From: a virus
Length of the DNA: 56,011 bases
Reading direction: 5' to 3' (one strand)
IMG/VR virus record: IMGVR_UViG_3300050821_002508
Span: 1 to 56,011 of that record
Below are positions 1 through 56,011 of the stretch, piece by piece. The number at the start of each line of letters is the position of its first letter. The first letter of the stretch is position 1. A model generated the notes under the pieces. The model was not told where the DNA came from, made no database searches, and saw nothing but the letters and a program-made list of their open reading frames with translations. The translations under genes and the position numbers were made by a program.

Positions 1-97
1 TTCCGTGCGGCTCACTCCATCCCGATCCGACATGGCAGCGGTACTTTGTTCAACCGCACATCAAAAGATTTGCCGAATTCTGGAAATGGAAAAACAA
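1..97. repeat. Direct terminal repeat, left copy (circular closure)
   Basis: These 97 bases are identical to 55915-56011. The methyltransferase reading frame that starts at 55866 continues in frame into base 3 of the window, so the two ends are the same piece of DNA seen twice. This is the usual mark of a circular or circularly permuted phage assembly. A real 97-bp terminal repeat cannot be excluded without reads. Confidence 0.95.
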
Positions 98-701
98 ATG
101 CGTGCTTGAAATTGGCTGCGGAATCGGTACGGATACAATCCAGTTTATGAACTCCGGGGCATTCTTGGATGTTGTGGATTTATCGGAAAAAAGCATAGAA
201 ATCACTAAAAAAAGAGTATTCAGTGAGGCTTCACTGAACTGCCCCCTCGGTTACTTCTTCTGTGCCAATGCAGAAGAATTTCTGCCGACAGGATGGATTG
301 GTTATGACCTCATCTATTCTTTCGGCGTCCTGCACCATACACCATATCCAGAAAAGATTCTAAAATTAGCGCATGAACGATTGGATGATGACGGCCAACT
401 TCGGATCATGCTCTACGCCAAATATTCGATCAAGCATCTGTTCAGGATTCAGCCCGAAGCGCAGAAAGGATGCCCACTGGTTCGATGGTATTCGGGATGG
501 GAAGCCCGGAAACTGTTATGGGACTGTGGATTTAAGGTTATAAGTATCGAAAAGACGCACATCTTCCCGTGGAAGATAAAGGATTACGTGGAGCACCGCT
601 TCGTCAAGCATTGGTATTACAGGTGGATGCCGAATTGGATGTTCCGAAGCCTCGAACGGTTACTCGGCCACCACTTACTTTTAATAGCGAGGAAATCATG
701 A
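1..701 (+). CDS. Class I SAM-dependent methyltransferase (3' part; gene starts at 55866)
   Basis: This is the main body of a 249-residue methyltransferase whose first 49 bases lie at 55866-55914. The SAM-binding motif I, LEIGCGIGTD, is at residues 52-61 of the joined protein. An acidic residue follows at the end of strand 2 (DVVDLS), and a YSFGVLHHT stretch matches the motif after strand 4 in small-molecule methyltransferases. It probably methylates a sugar or related metabolite, since it sits between a nucleotide-sugar dehydrogenase and glycosyltransferases. A GTG at 102 is only an internal codon; the true start is the ATG at 55866, which overlaps the previous stop. The substrate is not predictable from sequence. 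Confidence 0.9.
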   Translation, partial: PCGSLHPDPTWQRYFVQPHIKRFAEFWKWKNKCVLEIGCGIGTDTIQFMNSGAFLDVVDLSEKSIEITKKRVFSEASLNCPLGYFFCANAEEFLPTGWIGYDLIYSFGVLHHTPYPEKILKLAHERLDDDGQLRIMLYAKYSIKHLFRIQPEAQKGCPLVRWYSGWEARKLLWDCGFKVISIEKTHIFPWKIKDYVEHRFVKHWYYRWMPNWMFRSLERLLGHHLLLIARKS

Positions 702-829
702 TACTAGCAATCGGAATGGTAGGATTAATTTTTGGAGTAGTTCTCCTATTTAATCTTATAGGTGGAGGATCAGAGATGGGCAAAGTTATAGAATATGATC
801 CAATCATTATTTATTGGATAAATAAGTGA
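698..829 (+). CDS. Small single-span membrane protein
   Basis: A 43-residue protein with one strongly hydrophobic segment (residues 2-25, ILAIGMVGLIFGVVLLF and on), a glycine cluster, and a short polar tail. Its ATG overlaps the methyltransferase stop by four bases (ATGA), and its stop overlaps the next GTG start by four bases, so it is almost certainly translated with the cassette. The function is unknown; it could anchor glycan enzymes at the membrane or alter a host membrane enzyme, which is inference. Read one way, the frame is open back to 569, but the coupled start at 698 is far more likely. Confidence 0.7.
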   Translation: MILAIGMVGLIFGVVLLFNLIGGGSEMGKVIEYDPIIIYWINK

Positions 830-1857
830 AATCGGCGATTGTCGTCACTTCGATCCACGATTGCACGACACTTATCGAAGGATACTACAAGAACATTGCC
901 AAGTACGGTCACGATGTTAGTTGGTATCTGATTCCCGATAGGAAGACTCCACAGCAAAAACTCAACTTTGTATCTATAGAATACCAAGAAGAATTTTTGC
1001 GCGAAGTCGAGTTCGATCCTGCAGACATTCCGTGGAATTCCGATAACCGTCGAAATGTTGGCTACTTGATGGCTCTTGAAGATGGCGCGGAGATGATCGT
1101 TTCCATCGACGATGATAACTACTGCACCGAAGATGAGGACTTTATCGGAACCCACGAAGCTGCCTTATCCTCGGAAGGGCAGATGTCCTTGAGCGTCGAA
1201 GGCGGCTGGTATAATAATTGTAATCTGCTTCGGCCCGTCGCGGAAAACACCTTCCCAAGAGGGTTTCCCTATTACGCCCGGAAGAACCGATACCCCATGT
1301 ATGCCGCAAGGCAAGATACTTCACTTGTCCGGATTAACGCAGGTATGTGGGCCGGTGATCCCGACCTTGATGCGATTAGCTGGTTTACCAAACCCTACTA
1401 CTCTAAAAGTGCATTGGGAAGCGTTTCTCTTGCCGCTGATACCTGGTGCCCGATCAATTCGCAGAATACAGCCATTACAAGAGAAATGATGGCGGCCTAT
1501 TGGTTCGTTCTGATGAAACCGCCAATGGACCGATTCGGAGATATTTTTCAGGGATACTTCGCCTTGAAGGTTGCTAAGCATCTTGGTTGGACTGTTAGAT
1601 TTGGTTCTCCGGTGGTAAGGCATATCCGCAACTCACACGTCTACATGAAGGACATTGCCAAGGAAATTGGGCCGATCCTGCTGATCGAAGAACTCATGCC
1701 GAAATTGATTGAAGCGAAGCTTTCGGGAACGACGGTGGTGGAAGCTTATCTTTCCCTTTCCGGGTTTATTGCTTCACAGGGCGGGGAATTCTATACCGAG
1801 ACGGCACGGCTTATGAAACAATGGGCCGAGACGTGCCGGAGGATCGAGAATGGCTAA
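826..1857 (+). CDS. Glycosyltransferase, GT-A-like (reversibly glycosylated polypeptide/STELLO-like)
   Basis: A 343-residue protein that starts with a Rossmann-like strand (SAIVVTSI) and carries a metal/nucleotide-sugar binding triplet in VSIDDDN at residues 93-98. The preceding IPWNSDNRRNVGYL block resembles the acceptor-loop region of reversibly glycosylated polypeptide and STELLO-type glycosyltransferases. It starts at GTG, overlapping the previous stop (GTGA), and overlaps the radical SAM gene by eight bases. It probably transfers a sugar from a nucleotide donor. The family call rests on motif memory, not on a search. Confidence 0.75.
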   Translation: MKSAIVVTSIHDCTTLIEGYYKNIAKYGHDVSWYLIPDRKTPQQKLNFVSIEYQEEFLREVEFDPADIPWNSDNRRNVGYLMALEDGAEMIVSIDDDNYCTEDEDFIGTHEAALSSEGQMSLSVEGGWYNNCNLLRPVAENTFPRGFPYYARKNRYPMYAARQDTSLVRINAGMWAGDPDLDAISWFTKPYYSKSALGSVSLAADTWCPINSQNTAITREMMAAYWFVLMKPPMDRFGDIFQGYFALKVAKHLGWTVRFGSPVVRHIRNSHVYMKDIAKEIGPILLIEELMPKLIEAKLSGTTVVEAYLSLSGFIASQGGEFYTETARLMKQWAETCRRIENG

Positions 1858-3208
1858 AGTCATACTGGCAGGAGGTCCAAGCTTTGCTCTTTTTAATCCT
1901 TCTCTTCACGCTTCTCTTGGTTTGCTGTATCTCGGTGCTTCCCTCCGCGATGCAGGTCACGACGTTAAAATCATCGACTGTCATAAAATTTCCACCTTCG
2001 ATCCAGATACAAATAAGCTCAAAGTCGATCCGGATCAAATGGAACCCTGCGACATCCTTGGAGTTTCCATCGTCACTCCGAACGCCGAATTCGGAGGGCA
2101 ACTTGCCGCTCTGTGGCCCGCCAAAGTAAAAGTAGGCGGTGGACCTCACGTAACCTATATCATCGACGGTCCTCACGCGCAGTTCAAACAAAAGAAATAC
2201 TTTGAAGGTTTCGACTTCCTGATGACCGGAGAGTGCGAAGAGTCGTTTGTAACTTTTTGTAACACTTGGGACGAGGGAGGATATGTAACGAAAGTACCCG
2301 GAGTGGCATGGTTTAATCCCTTCGGGATGCAGCATAATCCATCTCCACCTTTACCCGATGTGACCAAGATGCCTACCCCGGCTTACGATCTCTGGGGAAA
2401 CTATTCAAAAGGAGGACTACAAGTTGCTTCCATTCATGGGACCAGCGTCGATGTGGCAGAGCGAACCATCGGATCGCTTTGGACTGCGAGGGGATGCCCC
2501 TACGGATGCTCCTTCTGCGCCGACGCTCGAACCAAACTCCGGGAAGAAACCTTCGACCAAATCGAAGCGGAAGTCAAAGCCCTCGCGGAAATCGGAGTAA
2601 CCGCTCTCCGAGTGTGGGACGACGTTTTAACGATCAAAGCGAAACGGTGCCGGGAACTTGCTGCCTTGTTCCACGATTACGGGATGCTCTGGCGGGGCTG
2701 GTCGAGGGTAAACCTCATGGACCCGCAACTGTTCAAAGACCTTGCCAAACTCGGCTGCACGGAAATGGGCTTCGGAGTCGAGCACGGATCGGCCCGAATG
2801 CTCAAGGCCATGAATAAGGGCACGACTCCGGAAGCAAATACCAAAGGCATCCATATCTGCCAAGACGCCGGAATAACGGCAAGAGCCTACTTGCTAATCG
2901 GGTTTCCCGGAGAGACTTGGGAATCCATTCAAGAAATGCAGGACTGGCTTGAAGATTGTAGGCCCGACGCCGCGAGCCTGCATATGTTTCAACCATACCC
3001 AGGATGTGAAGTCTGGATCACGCCGGAAAAATTCGGAGTCACAATTCCGCCTGATTCCTTCTCGAAAATGTGGGAATTGAACGACGATGATCCAAGCACG
3101 ACGGTTCTCGATCTTCCGACAATGAATACGGCAGAATTATTTCAAGCCAGAACCATGCTACACAACTGGATCACCGAAAACATTTCCATGAGGCTTGCCA
3201 CTCGATGA
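1850..3208 (+). CDS. B12-binding domain / radical SAM enzyme
   Basis: A 452-residue protein. Residues 1 to about 150 look like a cobalamin-binding Rossmann domain (LGLLYLGASLRDAGHDVKII, then VGGGPHVT). The radical SAM cluster motif CPYGCSFC (CxxxCxxC) lies near residue 215, followed by the barrel segments WRGWSRVNL and GFGVEHGS that are usual in this superfamily. Enzymes with this architecture carry out radical methylations or rearrangements, often on sugars, lipids or antibiotics. Placed between glycosyltransferases, it may remodel a sugar or lipid carrier. Start ATG overlaps the previous gene by eight bases. Confidence 0.88.
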   Translation: MAKVILAGGPSFALFNPSLHASLGLLYLGASLRDAGHDVKIIDCHKISTFDPDTNKLKVDPDQMEPCDILGVSIVTPNAEFGGQLAALWPAKVKVGGGPHVTYIIDGPHAQFKQKKYFEGFDFLMTGECEESFVTFCNTWDEGGYVTKVPGVAWFNPFGMQHNPSPPLPDVTKMPTPAYDLWGNYSKGGLQVASIHGTSVDVAERTIGSLWTARGCPYGCSFCADARTKLREETFDQIEAEVKALAEIGVTALRVWDDVLTIKAKRCRELAALFHDYGMLWRGWSRVNLMDPQLFKDLAKLGCTEMGFGVEHGSARMLKAMNKGTTPEANTKGIHICQDAGITARAYLLIGFPGETWESIQEMQDWLEDCRPDAASLHMFQPYPGCEVWITPEKFGVTIPPDSFSKMWELNDDDPSTTVLDLPTMNTAELFQARTMLHNWITENISMRLATR

Positions 3209-4203
3209 AAATAGGGCTTTTGTATCCATGCGTAGCAGCTTTGATTGAAAAAATAGCAACCATATTTCCGGGGATCACCGTGGTCGGCCCTCCCTGCGAT
3301 GAACTTAGTACGTGGGACAAACGAATCCTTCCCCTCGCAAGCGCAATCGACCGGCAGGCGGAATGGAAGGCAGTAGGTCTTGATATTCACTTCGACCAAA
3401 GGCCCTACTCGCAGATTGATTTTTCGGTGTATGACCTGCTGATCGAATCGGTCGAAACATTCTTTTACGCACAGGACTGGAAAAATCACTATCAAAGGAT
3501 CGAATGCCCGATCATCGTCAAAACCTGCTGGTCGAATAAGCAGGCCGACTTTCCTGCTGAATACATCCAGTCGAGGAAAAGATTTCCCTTCCTGCTCGAA
3601 ATGCCGTCGCACCTTGCTTACTGGAAAGCCTCTCCGTTTGAGGACGTGACATTGGTTTACAATCCGGTGGGCGACTGGTGGTTTGAGAGGCCGTGGTCCG
3701 GATCAAAGGAAGCTGCTTTGTTCGTTCTGGCGGGCAAGGATATTTGGCGTCCATCCGACAAGACGGTATGTGGCGTTGATCTGTATGAAAAGCTGTGCGA
3801 GAGGTTTCCAGGAAAGATTCATCATCAGGATGGAGCTGTGGACTTTAAGACCGCTTCCGAGATGTCCCAGTTATTCTCCGAGCACCGAGTATTTGTGAAT
3901 CTGGACCGGCAGGATGCGCGGCCCTTGTGTACCAGTTTTACCGAGGCTTTGGCGGCGGGAATGCCAGTGATCGCCCGCGACCTTCCGACCCTGAGCTACA
4001 AAGGATTTATCGACACAAACGGAATCTGTACGGATGACTTTGAGGAGATGTGCGAAGAGATTGAAACCTTGTTCAATGTAAATTCGTATGCTGCCCTGTG
4101 CAGTAATCGAAGCAAGGAAATAGCCCTCGAAAACTTTTCGGTGAATGGAATCAGAGAAGTTTACCTTGCGGCGGCAGATCGGGCAAAGGCGGCTTTCCGA
4201 TAA
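3205..4203 (+). CDS. Glycosyltransferase, GT-B fold, GT4/GT1-like
   Basis: A 332-residue protein. The C-terminal third carries the donor-binding signature of GT-B retaining enzymes: SFTEALAAGMPVIARDLP, then a G-I-C-T-DD stretch and helices ending in EIALENFS. The N-terminal half is divergent. The start ATG overlaps the radical SAM stop (ATGA), and its stop TAA shares a base with the next ATG. It probably adds a sugar to a lipid-linked or surface glycan; donor and acceptor are unknown. Confidence 0.8.
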   Translation: MKIGLLYPCVAALIEKIATIFPGITVVGPPCDELSTWDKRILPLASAIDRQAEWKAVGLDIHFDQRPYSQIDFSVYDLLIESVETFFYAQDWKNHYQRIECPIIVKTCWSNKQADFPAEYIQSRKRFPFLLEMPSHLAYWKASPFEDVTLVYNPVGDWWFERPWSGSKEAALFVLAGKDIWRPSDKTVCGVDLYEKLCERFPGKIHHQDGAVDFKTASEMSQLFSEHRVFVNLDRQDARPLCTSFTEALAAGMPVIARDLPTLSYKGFIDTNGICTDDFEEMCEEIETLFNVNSYAALCSNRSKEIALENFSVNGIREVYLAAADRAKAAFR

Positions 4204-4610
4204 TGCCAAAAAGAACGCACGGACATAACGGGGCAAATGGTAAAAGTTCCACCTACAATAGTTGGGACACTATGATTCAAAGGTGTTGTAACCCAAAAGC
4301 TACGGGATTTTTCCGCTATGGGAAAAAGGGAATAGCTGTATGCGAAAGGTGGAAAAGCTTCACTAATTTTCTTGCGGATATGGGGGAAAGACCAGATGGA
4401 AAAACGTTAGACCGAATCAATCCGCAAGGAAACTATGAACCTATGAATTGCAAGTGGAGCACACCAAAAGAACAAGCTGCCCACATGAGCAGAAATATTC
4501 ACATAACAATTGGGGGAGAAACTCTAATACTCCGGGAGTGGTGTAGAAGGTTGGGAGTCAATCGAGAAACTCTACGCTATAGATACAATCATGGGATGTG
4601 GCCCAAATGA
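4203..4610 (+). CDS. HNH/AP2-like free-standing endonuclease (putative homing)
   Basis: A 135-residue protein of a type common in phages. It has SWDTMIQRCCNP near the start, a YGKKGIAVCERW block, LDRINPQGNYEPMNCKW, and a C-terminal DNA-binding-like segment (LREWCRRLGVNRETLRYR). The central part is usually annotated as HNH-like or AP2-like nuclease. It interrupts a run of glycosyltransferase genes, as mobile homing genes often do. Endonuclease activity is inferred from family habit; classic HNH residues are not obvious. Confidence 0.6.
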   Translation: MPKRTHGHNGANGKSSTYNSWDTMIQRCCNPKATGFFRYGKKGIAVCERWKSFTNFLADMGERPDGKTLDRINPQGNYEPMNCKWSTPKEQAAHMSRNIHITIGGETLILREWCRRLGVNRETLRYRYNHGMWPK

Positions 4611-5440
4611 TAAGCTATCTTTTGCCTTCCAGAAAAAGAAGAACAATTTTCGATAGAATGATTAAATCCATAAGAGATACGTCCAATAATTACGTTGAGG
4701 TCGTGGCCAGATTTGACGATGATGACTCAGAAAATGCTTATTGGGCAGAGCGTGCAGGGGCAAAAGTTATTCTTGGTCCGCGATACCGGGCTATCACCGA
4801 AATGTGGAATGAATGTTTTAGTGTCTGCACCGGAGAAATCGTAGCACAAGGAAATGACGATACTGTTTTCACTACTTCCGGATGGGACCAGATGGTCGAA
4901 GCCGCTTTTGCCGAAGTCGAGGACAACATTCTGCTGGTACATGGAAACGATGTATTCGGGCACGGGGATAGGTTCGGGCCACACGCGTTCGTAAGTAGAA
5001 AGTGGGTCGAAGCTCTTGGATACTTTATTCCTCCCTACTTCTGCTCCGATTTCGGAGATGCGTGGATCAATGAACTGGCTGACCGGATCGGGCGAAGAAG
5101 GTACGTTCCTTTCGACATCGAACACCGCCATTTTAGTTATGGATTTGAGGAAATGAACGATGAAACGACCAAGGAAAGACTCGAACGGCACAAGGAAGAC
5201 GATCCCGATTCGCTATACTACAGCCCGGAAATGACGAATCAAAGAGTCAAAGATGCCGAAAAACTCGCTTCGCTGATGACCTCAAAACCTGATATTACCG
5301 GCTGGACTCCTCCCAAAGGAACTCCTGGGATACTCAGCATGGGTCAATGTCCAAAGTGCAATAGCGTGATGACGGTGCCCTACGCCGGGAAATTGATGTG
5401 TAATCAGTGCGGCTTGGAGTTTGAGAGGAAGAGAAGATAA
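4607..5440 (+). CDS. GT-A glycosyltransferase with C-terminal zinc ribbon
   Basis: A 277-residue protein. The N-terminal domain begins ISYLLPSRKR, has an acidic run FDDDD at 36-40 and QGNDD at 81-85 (DxD-like, metal and nucleotide-sugar binding), and resembles family-2-type transferases. The last 30 residues form a four-cysteine zinc ribbon: CPKC at 248-251 and CNQC at 265-268. I chose the ATG at 4607, which overlaps the previous stop (ATGA), over an in-frame GTG at 4598. The ribbon could bind nucleic acid or a protein partner. Such a tail on a small glycosyltransferase is unusual and recurs in the next gene. Confidence 0.8.
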   Translation: MISYLLPSRKRRTIFDRMIKSIRDTSNNYVEVVARFDDDDSENAYWAERAGAKVILGPRYRAITEMWNECFSVCTGEIVAQGNDDTVFTTSGWDQMVEAAFAEVEDNILLVHGNDVFGHGDRFGPHAFVSRKWVEALGYFIPPYFCSDFGDAWINELADRIGRRRYVPFDIEHRHFSYGFEEMNDETTKERLERHKEDDPDSLYYSPEMTNQRVKDAEKLASLMTSKPDITGWTPPKGTPGILSMGQCPKCNSVMTVPYAGKLMCNQCGLEFERKRR

Positions 5441-6129
5441 TGCGATGGGAGATTTTATGCCTCACGATGCCGACGCGAACGGAATTCCTTTACTCGCTCA
5501 AAGCCATCCTTGAACCACAAATCCATGCCCATAAAGGCGAAGTTCAATTTGTGGTGAAGCTCTCGGACCCGGAAATATCACTGGGAGCGAACCGGCAGAA
5601 GATGAGGGAAGAATCGAGCGCCGAGTACATCAATTTCTTTGATGACGATGACTGCCCGGCACTAGATTATGTGGACCGGATACTTCCCTTACTTGATGGA
5701 GTCGATTACATTGGTTTCCGGGTGCAAGCCTATGAAGATGGAAAGGCTTTGCCGGGGCCGACTTACCACTCCCTGCTTTGCGGGGGGTGGTTCGATAAAA
5801 CGTACGCGGACGGGTCGAAAAGCTGGCACCGGGATATTTCGCACATCAATCCGATTCGACGGGAACTGGCCCTAAAAGTACCGATTTATGGGGGTTTCGG
5901 GGAAGATAGCCGATGGTCGGGAGACTTACGAAAACTCGGAATCGTGAAGACCGAGCATTTTATTGAACAAACTATGTATTTTTATCTTAGCCGAACAGAT
6001 AAAATAGATGGCGTCAAGCTAGGACCACTAACGGCTGGAAATTGCTTCCATTGTAATAATCCCGCAACTGTACTGGTCGGAAATGGAATTCGCTACTGTA
6101 ATTCTTGTGGAGCGGAGGAAAAATTATGA
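5440..6129 (+). CDS. GT-A-like glycosyltransferase with C-terminal zinc ribbon
   Basis: A 229-residue protein starting RWEILCLTMPTR, with a strong acidic motif INFFDDDDCP near residue 70 that fits a DxD site. Further blocks are HINPIRRELA and GGFGEDSRWSGDL, where GED recalls the catalytic acid region of GT-A enzymes. Residues 202-223 form a zinc ribbon with CFHC and CNSC pairs. The ATG shares one base with the previous stop TAA. It is a shorter relative or parallel of the preceding gene, with the same domain order. Confidence 0.75.
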   Translation: MRWEILCLTMPTRTEFLYSLKAILEPQIHAHKGEVQFVVKLSDPEISLGANRQKMREESSAEYINFFDDDDCPALDYVDRILPLLDGVDYIGFRVQAYEDGKALPGPTYHSLLCGGWFDKTYADGSKSWHRDISHINPIRRELALKVPIYGGFGEDSRWSGDLRKLGIVKTEHFIEQTMYFYLSRTDKIDGVKLGPLTAGNCFHCNNPATVLVGNGIRYCNSCGAEEKL

Positions 6130-6725
6130 AAACAATAATTTGCGTATATCAGATCAGAAATCTAATCAATGGTGATCGGTATATTGGCTCCACGAAAAAC
6201 TACAAGGCAAGAATTAGGGCGCATCTAAATACCTTGAGAAAGGGCATCCATGCATCAAAGTCGATGCAGAACGCATTTGATTCACAGGGAGAAAAGGTGT
6301 TTGTTTTTGAAATAGTCGAAATGGCTAGAACACGCAATCTGTTAGCGTGTGAACAGCGTTATTTAGATCAGCATCCAACCTACAATTCCGCAATGATCGC
6401 CGGTCCCGGCAGGCGAGGGATGAAGAATTCCTATGAACATCGCGCGAGAATTAGTCATTCTCTAATCGGAAGAATCAGTCCACTCAAAGGGAAAATATTA
6501 ACACAGAAGCACAAGGACAGATTATCCGTGTCTGTGGGAAAGACAAAGCATGTCCGCTGGCACGTTCGTAAGGGTCTTTGGAGTATAGACTGTGAATTGT
6601 GCGCTCGGTCACTGAAGGAATATTCTAAATTAAAATGTCTTACGTTAACTACTGCGGAACGTAAAAGGTTCAGGAAATCTTGTGAAACAAGTGAATACAT
6701 CCAGAAGTCCATGCGTGCCGCATGA
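6126..6725 (+). CDS. GIY-YIG homing endonuclease
   Basis: A 199-residue protein. The N-terminal domain has the spaced signature VYQIRNLINGDRYIGSTKNY (VYQ for GIY, then YIG) and a following arginine in ARIRAH; a basic C-terminal half carries a KHKDRLS segment typical of NUMOD-like DNA-binding modules. I chose the ATG at 6126, overlapping the preceding stop (ATGA); a GTG at 6105 is in frame but not needed. Like the gene at 4203, it sits between two glycosyltransferase genes and is probably a mobile homing gene. Confidence 0.85.
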   Translation: MKTIICVYQIRNLINGDRYIGSTKNYKARIRAHLNTLRKGIHASKSMQNAFDSQGEKVFVFEIVEMARTRNLLACEQRYLDQHPTYNSAMIAGPGRRGMKNSYEHRARISHSLIGRISPLKGKILTQKHKDRLSVSVGKTKHVRWHVRKGLWSIDCELCARSLKEYSKLKCLTLTTAERKRFRKSCETSEYIQKSMRAA

Positions 6726-7282
6726 CCGATGTTTTTATGATGAATTATTTCGGGGAGAATGCCATCCGGCACTTCATGGCAAGGGTCTGTCACGAGCGTT
6801 GGAGAATAGAAGATTGTAATTTCATGTTCGCGGTTCCCGGCAATCCAAGGGACTTTCACAGTACCGGGAAAAAGGAATGCGAGCAGGCGGCGAGTACGGA
6901 GATTTACGTGGTGGCCGACAATGACTGCCTGATTCTTGGGAAAGACTGGGTAAACCGTGGACGTGCCCTCGTCGATAGACATCCGGAGTATGGGCTACTA
7001 GCAGCGGCAAACATCTGCGAGGGGGAATTCGCATCGGGAACCAACTGGCAGACTGAAGATGAAGTCGTGGAACGTACGATGGTCGGAGGGATCGTGTTTG
7101 TCCGGAAGGGTATCCTAACTGACTTTCCGATGTGTGAACCGATGGAAGTAGACCGGGTAATTTGTGACGAAATCCGGTCAAAAGGCTATAAGACTGGAAT
7201 TATGCCGCAGCTTAGATTTAATCACCTGGGAGCCGGGTATAGCCTCTCTAATCCGGACTGGTGGATGAAAGTACCGGGATGA
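6722..7282 (+). CDS. GT-A-like glycosyltransferase
   Basis: A 186-residue protein with a VADNDC motif near residue 65 (DxD-like), an MVGGIVFVRKG block, and HLGAGYS near the end. This is the layout of short family-2-like transferases that lack a zinc tail. The start ATG overlaps the GIY-YIG stop. It closes the series of glycosyltransferases in the cassette. The next tiny gene supplies a separate CxxC-bearing protein. Confidence 0.7.
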   Translation: MTDVFMMNYFGENAIRHFMARVCHERWRIEDCNFMFAVPGNPRDFHSTGKKECEQAASTEIYVVADNDCLILGKDWVNRGRALVDRHPEYGLLAAANICEGEFASGTNWQTEDEVVERTMVGGIVFVRKGILTDFPMCEPMEVDRVICDEIRSKGYKTGIMPQLRFNHLGAGYSLSNPDWWMKVPG

Positions 7283-7473
7283 AGCCTAAATCGGTGAAGT
7301 CGATCAAAGTCAATGTATCGGGAGCGCCTGACTCCTGGACGAAAAGACTCTGCCGGATCGACGGAGACATCCTCCCGAAGAAACATCAACCTACCTGGGG
7401 ACTTCAGAATTCGGAAATGACCTGGTATTGCCAGAGGTGCGGAACTAAGCTCGAACATCCCCTTCGGTACTAG
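7279..7473 (+). CDS. Small protein with terminal CxxC knuckle
   Basis: A 64-residue basic protein (MKPKSVKSIKVNVSG) ending with WYCQRCGTKLEH, so at most half a zinc ribbon. The ATG overlaps the glycosyltransferase stop (ATGA), marking it as the last gene of the cassette. In the two upstream glycosyltransferases a zinc ribbon is fused at the C terminus; here a CxxC element is on its own polypeptide. The function is unknown. Confidence 0.6.
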   Translation: MKPKSVKSIKVNVSGAPDSWTKRLCRIDGDILPKKHQPTWGLQNSEMTWYCQRCGTKLEHPLRY

Positions 7474-7775
7474 ACTTTTGCGATCCCACCGCACTGCCAG
7501 CACCGAAAACCTTTGGCCGTTCCGTGGACGCACGCCGGGGCAGACTTCGAGTGCTCGACTCCACCGGCTTTAGGCTTCCGTCCTCCTGCCTCTCGAACCG
7601 TAGTATCTTCCCGCACACCCGATATTCGATGATCCGACTCAACCTTCATCCCCGCCAGCAATATCCGATGGCACCACCTGGTTACCGGAACATCTCCTGC
7701 CTGCAATTTTACCCACTTCCACTCCGGCTCCGTCAAATAAACCACCATACGCCGTCTATCCGTATCTGGTGTCAT
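7470..7775 (-). CDS. Putative DNA-binding protein with C-terminal zinc motif
   Basis: A 101-residue protein. The N-terminal part (RRMVVYLTEPEWKWVKLQAG, then VTRWCHRILLAG) has the strand-helix-helix look of small ribbon-helix-helix repressors. The end has CVHGTAKGFRCWQCGG, a His/Cys zinc motif common in small phage proteins. It converges with the sugar cassette and the two stop codons overlap. No good Shine-Dalgarno lies before the ATG; the transcript from 7785-7813 would be almost leaderless. Confidence 0.6.
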   Translation of the reverse strand: MTPDTDRRRMVVYLTEPEWKWVKLQAGDVPVTRWCHRILLAGMKVESDHRISGVREDTTVREAGGRKPKAGGVEHSKSAPACVHGTAKGFRCWQCGGIAKV

Positions 7776-7784
7776 CTGGTGCTA

Positions 7785-7813
7785 ATTGTGCATAAGAGGC
7801 AACTCTGTGTCAA
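7785..7813 (-). promoter_or_regulatory. Candidate sigma70-type promoter for 7470-7775
   Basis: On the minus strand TTGACA (7808-7813) is followed after 17 bases by CACAAT (7785-7790). The predicted start falls a few bases before the ATG at 7775, implying a nearly leaderless mRNA. Confidence 0.4.
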
Positions 7814-8066
7814 TAGAATATGCTACTAAGCAGCTTTGTTAGGTGCCAGGCGCAGAAAATAAGTGGAGGTGGTGATGCACGCACGCGCCCCTACCCTCCT
7901 GCGCGAAGGCAGGCTCGATGAAAACGGAATGGGTCCCCCTTCATGGTCAAAGCAAAAGACTTAGCGTTGTTCAAGCGCCATTACCGGCCTGTATCTTTGC
8001 GTCAGATAATCCATAGTATGTTTACTACGATTGCAATGTGTTGATAACAAAAGACTTTAACTTGAA
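7814..8066. other. Intergenic stretch with one tiny candidate reading frame
   Basis: No convincing gene fills this gap. A strong GGAGGT (7865-7870) stands four bases before an ATG at 7875 that opens a 29-codon frame to 7964 on the plus strand (begins MHARAPTLLREG). The spacing is short and the peptide is unlike anything I recognise, so it may be a leader peptide or chance. A small CCTGC/GCAGG hairpin lies inside it. Confidence 0.3.
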
Positions 8067-8456
8067 GTGTTTTTCCGCTTGCATTCGTTCGAGCGTAGCG
8101 TTACGTTTCGTTACATCTTGCCGCAAGTGAATCGAATCCTCAAACCTTACTTCCACGTTCAAAAGAAAAGACTTCCTCGTTGGCCGAAGAGACTTCGCAA
8201 GCATCAGCAACGAAACATCATTCTTCATTTGTTGACCGGGGACAAAGGAACGATAGCTGGCCTCTCGAAGAGGTCAGGAGTATCGCAACGTCAAGTGTGC
8301 CGAATAATGACTGGCAAGGCTTTCCAGATGTCAGCGTTCACCGTTCAGCGCGTAGCGCGTGCATTGGGAGTATCGACGGACACGTTTCTAGACGTTCTGA
8401 GTGTATATGCGCCGAAAAGAGGGTCAAGGTGTGCCGAAAAAGAGAAAGACTCATAG
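8067..8456 (+). CDS. HTH (XRE/Cro-like) transcriptional regulator
   Basis: The frame encodes up to 129 residues. Residues about 55-112 form a helix-turn-helix domain: LLTGDKGTIAGLSKRSGVSQ, then VCRIMTGK, then FTVQRVARALGVSTDTFLDVL, matching the helix pattern of Cro/CI-type domains. The start is uncertain: GTG at 8067 is the longest, and GTG at 8127 is in frame and gives a shorter N terminus. It stands alone on the plus strand near a region with the same TGTAAAGTGT decamer as the divergent early promoters, so it may regulate them. No integrase is nearby, so lysogeny is not implied. Confidence 0.65.
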   Translation: MFFRLHSFERSVTFRYILPQVNRILKPYFHVQKKRLPRWPKRLRKHQQRNIILHLLTGDKGTIAGLSKRSGVSQRQVCRIMTGKAFQMSAFTVQRVARALGVSTDTFLDVLSVYAPKRGSRCAEKEKDS

Positions 8457-8680
8457 AGACGATATTTCGTCAGATTGTATCCGAAAACAGGCCATTTACA
8501 GCCGATTTAAGCGATTATTTGCGTGTCTACAAGTCTATCCTTATCTATCACTTCCGAAAACAAGCTATGTCCCTACATTCTTTTTGTTATGTGTATGATT
8601 AGATGCATGTTAGTCGAAAGTGTAAAGTGTGCGATAGACGCCTTAAATCGTCTCTAATGCGTTTTCGAGCGTAGCACAAG
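8457..8680. other. Non-coding stretch with operator-like decamer
   Basis: I see no supported gene here. TGTAAAGTGT at 8621-8630 recurs in reverse at 12118-12127 beside an early -10-like TACAAT, suggesting a shared protein-binding site. Short open frames in this stretch are shadows of the regulator gene or lack ribosome sites. Confidence 0.35.
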
Positions 8681-8716
8681 AAAACAGGCCGTCTGTACTA
8701 GCACGGCCTGCTTTTG
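8681..8716 (-). terminator. Rho-independent terminator, probably bidirectional
   Basis: An 8-bp perfect stem (CAGGCCGT at 8685-8692 with ACGGCCTG at 8703-8710) has a 10-base loop, with A-rich bases on the left and CTTTT on the right. Read leftward it ends the early minus operon after the stop at 8737; read rightward it would stop transcription from the regulator gene. Confidence 0.8.
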
Positions 8717-8736
8717 GTAGTCGAATTGTCGATGGG

Positions 8737-9225
8737 TTAGTTTGTGTGTCGAAGTGTATCGGAATGAGCGAGAAGTGAATCGAGGAGCGTAGCTATTCCG
8801 AATTGCACGTCAACGTCATCTCCGGAATAGGTTTCGAGTGCTCGTTGCTCTTCGATTGGGTCGATTGTCGGGTCGATCTGGCGTGCAATGTCCCAAGCTT
8901 CCCTTTCCGAGGCGCGAACTGCGTCTCCGGCATTTGGCGTCCATCGGTTTCCCATTGGTTTCGATCTGGGATCATTCATGGATGCGGGAGTCTTGGCCAG
9001 ATACCCGACAACGTGGCCGAGTTCATGCGCTAAGCTCGTCCGAAGATTGAGCGATACGTCTGTAACATCTCCGGTCGAAGGAATGATGCTGATCTCAAAC
9101 TTTGGGGTATCAATCCATTGCTTCGTTTGAGGGTCCATCATTTTCCCTTCGTCATGGCTTGTTTTGCTACTGCCGGGCTTTGCGTCCGGGTCAATCGTGA
9201 TTAATACTAAAGCTTGTCGTTTCAT
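8737..9225 (-). CDS. HELGH metallopeptidase-like protein (copy 1)
   Basis: A 162-residue protein with SLAHELGHVVGY (HExxH zincin motif) near residue 68, followed about 45 residues later by SEREAWDIARQI, whose glutamate could be the third zinc ligand as in gluzincins. No signal peptide is present, so it would act in the host cytoplasm. It is the last gene of the early minus operon. A second HELGH protein with the same ligand spacing is encoded directly upstream. Shine-Dalgarno ACAGGAGA precedes the ATG. The target is unknown; modifying host proteins early in infection is a plausible role. Confidence 0.7.
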   Translation of the reverse strand: MKRQALVLITIDPDAKPGSSKTSHDEGKMMDPQTKQWIDTPKFEISIIPSTGDVTDVSLNLRTSLAHELGHVVGYLAKTPASMNDPRSKPMGNRWTPNAGDAVRASEREAWDIARQIDPTIDPIEEQRALETYSGDDVDVQFGIATLLDSLLAHSDTLRHTN

Positions 9226-9253
9226 CTGTTTATCTCCTGTGTGGGAACCATTT

Positions 9254-9305
9254 ACATGCGTTCCGGGATGCGCTCCGAATGTGGAGCGCTACCCGCAAAG
9301 CACAT
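9254..9305 (-). promoter_or_regulatory. Structured RNA element, copy A (repeat hairpin family)
   Basis: On the minus strand TTTGCGGGT and ATCCCGGAA enclose the inner stem AGCGCTCC-ACATTC-GGAGCGC, with ATGTG/CGCAT forming the outer stem. The same scaffold with different stem sequences occurs at 10952-11001 and 11323-11370. It lies between the stop of the upstream gene and the Shine-Dalgarno of the gene at 9225. Confidence 0.65.
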
Positions 9306-9763
9306 TACTTTCCGTTCAAAGCCTCTAGCACGTAAGGGGGAACCACTTCCTGTAACATTTTGTCGTGCCGAGCGTACTCTTTCATCCCGTAGTCGTGCGC
9401 CTTGCTTTTACTTGCTCCGGGAAAAATCATGTCGGCAATTTGCCAAGCTTCCCGTTCGACTGGCACATACAGTTCCCCATCTTCGCGGGTTAACCCAATC
9501 GAATGAAGCTTATCCGCCGTGCGCCATGAGTTTACCTGTATCGGAGTTTGCAGCACATTCGCGGCAAAATGTCCCAGTTCATGCGCGAATATCTGCACAC
9601 GGTTTGATTGCTCTAGTCCCATGCCGTCGCGCGTGCCTTGCGGGCACATACGCAATTCGTATTGACCGGGAGTGCTATCCGTACGCTGTTTTTTGGTGAA
9701 TAGGCCAGTCACGCAATCCTCGTCCGTTTCATACACTTTCAAAGTACCTAACAGTTTTCTCAT
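9305..9763 (-). CDS. HELGH metallopeptidase-like protein (copy 2)
   Basis: A 152-residue protein with IFAHELGHFAANVLQTP (HExxH) near residue 63 and VEREAWQIADMIFPG about 40 residues on, the same pair of motifs as the downstream neighbour. The rest of the sequence is quite different, so the two are distant paralogues or two acquisitions from one family. Shine-Dalgarno ATAGGAG stands nine bases before the ATG. Cytoplasmic; substrate unknown. Confidence 0.7.
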   Translation of the reverse strand: MRKLLGTLKVYETDEDCVTGLFTKKQRTDSTPGQYELRMCPQGTRDGMGLEQSNRVQIFAHELGHFAANVLQTPIQVNSWRTADKLHSIGLTREDGELYVPVEREAWQIADMIFPGASKSKAHDYGMKEYARHDKMLQEVVPPYVLEALNGK

Positions 9764-9785
9764 GGTCGATTCTCCTATGTGTGTT

Positions 9786-9860
9786 ACCCGCCATAGCTTT
9801 AGCGTAGGCGGGTTGACGCCTTAGAGCACGTCCACCAATGCACCTTGAAAGATGCACTGG
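9786..9860 (-). promoter_or_regulatory. Two RNA hairpins before the copy-2 HELGH gene
   Basis: On the minus strand CCAGTGCATC pairs with GGTGCATTGG (9835-9860) using two G-U wobbles that would be mismatches on the other strand, so the RNA is read leftward. A second stem pairs ACCCGCC with GGCGGGT (9786-9813). Both precede the Shine-Dalgarno ATAGGAG. The position matches the repeat hairpin family but the sequence does not. Confidence 0.5.
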
Positions 9861-9869
9861 TAGCGGGTT

Positions 9870-10088
9870 CTAATCCGCGAACGAATCCGCCGCTGCGCCT
9901 GCTAAAGCCTCGGCTATTCGTTCAAATGCCGTGCCAAACGTGATAACCTCGCCTGTAGCGAATAGAACTATCGTCACGGCAAGTATCGAAAGACTCCAGA
10001 CGCCAAATCGAAACATGAATCCCTTGCAGCGCTTGGAGCAATGCTTAATCGGATGCTTCACTGTATTTTCTCCGATCTGAACGGACAT
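9870..10088 (-). CDS. Small membrane protein
   Basis: A 72-residue protein from the ATG at 10088 (MSVQIGEN). After a Lys/Cys/His-rich N-terminal third comes one hydrophobic span (FGVWSLSILAVTIVLFATG) and an Ala-rich tail. The frame is open further upstream to 10214, but that part runs opposite the better-supported gene 10058-10249. No function is recognised. Confidence 0.5.
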   Translation of the reverse strand: MSVQIGENTVKHPIKHCSKRCKGFMFRFGVWSLSILAVTIVLFATGEVITFGTAFERIAEALAGAAADSFAD

Positions 10089-10249
10089 ACCGGACCCGAA
10101 AAACTCCCGTATGTCTCTGTTTGCCATCTCGAAATGCGAGGGGAGAGATAAGCGGCATACCACGCGCTCCAATCGGATGCGGGTAGGTTCGAGGCTTTGT
10201 GTTCCCGTTCGCATTCTTCAAGCAATTGCTTGAGAAACTGTGTCGGCAT
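10058..10249 (-). CDS. Hypothetical early protein
   Basis: A 63-residue protein (MPTQFLKQLLEECEREHK). Support comes from the canonical ATAGGAG ribosome site and the GCAA-tetraloop hairpin at 10269-10280 placed in front of it as in its neighbours. It overlaps the gene on each side. No family is recognised. Confidence 0.6.
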   Translation of the reverse strand: MPTQFLKQLLEECEREHKASNLPASDWSAWYAAYLSPRISRWQTETYGSFSGPVCPFRSEKIQ

Positions 10250-10628
10250 TGTTGTTTTCTCCTATGTTTGGCTTGCGCCATATTCCTTCAATCGTTGCTC
10301 CGTTACTTCCCAGGATTCGGCATTCCACACACTGAACGTCTATTCCATCATTCAGCATGATTTGAGATAATTCCTGTGCAGCCGCTAGCGCCATGTGTTC
10401 GCAGGATATTGCTTCCCATTTCGGTGCTTTGTGTCCGAATCGGGAGTCAAAATATTCCTGTAATCGTTCATTGTTAATGAGGAAACCCTCCGGAGTGAGT
10501 ACCTTGTCCGAGGCTTCAATCCGTACATGGTACTGATACGTCCGCGTCCGCATGGCCGCACATTTATGCGGATTGGGATGCATGGTTGAAGCATGGAATT
10601 TTCCAGCGCGTTCGAGGTTAATGAGCAT
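10218..10628 (-). CDS. Hypothetical protein, faint 6-pyruvoyl-tetrahydropterin synthase (QueD)-like pattern
   Basis: A 136-residue protein. KFHAS near the start, YQYHVRIEA, then LTPEGFLINNERLQEYFDSRFG, CEHMALAAAQ and a late VECRI follow the order of blocks seen in QueD/6-PTPS proteins. The HGH zinc pair of that family is not intact, so zinc binding and pterin chemistry are doubtful. It overlaps the upstream gene by 11 bases. If truly QueD-like it could belong to 7-deazaguanine metabolism, but no other gene of that pathway was seen. I regard this as a weak lead. Confidence 0.4.
   Translation of the reverse strand: MLINLERAGKFHASTMHPNPHKCAAMRTRTYQYHVRIEASDKVLTPEGFLINNERLQEYFDSRFGHKAPKWEAISCEHMALAAAQELSQIMLNDGIDVQCVECRILGSNGATIEGIWRKPNIGENNNADTVSQAIA
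10269..10280 (-). promoter_or_regulatory. GNRA-tetraloop hairpin before ribosome site
   Basis: On the minus strand TGGC-GCAA-GCCA forms a 4-bp stem closed by a GNRA-type loop, four bases upstream of ACATAGGAG, the ribosome site for the gene at 10249. It lies inside the 3' end of the upstream gene. Confidence 0.4.
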
Positions 10629-10806
10629 GTACCTCGCCCGCGTCTATGAGCAATTTCGCCATACGCCCATAGCTTCCTTGAAGATGCCAAGCAAGCCCGG
10701 AATTGACTAGGTTTTGGAACAATTCCACAATTTCTTCGCGTGAAAGTGTCCCGTTTTCATACTGGATGATCTTGTCGGTAACGTCATAATAGGGTTTGCG
10801 TTTCAT
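10618..10806 (-). CDS. Conserved small phage protein (DUF7417-like)
   Basis: A 62-residue protein with the run YDVTDKIIQYENGTLSREEI followed by LFQNLVNSGLAWHLQGSYGR. This pattern is widespread in unrelated phages and is, from memory, catalogued as a domain of unknown function (DUF7417). Its start ATG overlaps the upstream membrane-protein stop (ATGA). The function is unknown; the conservation implies a general early role. Confidence 0.75.
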   Translation of the reverse strand: MKRKPYYDVTDKIIQYENGTLSREEIVELFQNLVNSGLAWHLQGSYGRMAKLLIDAGEVHAH

Positions 10807-10922
10807 TGCTTACCCTCTGCGTCATCGGCTCCGTTATCCTCTTCACCCCATAGCAAGATCGTCAAATACGCTATGGCAGTTGAAAAGATGGAAACCAAAA
10901 ACAAAACTGCAACTGTTACCAT
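10803..10922 (-). CDS. Small single-span membrane protein
   Basis: A 39-residue protein: a hydrophobic span (VTVAVLFLVSIFSTAIAYL and on) followed by an acidic tail (GEEDNGADDAEGKQ). A strong ACATAGGAGG precedes the ATG, and its stop overlaps the next start, so translation is coupled. The likely topology is N-out with an acidic cytoplasmic tail. Function unknown. Confidence 0.7.
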   Translation of the reverse strand: MVTVAVLFLVSIFSTAIAYLTILLWGEEDNGADDAEGKQ

Positions 10923-10951
10923 TCTTTTTTCCTCCTATGTGTTTGGAACTG

Positions 10952-11001
10952 AATGCGTTCCGGGAGGTACTCCGAAAGTGGAGTACGACCCGCAAAGCAT
11001 T
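10952..11001 (-). promoter_or_regulatory. Structured RNA element, copy B
   Basis: On the minus strand an outer stem AATGC/GCATT and flanks TTTGCGGGT / TCCCGGAA enclose GTACTCC-ACTTTC-GGAGTAC. The inner stem differs in sequence from copies A and C but keeps pairing. It sits between the stop at 11000 and ACATAGGAGG of the next gene. Confidence 0.7.
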
Positions 11002-11299
11002 ACTCCCCGAGGGTGTTGTCATCTCCGGGATATTCGTCCACATCCGGCCATTCATCGCTCTGGTAGTCGTCTGGACGATCTGCCGGAACGTCTACAGGCT
11101 TCCAAGGCAGAGGTTCTGTTACCGGGTCAACAATCGGTCCACTTTCATTCTTGAACGCTACCCGCAACCCTCGCCGTAATGCTTCCTGATAGTCGCGTTC
11201 CGGAAATACGGGGCCGCGTGAAAGTACCGATTGCAAGTAATTGATACCCGCAGTGGTCAACGGTTTAATCGAGTCTTGATTCATTACTAGGTCTAGCAT
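11000..11299 (-). CDS. Hypothetical acidic early protein
   Basis: A 99-residue protein from the ATG at 11299 (MLDLVMNQDS), chosen because ACATAGGAGG stands in front of it; the frame itself is open to 11368. The C-terminal third is very acidic and proline-rich (DEWPDVDEYPGDDN). Acidic early proteins sometimes mimic DNA or bind host regulators, but nothing specific is recognised. Confidence 0.65.
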   Translation of the reverse strand: MLDLVMNQDSIKPLTTAGINYLQSVLSRGPVFPERDYQEALRRGLRVAFKNESGPIVDPVTEPLPWKPVDVPADRPDDYQSDEWPDVDEYPGDDNTLGE

Positions 11300-11322
11300 T
11301 GTGTTTCCTCCTATGTGGGAGC

Positions 11323-11370
11323 TAGTGCGCTCCGGAAACCCCTCTAAAGAGGGGAATCCGCAATGCACTA
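11323..11370 (-). promoter_or_regulatory. Structured RNA element, copy C
   Basis: On the minus strand TAGTGC/GCACTA form the outer stem, TTGCGGA pairs with TCCGGA around a conserved G-G mismatch, and CCCCTC-TTTA-GAGGGG forms the inner stem. Relative to copies A and B, a G-C pair has become A-T on both sides. Just downstream, CTCC-CACATA-GGAG could fold the Shine-Dalgarno itself into a hairpin. Confidence 0.7.
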
Positions 11371-11661
11371 CTCGCAGATTGTTGGATCACCACAGTCGAA
11401 GTTATTCGGGTCAAGCGGCGCGCTCTTAGGTGCGCGAGGGTCATTTGAGCGCAACGCGAATTCGACTGCATAGGCAAGGTATCGCGGGTCGTTTTCCTGT
11501 CCGGTTTTCTTGTTGATTCGTTCGATATTCGGGAGAATCAATTCGTTCGTGATACCCAGTACCGCATTTCCATCCGAATGATAGGAAGCGTATTCGCAGA
11601 TTTGAATTGCTCGCGCTATCTCATCCGGAGTCAAAATGTGCTGCAATTTAACCGTTTTCAT
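11368..11661 (-). CDS. Hypothetical early protein (first gene of the leftward operon)
   Basis: A 96-residue protein starting MKTVKLQHILTPDEIARAI. The ATG at 11661 is chosen for its AAAGGAG site; an upstream in-frame ATG at 11691 lies on the promoter. The sequence looks helical in its first half and has CGDP near the end. No family is recognised. It is the first gene after the leftward early promoter and so probably among the first expressed. Confidence 0.65.
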   Translation of the reverse strand: MKTVKLQHILTPDEIARAIQICEYASYHSDGNAVLGITNELILPNIERINKKTGQENDPRYLAYAVEFALRSNDPRAPKSAPLDPNNFDCGDPTICE

Positions 11662-11696
11662 GGCGCTCCTTTGTGGCGGAAATATCCGCATCTCGT

Positions 11697-11725
11697 TAGA
11701 TACTCCTAACAGTGAAAAGTGTCAA
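11697..11725 (-). promoter_or_regulatory. Leftward early promoter
   Basis: On the minus strand TTGACA (11720-11725) is followed after 17 bases by TATCTA (11697-11702). It directly precedes the early operon that starts at 11661. The -35 is a perfect sigma70 match. Confidence 0.7.
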
Positions 11726-11733
11726 GAATAAAG

Positions 11734-11845
11734 TGTAGAATGTTTATCACTTGTGCAATGAAAAGATTACATGGTCCTAGTACCGCTAGATAAGTAATTC
11801 TTACATAGTAGTTGACAGTGTAAACTTTACAGTGTACATTCTACA
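11734..11845. repeat. 10-bp inverted repeat spanning the divergent promoter region
   Basis: TGTAGAATGT at 11734-11743 has its exact reverse complement, ACATTCTACA, at 11836-11845. The right arm overlaps the -10 of the rightward promoter and the left arm lies just upstream of the leftward -35. This suggests a regulator-binding pair, or looping. Confidence 0.55.
11812..11840 (+). promoter_or_regulatory. Rightward early promoter with internal operator dyad
   Basis: TTGACA (11812-11817) is followed after 17 bases by TACATT (11835-11840). Between the boxes lies the perfect dyad TGTAAA-C-TTTACA (11819-11831), a natural place for a repressor. It would drive the long rightward operon. Confidence 0.75.
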
Positions 11846-12148
11846 TGCTCCTATGTGGGAGGGTTGCTTGGGACAGGAAAGTTTTTCTCCGGTACTGGGC
11901 AACCCTTCAAGCTATGGAACGAGGCGTGCATCATCTTCAAACGAGCCGGAAAACGCCAGACTTTCTAAAAAAGTGGGGGTGCTGCGTCGCCCGAAAAACA
12001 AAAAAGTTCACCCCTATGGGCAAAATTGGTTTTCAGGAATTCGGCCAGACCATCCCCGCTGGAAATACTTGAATCGTTTTCGCCGGGGGAGGAATCTAGT
12101 AGGCTAGGTCGGGAATTACACTTTACAATCTACAGAAAAAGGAGCCGT
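11846..12148 (+). other. Structured 5' leader of the rightward operon, no supported gene
   Basis: About 300 bases separate the promoter from the first well-supported start. AGGGTTGC (11860-11867) pairs with GCAACCCT (11899-11906), and a second hairpin GGGGGTG/CACCCC lies near 11976-12018. ACACTTTACA at 12118-12127, which includes most of a TACAAT box, may be a second promoter/operator. Open frames here start on or before the predicted transcript start and lack ribosome sites. It may act in antitermination or translational control. Confidence 0.45.
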
Positions 12149-12601
12149 ATGTCCGCTATCAACACCGTTCAGAAGTATTTTCCGAAAGTCGAGGAAGTCT
12201 TCGATGCCGAGGAAAACGCAACCATCGAAGTCACTCGGCGCGATGAAGCCACCTCAAAACGCCGTGCCCACGGAGAGTGTGCAATGGCGATTGCCTCCAA
12301 AAGAGTCTTTGAAGCCGATGGCGTCATTGTTTCACTCTCGAAAGCCTTCGTCGTCAAAGGTAAAAAAGCCTACCGCTATGACCTGCCGGAAAATGTCAGC
12401 CGGGAAGTCATTAGCTTTGACCGGGGATCGGGATTCTCGCCCGGTACCTATCAACTGAAAGTTCCAGCCCATGCACTCGGCAAAGCCAAGTCGCCGGGAA
12501 AGCATCCCCGCGAAAACTCGAAACGGGGCAGTCGAGCCAAGAACCAACATCACATGACACAAGGTATCCGAACCGTACTCGGATCAAAGGAGATTAGCTG
12601 A
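12149..12601 (+). CDS. Hypothetical phage protein
   Basis: A 150-residue protein from the ATG at 12149, chosen for the AAGGAG site. It opens with MSAINTVQKYF, has a middle with KAFVVKGKKAYRYDLPENVS and SFDRGSGFSPGTYQL, and a basic, disordered-looking tail. I have seen similar layouts in unannotated phage proteins but know no function. It is the first gene of the rightward operon and its stop overlaps the next start (TGATG). Confidence 0.75.
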   Translation: MSAINTVQKYFPKVEEVFDAEENATIEVTRRDEATSKRRAHGECAMAIASKRVFEADGVIVSLSKAFVVKGKKAYRYDLPENVSREVISFDRGSGFSPGTYQLKVPAHALGKAKSPGKHPRENSKRGSRAKNQHHMTQGIRTVLGSKEIS

Positions 12602-12966
12602 TGGCACAAGGAAAATACAATCACAACAAAGACTACACCTGCAAAATCTGCGGGGTGGTATCGAAAGGATGGGGTGCTCACCAACGCCACTTAGGACAAA
12701 CGCATGATATAGGGCCATCGAGTCCGAGTGCTAGGAAAAGAGCCATCGCTACGGCATTTGGCAAAGGTGGCGAAAAAGAAAAAGTCAAAAGGAATACCCA
12801 ATTACTCAAGCGGTCGCTTCCGAAGATCGTCTCTGCTCCAAGACAATCGGGAGCGTCCTATGACCAATCCGTGCCGTGGAACTTGGGTCTGGTGGACGCC
12901 TTGAACATGGCCCGGAAAAGTATCGAACGCTCCCTTGAAATCATTGAAGGTTCCAAGGGACTATAA
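12601..12966 (+). CDS. C2H2 zinc-finger-like protein
   Basis: A 121-residue protein. Residues 12-36 carry YTCKICGVVSKGWGAHQRHL plus a following H, a C2H2 finger with CxxC and spaced histidines. The middle is basic and the C terminus is helical. It probably binds DNA or RNA. It is overlapped by one base with the previous gene. Confidence 0.7.
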   Translation: MAQGKYNHNKDYTCKICGVVSKGWGAHQRHLGQTHDIGPSSPSARKRAIATAFGKGGEKEKVKRNTQLLKRSLPKIVSAPRQSGASYDQSVPWNLGLVDALNMARKSIERSLEIIEGSKGL

Positions 12967-12981
12967 CCGAAAAGAGGGCAC

Positions 12982-13386
12982 ATGGACAATCAAGAATATA
13001 TCGGAGTAGCGAATGAAACTATTGCCTGCCCTGACTGCGGTAAAAAGCAGGCCATCGCAGACGTACAACTTGAGTGGCATGACTCATTGCCGATACAAAT
13101 TCCAGTGGGCAAGTGTTTTGCTTGTGGATTTTTGTGGAGTGGAGCGAAGGCCGAGGAAGCCATCCAAAAGTACACTGATACCCGGATGGATATTTGGAAG
13201 AGAGTCGTAAAAGAACCTCTATTCCGCTTCCTCAAACATGATCCGGTGGGTCGAACCATACTATGCCTATTGGCCAATGGTCAAATCAGCCACGGTAAAT
13301 GTGCCGAGGCCATCGTGGAGAAATTCTGCCTTGGCCTTGACCCAGTACTGCCGGAATGGAAAGGATATTCGGATGCCCAAGAATAA
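12982..13386 (+). CDS. Zinc-ribbon protein of unknown function
   Basis: A 134-residue protein with CPDCGKK near residue 16 and CFACGFLW near residue 45, forming a four-cysteine ribbon, followed by a helical region (KYTDTRMDIWKRVV). The initiation region AGAGGGCACATGG gives a reasonable ribosome site. No enzyme motif is seen. Confidence 0.65.
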   Translation: MDNQEYIGVANETIACPDCGKKQAIADVQLEWHDSLPIQIPVGKCFACGFLWSGAKAEEAIQKYTDTRMDIWKRVVKEPLFRFLKHDPVGRTILCLLANGQISHGKCAEAIVEKFCLGLDPVLPEWKGYSDAQE

Positions 13387-13648
13387 AACATCGGTACGAA
13401 TCGCCAGAAACGTCCCGCGAGCGAAAATATCGGGCCTGGTCCGAAGTACCATCGAGTTTCGGGAGGCCAGTAAATCGCTCGCGGCGGGGAAGTCCATCGA
13501 ATTTACATTTCCGGTGATTCCGGAACTCAAAAACAGCGAGATGGCATTTCTGGCAGCCTTGCGCCGGAAGTTCCGGCATACCCATAAAATCTATGCTCGC
13601 AACGGGGTAATCTACTGCCTCTCGACCGAAAATGGTGCCAAACCATGA
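13373..13648 (+). CDS. Hypothetical basic protein
   Basis: A 91-residue protein (MPKNKTSVRIARNVPR), with the start chosen at the ATG that overlaps the previous gene by 14 bases and follows AAAGGAT. It contains FREASKSLAAGKSIEF and LAALRRKFRHTHKIYARNG; the charged helix-strand pattern could bind nucleic acid. Unknown. Confidence 0.55.
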   Translation: MPKNKTSVRIARNVPRAKISGLVRSTIEFREASKSLAAGKSIEFTFPVIPELKNSEMAFLAALRRKFRHTHKIYARNGVIYCLSTENGAKP

Positions 13649-13851
13649 GAATCATCGAGGAAGTTTCACAGATCATGGCCCGGCATGGCCGAAGATGCAC
13701 CGAATGCAATGGCTCTGGGCGCGTGCCGATCCCTGAATATGTGAAACGTGCGATTGGATTTAAGGCCGATGTTTGGATGTGCAATGAATGTTTCGGAACT
13801 GGCGAGACTGACCTTGCCAAGAAAGAGGCTGCTAATGCCAAATCTCGATGA
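13645..13851 (+). CDS. DnaJ-type zinc-finger small protein
   Basis: A 68-residue protein with two CxxCxGxG-like repeats, CTECNGSGR near residue 18 and CNECFGTGE near residue 46. Together they make one DnaJ-like zinc centre without a J domain. Start ATG overlaps the previous stop. Small DnaJ-finger proteins are frequent in phages; their partner is unknown. Confidence 0.7.
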   Translation: MRIIEEVSQIMARHGRRCTECNGSGRVPIPEYVKRAIGFKADVWMCNECFGTGETDLAKKEAANAKSR

Positions 13852-14014
13852 TGAAGCCTATTTCGATTCACGCGTGATGCCTTCCGCTTACGAAGAAGCC
13901 GTGCAATATCTCATGGAAAAATATTCCATCGACTTCCGGGAGGCCGAAGAAATGTACCAGGATATGATGGCCGATAAAGCCGACCAGGACCGAGATCGAA
14001 TGGAGGGATTCTAA
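13835..14014 (+). CDS. Hypothetical acidic small protein
   Basis: A 59-residue acidic protein (MPNLDDEAYFDSRVMPS) with a helix-rich, Met-rich second half (EEMYQDMMADKADQDRD). The ATG at 13835 overlaps the previous gene by 17 bases, and the stop shares one base with the ERF start. It lies directly upstream of the recombination gene, so a partner role is possible but unproven. Confidence 0.6.
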   Translation: MPNLDDEAYFDSRVMPSAYEEAVQYLMEKYSIDFREAEEMYQDMMADKADQDRDRMEGF

Positions 14015-14742
14015 TGGCCGAAAAATGGAGCAAGTCTGAAAGTATCGCACAACTGGTAACCGCGCTCGCCGAAGCTCAACTGAAATTCGATCCGGTGCTC
14101 AAGGATTCCGATAACCCGGCCTACAGGTCTAAGTACGCCGACCTGCAAAGTGTTATTAGTGCAACCATGCCGCACCTTGCCTCGTTTGGCCTGTCGGTGA
14201 TTCAGATGCCTCATGCGGAATTTGGGGTCGATGATGCCAAGATGTTAACTCTCACAACCTTATTAGCTCACAAGTCGGGCGAATGGATCAGTTCTGATCT
14301 GACCCTTCCGGCCATGATGCGCGAACGCTTCGATGCTCAATCGGTAGGCTCGGCAATTACGTATGGCCGCAGATACGCTCTACAGGCCATGCTTGGGGTA
14401 GCCGCAGAGATTGACGATGACGGCAACCGGGCTGCTGGTGTGGGATCAAAGGAAGTAGCTCAAGCTGTCGGGAAGCAAAAAGCGAGTGAGGTCAAGGCAA
14501 AGGTCAAAAACCCGCAAGAGGGGATTATGCTGGTTCCTTTCGGTGAAAACACCGTGGTCCTCGCTGGCAATGGAGTCTCGATTGCCAGAGCGCAAATGAA
14601 CGAGGAACAAAAATCGAAGTATCATATCAGGTTCAATGACGTAGCCAGAGGCTTTACGCTTCCACTCTCCGAAGCCCTGCCTTTCCAATCCATGTGCGAG
14701 AAATTCGGAATCGAATGCCTGTTCTCGGATGCTCAGGTATGA
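14014..14742 (+). CDS. erf: ERF-family ssDNA-annealing recombinase
   Basis: A 242-residue protein with the ERF signature: PAYRSKYADLQSVISATMP in the first third, then FDAQSVGSAITYGRRYALQA followed by MLGVAAEIDDDGN. ERF proteins form rings on single-stranded DNA and promote strand annealing in phage recombination, replication and genome circularisation. The last 70 residues are divergent. It is the clearest DNA-metabolism gene of the rightward operon and matches the presence of HNH and VRR-NUC nucleases downstream. Confidence 0.92.
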   Translation: MAEKWSKSESIAQLVTALAEAQLKFDPVLKDSDNPAYRSKYADLQSVISATMPHLASFGLSVIQMPHAEFGVDDAKMLTLTTLLAHKSGEWISSDLTLPAMMRERFDAQSVGSAITYGRRYALQAMLGVAAEIDDDGNRAAGVGSKEVAQAVGKQKASEVKAKVKNPQEGIMLVPFGENTVVLAGNGVSIARAQMNEEQKSKYHIRFNDVARGFTLPLSEALPFQSMCEKFGIECLFSDAQV

Positions 14743-14837
14743 AGAAACTTCTAGCCCGGCTCTTCGAGACACGCATCGAAACTCCGGCCGGAGAGATCAA
14801 TCGAAGGATCAAACAGTTGCGCGTGGGCCGAAAATGA
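14739..14837 (+). CDS. Very small basic protein
   Basis: A 32-residue frame (MKKLLARLFETRIET) flanked by perfect ATGA overlaps on both sides, which argues that it is translated. It is basic and predicted helical. No function is known. Its end is one of the repeated GGCCGAAAATGA gene junctions. Confidence 0.55.
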   Translation: MKKLLARLFETRIETPAGEINRRIKQLRVGRK

Positions 14838-15010
14838 GAATTCCATCTGAAACAACAAGGTTTCTTATTTCTTTTTTCTCTTGTTTGTTCCTAATCGCTG
14901 GCCTAGGGGGATCGGTTGCCTTGCTTAGTGCGTCCATTGTATTTCAGAGTTGGAGATTGGGAATTTGTTTCGTCGCCTTTGTGGCTTTTTTCTTTTCATG
15001 CATAACTTGA
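14834..15010 (+). CDS. Small two-span membrane protein
   Basis: A 58-residue protein with two hydrophobic segments (FLISFFSCLFLIAGLGGSVA and SWRLGICFVAFVAFFF) joined by a short turn. Start ATG overlaps the previous stop. Holin-like size, but it is far from the lysis genes, so another role is as likely. Confidence 0.6.
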   Translation: MRIPSETTRFLISFFSCLFLIAGLGGSVALLSASIVFQSWRLGICFVAFVAFFFSCIT

Positions 15011-15027
15011 CAGTTGCGGAGTCAAAA

Positions 15028-15219
15028 ATGAAACCGAAACAGTCGCAGGCGAAACGCTTGCCGACATTGTGCCAGTGCGTCCATAGATACGATGAGCACT
15101 ATACAAGCGAACATTATTCAGGGTGCTGGCACCAATTTCGAGATGACAGTTACTGCAAGTGCGAAGGATTTTGCTTGCCCGAAAAATCGGACTTGACGGA
15201 GCGTAAGCGTGCGCGATAG
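15028..15219 (+). CDS. Cys/His-rich small protein
   Basis: A 63-residue protein from the ATG at 15028 (site GCGGAG). CQCVHRYDEH, then SGCWHQF and CKCEGFC, give many Cys and His residues, probably binding one or two zinc ions. Unknown function. Confidence 0.55.
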   Translation: MKPKQSQAKRLPTLCQCVHRYDEHYTSEHYSGCWHQFRDDSYCKCEGFCLPEKSDLTERKRAR

Positions 15220-15234
15220 CCGGGCTGGCCGAAA

Positions 15235-15768
15235 ATGAGAATCGAAAGAACGTGGGAAATGCCAAACAAGTATACTTTCGCGTTATCGAGTGCCCGGAAT
15301 CTTCTCCTCGAGGAAATGTCTGGTGAGTATGTCGATCCTTTTGCTGGCATGAATAGCCCGGCACACATTACAAACGATATAAATGCGGATTGTCCTACTA
15401 CATTCCACAGAGATGCCACAGAATTCTTGGAGTCTTTACAAACGAATGCCTTCGACGGTGCGCTATTTGATCCACCATATTCCGCGTTCCAAGTAGTAAA
15501 GAGCTATGGACTGCGTTCCGATGGAGAACCTAGACTAGAACAGCTTCACTCTAGATGTAAGGATGATTTGTCTAGATTGGTTCGACCCGGAGGGAAAGTA
15601 ATCTGTTTCGGGTGGAACTCTTCAGGTATGGGAGAGAAAAGAGGGTTTTTATTGCAGCGCGTTCTCTTAATTTGCCACGGCGGGGCGCACAACGACACCA
15701 TTGTTACCGTGGAAACTAAAATTCAATCTAGTTTTGATTTTGGGGTTGACTTTGAGGTCCGAAAATGA
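15235..15768 (+). CDS. DNA adenine/cytosine methyltransferase, compact
   Basis: A 177-residue protein with VDPFAG (SAM motif I, residues 33-38) and FDPPYS (catalytic motif IV, residues 78-83), the order used by amino-methyltransferases acting on N6-adenine or N4-cytosine. LSRLVRPGGKVICFGW supports the fold. It lacks a sizeable target-recognition domain, so specificity may be short, as for orphan phage methylases. No partner restriction enzyme was seen, so self-protection against host restriction is the likely role. Confidence 0.85.
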   Translation: MRIERTWEMPNKYTFALSSARNLLLEEMSGEYVDPFAGMNSPAHITNDINADCPTTFHRDATEFLESLQTNAFDGALFDPPYSAFQVVKSYGLRSDGEPRLEQLHSRCKDDLSRLVRPGGKVICFGWNSSGMGEKRGFLLQRVLLICHGGAHNDTIVTVETKIQSSFDFGVDFEVRK

Positions 15769-16367
15769 GTAATCTAATCTCTGAAATTCGAGTGGGGCTG
15801 GAGGACGCTAGATTATCCCGCCGGACAATCCCGCCCTCCACCGCCCCACGAGAGTTTCAAGTTAAGGATTGTCCGGCGAATGTCCTCAAAATCGTCCTCG
15901 CTAATCGAGATCACGTGCGCGGGCACCGCCATTGCCAATTCCCAACATCTAGGAATAAGTCCTGCTCCGTCTGGCTTGACGACAGGCAACCGCAGCTAGG
16001 TTCAGGGGTTGGTGTGTCTGCTATAAATGCGGGAGAAAAAGCAGGGGTGTGCATGGACAAGTATTTTCGAAGACAAATTAAGAAACGGTCACGCGGTATT
16101 TGCGAACGGTGCAATCTATTTACGGCAGAACACATTCATCATTTGACGTATGCGAGATTCGGACACGAGCGGCTTGAGGATGTGCAGCACGTATGCCTAG
16201 GTTGCCATGAGTTTTTTCATCCACACCACAACTTTCGGAGCAATGATGGAACCCACAAGAAAGAGCGCAAACTGAACTGGGCTTCTATCGAAAAGCAGGC
16301 CAAAAAGGAATTGGCGGAAGCTGCTCGATTCAACAACATGCCATTGAGTCGCCGGAGGTCATTTTGA
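15765..16367 (+). CDS. HNH endonuclease-like protein
   Basis: A 200-residue frame. The last 100 residues hold an HNH fold: CERCNLFTAEHIHHLTYAR, then HVCLGCHEFFHPHHN, with two CxxC pairs for structural zinc. The first 95 residues look low in structure, and a different frame there reads CVCYKCG, so either a frameshift or a shorter gene starting at the ATG at 16053 is possible. The cascade overlap (ATGA) supports 15765. A role in packaging nicking, homing or DNA processing cannot be separated. Confidence 0.65.
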   Translation: MSNLISEIRVGLEDARLSRRTIPPSTAPREFQVKDCPANVLKIVLANRDHVRGHRHCQFPTSRNKSCSVWLDDRQPQLGSGVGVSAINAGEKAGVCMDKYFRRQIKKRSRGICERCNLFTAEHIHHLTYARFGHERLEDVQHVCLGCHEFFHPHHNFRSNDGTHKKERKLNWASIEKQAKKELAEAARFNNMPLSRRRSF

Positions 16368-16684
16368 GTGAACTTTTCATAGCCTATAAGGGAAGGTGTT
16401 TTGAGGTTTCCGAGGTTCGATTCGTTAAGCATATCGAAACGTACCCTGACGTGCATGTATGGCGCGAGTATTGGCTGATGGATGATTGGCTCGAAGCGAA
16501 TCCAAAACGCCGAAAAAGAAATTATGATCGCTTCATTACGAACTGGCTCAAATCCGAGCAGCGCAAAGCATCGGAACGCCGGAAAGAAATAGATGTAGGT
16601 CGGGGACCATCGTCCGATGTGCCGACGGTTAGCCTGGTTCGACCCGAAGTGCTGGAACGTATCCGAGCGAGGGATCGAAAATGA
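16364..16684 (+). CDS. Replication-helper-like protein (DnaT/phage replication C-terminal motif)
   Basis: A 106-residue protein that begins with TTG overlapping the HNH stop. The core YWLMDDWLEANPKRRKRNYD followed by RFITNWLKSEQRK matches the short C-terminal module of many phage replication-initiation and DnaT-like proteins, which contacts ssDNA or helicase-loader partners. The usual N-terminal initiator domain is missing, so this is a stand-alone module. It is the only hint of replication initiation in the genome. Confidence 0.6.
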   Translation: MSELFIAYKGRCFEVSEVRFVKHIETYPDVHVWREYWLMDDWLEANPKRRKRNYDRFITNWLKSEQRKASERRKEIDVGRGPSSDVPTVSLVRPEVLERIRARDRK

Positions 16685-16923
16685 AAGCACAATGGAAAGA
16701 CGGACAATATGGCTTGATTAGCCTCGATTTGCCGGGAGGTTTTCGAGCCACTGTGATTTGGGACTCGATGCAACCCAAAGACAGCCCCGATTACCAGTCC
16801 GGCTACAAAGTATCCTTCGAGCGCGTAACCATTAAAGCTCACTTTTTGTCAATCGAGGAAGCGAAAACAGCAGCAGAAAATTTGGCGCGACGTAAACTCA
16901 CCGAAGCGTTGGAATCTTTGTGA
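16681..16923 (+). CDS. Hypothetical small protein
   Basis: An 80-residue protein (MKAQWKDGQYGLISLDLPGG) predicted as a beta-rich half followed by a long helix (EEAKTAAENLARRKLTEAL). Start at a CGAAAATGA junction. No family is recognised. Confidence 0.6.
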   Translation: MKAQWKDGQYGLISLDLPGGFRATVIWDSMQPKDSPDYQSGYKVSFERVTIKAHFLSIEEAKTAAENLARRKLTEALESL

Positions 16924-17126
16924 CGAAACTCGGCAATGAACTCATGCGCCGGATCGGCAAATCCGACCGGGAAACCAATCCCCGCCTCAGCGCGAGCGAA
17001 TCGGAACTCGAATACCAGAACGTATTTTCCTTCGTCACTGAAATCGAGAAACTCGGAAAGTGTATGCCGAAAAAGAAGTGGATCAGGGTGCTCAGGATTG
17101 CACTTCGCAGGGCGGAGGGGAAATGA
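16920..17126 (+). CDS. Hypothetical small protein
   Basis: A 68-residue, highly charged helical protein with a GTG start overlapping the previous stop (GTGA). It ends basic (KKKWIRVLRIALRRAEGK). Unknown. Confidence 0.5.
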   Translation: MTKLGNELMRRIGKSDRETNPRLSASESELEYQNVFSFVTEIEKLGKCMPKKKWIRVLRIALRRAEGK

Positions 17127-17329
17127 AGGTGAGCTATTGTCTTTGCGGCAAGCCGAAAGCCAGATATTCAGGACGATGCATGGAATGTTACCGCGCGGGA
17201 ATCGGTGCGGAAGAAATAGTTCAAGTTCCGACCATTAATTTCGATTGGATCAGGGAAGCATTTTCGGAACTGATTGCGTCCTCGGAGGGAACCTTGGATT
17301 GCCGAACGCCGAAAGAAATATTGAAATAG
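17123..17329 (+). CDS. Zinc-ribbon small protein
   Basis: A 68-residue protein opening MKVSYCLCGKPKARYSGRCM and continuing to ECYRAG; CxC plus CxxC make one zinc site. A helix-rich remainder follows. ATGA overlap with the previous gene. It ends just before the internal promoter at 17333. Confidence 0.6.
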   Translation: MKVSYCLCGKPKARYSGRCMECYRAGIGAEEIVQVPTINFDWIREAFSELIASSEGTLDCRTPKEILK

Positions 17330-17332
17330 GTC

Positions 17333-17362
17333 TTGACACTATTCGGTAACTATGACTATTAT
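17333..17362 (+). promoter_or_regulatory. Internal rightward promoter
   Basis: TTGACA (17333-17338) is followed after 18 bases by TATTAT (17357-17362). It lies in the only clear gap of this part of the operon and would give a transcript beginning close to the ATG at 17370. Confidence 0.65.
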
Positions 17363-17369
17363 GAGGAAT

Positions 17370-17573
17370 ATGAACAGTTGCGCACCCGTTCGATGTGGAA
17401 GATGTAATTATGAATGGACTCCGAGAATGACGATTTGGAATTCCCGGACCGGGCAGGTCAAGCCAAAGGAATGCCCGAACTGCAAGAGTCGGCGATGGAA
17501 CGAGCCAAAACCGGCCTCTAAGATGCCAAATAACGCATTGCCAGACGCCGTAGCGCGTTCGAGGGCAAAGTAA
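17370..17573 (+). CDS. Zinc-ribbon protein
   Basis: A 67-residue protein: CGRCNYEWTPR near the start, KPKECPNCKSRRWNEP in the middle. This two-CxxC ribbon with a tryptophan after each pair is common in small phage and archaeal proteins. The ATG at 17370 is chosen because earlier in-frame ATGs lie inside the promoter. DNA or RNA binding is likely but unproven. Confidence 0.65.
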   Translation: MNSCAPVRCGRCNYEWTPRMTIWNSRTGQVKPKECPNCKSRRWNEPKPASKMPNNALPDAVARSRAK

Positions 17574-17574
17574 C

Positions 17575-17733
17575 GTGGGTAGAGGCATCCAAGTCTGTGC
17601 GTGCGGCCATGACCATTTAAGCGTCGGAAAGAAGGGTGAGGCTGTCTTGACCGAGGAGTGCTTATTTTCGGAGAAATGGAAGTTCTGCCAGTGCCATGAA
17701 TTCCGGCCCCGGCCAGTGAGGGAAGCCAAGTGA
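17575..17733 (+). CDS. Cys/His-rich mini-protein
   Basis: A 52-residue frame from GTG 17575, with CACGHDH near residue 8 and FCQCHEF near residue 37, consistent with one zinc site. Its stop overlaps the next GTG start by four bases. The 19-base sequence at its end (17715-17733) is repeated before the gene at 17980. Confidence 0.55.
   Translation: MGRGIQVCACGHDHLSVGKKGEAVLTEECLFSEKWKFCQCHEFRPRPVREAK
17715..17733 (+). repeat. 19-bp direct repeat at gene junctions (second copy 17965-17983)
   Basis: AGTGAGGGAAGCCAAGTGA occurs at both places. Each copy carries a GAGGG ribosome site and ends at a GTGA start, so the repeat works as a portable translation-start cassette. Confidence 0.75.
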
Positions 17734-17969
17734 GTGAAAAACCGACCAGAACGCAACGCAATCCTGATTATGCGAAGGTTAACAGGAAAGCCATGAAACG
17801 TATTGATTTTCACCGCTCAGTGGCATGGAAGTGGGTTTGCGAAAACCATCCTGAAATCGCTAATGCGATCCGAGAAGAAGCATTAAGGATTTGGCCTTCA
17901 CCGACTAAGGACAAGGTTCGATCCAAGTTGTTTATTGATTTTCTTGATTCGCTTAAGAAATCGAAGTGA
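17730..17969 (+). CDS. Hypothetical basic protein
   Basis: A 79-residue protein with GTG start in a GTGA overlap. It has HRSVAWKWVCENHPEIANAI in the middle and a Lys-rich end, and is helical throughout. No family is recognised. Confidence 0.55.
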   Translation: MSEKPTRTQRNPDYAKVNRKAMKRIDFHRSVAWKWVCENHPEIANAIREEALRIWPSPTKDKVRSKLFIDFLDSLKKSK

Positions 17970-17979
17970 GGGAAGCCAA

Positions 17980-18207
17980 GTGACCGACGAAGCCGATTTG
18001 TGGCGTTCATGGCATCAGATTCTTCCGTTGCCTGTATATGACCGATTGATCGTCCAACTTTCGAGGTTGGGCCGGGTCAATGGAATTGCGGTGGAAGCGT
18101 TTCTTCGAGACGACAAGTTCAAGCAGGAGCATGGGCCTAGAGTCGGAGTGATCGAAACGCTGATTCTGCTCTTGGAACGCTCGGATGATGAAAGCCTCCG
18201 GGTATGA
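17980..18207 (+). CDS. Hypothetical small protein
   Basis: A 75-residue protein with GTG start after GAGGGAAGCCAA. It contains WRSWHQILPLPVYDRLIVQL and a C-terminal helix (VIETLILLLERSDDE). The frame is open upstream to 17935, but the repeated start cassette fixes 17980. Unknown. Confidence 0.55.
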   Translation: MTDEADLWRSWHQILPLPVYDRLIVQLSRLGRVNGIAVEAFLRDDKFKQEHGPRVGVIETLILLLERSDDESLRV

Positions 18208-18545
18208 GATTCGCAAAGCTGGACCTGCACGCAACCAACGAGGCTCTGATTTCCGGCAGGTTTAAGGATAAGCGCAGCCGAATCGGAATTCGGCCCGACG
18301 GAACGCAACTCGTTCGACTATTCGGCAAGGACATGGAAGCCCTGCGAAATGAGGTATTCGAGCGGGATGGCCGATGCGTGGACTATGAATTCAGCGCAGT
18401 TGTAGGGGAATGCGATGGCCCAGATGAACTCTCTCACAAGATTCCAAGAGGGCGCGGCGGATCGGACACTCCGGAAAATACATGCCGAAGATGCAAAGTA
18501 CACCATATTTACTATGATCTGAATGGTTGCCCAGGTCATTTCTAG
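18204..18545 (+). CDS. HNH endonuclease
   Basis: A 113-residue protein. EVFERDGRCVD, then DELSHKIPRGRGGSDTPEN, then CRRCKVHH make a compact HNH motif with supporting cysteines. Start overlaps the previous stop (ATGA). Likely a nicking or junction-processing nuclease, or homing; it sits two genes from a VRR-NUC nuclease, which favours a DNA-recombination role. Confidence 0.75.
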   Translation: MRFAKLDLHATNEALISGRFKDKRSRIGIRPDGTQLVRLFGKDMEALRNEVFERDGRCVDYEFSAVVGECDGPDELSHKIPRGRGGSDTPENTCRRCKVHHIYYDLNGCPGHF

Positions 18546-18553
18546 GAGGGGAG

Positions 18554-18742
18554 ATGAAACTGCAAAAAATAATGTTCATTTCGATTCAAGGAAAAAAGAG
18601 CGATCCGTACTGCTATGCGGATGAACTTCCCGTCAACTGCATTGAGGATGATGGTCCTACTGTTGTGGGAACTTACAAACTTGTCGGGAAACGGACCTTG
18701 CTTAAAGGAATGATCGAAGCGAAGCGTAACAAATCGAAGTGA
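18554..18742 (+). CDS. Hypothetical small protein
   Basis: A 62-residue protein behind an excellent AGGAGGGG ribosome site. It reads MKLQKIMFISIQGKK and later IEDDGPTVVGTYKLV: a small beta fold with a basic helical end. Unknown. Confidence 0.65.
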   Translation: MKLQKIMFISIQGKKSDPYCYADELPVNCIEDDGPTVVGTYKLVGKRTLLKGMIEAKRNKSK

Positions 18743-18840
18743 CCGACCTGAGCGGGCAGTTATCGCTCGACTATTTTCTATCTTTCGAGACTCAGGCCAA
18801 GGGAGGAAAGGTTGCCGAAAAAAGGTCCATCCGAACATGA
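18739..18840 (+). CDS. Possible mini-gene
   Basis: A 33-residue frame with GTG in a GTGA overlap (TDLSGQLSLDYFLSFE). It overlaps the VRR-NUC start by 29 bases and may serve only to couple translation. Weakly supported. Confidence 0.35.
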   Translation: MTDLSGQLSLDYFLSFETQAKGGKVAEKRSIRT

Positions 18841-19129
18841 AACGCAGGGGCAGATTTTAGATTGGCTCAAGCATCGGCACATCTTCCATTACCGGCAAAA
18901 CACGGGCGGAGCCAAATTCAAGGGATATTACGTGAAGTTTGGGATTCCCGGCGCACCAGACATCGTGGCCGTGGTTCGTGGAAGGTTTATCGGAATTGAA
19001 GTCAAGAAAGCCGGAGAAGAACTTTCGAATAAGCAGGCCGATTTCAAGCTGGCACTTGAAGCAGCAGGCGGTTGCTATATCCGAGCCTATAGCGTCAAGG
19101 ACGTAGAAGAAGCCTTTGCATTATCGTGA
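18812..19129 (+). CDS. VRR-NUC domain nuclease
   Basis: A 105-residue protein with TTG start behind GGAGGAAAGG. The core GIPGAPDIVAVV followed by GRFIGIEVKKAGEELSNKQ is the PD-(D/E)xK catalytic centre of stand-alone VRR-NUC proteins: the aspartate of APD, then ExK in IEVKK. HYRQNTGG upstream is typical. These phage nucleases act on structured or single-stranded DNA, often as Holliday-junction-type enzymes. Confidence 0.88.
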   Translation: MPKKGPSEHETQGQILDWLKHRHIFHYRQNTGGAKFKGYYVKFGIPGAPDIVAVVRGRFIGIEVKKAGEELSNKQADFKLALEAAGGCYIRAYSVKDVEEAFALS

Positions 19130-19162
19130 GCGGTATTTTTTCGCTCGAAAAAGAGGAACCTC

Positions 19163-19633
19163 ATGGACCCGGAATCACTTGCCGAGAAATTTCACGAAGC
19201 CTACGAACGGCTTGCGCCGAAGTTTCGATACGTAACTCGGCTCAGTACAGCCGTTCCTTGGGATGAAGTTCCACACTCCAACAAGGAACTGATGATCGCT
19301 GTGTGCGCCGAGATTCTCACTGACTTTCGGAACCAGGTCGAGGCGGTGACGATAGAAAGGGCGGCAATTGCGTGCGGGGAATCGGATGGATGGGATATGT
19401 ACCCGAAAGACTACGCCCGATTGGTACGCGCTCTCGGTTCCGACCCAACCTACCTCACCCGCTGGGACGAGAAGATGAAGGCCGAAGGGCGGTTGGAACA
19501 ACTGAAAAAGTTGCAGGACGTGGCCGAGTTAATTGGCGATCCCTACAAGATTTTCGGCCTGATTCAAGACAGCATTTCCGAATTCGAAGCCCTCAAGCTG
19601 TCCGCCGAGCGGCTGGCGGGAAGGGAGGAATAG
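19163..19633 (+). CDS. Conserved phage protein of unknown function
   Basis: A 156-residue protein. The first half, FHEAYERLAPKFRYVTRLST and then PWDEVPHSNKELMIAVCAEI, is a pattern I know from many phage replication regions without an assigned role. The second half is helical with a long charged coil. It follows the nuclease gene closely. Confidence 0.65.
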   Translation: MDPESLAEKFHEAYERLAPKFRYVTRLSTAVPWDEVPHSNKELMIAVCAEILTDFRNQVEAVTIERAAIACGESDGWDMYPKDYARLVRALGSDPTYLTRWDEKMKAEGRLEQLKKLQDVAELIGDPYKIFGLIQDSISEFEALKLSAERLAGREE

Positions 19634-19792
19634 ATGGCTTTTGGGGATGGAATATATGCCATATCGTCTAAAGTCGCTGATAAGTATGGAACATTTTGGG
19701 GAATTGTATTCTTTGCTCTTTCTATATTGCTGCCATGTGTTACAGGCTGGCTACTTTTTGGATGGTGGGCACGCACGCATTTGTGTCCGTAA
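19634..19792 (+). CDS. Small membrane protein
   Basis: A 52-residue protein behind GGGAGGA. One long hydrophobic span, FWGIVFFALSILLPCVTGWL and on, ends in WWARTHLCP. First of a run of small membrane proteins in this region. Unknown. Confidence 0.65.
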   Translation: MAFGDGIYAISSKVADKYGTFWGIVFFALSILLPCVTGWLLFGWWARTHLCP

Positions 19793-19823
19793 TCGCTCCA
19801 CTGGGCGAAGGGGTGAAGGGAAA

Positions 19824-19943
19824 ATGAATCTCGACCCAATAAAGCCGGAAGGAATTAACGTCGTGAGAGCGACCATTATTTTCGTAGTTGTACTTCTATG
19901 GCTACAGATTATCGCACGACTATGGAATGGAGTAATACGATGA
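19824..19943 (+). CDS. Small single-span membrane protein
   Basis: A 39-residue protein (MNLDPIKPEGINVVRA) with one hydrophobic span TIIFVVVLLWLQIIARL. GAAGGG precedes the ATG, and its stop overlaps the next start (ATGA). Unknown. Confidence 0.6.
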   Translation: MNLDPIKPEGINVVRATIIFVVVLLWLQIIARLWNGVIR

Positions 19944-20299
19944 CCCCCGACGCCGCCAAGCTCGCAGCCGCCGACATTCGGAAAGATTGGAAAGATAAAA
20001 GTCATACATCGAGGGACGGAACATACGTCCATGCGCCGACCGACGTGCTTTTAATCGCCGTCGAATCGGCCCTCGGCCCGCTGCTCGAACGAATCCAAGT
20101 GCTCGAAAAGGAACGGAAGGAGTTATTGAAATTTGTAAAGACTTATACGGGATGGAATGGTGACGGCCCTCTGAGTAGAGAAGAATATTATTGCGAGTTT
20201 TGTGGTGCGCATTCGGAAAATGATATTAAGATTCCCCATGATGTGAATTGCAGACGTGTCTTACTTTTAGCCGCCATCGAGAAATCAGGATCGCTATGA
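19940..20299 (+). CDS. Coiled-coil protein with zinc motif
   Basis: A 119-residue protein. Residues 1-70 are helical with a coiled coil (LERIQVLEKERKELLKFV); YYCEFCGAHSEND supplies a CxxC, and a later VNCRR adds a Cys. The ATG at 19940 is in an ATGA overlap. Unknown. Confidence 0.6.
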   Translation: MTPDAAKLAAADIRKDWKDKSHTSRDGTYVHAPTDVLLIAVESALGPLLERIQVLEKERKELLKFVKTYTGWNGDGPLSREEYYCEFCGAHSENDIKIPHDVNCRRVLLLAAIEKSGSL

Positions 20300-20721
20300 G
20301 CGCACCGAGGGATGAGCTTTGGGATAGAGTTTTATCTGGATTTTTGGGTGGTGTCCTAATAGGGATTCTGTGCCCACTACTTTATGTAGTTCCCCTCGCA
20401 AAAGCCGATGGCCCCACGGTTCTGGTGGCTAAGACAAACTCGGATTCCGATACTGCCCAGAACGATGGTACATATTTCAAAACAGGAAAGTGGCTTGCGT
20501 TCCCTCTTTCTCTTCTCTGCGGTGGTGCGGGAGGGGTCTTTTTTGGGGTCTATTTTGCCTATATCCATCGATGCGAATGGTGGGTTGCCCTCGGTCTTTT
20601 GAGTATCGCCGCCGGACTCTGTATTTTCATTTATGGGTTGAATAGGGTCTTCGAGCATATATTTATTACTGTACCACCCGTTTCGGAATGGATACGGAGC
20701 ACGCTCAATGCCACAATTTAA
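20296..20721 (+). CDS. Multi-span membrane protein
   Basis: A 141-residue protein starting MSAPRDELWDRV. Three to four hydrophobic segments are visible (LGGVLIGILCPLLYVVPLA, WLAFPLSLLCGGAGGVFFGV, and WWVALGLLSIAAGLCIFIYG). Its start sequence ATGAGCGCACCGA is repeated at the starts of two following genes. Role unknown; superinfection exclusion or membrane modification are options. Confidence 0.6.
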   Translation: MSAPRDELWDRVLSGFLGGVLIGILCPLLYVVPLAKADGPTVLVAKTNSDSDTAQNDGTYFKTGKWLAFPLSLLCGGAGGVFFGVYFAYIHRCEWWVALGLLSIAAGLCIFIYGLNRVFEHIFITVPPVSEWIRSTLNATI

Positions 20722-20812
20722 TGATCTTGGTCCCCTATTAGGACACTACCGATTTTTGGTCATCATTCTTATTTGGGTCATTCTTTCGGCATTAGAGGCA
20801 TTGACCCGATGA
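20708..20812 (+). CDS. Small single-span membrane protein
   Basis: A 34-residue protein with span FLVIILIWVILSALEAL. It overlaps the previous gene by 14 bases and the next by four. Probably real because of the overlaps and the hydrophobic pattern. Unknown. Confidence 0.5.
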   Translation: MPQFNDLGPLLGHYRFLVIILIWVILSALEALTR

Positions 20813-20934
20813 GCGCACCGAAAAAATATGCACTGATTGGATTCGCAATCGTTCTTGCGCCATTCGGTTTCTATGGATGGCTTGCTCTGGTTGCCAAATT
20901 TCTAAATATTGTGTTCGTGTGGGCAAACCGATGA
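20809..20934 (+). CDS. Small membrane protein
   Basis: A 41-residue protein (MSAPKKYALIGFAIVLAPFG) with one or two spans. It is flanked by ATGA overlaps at both ends. It shares its first codons with the genes at 20296 and 20931 at the DNA level. Unknown. Confidence 0.55.
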   Translation: MSAPKKYALIGFAIVLAPFGFYGWLALVAKFLNIVFVWANR

Positions 20935-21140
20935 GCGCACCGAAGCACAAGCCGAAGTTTATGGTCGGCCAGCGAGTTCGTCGCAAGGATGGCTGTATTT
21001 TCATTGTTGATGAAATTTTGGATGTCGGCACTCTCGGCAAACCGACACTTATCGTCAGGCGGAGGGGGAACCCAGATTCTGTAGTCGAGGAATTGCAATC
21101 TGAATTTACACCTATCACCATCAAGGAGCGTACCCGATGA
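20931..21140 (+). CDS. Small SH3-like protein
   Basis: A 69-residue protein: MSAPKHKPKFMVGQRVRRKD, then IFIVDEILDVG, then PTLIVRRRG. The FxVGQxV opening with alternating strands is typical of small SH3-like barrels. A similar protein is encoded at 23369, so they may be paralogues. Nucleic-acid or protein binding is likely. Confidence 0.6.
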   Translation: MSAPKHKPKFMVGQRVRRKDGCIFIVDEILDVGTLGKPTLIVRRRGNPDSVVEELQSEFTPITIKERTR

Positions 21141-21364
21141 CCCACTCCGATCTATCCGCTCCGAAACGTAGCGTGGTTCGCCAAGTGTGGCATCTCAATC
21201 TTCCAGCGATTTTGGGGCTAGTAATCGCTTCGATTTGGGTACCGTTTCCTTTATATGAAATTGTTCGCTATTGGCCCAGTCTGAATGACGGGTTCATTCT
21301 TGTTTTCGGTGGTTTGTTGTTAGGAATCGTCGGAATAGCAGCAGGATTTGACGAAAGGTCGTGA
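21137..21364 (+). CDS. Two-span membrane protein
   Basis: A 75-residue protein with spans LPAILGLVIASIWVPFPLY and FILVFGGLLLGIVGIAAGF. ATGA overlap with the previous gene. Last of the small membrane-protein run. Unknown. Confidence 0.6.
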   Translation: MTHSDLSAPKRSVVRQVWHLNLPAILGLVIASIWVPFPLYEIVRYWPSLNDGFILVFGGLLLGIVGIAAGFDERS

Positions 21365-21367
21365 ATC

Positions 21368-21940
21368 GTGAACGATCTATCCGCACTCGAAGCTCTGGCC
21401 CGGAAGTGGCAGCTGGCTATCGAAAATAGCACCGTTACCGGCAAGCCATGCCATCCTGAGTCTGTGGCTGATTGTTTCGATGATCTACGGAAACTCATCG
21501 CTCAGTTGAAACAGGGCCAGCCGGATGCGCCGAAACGCTCGTTCACCGATCCGAGGCATCCTTGTCCGACATGTGGACTCTATACCGCAGGCGAATCGGG
21601 TACTGAGTCTAAGCCTTCTGCGCCGACATGCTGGCGATGCGGGAAACCTTATGTGATGGGTAAAGCCGGATCATTGATGTGTGATTGTAGTTCGACTCCG
21701 TTTGATTCAACTGCGCCGACTCAAGCGCGAGCACGACTCGATGAGTTCGAGAAAGTGTACGCAAACTGGAACATAGACGAGAATATCCGGCGATTCGAGA
21801 CGTGGGCCAAGCATCACCGGGCCGAACTGGAAGCCGCCGTCAAGACACCGGAGGCCGCTTATGGCCGATCAAGGTCAATGGACAAGAGGCTACAGGCGCA
21901 AGGGAAGCCCAGGGAGGCCGACCCGAAAGTTTGGAAATAG
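21368..21940 (+). CDS. Protein with two zinc motifs
   Basis: A 190-residue protein. Helical residues 1-50 are followed by CPTCGLY near residue 66, CWRCGKP near residue 90 and a CDC near residue 105, enough for one or two zinc sites; the last 70 residues are helical and basic. The start is GTG at 21368. No catalytic motif is recognised. Confidence 0.6.
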   Translation: MNDLSALEALARKWQLAIENSTVTGKPCHPESVADCFDDLRKLIAQLKQGQPDAPKRSFTDPRHPCPTCGLYTAGESGTESKPSAPTCWRCGKPYVMGKAGSLMCDCSSTPFDSTAPTQARARLDEFEKVYANWNIDENIRRFETWAKHHRAELEAAVKTPEAAYGRSRSMDKRLQAQGKPREADPKVWK

Positions 21941-21949
21941 CAGCTTGTC

Positions 21950-22225
21950 GTGACTGGTGTAAACGATGATTCTGGGCGAACGCCCCATCGGATTGAAGCC
22001 GTCACACAGGAACGGGCGCTGGAGCCGCGCAGAGCGGACGAAGCCGTGAAGTGGATGCAGACTCGGAGAAATCATTGGCCGTTTCCCTCGGCTGAGATGC
22101 CGACTGGCGCCCGTTTTACATGTTTGACCGAATCGAAGGGGCAACGCCAGCCGAGAATGGCGACTAGGAGGATTTATGGCAATGAAAAACAGCAAAGCGG
22201 CACAGTGCGATCCGACGAACCATGA
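21950..22225 (+). CDS. Doubtful gene
   Basis: A 91-residue Arg-rich frame from GTG without a clear ribosome site; its 3' end overlaps the well-supported gene at 22176. It is the only long frame in 21941-22175. It could be real, or this stretch could be non-coding. Confidence 0.25.
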   Translation: MTGVNDDSGRTPHRIEAVTQERALEPRRADEAVKWMQTRRNHWPFPSAEMPTGARFTCLTESKGQRQPRMATRRIYGNEKQQSGTVRSDEP

Positions 22226-22319
22226 TTTTATCTACATCCAAGCGGTAGTCCTGCCAAATTCAGAGAGGATCGCGGCGAAGACGTTCTGCCGAAAATGCGG
22301 CAAGATAATTACGATTTAA
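22176..22319 (+). CDS. Zinc-binding mini-protein
   Basis: A 47-residue protein behind AGGAGG. CDPTNH near residue 11 and FCRKCGK near residue 37 supply Cys/His for one zinc ion. Unknown. Confidence 0.65.
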   Translation: MAMKNSKAAQCDPTNHDFIYIQAVVLPNSERIAAKTFCRKCGKIITI

Positions 22320-22363
22320 TTCAGTTCTCGAATCGAAGGGTGGCCGAAAGGGGAGGGAAGAAG

Positions 22364-22648
22364 ATGAATTTTGAGAGGCAGGCCGAGTTTGAGAACGCGG
22401 CAAAGGATTATATTGCCAGAATCGAATCGCTAGCACAAGCGAAACGCAAGCATGAAGAAGCTGAACGCGAATTTCGGAGGCTGACCGAATCGCTCATAAA
22501 ATCTCAAAACAGACTCGGTGAATTCGTGGGCCGCAACATTGACAGCAAGTGCTACTCATCGGAAGGTCGCGTTTTGACGGTCGAATATGTGCAAGATGGA
22601 ATTGTGAAAGTGAAAGTGTTTGGAGTCGACGGAAGTGAACTTCGGTGA
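22364..22648 (+). CDS. Coiled-coil protein
   Basis: A 94-residue protein from the ATG at 22364 (site GGGAGGG). Residues 3-60 form a long coiled coil (ALAQ/KRKHEEAEREFRRL pattern), followed by a small beta region. Unknown. Confidence 0.6.
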   Translation: MNFERQAEFENAAKDYIARIESLAQAKRKHEEAEREFRRLTESLIKSQNRLGEFVGRNIDSKCYSSEGRVLTVEYVQDGIVKVKVFGVDGSELR

Positions 22649-22657
22649 GGGCAGTCC

Positions 22658-22676
22658 TGGAGAGGGCCGAAAATGA
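22658..22676 (+). repeat. 19-bp direct repeat at gene junctions (second copy 22864-22882)
   Basis: TGGAGAGGGCCGAAAATGA occurs at both places and includes a GGAGAGGG ribosome site and a start/stop overlap. The shorter core GGCCGAAAATGA also appears at 14826 and 15227. Confidence 0.75.
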
Positions 22677-22882
22677 AGTATGAGACGCCGAAAGCAGGTC
22701 AATGGGTGCAACCGATTCGACTCGGATACAAGCTATGCTGCTGTGATTGTGGACTTGTTCACCGGATGGACTTCCGTGTTCAACGTGGGCGTGCTCAGTT
22801 TCGAGTCTATCGGGACAATCGAGCGACAGCAACATCAAGAGGCAATCGCACTAGAAAAGTGCGTGGAGAGGGCCGAAAATGA
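22673..22882 (+). CDS. Conserved small phage protein with CCxC motif
   Basis: A 69-residue protein. GQWVQPIRLGYKLCCCDCGL followed by VHRMDFRV is a pattern common in unrelated phages, with a Cys/His zinc site and an Arg-rich end. Start at a repeated junction sequence. Function unknown but conserved. Confidence 0.7.
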   Translation: MKYETPKAGQWVQPIRLGYKLCCCDCGLVHRMDFRVQRGRAQFRVYRDNRATATSRGNRTRKVRGEGRK

Positions 22883-22915
22883 GCGAACACGAATGGCAGC
22901 CGAAAGGGGGAGAGA

Positions 22916-23353
22916 ATGAGAGGACCGACGTACAGAGGTGATCGGCCATGCAGCGATGTGAGCCATATTCGTCTTGGCCCCGGTGAAGAAGCATATCCAT
23001 CCGCAGAGGAGATTCAAGAAACAGCCGACCGCATTATTGCGGTGGTAACTTCGCAAAGGGAGAGTCAAATGGTACGAGCAAAGTTCAAGATGACGGGCTA
23101 CAGATCATCGCAGTATACGCGGCAGATTGACAAAGCCAAACCCTACAATGAGCCAGGAAATACGGAGATGGTCGAGATGCGAACTCTCGAACTTACTCCG
23201 GTTTATGCGAACAATGATCCCAACCACGAAAATTCAAAGTTTTGGGATTCCTCGCCCTCGGGAAAACTTGAACTCGGAACAATCAACCCACAAGCATGGA
23301 AATTGTTTGAACTTGGTAAGGAATACTATATTGATTTTACACTAGCCGACTGA
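22916..23353 (+). CDS. Conserved phage protein, possibly two starts
   Basis: A 145-residue frame from the ATG at 22916 (site GGGGGAG). The last 95 residues, starting MVRAKFKMTGY and ending KEYYIDFTLAD, form a unit I recognise from many phages as a stand-alone protein. It has its own ATG (23069) and ribosome site GGGAGAG. So either a short N-terminal domain has been fused on, or the gene makes two products. Function unknown. Confidence 0.65.
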   Translation: MRGPTYRGDRPCSDVSHIRLGPGEEAYPSAEEIQETADRIIAVVTSQRESQMVRAKFKMTGYRSSQYTRQIDKAKPYNEPGNTEMVEMRTLELTPVYANNDPNHENSKFWDSSPSGKLELGTINPQAWKLFELGKEYYIDFTLAD

Positions 23354-23368
23354 CGGGGAGGCGATCCG

Positions 23369-23590
23369 GTGAGAAAGCCGAAATTTCGAGTGGGACAGGT
23401 GGTAGCTAGAAAAGGATTGAAGCGCACCTACTGCTTAATTCGCAGAGTTGAAGAAAGGGTTTCATATCCTGGAAAATATTTTATAGCTTGGGGAGGAGAA
23501 GGACAAAACGGAGGGATACTCTACGAAGAATTCTTTCGCCCTCTCACCGCACGCGAAATCGGTCCTCGGGGCAAAGGGGGCGGGAAGTGA
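23369..23590 (+). CDS. Small SH3-like protein
   Basis: A 73-residue protein with GTG start behind GGGGAGG. KPKFRVGQVVARKG and YFIAWGGEGQNGGILYEEFF fit a small SH3-like barrel, like the protein at 20931. Unknown. Confidence 0.6.
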   Translation: MRKPKFRVGQVVARKGLKRTYCLIRRVEERVSYPGKYFIAWGGEGQNGGILYEEFFRPLTAREIGPRGKGGGK

Positions 23591-23594
23591 GCCG

Positions 23595-23750
23595 ATGAAA
23601 ACTGCGCCTAAGCACAACTGGCAATCCGGCATCCTGACTTGGGATGATGGAGATTCCTTGTGCATGTCGGTGGTTTTTACTTGGCACTTGCCGACTGCCC
23701 GTAAGTACGCCGAGGCCATGCGTCATCGAAAGGTGCGGATCGCCGGATGA
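23595..23750 (+). CDS. Short N-terminal fragment of a phage radical SAM protein family (likely remnant)
   Basis: A 51-residue protein: WQSGILTWDD, then SVVFTWHLPTARKYA, ending VRIAG. In my memory this is the opening of a widespread phage radical SAM protein, in which the sequence would continue with GGPA and later a CxxxCxxC motif. Here it stops and another mini-gene starts in an ATGA overlap. It may be a degraded gene, or a short form that still folds. Confidence 0.5.
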   Translation: MKTAPKHNWQSGILTWDDGDSLCMSVVFTWHLPTARKYAEAMRHRKVRIAG

Positions 23751-23905
23751 AGCTGCCGAAGATCAAGATTATCTTTGTGCCGGAATCAATTTGTATCCGG
23801 TGCGGCCAGCATGGATACGTCGGGGAAAAGAACTCTTTGTGTCTTGGGTGTTTGAATGTAGGATTGTGCCTCTACTCGAAACGAAAGCTAAAGGAGACAC
23901 CGTGA
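23747..23905 (+). CDS. Zinc-ribbon mini-protein
   Basis: A 52-residue protein with CIRCGQHG near residue 16 and CLGCLN near residue 32. ATGA and GTGA overlaps on the two sides. Unknown. Confidence 0.6.
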   Translation: MKLPKIKIIFVPESICIRCGQHGYVGEKNSLCLGCLNVGLCLYSKRKLKETP

Positions 23906-24444
23906 CCTTAACTCGCCGAGATTTCGGGAAGTATGCAGGCAAGTTTTTGCTGCTAATGGGCGCGTCTGGAAGCGTTCTGACTGGATGTATCCTAACGCCT
24001 ACCAACGTTAAGGCGCTCATCAACATGCTCATCAGTTCAATCGAGAATATCCTGAAAGTGGCAACGAATGCGCCTTGGGCCACCGACTTAGCGGCGGCGC
24101 TGGCAGCGCTTCAAAGCGCGGAGCAGAATTGGACTGCCGGAGGAGCGGTGACTCTGATTGACGATGCACTCAATACTATTACTGCTGTCCTAGCCGTCAT
24201 TCCGCTTACGGCCGTCTATTCTCCGCTGATCGACCTCATTGTTAGTGGAATCGAAGCGGTGCTTGCCGTGCTCCCCATTTCTGCGTCAGTCACGAGACTG
24301 CGCGGCTCACTCTCTAATAACCCACACCACGGCCGCGTGATGCTTAATAAACCGAACTTGTGGCACGAAACTCCACAGGGTTCGTACAAGGCCCAATGGA
24401 ATAGTATCTGTAGGCAAATCGGCTTATCACAGGCAGAACTCTAA
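23902..24444 (+). CDS. Putative Tat-exported lipoprotein
   Basis: A 180-residue protein with GTG start behind AAGGAG. The first 29 residues look like a twin-arginine lipoprotein signal: TRRDFGKYAG, a hydrophobic stretch LLLMGASGS, then the lipobox VLTGC with Cys near residue 29. The mature part is hydrophobic and helical. If exported, the phage would place a lipoprotein in the host envelope, for example to block superinfection or to aid lysis. The role is inference. Confidence 0.6.
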   Translation: MTLTRRDFGKYAGKFLLLMGASGSVLTGCILTPTNVKALINMLISSIENILKVATNAPWATDLAAALAALQSAEQNWTAGGAVTLIDDALNTITAVLAVIPLTAVYSPLIDLIVSGIEAVLAVLPISASVTRLRGSLSNNPHHGRVMLNKPNLWHETPQGSYKAQWNSICRQIGLSQAEL

Positions 24445-25247
24445 TGCCTAAAGATTTTGGCCTTCCCGTTTTCAAGCAGCAGTTTCAATCTGTGTTCAGG
24501 AACCGTAAGTTTGGAAAGAAACCTGCTAGGCATGATCCTCGCACTTTGATGCTAGCGAAGTATCTTACTCCAGCACTGACCCCACCCCCTGACAACGTGG
24601 ATTACTCAAAGGGCTTCAACATAAATTTCGGTATGATGCTCAATGACAATTTGGGCGACTGCACCATTGCGGCCTGTGGACACGCGATTCAGACCTGGAC
24701 GCTCGACAACGGAAGAATGATTACCGTTCCCGACTCGTCAATTCTCACAGGGTATGAGCAGGCATGTGGATACGATCCGAGCAACCCATCAACGGATCAG
24801 GGTGGCGATGAACTCACCGTACTGAACTACTTCCGGCAAACTGGTATCGGCGGACACAAAATCATGGCGTATGCCGATCCTAACCCAGGAACCATTCTTC
24901 ATGTGAAGCAGGCCATAACGCTATTCGGTGGAATTTATATCGGCTTTAGCGTACCTCAATCCTTCATGGATCAGTTTGATGCGGGACAGCCAATTACTCC
25001 ACTTGCTGACGATGGTGGCATTATCGGAGGGCACGCGATTTGGATATGTGGATATAACGGGGAATATCTGATCGGGGATACTTGGGGATCGCGGGTTCTA
25101 ATCTCGTGGTCTTTCTGGACCGATCCGCGTTACGTCGATGAGAGTCACGCCTTACTGTCCCTCGACTGGCTCAATAATCATCAAGTGGACCCGCAAGGCG
25201 TTCTACTCGGTGAACTCGAACAGGATTTGTCTCTTGTTGTCGGTTGA
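24444..25247 (+). CDS. Papain-like cysteine peptidase family protein
   Basis: A 267-residue protein. LNDNLGDCTIAACGHAIQTW supplies a nucleophile Cys in a helix near residue 73; GGHAIWICGYNGEYLIGDTW near residue 195 supplies the His and a downstream Asp or Asn. This order (Cys, His, Asn/Asp) and the GDTWG strand fit the C1-like fold. No signal peptide was seen. It overlaps the lipoprotein stop by one base. It could cut peptidoglycan cross-links or host proteins; I cannot decide. Confidence 0.6.
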   Translation: MPKDFGLPVFKQQFQSVFRNRKFGKKPARHDPRTLMLAKYLTPALTPPPDNVDYSKGFNINFGMMLNDNLGDCTIAACGHAIQTWTLDNGRMITVPDSSILTGYEQACGYDPSNPSTDQGGDELTVLNYFRQTGIGGHKIMAYADPNPGTILHVKQAITLFGGIYIGFSVPQSFMDQFDAGQPITPLADDGGIIGGHAIWICGYNGEYLIGDTWGSRVLISWSFWTDPRYVDESHALLSLDWLNNHQVDPQGVLLGELEQDLSLVVG

Positions 25248-25305
25248 CCTGTGCTGTATCGAACAGACGCTCTTGACCCATAGGTTAGAATGATGGGGAG
25301 GCAGT

Positions 25306-25803
25306 ATGAACGAGCATTTTGAGCAAAGAATAGTCGAGGCGCTCGAAAATATCGCCGCATCCCTCGAAGCGAACCTTTCGGACATAGAACTTGATCTGGA
25401 TTTATTGCAGCGCAATCTCGAACAAATTGTTATTTTACTGACGCCGATTGCAGACAAACTCACGGGAACTCTGATTCCCCAAGGAGCAACAATGATCGCA
25501 CGAAAAGTAGAAGCACCCTTGAATGTAAACGTAGGAACCACGGGAACCACCGTGGTCGTCGAAACCGCGAAGGGAGTTATCGTCCCGACGGTTGGGCCGA
25601 TTACCTATGCCTCGGATAATCCAGCCGTAGCGACATATGCCGCCGATGGAACCTGGGCAGCGGTAGCAGTGGGGACGTGTAACATGTCTCAACTCGATAC
25701 CACGAATGGTCTGACCGACAGCACGCCACTGACGGTTTCGGCTGCGCCTCCTCCGCCAGCGGATGCTCTCGTCGGAACGCTTGTTCCGAACGTAGCCAAG
25801 TAA
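25306..25803 (+). CDS. Coiled-coil plus BIG2-like Ig domain protein
   Basis: A 165-residue protein. Residues 1-55 form a coiled coil (EHFEQRIVEALENIAASLEA), then a BIG2-like Ig domain (ITYASDNPAVATYAADGTWA) and a Pro/Ala linker to the end. Such proteins are often minor virion or cell-adhesion components. It is the last gene of the rightward operon and faces the late operon. Confidence 0.65.
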   Translation: MNEHFEQRIVEALENIAASLEANLSDIELDLDLLQRNLEQIVILLTPIADKLTGTLIPQGATMIARKVEAPLNVNVGTTGTTVVVETAKGVIVPTVGPITYASDNPAVATYAADGTWAAVAVGTCNMSQLDTTNGLTDSTPLTVSAAPPPPADALVGTLVPNVAK

Positions 25804-25812
25804 AGCAGATCG

Positions 25813-26205
25813 TCAGGAAGTAACGGTAACGGTGTTCACTTCTCCGGCAGCCTCATCCTGATTGAGCATGTTCTCAATGGCTGTGGTTGCCGGTTCGGAC
25901 TCGTAAATTTGGTAATCCGATATTCTTTTCTCTGCAACCAGAATACAACCGTCTGAATCGGTGGCTACGTTTCCGCCGTGAATTTCTATTTCCGTCCTTC
26001 CGGGAACATCAAGATGTGGCGTGTTGCGCTCAAAACGAGGCGACCATGCCATCGCTACCGGATAGGTGCCTGCGGGGATCATTAAGGCTGTAGGTTCAAG
26101 CGAGAAACAAAGCGAGCTTCCATCGATCGAAACTTGGCCCGTTATCGTAGCGCGATACTCGGAATTGTCAGGCGCGGACCAGATTCGATTGACGATTATT
26201 TGCAA
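25813..26205 (-). CDS. DUF5675 family protein
   Basis: A 130-residue protein with the family core: CFSLEPTALMIPAGTYPVAM, then SPRFERNTPHLDVPGRTEIE and IHGGN, then DSDGCILV. The conserved H and C suggest a catalytic or metal site. DUF5675 genes are frequently next to phage endolysins and holins, so a lysis role is likely, and the neighbours here are holin-like. Confidence 0.85.
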   Translation of the reverse strand: MQIIVNRIWSAPDNSEYRATITGQVSIDGSSLCFSLEPTALMIPAGTYPVAMAWSPRFERNTPHLDVPGRTEIEIHGGNVATDSDGCILVAEKRISDYQIYESEPATTAIENMLNQDEAAGEVNTVTVTS

Positions 26206-26402
26206 TCCCGACCCCTTGGGAAATCGTAGCAGTCATGCTCGGCGAAGGCTTTGTCCCGTTCCCGCTCCCAAATCTTGCACATCTCATCGACAGTCTTGCA
26301 ATGGGCAATCAGCACGTCGAAATGCGGACACTTCCAATCGCATTCGGTGCATCCCCAATAGGCATGTCCTTTCTTAACCACCCACAGGACTCTCCGTCGC
26401 AT
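26196..26402 (-). CDS. Small Cys-rich protein
   Basis: A 68-residue protein with VVKKGHAYWGCTECDWKCPH near the start and HCKTVDEMCK, probably one zinc site. Overlaps DUF5675 by 10 bases. I know this small motif from other phages without a role. Confidence 0.65.
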   Translation of the reverse strand: MRRRVLWVVKKGHAYWGCTECDWKCPHFDVLIAHCKTVDEMCKIWERERDKAFAEHDCYDFPRGRDCK

Positions 26403-26594
26403 CTAGTAGCGTCGGAACACCGGGAATGGGCCTGCATAGCCAGTCAATAGGGAAATCAGGTAAATCAGGCACATCACCACCACAATAACAATGGCAATCT
26501 GCTTGAATGGTTCGGGAAGAGGAAGCATCGTCACGATCCAGTAAATCAACCCGAGTACGATGACCATAATCAGAATTGAGAACAAAATACCCAT
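26403..26594 (-). CDS. Holin-like two-span membrane protein
   Basis: A 63-residue protein with spans FSILIMVIVLGLIYWIVTML and FKQIAIVIVVVMCLIYLISL joined by LPLPEP. Size, two spans and position next to DUF5675 fit a class II-type holin. Experiments would be needed to separate it from the other membrane proteins here. Confidence 0.6.
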   Translation of the reverse strand: MGILFSILIMVIVLGLIYWIVTMLPLPEPFKQIAIVIVVVMCLIYLISLLTGYAGPFPVFRRY

Positions 26595-26602
26595 AGAACC
26601 TC

Positions 26603-26968
26603 CTATTTGTTGCTGTCTACGTTGGCCTGTTTGCGCTTGTGATCGTCCACCATCGCCCGTGCTACTTTAGCCGCTGTAAGGGCTTGTGGATCATTCGTCA
26701 GTTTTGCGTTCACTTCCATTGCCGAGGCGTACATCTCAAGTAAGATGCCGCGTTCGCTGTTGACGAGGGTGTGAATCTCGCCCATCTTTTCGGCTGTCTG
26801 CGTATTAGTTTCATGGAGCGCAATCTTGACTTCTTCCGAATCCTTCTTCTTTTTGACATCAGCGATATATTTCTGAAGGCTGAGCCATGAAAAACCAGCA
26901 ACGGGAACGAGCAATACGGCCCATTGGTACAGGGCTGTCGATGTTCCCGGCGGTGGAGGGGCTATCAC
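26603..26968 (-). CDS. Membrane-anchored coiled-coil protein (holin-associated)
   Basis: A 121-residue protein: an N-terminal span (LYQWAVLLVPVAGFSWLSL) and then a long helix containing VNSERGILLEMYASAMEVNA, a block common in phage lysis regions. It may be an i-spanin-like or antiholin protein. Overlaps its upstream neighbour by four bases. Confidence 0.6.
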   Translation of the reverse strand: MIAPPPPGTSTALYQWAVLLVPVAGFSWLSLQKYIADVKKKKDSEEVKIALHETNTQTAEKMGEIHTLVNSERGILLEMYASAMEVNAKLTNDPQALTAAKVARAMVDDHKRKQANVDSNK

Positions 26969-27354
26969 GGTTTGGCCGGAATCACTACTGCGCCAGTTTC
27001 GTCCACTCTTACAGGCATGGGTGCTCCCATCGGCTTACTTGTGACGGACACCTTGTTAATCGTCCCCTGATAAATGATTTCCTGGGTGGCAAAGTGATTT
27101 GCAATATGCCAAAGAGCAACGACCGCTCCCCAAACAGTCGGAAGAGTCAGAATAAGCTGTCGGCCAGCCGGGTTCCAGACATATCCCACTCCGATGCTGC
27201 CAGCGGTTGCGAAAAGTATGCTGGCGATTCGGGAGGCCAGTTTCTGACCGTGTTGAAGGAAAGGAAACCATCTGGAACTCTTCAGCCATTGGATAATCAG
27301 AACGAATAAGGCTGAAGAGGTGATTGTTGTTAGGACGATATTTGAGTCCATCAA
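26965..27354 (-). CDS. Multi-span membrane protein of the lysis region
   Basis: A 129-residue protein with three hydrophobic spans (NIVLTTITSSALFVLIIQWL, SRIASILFATAGSIGVGYVW, and TVWGAVVALWHIANHF) and a polar C-terminal tail. A three-span topology with a cytoplasmic tail fits a class I-type holin. Together with 26403 and 26603 it makes a three-gene membrane set. Confidence 0.6.
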   Translation of the reverse strand: MMDSNIVLTTITSSALFVLIIQWLKSSRWFPFLQHGQKLASRIASILFATAGSIGVGYVWNPAGRQLILTLPTVWGAVVALWHIANHFATQEIIYQGTINKVSVTSKPMGAPMPVRVDETGAVVIPAKP

Positions 27355-27362
27355 GTCTCCTT

Positions 27363-29261
27363 TTAAGGATGTCTTACCGTCGCCTTCGCCCCATTGGGGG
27401 GATTCACCTGCACCATTGCCGTCTGCCCGGAAGTCATGTTTCCTATCGTGCAGGTCGGCGTTACCTTATTTGTACTGCAAGACACCCGCAAGTTGATCGG
27501 TGGCGGCGGCGCTGTTATCCCCGTTCCTGTGAGCGCGACCGTGTGAGGGCTTCCCGCCGCATTGTCGCTGACGCTGATACTCGCGCTTAGCGTTCCGGTT
27601 GTCGAAGGCGTAAAGGTAACGCTTATTGTACAAGAAGTATTCGGGTTTTGCGTGGCTAGGCACGTATTTGTCTGGCTGAAGTTGATACTATTAGGAGTAA
27701 CCGTGATGGAACTGATCGTGAGCGTGGTCGTGCCGGAACTTTTAAGCGTAATGGGGAGAGCGTTGCTGGCGACCCCTTGCGTTTGATTGCCGAAGGCTAT
27801 GGATGCCGGTGAAAATGTAATCCCAGGCGATCCAGCTGAAATCCCCATGCCGCTCAAGGGTACGGTTCCTGAGACACCGCCCGTTACGTTCACCGTGGCT
27901 GTCCGCGATCCCACCGCCGTAGGCTTAAACGTAACCGTGAAGGAGCACGTCCCTCCCGGCATAATGGTTGCTGTAGCGCATGAGGATGCATCGGTATAGG
28001 AATAATCCCCGGAATTCGTTCCCGTGATGGAAATGGACGATAAAACCAGGTTCCCTGCGCCTGGATTGCCAATGGATATGGAGACTGGGGTACTTGGAGT
28101 AAGAACGACCTGATTGGGGAAGCCGACAGCGGAAGGAGTGAAGGAAATCAGAGGAGCCGAACCTACCGCCGCAAGCAGAGGCATCGAACCTGAAATGTAG
28201 TCATTGCCAAGAGTCCAGATCATCCAGCCGCCCATGCTGTTGGCGTAGACATAGCTGATCTTGTCCTTGACGGATTGCGGGCTATCCCAACTGATATATC
28301 CTGGCCCTTGTTTCGACCATGCCTGATGCGCCGTCGTATCATAGGTGAAACTGCCCAGATTATAGGTCGATGCGAGTGTGCTGTAGTAAGTCCCTGTTCC
28401 GCTGGCGCTGCCGCCGATGGATTGATATGGGGCCGTATTGCCCGTCCATACATACCCGAAAAAAGGGATGGCAAGATTCAGCTTTGAGTTTGCGATGCCG
28501 CAAGCAGCCTCAACCTGGCGCTCCCATTCTCCTGATGCCGTGAATCCATAGGTAGCGAAATCTGCGCTGTAAAGCGGCGCACCGAAATAAGACGTGGAAT
28601 ACACATCGTTGATGTCATACGCGCCGACAGTGACACGATCCGAGTTATTTGCAATGCCGAGGATCACGCTCGAGGCCACGTTCCAAGAACTTGTAAGACC
28701 ACACACTGCTGATCCACCGTTTCCCTCTTGGCCGAACATATAGGTTGGCCCGGTAAACCACTCGATTAGCTTCGATCCCATCGCTGTGCGAAGGCAGGAC
28801 ATGAAAACGGGGAATTGGCTGCTATACGACTCCTCATAGTCCACAAACACGCCGTCAAACGTCTGCCCGCTCGTTTGGCTGCCACCGACAACGGACGTAA
28901 TATTCGTGATGAATGTACCCAAGGCTCCCGTCGAGCAAGTTCCTGTCATGGCTCCGTTAAAATTCGTACCGCTCCCGACGTTCGACAGTCCAAGCATCAC
29001 CTTGACGCTGTGGGCATGAGCAGCCGTTATCAAGGCCGCCGCATTGCCGCTTCCAAAGTCCGAGGAATAGGTGAGTGATCCTCCGGCATTCGGGGAGGCA
29101 CCGACCATGATTACATGTGTCAGGACGGTCCACGGAATCTGACTGACTGCCGGGACGCCGCCAGTTGAATCAGGGTAATAGGCACCTTCACTCCATACCG
29201 TTTGAGCATGAAGGCTTGCGGGGAGTACACAGAGCGCCAAAAATAGAACTATTTGTTTCAT
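27363..29261 (-). CDS. GH18 chitinase-like domain with two choice-of-anchor D repeats, signal peptide
   Basis: A 632-residue protein. A Sec signal peptide (KQIVLFLALCVLPASLHAQ) is followed by a GH18 barrel to about residue 345: KVMLGLSNVGS corresponds to the SxGG strand, and DGVFVDYE at 136-143 to the catalytic DGxDxDxE, with the middle Asp replaced by Phe but Glu143 kept. GGWMIWTLGND closes the barrel. Two ASH/choice-of-anchor D repeats follow. It may bind or cut a GlcNAc-containing polymer at the host surface. The altered motif leaves open lectin-like binding. Confidence 0.85.
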   Translation of the reverse strand: MKQIVLFLALCVLPASLHAQTVWSEGAYYPDSTGGVPAVSQIPWTVLTHVIMVGASPNAGGSLTYSSDFGSGNAAALITAAHAHSVKVMLGLSNVGSGTNFNGAMTGTCSTGALGTFITNITSVVGGSQTSGQTFDGVFVDYEESYSSQFPVFMSCLRTAMGSKLIEWFTGPTYMFGQEGNGGSAVCGLTSSWNVASSVILGIANNSDRVTVGAYDINDVYSTSYFGAPLYSADFATYGFTASGEWERQVEAACGIANSKLNLAIPFFGYVWTGNTAPYQSIGGSASGTGTYYSTLASTYNLGSFTYDTTAHQAWSKQGPGYISWDSPQSVKDKISYVYANSMGGWMIWTLGNDYISGSMPLLAAVGSAPLISFTPSAVGFPNQVVLTPSTPVSISIGNPGAGNLVLSSISITGTNSGDYSYTDASSCATATIMPGGTCSFTVTFKPTAVGSRTATVNVTGGVSGTVPLSGMGISAGSPGITFSPASIAFGNQTQGVASNALPITLKSSGTTTLTISSITVTPNSINFSQTNTCLATQNPNTSCTISVTFTPSTTGTLSASISVSDNAAGSPHTVALTGTGITAPPPPINLRVSCSTNKVTPTCTIGNMTSGQTAMVQVNPPNGAKATVRHP

Positions 29262-29936
29262 TTAGCGATGCCTCCGGACACCGGGGATGACGGAGGAGAA
29301 ATCCGCAATCGCCATAATTGCCGCACCAGTAGTCGAGCAGGCATAAGTACCAGCAGTCGATTCATTTACATCTCCGAGTAAAAGTTTCCCGTTTGGGCCG
29401 GTCTGCAAAGTTCCTGTCTCGCGCAGATTCATAATCCCGGTGAAGGGAGGCATACTTAACCCGCCTCCAGCCGTGCAAACGATGTCGGCATTCGGCTTTG
29501 TGGTCGTAATGTTGACCGAAGTCGCTGACCCTGTCACGGAGGTATCGAAAGTGTTCGTGCTGTACTCACCACAAACAGAAGTGACAAGGTTGGAGCTAAG
29601 GGTGACGGAAATTGTTTCTGCTCCTGAAGAGGTAACCGTTCCGTACCAGTAGGCATTCGTCCCAGCGTTGGTGACATTGTTCCATGTCGTGACTCTAATG
29701 CTAGAGATTCCCGTGAAAGGTGGTCCGCCGTTGGACTTTGTAGACATCACTTCTGTATTTCCGGCCGTTACGCTCCCAGAACCGCTGTTCGGCTGACAGG
29801 TGATTGTAGATACAGCACTGCCAGGCCCGCTATTGCCTCCTTGTACATAGCTGTGATGGCGAGGACGCCACGGATGAATAAGCAGACTGGTGGACAGTGC
29901 AGCGCAAGTTGCGAGGATGGAGATAGCTTTCTTCAT
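29262..29936 (-). CDS. Secreted-type fibre-region protein
   Basis: A 224-residue beta-rich protein (Ser/Thr/Gly-rich, few charges) starting MKKAISILATCAALSTSLLI, a likely Sec signal. The mature part resembles repeated beta sandwiches seen in phage fibre regions (TVTSSGAETISVTLSSN). It shares a start/stop base with the next gene. A receptor-binding or accessory fibre role is likely. Confidence 0.6.
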   Translation of the reverse strand: MKKAISILATCAALSTSLLIHPWRPRHHSYVQGGNSGPGSAVSTITCQPNSGSGSVTAGNTEVMSTKSNGGPPFTGISSIRVTTWNNVTNAGTNAYWYGTVTSSGAETISVTLSSNLVTSVCGEYSTNTFDTSVTGSATSVNITTTKPNADIVCTAGGGLSMPPFTGIMNLRETGTLQTGPNGKLLLGDVNESTAGTYACSTTGAAIMAIADFSSVIPGVRRHR

Positions 29937-32284
29937 CAGTATGTTCCAGTCACGATCCAGTCCGTTTGCTTGCTCGTCCCGTCCGAGACGAAGGTGAACT
30001 TTATATAGTCACCACTCGTAAGCAGAGTGTTCGCGGATTGCGTTCCCGCGACATAAGAGGAAGAACAGGAAATCGTGCCGGTGAGCAGAGCGCCAAGCGT
30101 ATTCCCTGCGGCGTTAAGCGTCGAGGAACCAGCGTTGTCCGTAAGACATTGCACACCAGTGATGGTCACTGTGCCAGGGGTGGTGTTCTTGCAGGTGAAC
30201 ATCAAATACGTGCCAGCAGGAATGGCATTTAACCCATCGCCAATGCCCTTGCCGTCGCAAGCAAGCCACTGCCTGTACTGCGAGGCACTCCCTGTAATGC
30301 TCGCATAATAATTCGAGTTATCCGACCACAGTGAGGCGCATTGGCCGGTTGTAACCGGCATCGTTGAAGCCGCGCTTGTGTACGTCGTTCCCGACCAATA
30401 ACTGATTGTCGAAGTTGTCGGCGTGAGCGTGAGAGTCCCCGCGCCATCGTCGCAGAGAGTGACGTAGAAGTTTCCGGTGAACCCAGTCGTTCCAGCCTGC
30501 GCGATGGACCAAGCACTCGCTCCCGCGCTGTTCTGATGTTTGATAGAAGTTCGATCCGCCGCGACGACTGCATAACTGCCCGTAGTATTTGCCCCGCTGA
30601 TTGGCTGGCCTATCAATGCCGCAGTCGGTGCCGCTGTGCTGGAAGTGGCATTGGCGTAGGCCGTGAAAGGTGCAAAGGTGCTAGGCGTACATGTGATTGC
30701 TGGAGTAGTCGTCGCCGTTGCCGTACTGCATGTTGCCAAAGGGGGAATACTCGCCATGCTGACGGAAGTAACCGTAGCCGGATTAGTCTGCGCCCAGTAC
30801 GTACCCGAACTTACGGGAGTCTGCCCAGTTCCCGCTTGCAAGGCGACATACAGAGAATTGTTGTAGATAACGACATCATTTGCATTATACGCAGTGGTCG
30901 AGGACCATGCATTTCGGAAGATCATAATTCCAGTCGGCAACGTAACGGGAGCGTTCCCGGCCTGCAAAGTGATGTCATCAAGATAGAAGCCTGGATTTGA
31001 TCCTGTCCCCGACACGCTGAATCGAACGGTTGTTACCGGAATTCCATTGATCCCAAACAATGAATTCGGCATCGCAATCTGCGTATAGCCGGATGTCACC
31101 GAACTAGAAAATCCGAAAGACCCATCGCGCAAAACGGCGGCTGATCCCGTGAGCACGGCTCCGTTATACCACTGGACGGTCAAAGAAGCTGTGGAGGGCC
31201 AAGTCGCTTTGCTGCGGATATAAAATACCAATGTATTGCTTTGTCCTAGATCGACCGTCCCGGAACTTGGCACCGTTAAAGAGACATAATTTCCAGATGC
31301 CGGAGTAGTGGCCTCAATATCGACAAGCGTATCGTAAGGAAAATTTGTGCTTGCAAGGTTCCACGGCGGATTCGTCGCCGGACTTGCAAGGCTTGTCCAT
31401 TCCGTATTGGAATGGTAAATGTCGATCTTCGTAATCTGCGTTGGAACTGTCGCCGTCGCTGCCACGTAAACAAACGTCAACTGAAGTTGAGTCGCCGGAT
31501 TGACTGCCGGAGCTAGCGGATTGGCATTCGGAGTTCCTGTCAGCACTCCAACGGCCCCTGTATTATCGACGTAAATCGTATCAATGCGTGGGTTGGTCGG
31601 ATCGGCTGTAGCCAAGGTAATGTTAGTCAAGGGTGAAGAGTAGTTCACACCTGAAATACTATAGGTCGCTGCTCCGACCGTGAAATTTAACAGGCTCGTC
31701 CATTCGACAAAACCACCCGTGAGAACCTGGTTGGCATTCGTTCCGTTTGCCGCAGTCAGGCAACTCGGACAGGAAATCGTCCCCGATCCGGTAATTGGAT
31801 TTGGGGTAGCGACAATGGGATTGCTTGCGCCTACCCTGGATACTCCGCAATTTGGCAACGGAGCAGCCGCAGCGGAGAGCGCGGAACTGATATTCTGACT
31901 TGCGCCAGTGATGGTGAGCGACACCTGAAAAGATACGGTATTCCCGGAGAAACAAGTGCTTGCTGATTGAATCGAAAAGTTCCACTGGGATGCTGCCCCG
32001 CTATGACCATCGGAGATCAGGTTATTATCGGTCAAGGTGACTGAGAAATTACCGAACGAATCGCATTTAGCAAGAGGTAGAACGGTCTGAAACGTACTAC
32101 CATTGATTGTTGGAACGGTGGTCGCTGTAGGTGCCGGAACGTAGGAAATCGAGGCGGAGCATCCCGTATAGGGCCGTCCAGTGGGATCATTCACTGTCGC
32201 GCTAACTGAAGTGGTCTGCGCTTTTGTTGAAAAACACAATCCGAACAGAAACAATCCCAAGATGGCAAATTTCTTCATCATCAA
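29936..32284 (-). CDS. Large fibre-like protein with signal peptide and CBM5/12-like module
   Basis: A 782-residue protein. A signal peptide (KKFAILGLFLFGLCFSTKAQ) leads a beta-rich chain. Around residues 460-505, WSSTTAYNANDVVIYNNSLY followed by a spaced W resembles the small chitin-binding CBM5/12 fold. The rest is Thr/Ser/Ala-rich repeats typical of fibres. It sits beside the GH18 gene, suggesting joint recognition of an amino-sugar polymer. Confidence 0.7.
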   Translation of the reverse strand: MMMKKFAILGLFLFGLCFSTKAQTTSVSATVNDPTGRPYTGCSASISYVPAPTATTVPTINGSTFQTVLPLAKCDSFGNFSVTLTDNNLISDGHSGAASQWNFSIQSASTCFSGNTVSFQVSLTITGASQNISSALSAAAAPLPNCGVSRVGASNPIVATPNPITGSGTISCPSCLTAANGTNANQVLTGGFVEWTSLLNFTVGAATYSISGVNYSSPLTNITLATADPTNPRIDTIYVDNTGAVGVLTGTPNANPLAPAVNPATQLQLTFVYVAATATVPTQITKIDIYHSNTEWTSLASPATNPPWNLASTNFPYDTLVDIEATTPASGNYVSLTVPSSGTVDLGQSNTLVFYIRSKATWPSTASLTVQWYNGAVLTGSAAVLRDGSFGFSSSVTSGYTQIAMPNSLFGINGIPVTTVRFSVSGTGSNPGFYLDDITLQAGNAPVTLPTGIMIFRNAWSSTTAYNANDVVIYNNSLYVALQAGTGQTPVSSGTYWAQTNPATVTSVSMASIPPLATCSTATATTTPAITCTPSTFAPFTAYANATSSTAAPTAALIGQPISGANTTGSYAVVAADRTSIKHQNSAGASAWSIAQAGTTGFTGNFYVTLCDDGAGTLTLTPTTSTISYWSGTTYTSAASTMPVTTGQCASLWSDNSNYYASITGSASQYRQWLACDGKGIGDGLNAIPAGTYLMFTCKNTTPGTVTITGVQCLTDNAGSSTLNAAGNTLGALLTGTISCSSSYVAGTQSANTLLTSGDYIKFTFVSDGTSKQTDWIVTGTY

Positions 32285-32508
32285 TCTTCTCTGCCGCCCT
32301 TGTTGTCAAACCCTGTATTAACACTCATGGTTCCGGTTCCCGAAGTGCGCTTAAACTGTTTGGTCAGCGGGAAAGTGTCCTCATATTGTGGCAATTCCTC
32401 TGCGCCAGCAGTGACCGGAGAAACTAGTTCCGGTTCAAGTTCCGATCCCCATGTTTCCTTTAGCCTTCTAGTAAAATTGTCATCTTTGGTGATTTTCATT
32501 CCGGCCAT
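32281..32508 (-). CDS. Small hypothetical protein in the fibre region
   Basis: A 75-residue protein from the ATG at 32508 (site AAAGGAG), reading MAGMKITKDDNFTRRLKETW. Hydrophilic with no signal peptide, unlike its neighbours; probably a structural or chaperone-like accessory. Unknown. Confidence 0.6.
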   Translation of the reverse strand: MAGMKITKDDNFTRRLKETWGSELEPELVSPVTAGAEELPQYEDTFPLTKQFKRTSGTGTMSVNTGFDNKGGRED

Positions 32509-32557
32509 ATTGTTCTCCTTTATTGAGCAACCAATGTGCAACTACTGCCCCTGCTAA

Positions 32558-33352
32558 TCACAAAGTTATCTCGATGAGGATGGCTCCGCCGGTGCCAGCG
32601 CCGCCAGCATGAGTTCCCACACCCCCGCCCGACCCGCCAGCGCCGTATCCGGTTCCTGGATTTCCCACCACGCCGCTAATCACGGGAGCGCCTCCGCTAC
32701 CGAACATGGTGCTCCCGCCAGTCCCGGTTTGATAGGTTGTAGTGACTACAAATTCCTCACCTGGCAGCCCGGCTTGTCCAGGAATTAAGATTGTGCCGTT
32801 CGATGCTGTGCAAGTGCCGCCGATGCCTCCAAGACCAACGCCAATCGAAGATGAGCTTAATGTGCCACCCGCCGTGCCTCCACCGGCAGTGTCGGTTATA
32901 GAACCATTACTGAAAGTAGTGCTGCCACCAGAGGCCGAGCCAATGGCATAGGTGTAGGCCGTATTTGCAGCAAGCCCCAGAGTTGTTGCTGTGCCTTCCA
33001 GAATGATCGTGCATCCGGCCCCACCTGCTAGACCAAGAGTTGCGGAACCCGATGTTCCGCCAGCATTGCCTCCGCCGATAAGAGTTATTTTTACGTTCGA
33101 TGTGCCTCGAAGATTGAGTGGCGATGTCCAGGACGTACCGGAGGTAAGAAACGTCGAATAGCCAAGGGTCGCGCCAGAATAGGCGCTCGCCACACAAGGA
33201 TAAAGCAGACCTGAGACTACATTAATACCGATACTAAGGCCGGTGGAACAACCGCCCGTCGGAACGCCCGCTGTGGGCACGATGCCTTGTCCCCTTCCAG
33301 TGGGAACTACCATGAAAATAGCGATTAAGATTGCCGCAATTTTTGTTCGCAT
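32558..33352 (-). CDS. Glycine-rich adhesin-like protein with signal peptide
   Basis: A 264-residue protein from the ATG at 33352. A signal peptide (RTKIAAILIAIFMVVPTGRG) leads a Gly/Ser/Thr-rich chain with polyglycine-like runs (AGGTSGSATLGLAGGAG) and a Gly-rich end. The pattern recalls glycine-rich tail-tip adhesins. The reading frame upstream of 33352 belongs to the next gene. Confidence 0.65.
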   Translation of the reverse strand: MRTKIAAILIAIFMVVPTGRGQGIVPTAGVPTGGCSTGLSIGINVVSGLLYPCVASAYSGATLGYSTFLTSGTSWTSPLNLRGTSNVKITLIGGGNAGGTSGSATLGLAGGAGCTIILEGTATTLGLAANTAYTYAIGSASGGSTTFSNGSITDTAGGGTAGGTLSSSSIGVGLGGIGGTCTASNGTILIPGQAGLPGEEFVVTTTYQTGTGGSTMFGSGGAPVISGVVGNPGTGYGAGGSGGGVGTHAGGAGTGGAILIEITL

Positions 33353-35484
33353 TAGTTGGCCAACTTTACGTAAGCATTGATGTAATAAGCCATCGGTGTA
33401 GCCCCCACAGAAGCGTAGTTGACCGTTGAGAACGTAAGAGCACTGCCATTTGTGTTCGCAACCGCAATCGTTCCTTGACAGGCGTTGCCAAGAGTATTTG
33501 CAGTCGTTCCGCTGCAACCCACGACTCCAGCCGCCCATGTCGGCGTGACCGTAACATTTACGGCAGCGCCGGAAAATTCATCGGTATAGGAAACCACGCA
33601 TTGAGGAAGAGTGCTGGAAGTGGTCGCGGCGGTGCTCATTTCTATCTGGCAGGTCACGTCGTAAGCCGGTCCCCCTGTCGTTAAAAGTGTTTGCGCGGTT
33701 TCATTCGCCGTAAGTGGTCCGGGCTGACAGGCCGCAATCATAGTCCAGACTTTCCAGCCCGTACCTGTACTTCCGCATCCGGCAGGCTCGGGGATATATT
33801 CATTCCCAGACATAATGCAGGGTCTAAATCCTAGCGGCGCACAGTTGGTGCTGCTCGGAAACATTTGTACGGTGTTACTCAGGGAGGTATCAATGTTGTT
33901 CGTGATGTCCCAACCAGCATAGGTACCAGCATTTGTAGCAGCGGGGGCGGTGAAATAGGTTGAGTGCCCCGTGACTCCACCTTGAATCGTATTGTCGGTA
34001 ATTACCGCAGGGCCGACACCGATTCCACCTCCAAGTTGGATGGTAGATGACACACCGCCAGCCGCGCATTGTGTTGAGTCTAGCTGATTGCCGATGAGTT
34101 TATGACCGATGCCTTGCAGCAAAATCGGAATACCGAATCCGAAAACATTGTTATCGGATAGCGTCCCGTAAGAACCTCCATCATTAATTCCAATGGAACC
34201 ACACTGTCCGGTTCCGCTAGCTTCGCCTCCCGTATAGATGGCGCTATTCGAGATCATTACGGTATTTGTGCCCGCTGCCGATCCTGAAGGATTGCCTATC
34301 CCGCATCCTCCAGCGGTTACGACACCCGATGAATTGACCTGAATATTGACTCGATTTACAAATCCGGTAGGGAATGGCGTGTCGAAATAGATGGAGTAAT
34401 TCGTGCAGGCGCCATTGGTGGTAATGGCTCCAAATCCGGTATTGAGTCCCGAACCGATTGTTCCCGAGCCGGTAAAATTATCATCGGTTATATAAACCGC
34501 CGAGCCTGTCGGCATGACATAGATGCCTCCGCCCTGGCCGCTGCCGTTTCCGCCCGTTCCGGTAAGCGATTGACCGCCTATAAAGGTTAAATAGCTGATT
34601 CGATATACTGGAGGCTGTTGCCCTGCCACAAATGCTGTCCCTGTAGCAACCGTCGGACCAATCTGGAAACAGGACTGAAGGGCCATCGCGCAATCAATCG
34701 TCGCTGGGCCTGAGATCGTTACGCCTCGAATGTTCGTAAAAATAATATTGCAGGTGCTAAGCAGGAACGCTTTTCCGTTTCCAGAGCCAAGTATTTGAAC
34801 CGAGGCTGCACCTTTTCCGGCGTAGGCGTTGATCGCAGTAACCCAGGCCGTTGTCGCCGCGCCGCAGTTATTCGTCGAGTCGTCGTCAACCCACTGAACG
34901 CATGTGGCAGCGGATATTCCGGCACAAGAAGTCGTAGCGACGAAAACATCAGATGACGCCGGACATCCAGTAACTTGAGTGCAGGTGTAGTCCCCTGTCG
35001 TAGCCGCGACCGCCCCTGTGCGCGTGAATACCGAGGACACGGCCCCACCACCACCCCCACCGCCGCTAGTTAAACTCGATACCGATACGGCGGTAGAGTT
35101 CCTCATGTTTACGGTTGCCGTTCCGCTCGCATAGGCCGATGCTCGGACACAGAAAGTAGCCATTGCCGGGACTGCCACGGTCCAAGTTCCTCCGCTCGTC
35201 GTGCTGGTAACTCCCGTCGTGCTATTCGGAGGATAGGCGGTTGCGGTTGTGTAGTTAGTTCCATCCACGGTGGTTACGAATTGCAATGTGGCGCTAAATG
35301 TGTTGGACACGCTAAAAGAAACCGATGCTGATGTGGCGGTCGGAATGGACACAAACCCTCCCGCCGTGGCGCATTCGGTGCCGCTATCGGCGGCTGTAAT
35401 AGCTCCAGATATAAATTGTCCTTGAGCCATTGCAGGAACGCTGCCACAAAGCACTAGAAATACGAAGATAAGTAGTTTTTTCAA
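33352..35484 (-). CDS. Tail spike-like protein, beta-helix, signal peptide
   Basis: A 710-residue protein with TTG start behind AAGGAG. A signal peptide (KKLLIFVFLVLCGSVPAMAQ) is followed by a beta-sandwich region, a run of glycines near residue 145, and VSSVFTRTGAVAATTGDYT, a linker phrase common before phage fibre domains. A long right-handed beta-helix region follows (repeated N and G turns). Likely a depolymerase or receptor-binding spike. Confidence 0.75.
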   Translation of the reverse strand: MKKLLIFVFLVLCGSVPAMAQGQFISGAITAADSGTECATAGGFVSIPTATSASVSFSVSNTFSATLQFVTTVDGTNYTTATAYPPNSTTGVTSTTSGGTWTVAVPAMATFCVRASAYASGTATVNMRNSTAVSVSSLTSGGGGGGGAVSSVFTRTGAVAATTGDYTCTQVTGCPASSDVFVATTSCAGISAATCVQWVDDDSTNNCGAATTAWVTAINAYAGKGAASVQILGSGNGKAFLLSTCNIIFTNIRGVTISGPATIDCAMALQSCFQIGPTVATGTAFVAGQQPPVYRISYLTFIGGQSLTGTGGNGSGQGGGIYVMPTGSAVYITDDNFTGSGTIGSGLNTGFGAITTNGACTNYSIYFDTPFPTGFVNRVNIQVNSSGVVTAGGCGIGNPSGSAAGTNTVMISNSAIYTGGEASGTGQCGSIGINDGGSYGTLSDNNVFGFGIPILLQGIGHKLIGNQLDSTQCAAGGVSSTIQLGGGIGVGPAVITDNTIQGGVTGHSTYFTAPAATNAGTYAGWDITNNIDTSLSNTVQMFPSSTNCAPLGFRPCIMSGNEYIPEPAGCGSTGTGWKVWTMIAACQPGPLTANETAQTLLTTGGPAYDVTCQIEMSTAATTSSTLPQCVVSYTDEFSGAAVNVTVTPTWAAGVVGCSGTTANTLGNACQGTIAVANTNGSALTFSTVNYASVGATPMAYYINAYVKLAN

Positions 35485-35486
35485 AT

Positions 35487-35651
35487 TTATCTCCTTCCGC
35501 TCCTACGTTTTGGCATTCGCTTGCTGTGCTTGACCTTGTGTTTCCGGCCACCGACCACTACTTCTTTTGCGTGAGTCTTGATGCCATGCATATGCGTGTA
35601 GGCGCGTGATTTCCGGTAACTCTCTGAAGAGCGAAAATGCTCAACTGGCAT
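35487..35651 (-). CDS. Conserved small basic phage protein
   Basis: A 54-residue protein. PVEHFRSSESYRKSRAYTHM followed by HGIKTHAKEVVVGGRKHKVK is a pattern known from phage structural regions. Very basic; possibly an internal DNA-associated protein. Too short for most gene finders; framed by overlaps. Confidence 0.7.
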   Translation of the reverse strand: MPVEHFRSSESYRKSRAYTHMHGIKTHAKEVVVGGRKHKVKHSKRMPKRRSGRR

Positions 35652-35795
35652 TTACTTCCGCCTTCCACCGCGCCGACGAGTTCGCTTGCTGCTCTTTTTG
35701 GTCCGGTGCATCGAACGGCCCCGTCCCCTCATCTTTTCTTCCTCGCCGTAGGCCGTGGCGGGTGTCTCGAAGGATGGTTCTTGACCTTTTGCCAT
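35652..35795 (-). CDS. Small Arg-rich protein
   Basis: A 47-residue protein behind AGGAGGGAC. An acidic N-terminal half (YGEEEKMRGRGRS) leads to a basic end (KSSKRTRRRGGRRK). It overlaps the stop of the upstream internal-protein gene by one base (TAATG). It could bind packaged DNA. Confidence 0.6.
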   Translation of the reverse strand: MAKGQEPSFETPATAYGEEEKMRGRGRSMHRTKKSSKRTRRRGGRRK

Positions 35796-37810
35796 TACTG
35801 TCCCTCCTGTTGTTGCTGCGGTTTAGGTGTCAAGAGCAGATTAATTAAAGCCGGACTCAATAATGACTTTGCCGCTGCGGGATTCTTTACCAACCAGTTT
35901 CGGAAACTCTCATTTGCGAGCGCCCGTGCAATACTTCTACGAAATGGAATCCTTCCAACTCCGTAGCTGGTCGGAGTCGCCTCAAACCGAGATGCCCCGC
36001 TATATTGTTCCGCGAGTCGTTTAATCTGCCCGATTCGCCATTGCAAGGGATCAAAAGGAGTTGAAGTATCCGCTACTTTCGGATAAGCCGATACTTTCGG
36101 AGCCTCTTCGAGAGTAGGGCTTTCGGGCGGTTTCTTGAGTCCTTGAATTCTCGCTATTTCTGGAACTCTTTTAGGCAACTTGGCTGCCTGATCCATTGAG
36201 TTTTTCATGGTATCGAGCGTCGTGGTCGGTATCCTGTAACTTTTTAGCATCTGATTGGCAATGCGGTATTCGGCATCTCCGGAAAGGGCATCTTGTACGT
36301 ATTCGGGACGTAGTTTCCCGGTAATCGGATCGCGTGCCGCGAGCGCCCTTGCAATGGGTGAGCCTCCCCGACTGACCGGAGACGTGTTATTGAACGTATT
36401 TTCTAGGCGCTTCCAATTCTCCTGCGCGGCTTGGAAGCGGTCGCCCTTATTCTCAGCTTCGGCCATCGCTGCCATCTGTTTACCGATCACATTTTCACGG
36501 ATGTTCTTATACGCCGAGAATTCATCACCAGGAATGTCGCCGCCGTACATCGCCCTGCCAAGTTCGCTGTAGTATCCATGCAATTTGTCAAAAGTAAGTG
36601 CCGAAGAAACGGGAGCTTCCGGCCTTGCCACTGAAAGGATGGCATCTACTTCTCTTGGAGTGAATCCAAGATTAGGAAGTGCGCCACGAATATCGGCGGT
36701 GCTCATCGCCTGATAGCCGGGTTGACGTTGAATTAGTTTGGTCGCCTCAAGCTCCTTGGTCGTGAGTGCTCGTGGACCAGTAGCCTTCTCTTCAGGCTCA
36801 ATTTCACTCAAAATTCTTGCGATTGCCGTAGGTACTTTTTCCGAACCACGGAGACTCTTTTTGACCTCATCCTGAATTTGCGAATAAAGCTGCGCTCCAT
36901 CGGCTTTGGCCTCAATTTGTGGATAGAGAGACTTTGCCACGGCAGTTTCCTGCTCCCTGATCTTGGGCAAAGACTCGGCAAGCTGGTCCCGCGCTTGTTC
37001 GGCCTGCGTTACCAGAGATTCCCTGCGCTGTACGGCTTCTTGTGTACGCTGGTAATTGTTTTTTGCTTCTGATAGCTTGCGGACATTGTTTTCATGCACA
37101 TCCGCTGATTCTTTCGAGTGCTGCGCTAACGCCTCGGCGTTCGATTTGTCCACAGCCGCCTGGGCATCTTCCATTTGCTTTTTGGCTTCCGCTATGGCTT
37201 GTGCGTTTTCATCGCGCAACTTAGGGAGTTCGGAAACCCTTTTTTCTTGGGCCAGTTTCACAGCGGTATCGCCCACACCAGCCGCGCTTTGCAGTCCTCC
37301 ACGCACGGTTTCAGGAATGGCTGCCACTTTTTCGGCAATCGCCGGAGAAGCCTTCGCAAGTCCCAAGGCAGTTAGGAGTGCATTAAGTGAGCTTCCCGCG
37401 CTCCCTGCATAATCCTTGTTTGTGAACTGTTCCTGTCCCTTTGCCGCCGAAGAACCAGCGAAAGGCACTCCCGATTCAAGATACTGAATCGCGCCAGAAA
37501 TCTTATTAGCTGCTCCGGGCTGCTTCAATCGGCTTATAGCCGTATCAACTGTTTGACCATGACCTGCGTAGGGATTGAGTCCCTTGACCGCCTTTCCTGC
37601 CGCATCAAGCCATGTGCCTAAGTCGCCCATTCCCGAATAGAAATCTTTGGTAGTAGGGTCTATATTGGTTCCTTCGGGCAAACCTGCGAATGAAGTGATA
37701 GCACGGTTGGTTGCGCTCGGAGGAGTGATCGGATTCCACTTCTCGCCGTCCCACCCGAATTTCGGCGTTCCGTCTGCGTCCTTTGCGATGTAGGTATAAT
37801 TATCGGCCAA
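35795..37810 (-). CDS. Internal virion protein-like, long coiled coil
   Basis: A 671-residue protein. The N-terminal part opens NYTYIAKDADGTPKFGWDGE and has membrane-active-looking small-residue segments near 130-160; residues about 180-300 are a long coiled coil. Size and place next to two other such genes suggest ejection (internal core) proteins of a short-tailed phage. The end continues into basic residues. Confidence 0.65.
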   Translation of the reverse strand: MADNYTYIAKDADGTPKFGWDGEKWNPITPPSATNRAITSFAGLPEGTNIDPTTKDFYSGMGDLGTWLDAAGKAVKGLNPYAGHGQTVDTAISRLKQPGAANKISGAIQYLESGVPFAGSSAAKGQEQFTNKDYAGSAGSSLNALLTALGLAKASPAIAEKVAAIPETVRGGLQSAAGVGDTAVKLAQEKRVSELPKLRDENAQAIAEAKKQMEDAQAAVDKSNAEALAQHSKESADVHENNVRKLSEAKNNYQRTQEAVQRRESLVTQAEQARDQLAESLPKIREQETAVAKSLYPQIEAKADGAQLYSQIQDEVKKSLRGSEKVPTAIARILSEIEPEEKATGPRALTTKELEATKLIQRQPGYQAMSTADIRGALPNLGFTPREVDAILSVARPEAPVSSALTFDKLHGYYSELGRAMYGGDIPGDEFSAYKNIRENVIGKQMAAMAEAENKGDRFQAAQENWKRLENTFNNTSPVSRGGSPIARALAARDPITGKLRPEYVQDALSGDAEYRIANQMLKSYRIPTTTLDTMKNSMDQAAKLPKRVPEIARIQGLKKPPESPTLEEAPKVSAYPKVADTSTPFDPLQWRIGQIKRLAEQYSGASRFEATPTSYGVGRIPFRRSIARALANESFRNWLVKNPAAAKSLLSPALINLLLTPKPQQQQEGQ

Positions 37811-38807
37811 CGGGCACCACCGTCATGTTCGGAGCCGGAGGCGGAGGAGGCTGTCCTCCGGAAGATTGAGTGAGCCATGCCGGAACGGGAAGACCAGCCG
37901 CCGTTAATTTGGCAACCGCATCATCCTTTTTCATCTGATAATCTTCCATCGCCTGCTGCGCTATCATCTGAGTCAGGGGATCATTGCCATATGTTTTAGG
38001 ATTCCAAATACTGAATTGCTTGTTCATCTTCTGGATTGCTAGATTCAAACTTTGTAGTTTCGTCGAGGCCGACATGACCGCCTTTACTGCGTTGGTCGCA
38101 TCGGTTCGATCTTCCTGCTTGGAATCTTGAATCCATTGATCGTAAGTGCCCTTTGGATGGTCCCGCTTCCACAATTCAAAGGGAGTCTTATCGCCGCTGT
38201 CTCCAGTTCCAGGTTCCTTTGCTGGACCGAGTTTGACGTATTGCCCTGTAGCGTCCCGCGTGCCTTGAATCTTTTTTGCCGGATCGAATTGCCACTTGTA
38301 CCCACCAAAAATCTCAACTTTTGGCCCTTCCTGCGTCGTTGGCCCCGTTTCCGAGCGGGACGTGAGAAACCTATTGAAATCCTCCATCACCTTTTCCGGT
38401 GCCATCCCCGAATCAAGGCTTCCAATCAGTCCGGAATAAACTCTTTTTTCAAGTGCCGATGCTCCACCTTCATTGGCGAGAGAAAGTAGCTGTTTACGAA
38501 AACCTTCCTTATCAATCGGAGAAGGCGTGCCATCGGCCAAAGTCTGAATCTTGTAAGTTCCAGTACCTTGATCGAAAGTTACTCCGCCAATTGCGCCGCT
38601 TGGCAACTTTTCTAGTCCATAGGGTTGCGGTTGACCGGATTGCTTGAGTTTTTGCTGCAATTCCTGAATCTGAAGTCCGGCCATAATCTGTTTCAGTTTC
38701 TCGGCAGCCGCTTGCGTCGAAAGGGCAGTATTCGCCTGTTGCGCCGAGGAAACGTCATTGCCGACGCCGCCCGCTGTCCTTGCGAAGTTTCCGAACCAGC
38801 CGCCCAT
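37800..38807 (-). CDS. Internal virion protein-like
   Basis: A 335-residue protein, helical, Gln-rich start (MGGWFGNFARTAGGVG). It shares the gene order of internal proteins and overlaps its neighbour by 11 bases. Possibly an ejection protein or its partner. Confidence 0.55.
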   Translation of the reverse strand: MGGWFGNFARTAGGVGNDVSSAQQANTALSTQAAAEKLKQIMAGLQIQELQQKLKQSGQPQPYGLEKLPSGAIGGVTFDQGTGTYKIQTLADGTPSPIDKEGFRKQLLSLANEGGASALEKRVYSGLIGSLDSGMAPEKVMEDFNRFLTSRSETGPTTQEGPKVEIFGGYKWQFDPAKKIQGTRDATGQYVKLGPAKEPGTGDSGDKTPFELWKRDHPKGTYDQWIQDSKQEDRTDATNAVKAVMSASTKLQSLNLAIQKMNKQFSIWNPKTYGNDPLTQMIAQQAMEDYQMKKDDAVAKLTAAGLPVPAWLTQSSGGQPPPPPAPNMTVVPVGR

Positions 38808-39478
38808 TAGCTTGTCGCTCCCAAAAGACTCAAAAGACTGTTATCCGATGGCGGAGTTAAACTTCCGAAATCGTATGTTCCGGTTGTATCAGTTGTAGGC
38901 CCCGCCGGAGGTTGACCAACTCCAAGTTGATCGTCAGTTGGTTGAGTCGCTCCCGGTCCACTAAACGTCCCATTTCCGGCATTAGTGCTCTTGAGCTTTG
39001 CTAATTGCTGTAAAAATAGCATCATCGAAGGCGTCATACTCTGTTGCCCAGGCAGAGCCTTTAGAATGGCATCGGCATATGTAGCCGGAAGTCCGAGTTG
39101 AGTCAAAACCTGCTGTAATGCCGTGTTGTAGTTCTGCTGAACGACAGGAGCAATCGCTTGTTCTTCATTCGCTGCGAAAATACCTGGGGCCTGTGCTAGA
39201 CCTCGTGAGGCCATATCTCCCTGTACCGAATTGTTGATCGCCTGAATCAAAGAATTATTGATCGGTCCTTCGGCCTTCACGGCCATCTGTGAAAGTTGCT
39301 CTGGTGTTAGGTTGGCAACCTTATTTTGCTGCGCTACAAGAGCATTTTCTTCCTTGGATTGCGCGTTTCCGGCAAGCAGGTTCCCAATCGCTCCTAGACC
39401 AGTCGAGGCTCCGGAGAGAATCGGCCCTGTCGCCGGATTCGAGAATATCTTTCCGATGGAACTGAACACATCGCTCAT
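38807..39478 (-). CDS. Internal virion protein-like
   Basis: A 223-residue protein. A small-residue N terminus (GPILSGASTGLGAIGNLLAG) of the kind found in membrane-inserting ejection proteins leads an Asn/Gln-rich helical middle. Unknown in detail; the position supports the internal protein set. Confidence 0.6.
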   Translation of the reverse strand: MSDVFSSIGKIFSNPATGPILSGASTGLGAIGNLLAGNAQSKEENALVAQQNKVANLTPEQLSQMAVKAEGPINNSLIQAINNSVQGDMASRGLAQAPGIFAANEEQAIAPVVQQNYNTALQQVLTQLGLPATYADAILKALPGQQSMTPSMMLFLQQLAKLKSTNAGNGTFSGPGATQPTDDQLGVGQPPAGPTTDTTGTYDFGSLTPPSDNSLLSLLGATS

Positions 39479-39480
39479 GT

Positions 39481-39813
39481 TTACCCCGGCGTCCCGTAGA
39501 TGTTATTGCTGGCCTGTTGCGCTCCGCTTCCTACTCCGCTTCCTGACGTATCGAGTAGCCCGATTAGCTGAGTCAGGGCGTTCGGTGAAAGCCCTCCGCC
39601 GGTCTGCGCTATGAGATTTGATCCTGCATTCTGCGCTACTTGAACTTGCGGCTGAGATGGTGCTGTTGGAGTTGCCGGAGTAGGTAAAGACGTAGGCGTA
39701 GTAGGTGTGGAAGGTGCCCCCGGCTTACTCACGAGAGCATCAATTCCTTCTCCAATCCCTACCCCGGCAGAGGCGGCGGTTATAAATGGAAGTATGGCAG
39801 CAATCCAAGGCAT
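39481..39813 (-). CDS. Small structural protein
   Basis: A 110-residue protein with a hydrophobic N terminus (PWIAAILPFITAASAGVGIG) and a Pro/Thr linker (TPTTPTSLPTPATPTAPSQP) before a Gly-rich end. Probably a minor tail or membrane-contact component. Unknown. Confidence 0.55.
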   Translation of the reverse strand: MPWIAAILPFITAASAGVGIGEGIDALVSKPGAPSTPTTPTSLPTPATPTAPSQPQVQVAQNAGSNLIAQTGGGLSPNALTQLIGLLDTSGSGVGSGAQQASNNIYGTPG

Positions 39814-40206
39814 CTAAGCAGCCTCCTGTTGATTAAATAACCCATAACACAAGGCCATCGACCTTTCGAGCACCCCGCCGCCTGTCGCTTCGACCATTTT
39901 AAGAAGTTGACTCTCCACGTGCGTTCCTTCACCGAACCAGACCATGTATCCTCGATAACCGCGCTCGTTCATTTGCCGAAACGCGGAAGTTAAAAGCCTT
40001 CCCGCTGCGTGAGACGGTGCGCCCTCGACCATAACGATTCGCAATAAAATCACGGCAATATGGGCAGGAGCCGTGACCAGTATTCCCACTGGTTTTTCGT
40101 TGCATTCGACAATCCAAATCCATTTCGGGTCGCACTGGCACTGTTCGTAGCCCGTCCTAAGTTGGGCAGGAAGTTCTTCTCCGAGAATCAGGTTTCTTAC
40201 GAGCAT
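39814..40206 (-). CDS. GNAT-like acetyltransferase in the structural operon
   Basis: A 130-residue protein with alternating strands and helices; IVECNEKPVGILVTAPAHIA and then GAPSHAAGRLLTSAFRQMNE match the second and third blocks of GNAT enzymes, and the end (GVLERSMALCYGLF) fits. It is embedded between internal-protein and tail genes. It may acetylate a virion protein. Overlaps the tail gene by 10 bases. Confidence 0.6.
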   Translation of the reverse strand: MLVRNLILGEELPAQLRTGYEQCQCDPKWIWIVECNEKPVGILVTAPAHIAVILLRIVMVEGAPSHAAGRLLTSAFRQMNERGYRGYMVWFGEGTHVESQLLKMVEATGGGVLERSMALCYGLFNQQEAA

Positions 40207-42971
40207 ATTGACGGTACGCCAAGAGCCTTGGGATACAACTGATAATCTAGCCGACTAATTTCAATGCCTCCCGACCCGGAAATAATCGCATTGAATCTCA
40301 ATCCATCAAGCCTCGGCCCGCAAAACACTTCAAAATCCCCCGACGACGGGATCGTGTAATTTCTGACAGGCTTGGCTTTTCCGTTGACGTAGGGCGTAAT
40401 GGCAATAGTGATCGCTCCATCGGAAAATCCTCGTATTGCCAGCCTTCTCCATTCGAGTTTCTGGTCCGCCGGATTGCTGAACGCTTCGGGAGACTTCATG
40501 CTCCACAAAACGGGCGTATTCGCAACCGGATCGCCTGTGTACCATAAAATGTCTCCCGCCTGCCAGCGTTGCAAGGTTCCATCGGAAAACCCGCCGAAAA
40601 TAGTCAAAGGATTAGAAGTAATTGGTCGTACTTGCGTCATGGAACTAATCGGGAAGGGTAGATCGACGGGACCGCCCCAACACTTTAACACAAGGTCATA
40701 GTTCAAAATGCGGGTAAGTTGCCCTCCCGAATTTCCTATAGGAATAGCAAAAACGTACATAGGTGGATTGGCGGTGAGACACCCTTGCGAGGCTGGAATC
40801 CAGTTCGCGTCGGCTACTGTGATGTCGGAATTGTCTTGGTTGTTCGATGGAAACAGGTAGGGACGCATCTCTTCGGAAATTACCGTGTCCTGCACGCCAT
40901 CGAATAAAGCGACGCCGAGATGAGAATATCGAGCGACTCCGTATCCCGGCACAAACCAGATGGACCGGGGAGCAAAGCATCCCATATCCGAGCGGATTCT
41001 TTGAATCGAGAAGTTCGAGGAACCAAACACACCGACAATTTGATAACCAGCATAGTTCTTAAAGGCGACAAGAGAACCTTCAGGGGGAATGCCTTCAGCG
41101 GAAATAGTGAATGTGGCAAATCCCATGCCTTCGGTTCCATCGTCTTTATCGAGAAACGCCTGATTGATTGGATTCCAAGAGATCGGATTATTTACATCGG
41201 ACATTCGCATTGAACAAGGCCCGTCAAGTCCTGAAGCTGTGTTTGATGGGTAGGTATTGAGAACCCATAGGGAACCGGAATAGACGATGATGTGACCTGC
41301 TCCCGGTGGAGGGGGAGCGGAAGATTGAATTGATCCAGCGTTTTTCCAAATGATCGTTCCATCCGATATTTCCTGACCGAGCACTGAAGCATTTGTCCAT
41401 GTGGGTTCCGATCCACCGCTTACTCCCGCTTGAACAGCAATAAAGTAGTAGGTTTCCGGCGTGGTGACGGGCTGTACAACACTGTTAACGGCATATTGTG
41501 AGTTTGTGACCCATCCTGGATACGCAGGAATGAACGTGTTAGTGATCGGGACAGTCGAAGTCGTGAATGTTCCTGTCGAAGCTCCACCGCTTGCTGTTGG
41601 ATTACGAACAGTAAACGTACCTCCCGCGCCGGGAGAAACAGCAATGACCGGGAAAGCCCCGTTATAGCTGGAATCCGACATGCCCGATAAAATGACGTTT
41701 GATCCCAATGGAAGATTGTTGGCTGTGATCGTGACTAACCCTGAAACGGTGACGGTTACTTGATCCCCGGTTACGGAAACTGAAGCTATGGCTCCGGTAA
41801 AGGCGGGATTGGTAGGAGTTCCGGTCGCATCGGAATAGAGTTGTGGAGGAAAACCATTCCCTAGTGCGATGGCAACCCGGTTTGTGAATTGAACCATCTG
41901 CGGAATGATCGAAGTCAGTCCTACGACTCCTCCGGAGGGTGTTGAGTTGCCCTGCCCCGAAATACCGGCAGTGGTAGTCCCACCTCCTCCAGTCCCGCCG
42001 CTCGGAGGTTGGCCAAATCCGTTGAGAGAAGCCGGAAAGTAGGCAACGATATTCGCAGCCGAATAACTTACCGGAATCGTTCCGCTCGGCATGAGGTACA
42101 AAACGGTTTGCTGTGTGGTGTTGACAACCGGAGGACTGGTTCCTCCGCCTTGAATCGTGCCTCCAGTACCAGAAATGTTTCCTGGTATTCCAAATACTGA
42201 AACTCTTGATAGAGTCGTGGAACTTATCTTTGAAAATCCGGTGTACGTTCCGTCAATGCTCGTTCCTGTAACTATGAATGATTGCCCGGATTGAATAGAA
42301 TTTGGAATCGTGGTTGCAAATGTAAAGATCGTATTTCTTGGATGGATGCGGCTCCAAGAAGCAAGCGTATAAGTGGGCTGCGGGTTCGTAATCGTATCGT
42401 TAAAAGTGACTGTTCCGGTGATCGGATTAGGCTGCAATACTGGCAATCCCACGCCAACCATCTGTAATTCGCTTCCTGAAGTGCTTCCTCGATAAATGTT
42501 ATATCCGAAGGCATTGGGAACCACATACCAAACGAGCGTAATTCCCGCAAATCCGGAGGAAATCGTAGTAAATATTTCATTTGAGACGGTCGTTTCTCCT
42601 CCCGCTCCGTCAAGGGCTGTAATCACGTAATAATAGGTGCCTGCCGGGAATGATCCACTGCCTTCGGGAGCTACTGATTGAAGATGCGGGGGCACCAGAG
42701 GTTTATCGAGAGATTGGGCAAGCACAAGGTAATACGAACTTACGCCGGTCGGAGAAAACAGAAATGCATCTTCAAATCTTCCGCGCCCCGATGTTACTGA
42801 TCCTCCGAAGGCATTAATAATCCCTGACCCATCACAATCGGATAATCCTCCCCGGTCAGTCATAATCATGTTCGAGGCGCGAGGGATTGCACCTTTCGGC
42901 AGTGTGAAAGGATCAGTCTCGGAGTGAATTCCTCTGAGGAACGGGCCGAACGTAAGTGGTTTAACTGGCAT
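40197..42971 (-). CDS. Large tail protein (tail tubular protein B-like)
   Basis: A 924-residue beta-rich protein. The opening FLRGIHSETDPFTLPKGAIP is the usual N-terminal phrase of large short-tail tubular or nozzle proteins. Internal Ig/fibronectin-like repeats (GTYYYVITALDGAGG) and a C-terminal region with FVPGYGVARYSHLGVALFDG fit. Assigned by position and length. Confidence 0.7.
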   Translation of the reverse strand: MPVKPLTFGPFLRGIHSETDPFTLPKGAIPRASNMIMTDRGGLSDCDGSGIINAFGGSVTSGRGRFEDAFLFSPTGVSSYYLVLAQSLDKPLVPPHLQSVAPEGSGSFPAGTYYYVITALDGAGGETTVSNEIFTTISSGFAGITLVWYVVPNAFGYNIYRGSTSGSELQMVGVGLPVLQPNPITGTVTFNDTITNPQPTYTLASWSRIHPRNTIFTFATTIPNSIQSGQSFIVTGTSIDGTYTGFSKISSTTLSRVSVFGIPGNISGTGGTIQGGGTSPPVVNTTQQTVLYLMPSGTIPVSYSAANIVAYFPASLNGFGQPPSGGTGGGGTTTAGISGQGNSTPSGGVVGLTSIIPQMVQFTNRVAIALGNGFPPQLYSDATGTPTNPAFTGAIASVSVTGDQVTVTVSGLVTITANNLPLGSNVILSGMSDSSYNGAFPVIAVSPGAGGTFTVRNPTASGGASTGTFTTSTVPITNTFIPAYPGWVTNSQYAVNSVVQPVTTPETYYFIAVQAGVSGGSEPTWTNASVLGQEISDGTIIWKNAGSIQSSAPPPPGAGHIIVYSGSLWVLNTYPSNTASGLDGPCSMRMSDVNNPISWNPINQAFLDKDDGTEGMGFATFTISAEGIPPEGSLVAFKNYAGYQIVGVFGSSNFSIQRIRSDMGCFAPRSIWFVPGYGVARYSHLGVALFDGVQDTVISEEMRPYLFPSNNQDNSDITVADANWIPASQGCLTANPPMYVFAIPIGNSGGQLTRILNYDLVLKCWGGPVDLPFPISSMTQVRPITSNPLTIFGGFSDGTLQRWQAGDILWYTGDPVANTPVLWSMKSPEAFSNPADQKLEWRRLAIRGFSDGAITIAITPYVNGKAKPVRNYTIPSSGDFEVFCGPRLDGLRFNAIISGSGGIEISRLDYQLYPKALGVPSICS

Positions 42972-44201
42972 CTATGGAACCACCCACCCACCACCCAAGG
43001 ATGGTATGACTTCGAGGTTGTTGCTCGAATCGCCCAGTTGTCTCGGTCCGGTGGTCACCTTGTTTTGCTTAAACCATCCCTGCAAACTCGCCTCAAAATC
43101 CTTCTTGAGTGCCTGGTATCCTTGAATATCCTGTTCGGCAAGTTTCACGCGAGCGAGTCCGTAAATCGGAAGCAAGGGACTCCATTCGTCGGGAATCTGC
43201 ACCGAAGTAAGGGCCGATCCGGGCTGGTAGTTAATGTCGAATGTTCTCCATCCGTGAAAAAACAGGTTGAGTTCGAGAACGGGTGCTCCGATATTATGAG
43301 CAACCGCAATAGTTCCTCCGACACCTCGAATCAGGTTCTTAAACGTATTTCCTGCCTGCCCGTTGTACATCATAATTTCCGAATCGACCTGCATACATCC
43401 GTTAGTGAGAAGAAATCCTCCGCCATTTATAAGAACAGCAGAATTCGCTGCTGCTGAAAGAGCGGAGGAAAGGGTTGTCGAAGCTCCGGTACGGGCAGGT
43501 TGCGGCCAAACTTCGATCATCATGCGGTCGGAAAGAAGAGTTGTCGTCACTTGGGAAAGTACGGACGCGGTAATCGAGTTTCGGCGAAAGAAATTCCCTG
43601 CCTTATCCGGTGCCAGTGGATACCCGTCATACCAGACATCGGGAATCATCTCCCATTTCCCTAAAATGACGTACATAGGCTGGCCGACCTGGGTTTGCAC
43701 GCCGGAATAGTCGATCATTCCTCCGCAGATATTGCTTCCTAGAGATAGAGCATCATTCACCCAATTAAAAACGGTTGTGGCCGAAAAGCTGTCACCATCA
43801 GTGTCCGGATTGTAGGCTGTATTGCGACTTGGCGGTGATCCGGCATTAGTAGGATTCGCGCTGATTATGAATGGAGAAACGGTCGATTCGACAAACTGGC
43901 TTTCCGATCCCTGCGCTCCCCCAGCAAGAGTTAAATAGGCCCGGATCGTCGTGGCCGTCGGAAAAAGGGCAGATGTAATTTGAATGCCTTGATTAACTCC
44001 CACATTCTGAATGGTAGATTCGGCAGTTCCAAGAGTTTCTCCCCAATTATTTCTCTGCGTGACTACGAGGTAATAATTTCCAGCAGTAAGAGTCGATCCT
44101 GTAGCAGCTACAATCGAAAAAGAAGCAGTCGGCGCAGGAAGAGTCTGCGGCTGGTCGGTAATACTTTCGCGTATAGCTTGCACGACATCACCCACGAGCA
44201 T
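42972..44201 (-). CDS. Head-tail adaptor / tail tubular A-like protein
   Basis: A 409-residue protein. It opens MLVGDVVQAIRES and has an internal beta domain (GNYYLVVTQRNNWGETLG), then WVNDALSLGSNICGGMIDYS and WPQPARTGASTTL, all in the style of adaptor proteins that join portal and tail. Its ribosome site GGGAGAA is inside the upstream LAGLIDADG gene. Confidence 0.6.
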   Translation of the reverse strand: MLVGDVVQAIRESITDQPQTLPAPTASFSIVAATGSTLTAGNYYLVVTQRNNWGETLGTAESTIQNVGVNQGIQITSALFPTATTIRAYLTLAGGAQGSESQFVESTVSPFIISANPTNAGSPPSRNTAYNPDTDGDSFSATTVFNWVNDALSLGSNICGGMIDYSGVQTQVGQPMYVILGKWEMIPDVWYDGYPLAPDKAGNFFRRNSITASVLSQVTTTLLSDRMMIEVWPQPARTGASTTLSSALSAAANSAVLINGGGFLLTNGCMQVDSEIMMYNGQAGNTFKNLIRGVGGTIAVAHNIGAPVLELNLFFHGWRTFDINYQPGSALTSVQIPDEWSPLLPIYGLARVKLAEQDIQGYQALKKDFEASLQGWFKQNKVTTGPRQLGDSSNNLEVIPSLGGGWVVP

Positions 44202-44670
44202 GTCTTTTCTCCCATCCTACGTAGGTTCCACGTAATCTGTTCTCCCGTGCACCTGGTCTATTCCACGCATCTTGCAGTACGCGCCGAAGGGCAGCACTTT
44301 TTCTACCCACAGCACCAAACATAGACAAGAATCTCAGTGTGTCTTGAGCTTCCACCTTTTTGACCAACAAATAAGGCATAACCAACCGAATAAACTGCTT
44401 GACGCACTCAATTCTGCTTATTTGCAAGTACCATCCGTAAAGATACTTTGGGTTCTTATATTTGTGCACATGAACCTGTGAGATAACTCCATGAGTTAAT
44501 AAGAACCTCGATATTTCTTGTAAAACAATGCGACCGCGTTCACCCGATTGAGCAATTTGAATTCTTGAGTGACATCCGGTGAACCTATCTGGCCGAGTAT
44601 ATGCACGGACACACCCCTCTCCATCGAAAAAACCTGCTATATATGCCAAACCAATCTCTCCAACTAACAT
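44188..44670 (-). CDS. LAGLIDADG-type homing endonuclease
   Basis: A 160-residue protein with AYIAGFFDGEGCV at residues 9-21, the LAGLIDADG helix with catalytic acid. RFLSMFGAVGRKSAALRRVL is in the C-terminal half. One motif only, so probably a homodimer. It is not in an intron: it stands free between a minor capsid and a tail gene, overlapping the latter by 14 bases, with a terminator before it. Likely mobile. Confidence 0.8.
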   Translation of the reverse strand: MLVGEIGLAYIAGFFDGEGCVRAYTRPDRFTGCHSRIQIAQSGERGRIVLQEISRFLLTHGVISQVHVHKYKNPKYLYGWYLQISRIECVKQFIRLVMPYLLVKKVEAQDTLRFLSMFGAVGRKSAALRRVLQDAWNRPGARENRLRGTYVGWEKRHARG

Positions 44671-44683
44671 TTACTCTCCTAAA

Positions 44684-44728
44684 CTGAAAGGCCGGGAGCC
44701 TCTGGTTAGTAGAAGCAATCCCGGCCCC
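44684..44728 (-). terminator. Rho-independent terminator in the late operon
   Basis: On the minus strand GGCCGGGA pairs with TCCCGGCC (8 bp) around a 21-base loop, followed by TTTCAGTTT. It lies downstream of the 44758 gene and before the homing endonuclease, so it might insulate tail expression from capsid expression or attenuate readthrough. Confidence 0.6.
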
Positions 44729-44757
44729 TTCCGCGCAAGTACTATACTACCTAAAAC

Positions 44758-45219
44758 TCAAGGTTCTCCATAAATTTCCACGTCCATCGTAGCCGCAGGC
44801 GAAGTGCCTCCAAGTGTCGGTGTCACGTTCACAACCTGCGCGTTAGTCGAGACAGTCGGAGCAAGCAATGTTCCGGTTGCACCTCCACCGGCAGTTGAAT
44901 AATCGACGCAAAAGGCAATGAACCCATCCCAGTAGCTTGTCGAACTGAGCGTTACCGCCGTTCCGAAGTTCCAATCTCCGATAACAACCGTGTTCGTGCC
45001 ATCGGTGAGCGCGATCTGGAGCTTGGTCAAGGTCGGAGTCGTTCCGGCTCCGTTGTAAATCTTGACACGAATCTTGCCACGATAAATGGCAATAGTAAGT
45101 GATCCGGTCGATGGCACCGCCGATGCTGAACCGGAAGACACGGCAATCGCCGTTCGAGCGACGAGGAATCCAGAACCAAATCCAGGCCCGGTTGTTGCGA
45201 TGGAATTTACGATTGCCAT
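44758..45219 (-). CDS. Minor capsid/decoration-like protein
   Basis: A 153-residue beta-rich protein (MAIVNSIATTGPGFGSG) with SLTIAIYRGKIRVKIYNG and Gly/Thr-rich loops. It follows the major capsid gene directly with a ribosome site of GGGAG. Size and place suit a decoration or head-completion protein. Confidence 0.55.
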   Translation of the reverse strand: MAIVNSIATTGPGFGSGFLVARTAIAVSSGSASAVPSTGSLTIAIYRGKIRVKIYNGAGTTPTLTKLQIALTDGTNTVVIGDWNFGTAVTLSSTSYWDGFIAFCVDYSTAGGGATGTLLAPTVSTNAQVVNVTPTLGGTSPAATMDVEIYGEP

Positions 45220-45231
45220 GTCATTCTCCCC

Positions 45232-46215
45232 TTATAAGATCGAAGTTACTTTTACGCCCATGCGGGGCGAAAGATCGGCCAGTTGCCAGGTGAGGTAAAT
45301 GTTGCTCACTAGTACACGTTGGTTGGACGGCTTAACCCAAGGGTCAATAGTGAAATAATCCGCCTCATGAAATGTCGGGAAAATATATTTCGTGTTCATG
45401 ATATAAGCGACGTTCGCCGGAGCGTTGCGGTCGGCCAGCACGATGCAGTTGTTGAATAAGAAGTGATACCGGAAACCGGCTTGCAAGGCTTCCTTGTCCT
45501 GAATATTCGATTCGTACCGAAGATTGGACATAAACGCCTGCTTGAAGTTCGAGTAGCGCGTGTTGTCCATGACCATCAAATCGGGTTCATCATAACCATA
45601 GACTGCCGACCAGTAGGCCGAATCCGCGACCGATGTTGAAAGATTAGCCGATCCTCCCGATACGTTTGCGGCGGGCTGCCAGAAGGTGTTGCCAGCGGTG
45701 GACCGATTTATTCCGGCAATGGTGTTTGTCGTTTGTCCGATCCACTGGTCGATATTGTCGATGTCGAGTGAAGTATTCTGCGGAGCCGATCCCCACAAGG
45801 AGCGGGAAAGTTTCTGCATGAACGAACCAGCGGCGGTCTGGAATTTCTGCCGAACGATGTCCACTCCAGCATAGCCGCCTCGACCAAGAATAATATCGGT
45901 ATAAGGCAATACAACGGCTTCGTAGTAGAACCTCCATTGCTGCTCGGCAGGCTGCACCACGTCTTGCAGGGCGGTATTCAAAAGCTGTGCGCCGTAGTAG
46001 GCTCCGCCAGTTGTTTCTTCGGAGAAGAATTCGGGATAGACAAGCGCACCGCCTGCCATCTTTTTGCCGCGCCGAACCAGCGCCCATAGCGTAGGGCTTG
46101 GCAAAAGCACTTGATCGCCCAAGACAGGGGCCACAAATTTCGTGACCAGGGCCTGAACTGTGTTGACCAGTTGCGCGGGCGGCGAAGAAATTCCTGTTCC
46201 TGTTACGCTTGACAT
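45232..46215 (-). CDS. Major capsid protein
   Basis: A 327-residue protein. Its position after the scaffold, the length, and blocks such as LWALVRRGKKMAGGALVYPE, DVVQPAEQQWRFYYEAVVLP and YDEPDLMVMDNTRYSNFKQA are the style of HK97-fold capsid subunits. A strong AAGGAGA site precedes the ATG. Residues near the C terminus (VKVTSIL) end it without a tail domain. Confidence 0.8.
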   Translation of the reverse strand: MSSVTGTGISSPPAQLVNTVQALVTKFVAPVLGDQVLLPSPTLWALVRRGKKMAGGALVYPEFFSEETTGGAYYGAQLLNTALQDVVQPAEQQWRFYYEAVVLPYTDIILGRGGYAGVDIVRQKFQTAAGSFMQKLSRSLWGSAPQNTSLDIDNIDQWIGQTTNTIAGINRSTAGNTFWQPAANVSGGSANLSTSVADSAYWSAVYGYDEPDLMVMDNTRYSNFKQAFMSNLRYESNIQDKEALQAGFRYHFLFNNCIVLADRNAPANVAYIMNTKYIFPTFHEADYFTIDPWVKPSNQRVLVSNIYLTWQLADLSPRMGVKVTSIL

Positions 46216-46233
46216 GCAAATTCTCCTTGTGGG

Positions 46234-47007
46234 TTACTGTAAAGGACCTTCCATCGCTGCCCGAAATTCCGGGTCATCGGCAATTCCTTTGAGAACAGCT
46301 TCAGAATTCAAATCCTCGATCTTTGCAATCGGAGGCTTGGCATCGGATTTCACATTTCGGAATTTCGCGCTTGATCCTGGCCTGCCGCTTGCCGCTACAG
46401 CCTGTTCCTGTTCCCATTTCTTGCGTTCCTCGGCAACCTTTGAGGCGGCATAGGCTTCGAGGCGTTCCGGTTCGCGCAGTTTCTCGATGATCGGATCAAG
46501 GGTTGGGAGGCCGTAGGAATCCTTAGCCCCCTGCGATACGGCTTGCCTTGCAAGTTCCTCGAATTTCTGGCTGTTTCGGACTTTCTCCGGCAGGGCATTG
46601 AATTGACCGCGCATCCGTTCGAGGGCATAAATCGCTTGCGCGTTATCGAGGGCTTTTTGTGTCGCGGCGTTAGTTTCATTGAGTTTATTGATTGTCGCAA
46701 CGAGTTTGTCAATTTCTCCGACAACCGGCTGGTAGAACGGGTCTTTGCGCCAGTCATCTCCGGTATTTACGGCAGGCGGTTTTCCTGCCTTATCCGCTTG
46801 TTCCTGCAAACTGGCAAGCAGTGTGGCGGCTTGCTGTGCCAGTCTTTCCGCTTCCTGTCTTTTCTGAGCCGCCGTCTGTTTTTCGCCTTCTGCCATCCTC
46901 GAAAGTGATCGAAGATCGCCGAGCGAAAATTTAACGCCGCTCGGATCGGTGAATTCCTGATTGTCGGCCAGTTGCGCGTTATCGAGTATTTCTTTAAGTG
47001 TTGCCAT
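46234..47007 (-). CDS. Capsid scaffold protein
   Basis: A 257-residue, highly charged helical protein with long coiled coil (GEKQTAAQKRQEAERLAQQA), directly before the capsid gene. A basic C-terminal part with PPIAKIEDLN may bind the shell. Typical scaffold features. Confidence 0.75.
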   Translation of the reverse strand: MATLKEILDNAQLADNQEFTDPSGVKFSLGDLRSLSRMAEGEKQTAAQKRQEAERLAQQAATLLASLQEQADKAGKPPAVNTGDDWRKDPFYQPVVGEIDKLVATINKLNETNAATQKALDNAQAIYALERMRGQFNALPEKVRNSQKFEELARQAVSQGAKDSYGLPTLDPIIEKLREPERLEAYAASKVAEERKKWEQEQAVAASGRPGSSAKFRNVKSDAKPPIAKIEDLNSEAVLKGIADDPEFRAAMEGPLQ

Positions 47008-47008
47008 T

Positions 47009-47410
47009 TTAGACTCCTAATCCTGTCGCCATTGTCGGCGAGGGTGCCCCTGTGCCGCCTGGAGGCTGAGGTCTTGGTATTGCCGAAAGTTGGATAGGTC
47101 CGCCGGTTGCCTGCGCTGTCGCCTGAGCGGTCTGTAGTTCCTTAATCGCCGCGTCGAGGCCCTTAAGAGTTCCCGATAGAGCGCGAGCAGCGCCAGGAAT
47201 ACGCATAGAAAGTGAAGCAATGTAGTTCGAGATGGTCTGCTTGACCGAATTGATTTCCTTGAGGGCATAACTGGGATCGGCACCCTGAAGCTGAGCCGAA
47301 GCATTGCCAACATCGGAATCCGGAGCACCCGCACCCGTAGCTCCCGTGCCGCCGCTTTTTGCAGCCAGCATTGCCATAAGAGCAGGTCCGATGCCGCCGG
47401 GACTAGCCAC
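47009..47410 (-). CDS. Hypothetical structural-region protein
   Basis: A 133-residue protein with a Gly/Ala-rich start, a helical middle (LKEINSVKQTISNYIASLSM) and a Pro/Gly-rich end. It lies between scaffold and portal-proximal genes. Unknown. Confidence 0.55.
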   Translation of the reverse strand: MASPGGIGPALMAMLAAKSGGTGATGAGAPDSDVGNASAQLQGADPSYALKEINSVKQTISNYIASLSMRIPGAARALSGTLKGLDAAIKELQTAQATAQATGGPIQLSAIPRPQPPGGTGAPSPTMATGLGV

Positions 47411-47597
47411 GCGAAGGACTCTTTCCGCCGCGAGACGTATTACCTCGATCTAGGCCATGCATCAGACCCATCGGGTCGGAAGGATCAATTTCAGTAGGGG
47501 CATTCGCCGTATCGGGGTCGTTCTTGGTCCGGTTTCCTTCTTCGTCCATCGGCGTAATCAAAAGATCGTATTTCTTACTTGAAAATTTGTCCGGCAT
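47403..47597 (-). CDS. Small hypothetical protein
   Basis: A 64-residue hydrophilic protein (MPDKFSSKKYDLLITPMDEE), probably disordered, behind AAGGAGAG. Overlaps the next gene by eight bases. Unknown. Confidence 0.55.
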   Translation of the reverse strand: MPDKFSSKKYDLLITPMDEEGNRTKNDPDTANAPTEIDPSDPMGLMHGLDRGNTSRGGKSPSRG

Positions 47598-47618
47598 TGC
47601 ATCTCTCCTTGTGACTAT

Positions 47619-47642
47619 GGGAGGTGTTCGTTAGCACCCCCC
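47619..47642 (-). promoter_or_regulatory. RNA hairpin before the gene at 47597
   Basis: On the minus strand GGGGGGTG pairs with CACCTCCC over eight pairs including one G-U wobble, about 10 bases before the AAGGAG site. No T run follows, so a translational rather than a terminator role is likelier. Confidence 0.35.
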
Positions 47643-47688
47643 ATCGCCAGCGATCTAAGTTCTTCCCGTTTTTTGGTGCCGCAGGTGG

Positions 47689-47730
47689 TTACTTCCGTTT
47701 TCCACCGCGACGATGCTTGCGCCTCGCCAT
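47689..47730 (-). CDS. Micro-gene for a 13-residue basic peptide
   Basis: MARRKHRRGGKRK behind AAAGGAG; an in-frame ATG at 47763 would give 24 residues. The composition resembles the tails of the proteins at 35652 and 35487. Very short, so doubtful. Confidence 0.35.
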   Translation of the reverse strand: MARRKHRRGGKRK

Positions 47731-47797
47731 TTTGTTGGACTCCTTTCTGCCGAGGTCATCCATTACAGGAGAGTCCCCCTCGGCGCTGATTAGAAAC

Positions 47798-47854
47798 TTA
47801 TCGACGGGTTCCGGTCTTTCGCATTCCACGCTTGAATCCACCACGTTTTCTCAA
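47798..47854 (-). CDS. Micro-gene for an 18-residue basic peptide
   Basis: MRKRGGFKRGMRKTGTRR from a TTG that overlaps the previous stop (TTGA) behind GGGAGGG. The ribosome site and overlap are good for such a small frame. Possibly a DNA-binding peptide packaged with the genome. Confidence 0.35.
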   Translation of the reverse strand: MRKRGGFKRGMRKTGTRR

Positions 47855-48105
47855 TTTACCCTCCCGTCGTCGAAACTTTTTGGATACCGGGAATCTCCGT
47901 ACCGCTCGATGATCGAAGCGCCCTGCCTGCACAAATACTGCATCAAGGCATCCTCCGACTTGTGGATGTCCATGACTTCTTTGTGAAATTGGAAAGGAAT
48001 CGAAGGAACGCCATCAATCGCCACGCGGCAGGTTCTCCACCCGTTCTCGTCCCAAAAGGGATCAAGTTCGAGTAGCTCAAATTTTGTGGCGTAATTACTT
48101 TGCAC
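47851..48105 (-). CDS. Hypothetical small protein
   Basis: An 84-residue protein (MQSNYATKFELLELDPFWDE) with a beta-helical mix and SEDALMQYLCRQGASIIERY. Unknown. Confidence 0.55.
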   Translation of the reverse strand: MQSNYATKFELLELDPFWDENGWRTCRVAIDGVPSIPFQFHKEVMDIHKSEDALMQYLCRQGASIIERYGDSRYPKSFDDGRVN

Positions 48106-48120
48106 CCGTGGAGAGTGAGG

Positions 48121-48345
48121 TTATAGGGTAGGCAGTGTCAATGACCCATCTGCGGGGATACAAAGCCAATAACGTCCTTTTTTGTCCTTATAGGTGGGAA
48201 TATTGGCCGCCGTGAAGGTTCCGTTAACACACCAATCTTGAATTGTTCGGCAAGATCGACCGTAAAATCTTGCTGCGTAGGCTACCGAACGCCATGTAAC
48301 GGGAATTATCGGAGAATTATCGTAGACTGATTTATGAGTGTTCAC
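48121..48345 (-). CDS. Winged-helix/MerR-excisionase-like DNA-binding protein
   Basis: A 74-residue protein: SVAYAARFYGRSCRTIQDWC followed by VNGTFTAANIPTYKDKKGRYWLC gives the helix-turn-helix and wing of excisionase-like modules. It could be a small regulator of late genes or a divergent small terminase-like protein. Its location next to the portal genes is unusual for a regulator. Confidence 0.6.
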   Translation of the reverse strand: MNTHKSVYDNSPIIPVTWRSVAYAARFYGRSCRTIQDWCVNGTFTAANIPTYKDKKGRYWLCIPADGSLTLPTL

Positions 48346-48686
48346 CGCTTTACTTTTGCTAGTGCCGCAAGCTCCATTTCCTTCTGTACGGCCTCGGCTA
48401 TCGCTTCAAAATCGGGCACATCCAACATCTCTAACGCATGGTAGACATCAATCATGCCAGCTTTCTTTAATTCTATCACTTGTGCTCTCAATGCACTCTC
48501 AGACATCGGCCTAATAGAGCCATCCTCCAACCGGATGTCATAATCCTCTGCCGCTTTTGCTGGTTCCCAAACGATCTTATCCGACATATCGGCTGATTTT
48601 TCTTCCGGAGGGTCTTGCTGGTCGTCTGGGGCGGTTTGTTTCAACTTCGCCATCAAACTTGCCATCGCGCCTTGTGGCTGGCTCAT
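48342..48686 (-). CDS. Portal C-terminal-like fragment
   Basis: A 114-residue protein. The C-terminal part, IVWEPAKAAEDYDIRLEDGS followed by IRPMSESALRAQVIELKKAG and MIDVYHALEMLDVPD, looks like the C-terminal helical end of portal proteins. The portal at 48922 ends early without such a region, so the portal may be split. The N-terminal 35 residues are Gln/Pro-rich and different. Confidence 0.5.
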   Translation of the reverse strand: MSQPQGAMASLMAKLKQTAPDDQQDPPEEKSADMSDKIVWEPAKAAEDYDIRLEDGSIRPMSESALRAQVIELKKAGMIDVYHALEMLDVPDFEAIAEAVQKEMELAALAKVKR

Positions 48687-48925
48687 TGTCGTTTTCCTGA
48701 TCTGCGGGATGTTTTCCGATAACCGCCTGCGTCCCGCGCCACCCTACGCGCCGTATCTTCGGCATCCCTGACGGGCAGGCGTGCTGCCTCTCTAACATTC
48801 ACTGTGTCGGTTCGATTTGATCCAGAGTCTCGGTAATCGTTGTCATAGGCAGACTTACGAGCAGCCTCTCTACTTTTGTCACGATTCCGTTCACGATTAA
48901 TCTCCGCCCAAACATCATTACTCAT
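48683..48925 (-). CDS. Highly charged hypothetical protein
   Basis: An 80-residue Arg/Asp-rich protein (VWAEINRERNRDKSREAARK and on), probably disordered or helical. It lies between the two putative portal parts, overlapping both by four bases. Unknown. Confidence 0.5.
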   Translation of the reverse strand: MSNDVWAEINRERNRDKSREAARKSAYDNDYRDSGSNRTDTVNVREAARLPVRDAEDTARRVARDAGGYRKTSRRSGKRQ

Positions 48926-50421
48926 ATCGTCGCCTCACGGACTGCCTTTTTGATCTTTCGATTCGTATAGAAAGTTCTTGGATTCGTCTGGAATTTGCAC
49001 ATCGTATAGAACATTAGTTCTGCGACTTTCTGCACCGAATATGCAAAAAGCCTTGATTTTAGGCGGGTAATCGACTGCGATTGGCTGACCGAAGATTCAA
49101 AAAGGTCCGCGCTGATATTTCCCGCTCCAGGGTTTCCTTGTCTTGACTGTGTAAATCCTTGAAGTTCCTTCTGAAGCTGAAGATATTGCATCGGAAGCTG
49201 AACCATTTGTGCAGGCATCTGCGGGGGGTATTTGAATTCAATTGAGTTTTGAGGAGCGTTCGGGTCAACGACAATTAATTCTCCCGGAAGTCCGCCTATT
49301 GAATCCGCAGTGATCCCCGAAGCTGCGTTAATCACAACCACGGCATTGTTCGTCCGGTAGGCATTCTCGAAGGTCTGCGTCATCAATCGTTCCGAAGCAT
49401 CCTGCAAACTTTTTGTAATCTTCGAGGGAGCAGGTGCCCAAACGGTGTCGTAGGGAGGAAGTGCCCAAACCGGAATAGCAGGCCACATCAAATCAAGGGG
49501 CACCCAACTATCTCCGTCTAGTAAAATAGTTCCTTCACAATCGACGATCATCCGGCCATTGGGATACTTGGGAAGCATTTTCGGAACGGGCATTGAACGC
49601 TTCTCAAATTCCGTCTTTTCGGCTTGTGTCGGTTCTCTGAGCGTCGAATCCTTTGCGTAGAGAATTCTTCGCCGAAGCAGCCCATCAGCATTGTATTGCT
49701 GTCCACCGGGTAATCCCCGAACAGTCACGGACATGGGACCGGGAGGCATTTCAATTCCACCGGCGGGAGGTCCGGCAAGGGCTTCGGACTTGGCTGTTTT
49801 GGGATTTACCGAATCCGAGTGGTCGGGATACCGCATCCTAATTTCATCAAGGTAAACCTGATCTTCAATGACCATCCACGTCCAGTCTTCCGGCCACGGA
49901 CTAATCGGGTCCACATAAATTCCTTGCTGCTTTCGGGCGCGGAGCCATACGTTTCCTTCGCCCTGCCGAGCCAGTGGATCATAACCACCAACAAGGAAGG
50001 ATGTGCCGCTAAATTGCGCGTAAATCTGCGATTGAAGCAGGTAGAAATTGAATCGTTCCTGCTTCCAGTGTTCCTGAAATGCTTTTTCTCTTTGTTCGTC
50101 CCGGCCATCTTTTTTATGGTTAATGTGTACACGGATCGAGGCATCGGTTAAATCAGTGGCATCGGAAAGAAGAAGGACTTGCAGTTGCGGTGCGCGGATT
50201 TGAGGCCGGAAGGTGGGAGTCTTTCTGGTCCTGTCCCTGAGATTGTAGAAATTCAGCGTATCTTCGTCCCAGTTAGGACCGTAAACTTCTCTTCGGGCGT
50301 CCTCGGAGATGCGTAAAAGTTCATCAATTTGCCGGGAACGGAGGTCTTTTTCGGAACCGGAATCAGGAGTGTTTTGTGGCGTGGCACCTTGCGCTGTCCG
50401 AAAAACCGTAAAAGCGGGCAT
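48922..50421 (-). CDS. Portal protein (main part)
   Basis: A 499-residue protein. WLRARKQQGIYVDPISPWPE, VPLDLMWPAIPVWALPPYDT and SLQDASERLMTQTFENAYRT follow the portal wing and stem order, then LQKELQGFTQSRQGNPGAGN and SADLFESSVSQSQSITRLK mark the clip-adjacent helices. It ends rather early (KKAVREATI). Position between terminase and scaffold fits. Confidence 0.8.
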   Translation of the reverse strand: MPAFTVFRTAQGATPQNTPDSGSEKDLRSRQIDELLRISEDARREVYGPNWDEDTLNFYNLRDRTRKTPTFRPQIRAPQLQVLLLSDATDLTDASIRVHINHKKDGRDEQREKAFQEHWKQERFNFYLLQSQIYAQFSGTSFLVGGYDPLARQGEGNVWLRARKQQGIYVDPISPWPEDWTWMVIEDQVYLDEIRMRYPDHSDSVNPKTAKSEALAGPPAGGIEMPPGPMSVTVRGLPGGQQYNADGLLRRRILYAKDSTLREPTQAEKTEFEKRSMPVPKMLPKYPNGRMIVDCEGTILLDGDSWVPLDLMWPAIPVWALPPYDTVWAPAPSKITKSLQDASERLMTQTFENAYRTNNAVVVINAASGITADSIGGLPGELIVVDPNAPQNSIEFKYPPQMPAQMVQLPMQYLQLQKELQGFTQSRQGNPGAGNISADLFESSVSQSQSITRLKSRLFAYSVQKVAELMFYTMCKFQTNPRTFYTNRKIKKAVREATI

Positions 50422-50850
50422 CTACTCTTCGTCCTTGAAATACTCCAAAGGTTTATTCTCGAAATGCGGAAAACCTCGTGATCGTTCGCTATCATAGACA
50501 GCTATGGTAGGACTAGGTTCGCGCACACTTGCTTCGGGATATAAAAAATCAATCTTGAATATATGCCACTTCACCGGAAATCGTTTCAAGAGGAATTTGG
50601 GAAACCACCGCTCTTTTATGGCCTGCCACCAATCGAGAGGATACTTAATTTCCTTAACTCGTTCTCCTGCCACAGTGTTTAGCATTTGCACGACGAGCAT
50701 ATTCATCGTCTGAGGAACAACGGCTTTCAAAGTAGCATTTGGAAGGTTTCTTTCAATCAGAGAATTTTGGTAGAAATAACGCCAAGAGGTTTCTACGGTA
50801 GTTACTTCCGCAGATATTTTATTCGGCACCCTAGTTAACTCTTCCTTCAT
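50422..50850 (-). CDS. Hypothetical protein of the packaging region
   Basis: A 142-residue protein with VETSWRYFYQNSLIERN, YPLDWWQAIKERWFPKFLLK and a basic middle. I recognise the YPLDWWQAxKERWxP phrase from other phages in portal neighbourhoods, without a role. Its start is just after the upstream gene end. Confidence 0.55.
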   Translation of the reverse strand: MKEELTRVPNKISAEVTTVETSWRYFYQNSLIERNLPNATLKAVVPQTMNMLVVQMLNTVAGERVKEIKYPLDWWQAIKERWFPKFLLKRFPVKWHIFKIDFLYPEASVREPSPTIAVYDSERSRGFPHFENKPLEYFKDEE

Positions 50851-51289
50851 TTAGAAAATGCTGCACCTGTTCCATCGCGCTTTCCTGCGTGTTTCCGCCT
50901 TCATCCTTCAGCGATTCCCGAACCTTGAAAATAAGGTCCGCATAATCCTTGGGAGCCATGAAGTTCGGAGCCAGTACGTCGCCAGTAGAAGAAAGTCCAA
51001 TAAGTAGTTTCCTGTCCGCGTGTTCGGCCTTGTTCAAAACGTCCATCCCGAATTGCTTCCAAATCTTGCCCCATACCCCTTTGTCATCTAAGCCTGCGTA
51101 CTCGGCGGAACTGTCCTGAACTTCGTTCCCTTCCCCTCGTTCACTTCCCTCGCTAGGCGGGTCTTCGCGTCGAGTTGTTCTTCGAGTTCCGCTAGTTCCT
51201 CGTCCGACCGGAGCGTTCGGCGCACTACGTCCTGGGTCGCTTGCGTCTCCGCTCGTTGTTGCGGCACTACCTCTTTTGGTCGGAGCCAT
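50831..51289 (-). CDS. Hypothetical protein; start uncertain
   Basis: The frame is open for 152 residues. The well-behaved part (KGVWGKIWKQFGMDVLNKAE and LIFKVRESLKDEGG) lies downstream of 51088. The first 67 codons run in a second frame over the end of the gene at 51088 and are Gly/Ser/Arg-rich, as a shadow frame would be. The real start may be the ATG at 51046. A frameshift link to the upstream gene is another possibility. Confidence 0.5.
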   Translation of the reverse strand: MAPTKRGSAATTSGDASDPGRSAPNAPVGRGTSGTRRTTRREDPPSEGSERGEGNEVQDSSAEYAGLDDKGVWGKIWKQFGMDVLNKAEHADRKLLIGLSSTGDVLAPNFMAPKDYADLIFKVRESLKDEGGNTQESAMEQVQHFLNEGRVN

Positions 51290-51510
51290 GCTTGATTCTC
51301 CGGCGGCACCACCATGATTTTACCGCTGGTGACGCGCACGACAATCTCGGATGTCGAACGGTCGTACTCTATCAGAAGCGCGTGTCCTTTTACAATATCA
51401 TCATACGCAGGGGCGCTAATTCGTATCTCGCCTTGATTCGCAAGAGCCAATGCTACCAGTAACCGGGCTATAGCTTTTGGATCATTTGGGTCAATATCGT
51501 ATCCAGGCAT
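51088..51510 (-). CDS. Hypothetical protein of the packaging region
   Basis: A 140-residue protein starting MPGYDIDPNDPKAIARLLVA. The N-terminal half has VKGHALLIEYDRSTSEIVVR, the C-terminal half a helix (EELAELEEQLDAKTRLA). It shares one base with the terminase stop. Unknown. Confidence 0.6.
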   Translation of the reverse strand: MPGYDIDPNDPKAIARLLVALALANQGEIRISAPAYDDIVKGHALLIEYDRSTSEIVVRVTSGKIMVVPPENQAWLRPKEVVPQQRAETQATQDVVRRTLRSDEELAELEEQLDAKTRLAREVNEGKGTKFRTVPPSTQA

Positions 51511-53246
51511 CAGGCTACCTCTTCCTCTCCATCTTCCCTCGGCGGATTGTCGATCAATCTGGAAACCATCGCAAAATGTTTCTTCATCGCCGCTTCTGGC
51601 TCATATTGCACCACGTCCCCTCGCCCTCTCATCTGCCGGATCGCGTCGGCCATGTCCTGATCTTCCTGTGGTCTAACTGGATTGGGTGATCGAGGAGGAG
51701 CGTATTGCTTTAAGGCAATGTTTCCGAGCATCGCGGCAAATAAAATATCGTCATGGCCCTGTTCGACTTCCGGCCTTACGTCTTTAATCGTACATCGTTC
51801 GATTTGACTGGCAAGCTGTTCATCGAAAATGGTAATACCATAGTCACCATCTGTTCCGGACCCTTCGCGTAAAGAGACACGAAGTTGCTCGAAAAGAACA
51901 GTACGCATATGCCCGGTAGTTTCAAATCCGAACGTCATTCTGCTTTTCGATCCCGCGATTTTATCGTCTTTCCCTTTCCAGAAATAGATGTTGGGATACT
52001 TAAGTCCATCTCTAAGCATCGAAAGAACCGTGTACCCGTAACCACCTGTAAGTTCTGGATTAAGCATTGCTCTGTTGTAATGTCGTCCAATGGAAGCTCC
52101 GTAGGTCGCAAACAGTTCGGGCACACAGTAGGCAGAATATCGTGCGACTTGATGCCCAGTGTTACCATTCCACACGACCATTGCACTAAAATCTCGCCCT
52201 TCGATACCCCTAGCAGCATCCATCCCGGCGTAATAGTAGTCTCCCGGTCTTGGGTCTTCCCAAATGGCGAGGTCGCCTTTGTAGTGCTCTCGGAACTTGA
52301 ATTCACCTTCGAGGGATCGTTCAAGGAATCCGACTGCTTTTGGTTTTCTGACATTTTTCTTTGCCCACCTGACTTCCTCACCCGTGAAAGCAGGGCGTCC
52401 TGAAGCAATGAAACTTTCTTCGGCAGTCGTAGGATATTCCTGGTGGAAAGTATCAATGTTTCCGCCGCATTCCGGGGAGTTGATTTTAAGCCTTCGCCAT
52501 GCGAGTTGCCCCTTCGAGAAACCACGTGCGAGTAATTCTTTTTCCTCTTCATCGGCGGGTGCGTCTTTGGCGAATTCTTCCGGTGCCACGCACGCCGGAT
52601 CATCGGTCCAGCTTAGAAATACTGCTTCCCATTCGCTTCGGCCTTCGGCGGCGTCCCAGTACATATCGTGGAAGACTTCACCTTCGCCTTCCGATCCGTT
52701 CGGAGTAGACTCGATGACTCCAATCGTATTTTTGTGCGTCGAAAGGGCCGGAAGCAGAGAAATAAACGCATCCGGTGAAATCCAGTGGGCTGCTTCCGAA
52801 GCATGAAGCGCAGAGAGAGTAAACCCTCGACCGGAAGTGTCTTTCCCGGCGGTAATAATCTGCATGAGGGCGTCTTGGGTATTATGCGGGAAAGTTAACT
52901 GACGCTCGATCTGCTTGATATTCAAAAATGGCACAGCTGGTAGGAAGTCTTTCGGAACACGAAACAGTTCCTTCGAGGTCTTGAATTCATGCGCCACAAT
53001 CAGGGAGTGAGAGCCGGGAAGAGAGATGCCATGACAAAATAGCAACCCTTCAGTCCATGAGGAACACGTAACACGCCTAGCTTTGTCCACAACTAACCTG
53101 ATTGGTTTGCCTTCATCGAACTGTTTTTGAGCCGCTAGATGGAGTTTCTTCTGATTGAACTTGAAATTAAACGGTACGGATACGTGCGAGTCTCGATCCT
53201 TTATGGGAAGGCGATTGAGGAACTTCTCTACGGCATCAAGATTCAA
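51510..53246 (-). CDS. terL: Terminase large subunit
   Basis: A 578-residue protein. The ATPase domain has an atypical Walker A (KARRVTCSSW, residues 55-64), Walker B ALHASEAAHW (146-155) and an IESTPNG coupling motif (178-184). The nuclease domain carries GMDAARGIEGRDF (341-353) with Asp343 and a late GHDDILFA. This packaging motor cuts and pumps DNA into the head. It overlaps the upstream gene by 11 bases. Confidence 0.93.
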   Translation of the reverse strand: MNLDAVEKFLNRLPIKDRDSHVSVPFNFKFNQKKLHLAAQKQFDEGKPIRLVVDKARRVTCSSWTEGLLFCHGISLPGSHSLIVAHEFKTSKELFRVPKDFLPAVPFLNIKQIERQLTFPHNTQDALMQIITAGKDTSGRGFTLSALHASEAAHWISPDAFISLLPALSTHKNTIGVIESTPNGSEGEGEVFHDMYWDAAEGRSEWEAVFLSWTDDPACVAPEEFAKDAPADEEEKELLARGFSKGQLAWRRLKINSPECGGNIDTFHQEYPTTAEESFIASGRPAFTGEEVRWAKKNVRKPKAVGFLERSLEGEFKFREHYKGDLAIWEDPRPGDYYYAGMDAARGIEGRDFSAMVVWNGNTGHQVARYSAYCVPELFATYGASIGRHYNRAMLNPELTGGYGYTVLSMLRDGLKYPNIYFWKGKDDKIAGSKSRMTFGFETTGHMRTVLFEQLRVSLREGSGTDGDYGITIFDEQLASQIERCTIKDVRPEVEQGHDDILFAAMLGNIALKQYAPPRSPNPVRPQEDQDMADAIRQMRGRGDVVQYEPEAAMKKHFAMVSRLIDNPPREDGEEEVA

Positions 53247-53436
53247 GGGCTTCCTTTATTGGATCGTTAAGCCACCAATATTCCCCGATTTTCAGGACCG
53301 CTAGAAGAATTTCTTCGTTCAAAAACTCGGCACCCTCATCCTTGGTCGCAAGTAGAACCCTTCGTAGCTTCCTCTTTTGAGAGGTAGTCAATTCATGAAT
53401 TACCGAGCGAAGTTCCTGTTTGTGACTATCTTCCAT
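53236..53436 (-). CDS. Small charged protein upstream of terminase
   Basis: A 66-residue helical protein (HKQELRSVIHELTTSQKRKL). Position and size fit a small helper of packaging; it is too short for a usual small terminase but could be a reduced form. Unknown. Confidence 0.5.
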   Translation of the reverse strand: MEDSHKQELRSVIHELTTSQKRKLRRVLLATKDEGAEFLNEEILLAVLKIGEYWWLNDPIKEALES

Positions 53437-53908
53437 CGGTGCCCATCGCCCCGCTGCCCTGTTGCTTGTCGTGGACCCATTGGTTCGCGCACAGTTCCGA
53501 GCAAAAGAAGATTGAACGTCCCAGGCCCGGCCTCTGTTCGTCCTTGATATACATGGTTTTCACCCACCAGGGCATGTCGTTGGGACGTTTACCGCTTACA
53601 TCCTTTTTGCAATGTTCGCAGCGAATGTTTTTCTGATTGTTGATTCGTTCGTTGATGATGTGCGAACCTTCTTCCCAAATTCGTTGCAGGTCAGTCAGAT
53701 ACTCAAGCGACTTTTCGATGCGAAGATCGTGGAAGGGCCTGATCCAATCCTCACGGTCCTGTTTGACTTGCTCCCACCGTATTTGGACGGCCTTGCGCCG
53801 GACTTCGGAGATATGATCGGTTTTCGCCTCGATTTCGGCGGACAGAATGGATTCCTCGGTTGTTTCCTTGCCCTGCAAGCCTTCTTTTAACTTTTCCACT
53901 ACGCCCAT
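53426..53908 (-). CDS. Protein with zinc motif upstream of terminase (small-terminase candidate)
   Basis: A 160-residue protein from the ATG at 53908 (site GGAGG). Its helical N-terminal region (VRRKAVQIRWEQVKQDRED) may bind DNA; CEHCKKDV and FFCSELCANQW near the end make one zinc site. It is one of three candidates for the small terminase role, none certain. Confidence 0.5.
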   Translation of the reverse strand: MGVVEKLKEGLQGKETTEESILSAEIEAKTDHISEVRRKAVQIRWEQVKQDREDWIRPFHDLRIEKSLEYLTDLQRIWEEGSHIINERINNQKNIRCEHCKKDVSGKRPNDMPWWVKTMYIKDEQRPGLGRSIFFCSELCANQWVHDKQQGSGAMGTDGR

Positions 53909-53909
53909 G

Positions 53910-54254
53910 TTACCTCCGCGCTCGCGCTCCACCACCGACGAAACCTCCAAGTAGCGCCATCGTATGATCGGTCATGTCCTGCATCATCGCAGGGGTTAAC
54001 TGTACTCCGAATTTCTCCAGCCGAAAACGCAATTCCTCGAATTCTTCCTTGCAAACAGTTACGACTGTTTCTTCAAGATTCAGGTGTGATTGTTCCTGAC
54101 GGGGAGTGTTGGGGATTTGGACTTCCGGCGGATCGGGAAGGTAGTCTACCTTGACGGTTTCGCGCGGAGGATCGGGAATATCGGGATTGATGCCGAATTG
54201 CTCCATGAGTTCCTTGCGTGCTTTGAGGGCTGGCCTTCGTTCGTGTTCGGTCAC
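53910..54254 (-). CDS. Hypothetical protein of the packaging region
   Basis: A 114-residue protein (MTEHERRPALKARKELMEQF) with a Pro-rich middle and a C-terminal helix (PAMMQDMTDHTMALLGG). Unknown. Overlaps the neighbour by four bases. Confidence 0.55.
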   Translation of the reverse strand: MTEHERRPALKARKELMEQFGINPDIPDPPRETVKVDYLPDPPEVQIPNTPRQEQSHLNLEETVVTVCKEEFEELRFRLEKFGVQLTPAMMQDMTDHTMALLGGFVGGGARARR

Positions 54255-54493
54255 GTAAAGTAGACGGGCTTTTTCTCCCGCGCTCTCCTTGCTTCGGCCT
54301 GCTTGCGAAGTTTTTCTTCCTCGGCCCGAAGTTTACCATGCTTGATGGATTTTGGTTTGGAACATACCCACAGAAGCTCACACGTGCCACATCGAAACGT
54401 CCAGCCATCCTCATTCTCGGAAAGAAGTTTGAGGTCACTACGTTCACAGCCTCGCTTCTTTGTATAATTGGGGCATTTCGGAAACTCAGGCAA
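54251..54493 (-). CDS. Zinc-ribbon/coiled-coil protein
   Basis: An 80-residue protein: CPNYTKKRGCERS near the start and CGTCELLWVC give a four-to-five Cys zinc site, followed by a charged coil (EEEKLRKQAEARRARE). May bind DNA. Unknown. Confidence 0.55.
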   Translation of the reverse strand: MPEFPKCPNYTKKRGCERSDLKLLSENEDGWTFRCGTCELLWVCSKPKSIKHGKLRAEEEKLRKQAEARRAREKKPVYFT

Positions 54494-54899
54494 CCTTTTG
54501 GTACTCCTTAATCCGTTTGGGTATGTCGTTCCGGACGTAAGCCCCTTTTTGTTGCCACTTCCACCAGCAGATGTAACCTTTGTCGGTATGTCGAAAGGGC
54601 ATGGGAGTTCTGCCAGACAGCTTACATCCGATCACGTAGGATTCGTACTGCTTCCGGCAATGGTCGAGAACGATCTTATGATGCTCCTCGGAAAGATTGG
54701 TAAACAGTCCACGGCCAATATCGAATAGTAGATGCCTGACGAATCGTCCATAAGCCCTTGACTTGTGCATATTTTCGACGACCCCAAGCTTGGTCGGAAG
54801 CAGAACCCAATCATCGACAGGGAGTTGCGCGGCGAGAGCGGCTTTCGACATCACGAGGAGAGAGTAAACCCTACCAAGATGGTTGTCAAAGAAATTCAT
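54486..54899 (-). CDS. Hypothetical protein, first gene of the late operon
   Basis: A 137-residue protein with an N-terminal helix, RAYGRFVRHLLFDIGRGLFT, and VLDHCRKQYESYVIGCKL. It starts 38 bases from the divergent sugar cassette. No family is recognised. Being at the head of the late operon it may be regulatory or structural. Confidence 0.5.
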   Translation of the reverse strand: MNFFDNHLGRVYSLLVMSKAALAAQLPVDDWVLLPTKLGVVENMHKSRAYGRFVRHLLFDIGRGLFTNLSEEHHKIVLDHCRKQYESYVIGCKLSGRTPMPFRHTDKGYICWWKWQQKGAYVRNDIPKRIKEYQKVA

Positions 54900-54926
54900 T
54901 GCAAAGCATCTTTGATTGTGTAGAAT
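54899..54926 (+). promoter_or_regulatory. Promoter of the sugar cassette
   Basis: TTGCAA (54899-54904) is followed after 16 bases by TAGAAT (54921-54926), 11 bases before the ATG at 54938. It overlaps the divergent late-operon start, so the two may compete. Confidence 0.6.
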
Positions 54927-54937
54927 CGGAAACCATA

Positions 54938-55105
54938 ATGCTGACGAAAGAACAAATCATCAAGGAACACTACCAGGAAGTAGGTCGGAAGGGCGGCCAA
55001 TCCACCAGCAAGGCGAAAAAGGAAGCCGCCCTTGCCAATCTAGAAAAGGCCCTGCAAAAACGATGGAAGAAGAAAATCAGGCTCCGAAAGATTAAACCCG
55101 AATGA
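54938..55105 (+). CDS. Small basic protein, first gene of the sugar cassette
   Basis: A 55-residue protein (MLTKEQIIKEHYQEVGRKGG) that is Lys-rich and helical, with the KGGQST phrase that recalls small phage DNA-binding peptides. Its stop overlaps the dehydrogenase start. Possibly a leader regulator of the cassette. Confidence 0.6.
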   Translation: MLTKEQIIKEHYQEVGRKGGQSTSKAKKEAALANLEKALQKRWKKKIRLRKIKPE

Positions 55106-55869
55106 GAATCTGTGTATGTGGACTAGGGAAAGTAGGCAAGCCAATTCTGGACATGCTCCGGATGAAGGGTTTCCGGGCAGTCGGATATGACCATAATCCC
55201 GAATTGACCGAAGTTTCACTGGAACAGGCCGTTAAATCCTCTGACGCTTGCATTTTCATCGTCCAAACTCCATCTCTACCAGATGGATCATTCTCAAATG
55301 ATTATTTAGAAGCGGCACTCAAAGCTTTCTCCCTACTTGCTCCGAAAGACTACCTCTACATTGTGACCAGCACGACGGTGCCGGGAAGCTGCGACCAGTT
55401 CCGGGAGATCGTCGGGGACAACATCTGCTATAAACCGGAGTTCATTCGACTCGAATATGTCCGACAGGATTTACTTACTCCTTCATTTATTTTAATCGGC
55501 GAAGGATGTAAGGACGCCGGGGATCGGTGCGAAGCTATCTTCCGGAAAGTCTCGAAAGTCCCGGTAAAGCGAATGTCCTTGGTCGAAGCGGAATTAGCCA
55601 AGATCACACTGAACTGCGCCCTGACTATGAAAATATCGCTCGCTAATCAGTTACACCTTGTCGCACAGAAACTCGGTGCCAATTCGCAAAAGATTATGGA
55701 AGCGGTGGGCTGTGATCCTCGGATCAATTACGAGTATCTTGTTCCAGGCCATCCCTACTCCGGTCCCTGCCTGCCGAGAGACAACTCCATGTTTCAGTTC
55801 GTAGCTCAATCGGTCGGAATAAAGGCTTGGCTATCGGAAGCTGCCGATAAAATCAATGAGGCTCTATGA
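55102..55869 (+). CDS. Nucleotide-sugar (UDP-glucose/GDP-mannose) dehydrogenase-like protein, C-terminally short
   Basis: A 255-residue protein. CGLGKVGKP at 6-14 is the NAD-binding GxGxxG; YKPEFIR is the conserved loop near residue 110; EAELAKITLNCALTMKISLA near 162-181 is the central dimer helix; YSGPCLPRD holds the catalytic Cys at 223. The family normally has a further domain of about 120-150 residues for UDP binding, absent here. It may be a reduced phage enzyme oxidising a sugar nucleotide to the uronic acid, or may have lost activity. It heads the enzyme genes of the glycan cassette. Confidence 0.85.
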   Translation: MRICVCGLGKVGKPILDMLRMKGFRAVGYDHNPELTEVSLEQAVKSSDACIFIVQTPSLPDGSFSNDYLEAALKAFSLLAPKDYLYIVTSTTVPGSCDQFREIVGDNICYKPEFIRLEYVRQDLLTPSFILIGEGCKDAGDRCEAIFRKVSKVPVKRMSLVEAELAKITLNCALTMKISLANQLHLVAQKLGANSQKIMEAVGCDPRINYEYLVPGHPYSGPCLPRDNSMFQFVAQSVGIKAWLSEAADKINEAL

Positions 55870-56011
55870 GTGAATACGCCACACCTTCCGAGATCGAAGC
55901 GTATTGGGATCGGGTTCCGTGCGGCTCACTCCATCCCGATCCGACATGGCAGCGGTACTTTGTTCAACCGCACATCAAAAGATTTGCCGAATTCTGGAAA
56001 TGGAAAAACAA
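55866..56011 (+). CDS. Class I SAM-dependent methyltransferase (5' part; continues at base 1)
   Basis: The ATG at 55866 overlaps the dehydrogenase stop (ATGA). The frame (MSEYATPSEIEAYWDRVPCG) runs over the end of the unique circle at 55914 and continues in frame at base 3, giving 249 residues in all, ending at 701. Bases 55915-56011 duplicate 1-97. Confidence 0.9.
   Translation, partial: MSEYATPSEIEAYWDRVPCGSLHPDPTWQRYFVQPHIKRFAEFWKWKN
55915..56011. repeat. Direct terminal repeat, right copy
   Basis: Identical to bases 1-97; see the left copy. The unique genome length is therefore 55,914 bp. Confidence 0.95.

Follow-up and report, generated by a model that had tools for sequence, protein, structure and literature searches.

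In the early region of phage T7, each early-operon junction carries an RNase III site in the form of an imperfect stem of ~20 bp; we know of no conserved competing second hairpin at these sites. In attenuators of the erm leader type, overlapping segments form exclusive 1:2, 2:3 and possibly 3:4 helices with the Shine–Dalgarno (SD) sequence in segment 4, and a ribosome on segment 1 switches the fold. Translational coupling by RNA unfolding is an accepted model (f1 VII/IX, MS2 coat/lysis and rpmI–rplT): a ribosome that translates the upstream gene, or terminates on it, unfolds RNA structure that restricts the following start. Each of the known cases concerns one junction with a single inhibitory structure (PMC12548453). 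Phage start-associated motifs (SAS) with upstream inverted repeats were described in 2011 and have had no function assigned since. For those of the cluster K mycobacteriophages (SAS/ESAS), the authors saw little to support RNA hairpins (PMC3203893), and a later study places promoters within the ESAS (PMC11373665).

The window analysed here is the complete 56,011-base virus record IMGVR_UViG_3300050821_002508 (positions 1 to 56,011), in which terminase and capsid matches were found using PHROGs. Using BLAST, no near relative of the window was detected among 50,697 named phages, and neither near nor distant BLAST searches of named phages returned a homologue of the element described below. No Rfam 15 family was found in the whole window at the gathering score and none matched positions 9150–11950 at E ≤ 5. 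No earlier report of such an element was found in the open-access literature.

Two-hairpin elements in the early operon

The elements sit in the minus-strand early operon at 8.7–11.7 kb of the window, which is DNA of a soil phage. The three minus-strand hairpins that an earlier note had placed here (w1, w2 and w3) were all located when the sequence was read and folded. Their parts (P1, hairpin at the upstream stop codon; P2, alternative hairpin) and two related junctions are as follows.

9258–9301 (outer stem to 9254–9305), minus strand: w1, P1 core; precedes a 162-aa HELGH-motif protein
9305–9307, minus strand: w1, upstream stop codon
9244–9264, minus strand: w1, P2, GGAAC (9264–9260) with GTTCC (9248–9244)
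9232–9245, minus strand: w1, extended SD CCCACACAGGAGAT; ATG at 9225
10955–10998, minus strand: w2, P1 core
11000–11002, minus strand: w2, upstream stop codon TAA
10945–10961, minus strand: w2, P2, GGAAC (10961–10957) with GTTCC (10949–10945)
10930–10943, minus strand: w2, extended SD AACACATAGGAGGA; ATG at 10922
11323–11370 (core 11327–11366), minus strand: w3, P1 including the upstream stop codon
11368–11370, minus strand: w3, upstream stop codon TAG, inside the stem
11318–11333, minus strand: w3, P2, GGAGC (11333–11329) with GCTCC (11322–11318)
11306–11319, minus strand: w3, extended SD CCCACATAGGAGGA; ATG at 11299
9786–9860, minus strand: w4, a fourth junction of like layout and other sequence, from folding
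11676–11689, minus strand: P2-like hairpin GCGGA-UAUU-UCCGC without P1, adjoining the SD of the operon's first gene

The common scaffold that had been proposed (outer stem, G-G mismatch and inner stem) gives the same fold in all three copies. From the outside inwards, P1 consists of an outer stem, a 1 × 1 mismatch, UU/AR pairs, the G-G mismatch, CGG(G/A), a 2 × 2 internal loop and an apical stem of 6–7 bp (by folding), making an imperfect stem of 21–23 positions. As the earlier note had it, the apical stems are wholly different in sequence and yet paired in every copy. The folding z-scores are −4.2, −4.6 and −6.3 for w1, w2 and w3, respectively, and no shuffled sequence folds equally well. The exact scaffold pattern has two matches in the window against none expected from shuffles; the third copy departs from it by single bases. 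Overlap with the upstream stop codon, claimed for each element, holds in full for w3, the stem of which contains the whole codon, whereas in w1 and w2 the codon only borders the outer stem or reaches partly into it. The spacing to the SD, put at about 15–20 bases, is 19, 18 and 14 nt, respectively, when measured from the P1 core.

Three features go beyond that note: P2, an extended SD motif and two-hairpin junctions of other sequence. The extended motif, CACATAGGAG, lies between the elements and the next starts and occurs six times in the operon region, five of them preceding genes. The 3′ arm of P1 (segment B; GGARC) is complementary to segment C just 5′ of the SD, and the resulting hairpin P2 competes with the outer part of P1. 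At w4, a 26-nt hairpin (9835–9860) is followed by the hairpin ACCCGCC/GGCGGGT (9786–9813) and then by ACACATAGGAGAA. At the head of the operon there is neither a preceding gene nor a P1; in most relatives the first gene carries a P2-like hairpin directly 5′ of its SD (window 11676–11689; also L003, L033 and L036, in our locus labels), which suggests that P2 is the expression-competent fold.

In placement, cluster K SAS/ESAS is the nearest known system, yet it is different. Both repeat an SD motif, with ATAGGAG as its core, ahead of the ATG starts of non-structural genes, and about half of the cluster K motifs have an inverted repeat just upstream, in gaps of >50 bp. The cluster K SAS is a fixed 13-bp sequence, GGGATAGGAGCCC, of which the window sites (CACATAGGAGGA, CACATAGGAGAA and similar) have only the ATAGGAG core in common. 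The 17-bp imperfect inverted repeat of cluster K has the fixed consensus TGTTGA..TCAACA, and the Pixie repeats, compared directly, are of this type; here, in contrast, the arms are GCNTTGCGG/CCGGARCGC or unrelated to it, covary, and differ between copies of one genome. A SigA-like promoter lies within the cluster K repeat (PMC11373665), whereas a promoter-like site was found in none of w1, w2 and w3.

Distribution and covariation of the two hairpins

Relatives were gathered from IMG/VR by pattern scans and protein searches. In the syntenic phages (L003/L113, L014/L115, L030/L114, L033/L117, L036/L118 and L116) the element, or its layout with other sequence, occurs at equivalent gene junctions. 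Copies were also found in the unrelated contigs L002, L020, L210, L211, L214, L223 and L226; L226 matches the scaffold pattern five times, and further gene gaps there keep the layout with other sequences. Two-hairpin layouts of unrelated sequence include L113:4701 (P2 GATTGGC/GCCAATC) and L226:7941 (GAAGCTC/GAGCTTC). Three equivalent junctions (L114:6502, L115:6958 and L116:6476) carry a short form, in which the scaffold ends in CCCGGAGG and segment C is missing; B itself is the SD and is paired within P1. One scan gave 30 pattern matches, most of which were rejected as chance matches lying within genes or lacking stems. The covariance model R1, built from two copies, was weak on divergent high-G+C copies. 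The genome contigs searched gave no relative of the protein conserved in the operon, and the pattern scan returned no copy with both stop codon and stem.

Of the contigs with the element, L210, L211 and L223 are high in G+C and may be integrative elements of actinomycetes instead of phages. A short match links L210 to Thermobifida phage P1312, a phage encoding an FtsK/SpoIII-like ATPase.

For P1, the fixed scaffold served to place 18 copies in a gap-free alignment, to which the fold of each copy supplied its five apical base pairs. Pairing was found in 90.1% of cells (64.0% in shuffles), double compensatory changes in 15 of the 18 pairs, and a covariation score of 0.71 against 0.21 ± 0.03 shuffled and at most 0.16 in slid registers. 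The apical pairs were picked by folding and are therefore biased, but the outer pairs, which were not, also change together: the second from G-C to C-G, and the fourth among G-C, G-U, A-U and C-G. The scaffold itself covaries, from TTGCGG/CCGGAA to TTGCCG/CGGGAA. In scaffold copies the stop codon lies 3–7 nt from the TTG; where this distance is ≤4 nt, the stop-codon bases are paired in P1 in 83% of cells, compared with 59% permuted.

For P2, the B/C pairs include GGAAC/GTTCC, GGAGC/GCTCC, GGAATGC/GCATTCC, GGGAGTGC/GCATTCCC, GGAACGG/CCGTTCC and others. The covariation score is 0.28 versus 0.15 shuffled and ≤0.10 in slid registers; because the register of C was selected by complementarity, the permutation test matters here. 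With regions B and C defined automatically and C permuted among elements, B–C complementarity within an element is 13.7, a value reached by none of 5000 permutations (10.8 ± 0.5 permuted). Against dinucleotide shuffles, the P2 tails of 21 operon elements have a mean z of −2.5 (combined p = 7e-14), while those of 22 other elements, a set biased by selection on folding energy, have z = −2.0. In 20 of the 21 operon elements (shuffled mean 4.8, maximum 10), a stable P2 has at least 3 nt in common with outer P1. Applied blind to all AYANAGGAG starts of all loci, the P2 test gave 27 of 65 against 14–23 shuffled, with no clear excess because most such loci do not have the element; it was then rerun on defined elements.

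The hairpins of w1, w2 and w3 are real and under selection as RNA. P1 and P2 exclude each other, and both helices, 1:2 and 2:3 in attenuator terms, are selected. Selection on RNA structure, as the earlier note argued, is strongly supported by compensatory changes in 18 copies from several phages and by equivalent junctions that keep the architecture despite differing sequence; the lack of further copies or of covariation, on which that reading was to fall, did not materialize.

Proposed switch and alternative explanations

We propose a bistable junction switch, a model that we rate as evenly poised between right and wrong. Segment A, the stop codon plus GCNUUGCGG, would pair with B (CCGGARCGC) to give P1, and B would pair instead with C (GYUCC, 5′ of the SD) to give P2. 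Since the 5′ arm of P1 contains or adjoins the stop codon, a ribosome terminating there must open P1; by covering A it would let B pair with C and free the next SD. Without upstream translation A:B would form, and in many copies C would then pair with the SD; in the short copies B itself is the SD. The element would in this way couple translation of consecutive early genes, and probably links or times the production of neighbouring proteins. Computationally, both helices covary, B is common to both and the stop codon is in or beside A. In several copies the C strand, left free when P1 forms, is predicted to pair with the SD, so that the logic would be A:B off and B:C on.

In folding calculations, blocking the stop codon plus 10 nt converts P1 to P2 with P of about 0.99 in w1, w3, L114a, L118a, L002 and L020, although about one copy in three favours P2 even with no ribosome present. 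With the footprint blocked, the modelled SD accessibility of the operon elements rises from 0.45 to 0.54 (p = 0.025; C-shuffled control −0.01), and that of the three short forms from 0.25 to 0.58 on average. The modelled gain is clear only in the short forms and some long ones; many type II copies gain little and some nothing (w2 drops from 0.56 to 0.34), and outside the operon set the gain is not significant. The C:SD (3:4) helix is predicted in w1, w2, w3, L114a, L115b, L116c and L020a and is absent in others. The closeness of stop codon and hairpin could be plain genome compaction. The two-hairpin architecture is well supported; given the modest modelled SD gain, the switch mechanism is what we infer from it, and RNA processing with P2 as a stabilizer is a serious rival.

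The proposed switch resembles erm-type attenuators in its overlapping exclusive segments and in a ribosome on the first segment that would change the fold; it differs in having no drug-stalled leader peptide, in using the ribosome of the upstream structural gene and in a 3:4 helix that is not general. As in coupling by unfolding, a hairpin arm lies where a ribosome on the upstream gene can reach it, but here a modular two-state unit recurs at many junctions and in unrelated phages.

The main rival, which we consider possible but rather unlikely, is that P1 is a site for a double-strand RNase of the RNase III type, cleavage freeing B so that P2 protects the new 5′ end beside the SD. The mismatched P1 stems of 21–23 positions at nearly every early-operon junction would suit such an enzyme, and stems of about 20 bp at early gene junctions are a likeness to T7. 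P2 ends 0–14 nt 5′ of the SD, and a P2-like hairpin without P1 stands at the natural 5′ end of the operon, both as expected of a stabilizer. By itself, however, processing leaves unexplained the pairing of the stop codon in the stem and the short forms with the SD inside P1, and we know of no RNase III requirement that would call for such strong conservation of the scaffold sequence. The earlier note had listed processing, stability or translation control, rightly leaving the choice open. The exclusive P2, the stop codon in the stem and the short forms with the SD in the hairpin make the evidence lean to translation control coupled to termination more than to processing.

The invariant G-G mismatch, the near-invariant UUG..GGA and the freely variable apical stem in the 18 copies could instead mark a site at which a phage or host RNA-binding protein reads UUGCGG/CCGGAR and the G-G mismatch and controls the next gene, the apical stem and loop being a cap. 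We regard this as improbable: junctions in L113, L117 and L226 keep the two-hairpin layout without that sequence, and the need for B to pair with both A and C accounts for much of its sequence.

That the inverted repeats act as DNA, as operators or promoters, is very improbable. Their position just 5′ of start-associated SD motifs is as in cluster K (PMC3203893), the ESAS of which hold SigA-like promoters (PMC11373665). Against this, the conserved G-G position is not palindromic, no promoter-like hexamers were found inside w1, w2 or w3, and arms of unrelated sequence within one genome fit no single protein specificity; the reading was rejected on this sequence diversity and on the covariation of P1 and P2. 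That the hairpins, immediately 3′ of stop codons, are simple 3′ ends or insulators stabilizing the upstream message or stopping ribosome drift, with P2 incidental, is hardly credible, as no U-run lies 3′ of the stems of w1, w2 and w3, which do not have the form of rho-independent terminators, and P2 is far above shuffles.

For a system comparable to the start-associated motifs of other phages, covariation and two exclusive folds now allow a concrete, testable mechanism to be put forward. If the switch is real, phages set the ratios or the order of early proteins by a reusable RNA part tied to ribosome termination, and such a part could find use in synthetic operons.

Neighbouring features of the region

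The following features lie in or beside the operon.

11846–11859, minus strand: extra start-associated motif copy CACATAGGAGCA, no gene behind
11812–11840, plus strand: best promoter of the region (predicted), TTGACA-17-TACATT
9305–9763 and 8737–9225, minus strand: two related proteins with HELGH metalloprotease-like motifs
10618–10806, minus strand: DUF7417 protein (Pfam E 1e-18)

Seen from the opposite strand, the CACATAGGAGCA copy lies just downstream of the TTGACA-17-TACATT promoter, and the predicted divergent transcript would start with the antisense of the ribosome-binding motif of the operon, followed by a strong hairpin. An antisense SAS copy is present in all seven syntenic genomes examined, the window included; most copies match the SAS variant of their own genome (CACAGAGGAG in L113, L117 and L118), and in six of the seven a promoter is predicted 7–19 nt upstream. 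The divergent leader is a candidate trans antisense RNA. More speculatively, and with considerable doubt, the elements may represent a widespread new class of phage cis-RNA, a termination-sensed two-state switch at most early-operon gaps of unrelated phages and mobile elements of soil bacteria, in which the antisense SD-motif copy of each syntenic genome could allow one RNA to silence all starts in trans.

The HELGH-motif proteins have no match in Pfam or PHROG, and homologues of one or the other occur at the equivalent place in relatives. The DUF7417 protein is common to many Streptomyces and Rhodococcus phages and soil virus contigs; its gene start in the window has no element. Repeated ACTTTACACT and AGTGTAAAGT motifs lie between divergent promoters (window 11700–11850 and 8620) and are likely to be repressor operators. 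In Mycobacterium phage Pixie (L272), each half of the ESAS is a small hairpin, TGTTGA..TCAACA, and the halves also pair together; judged from these repeats, ESAS could likewise switch between one long and two short hairpins.
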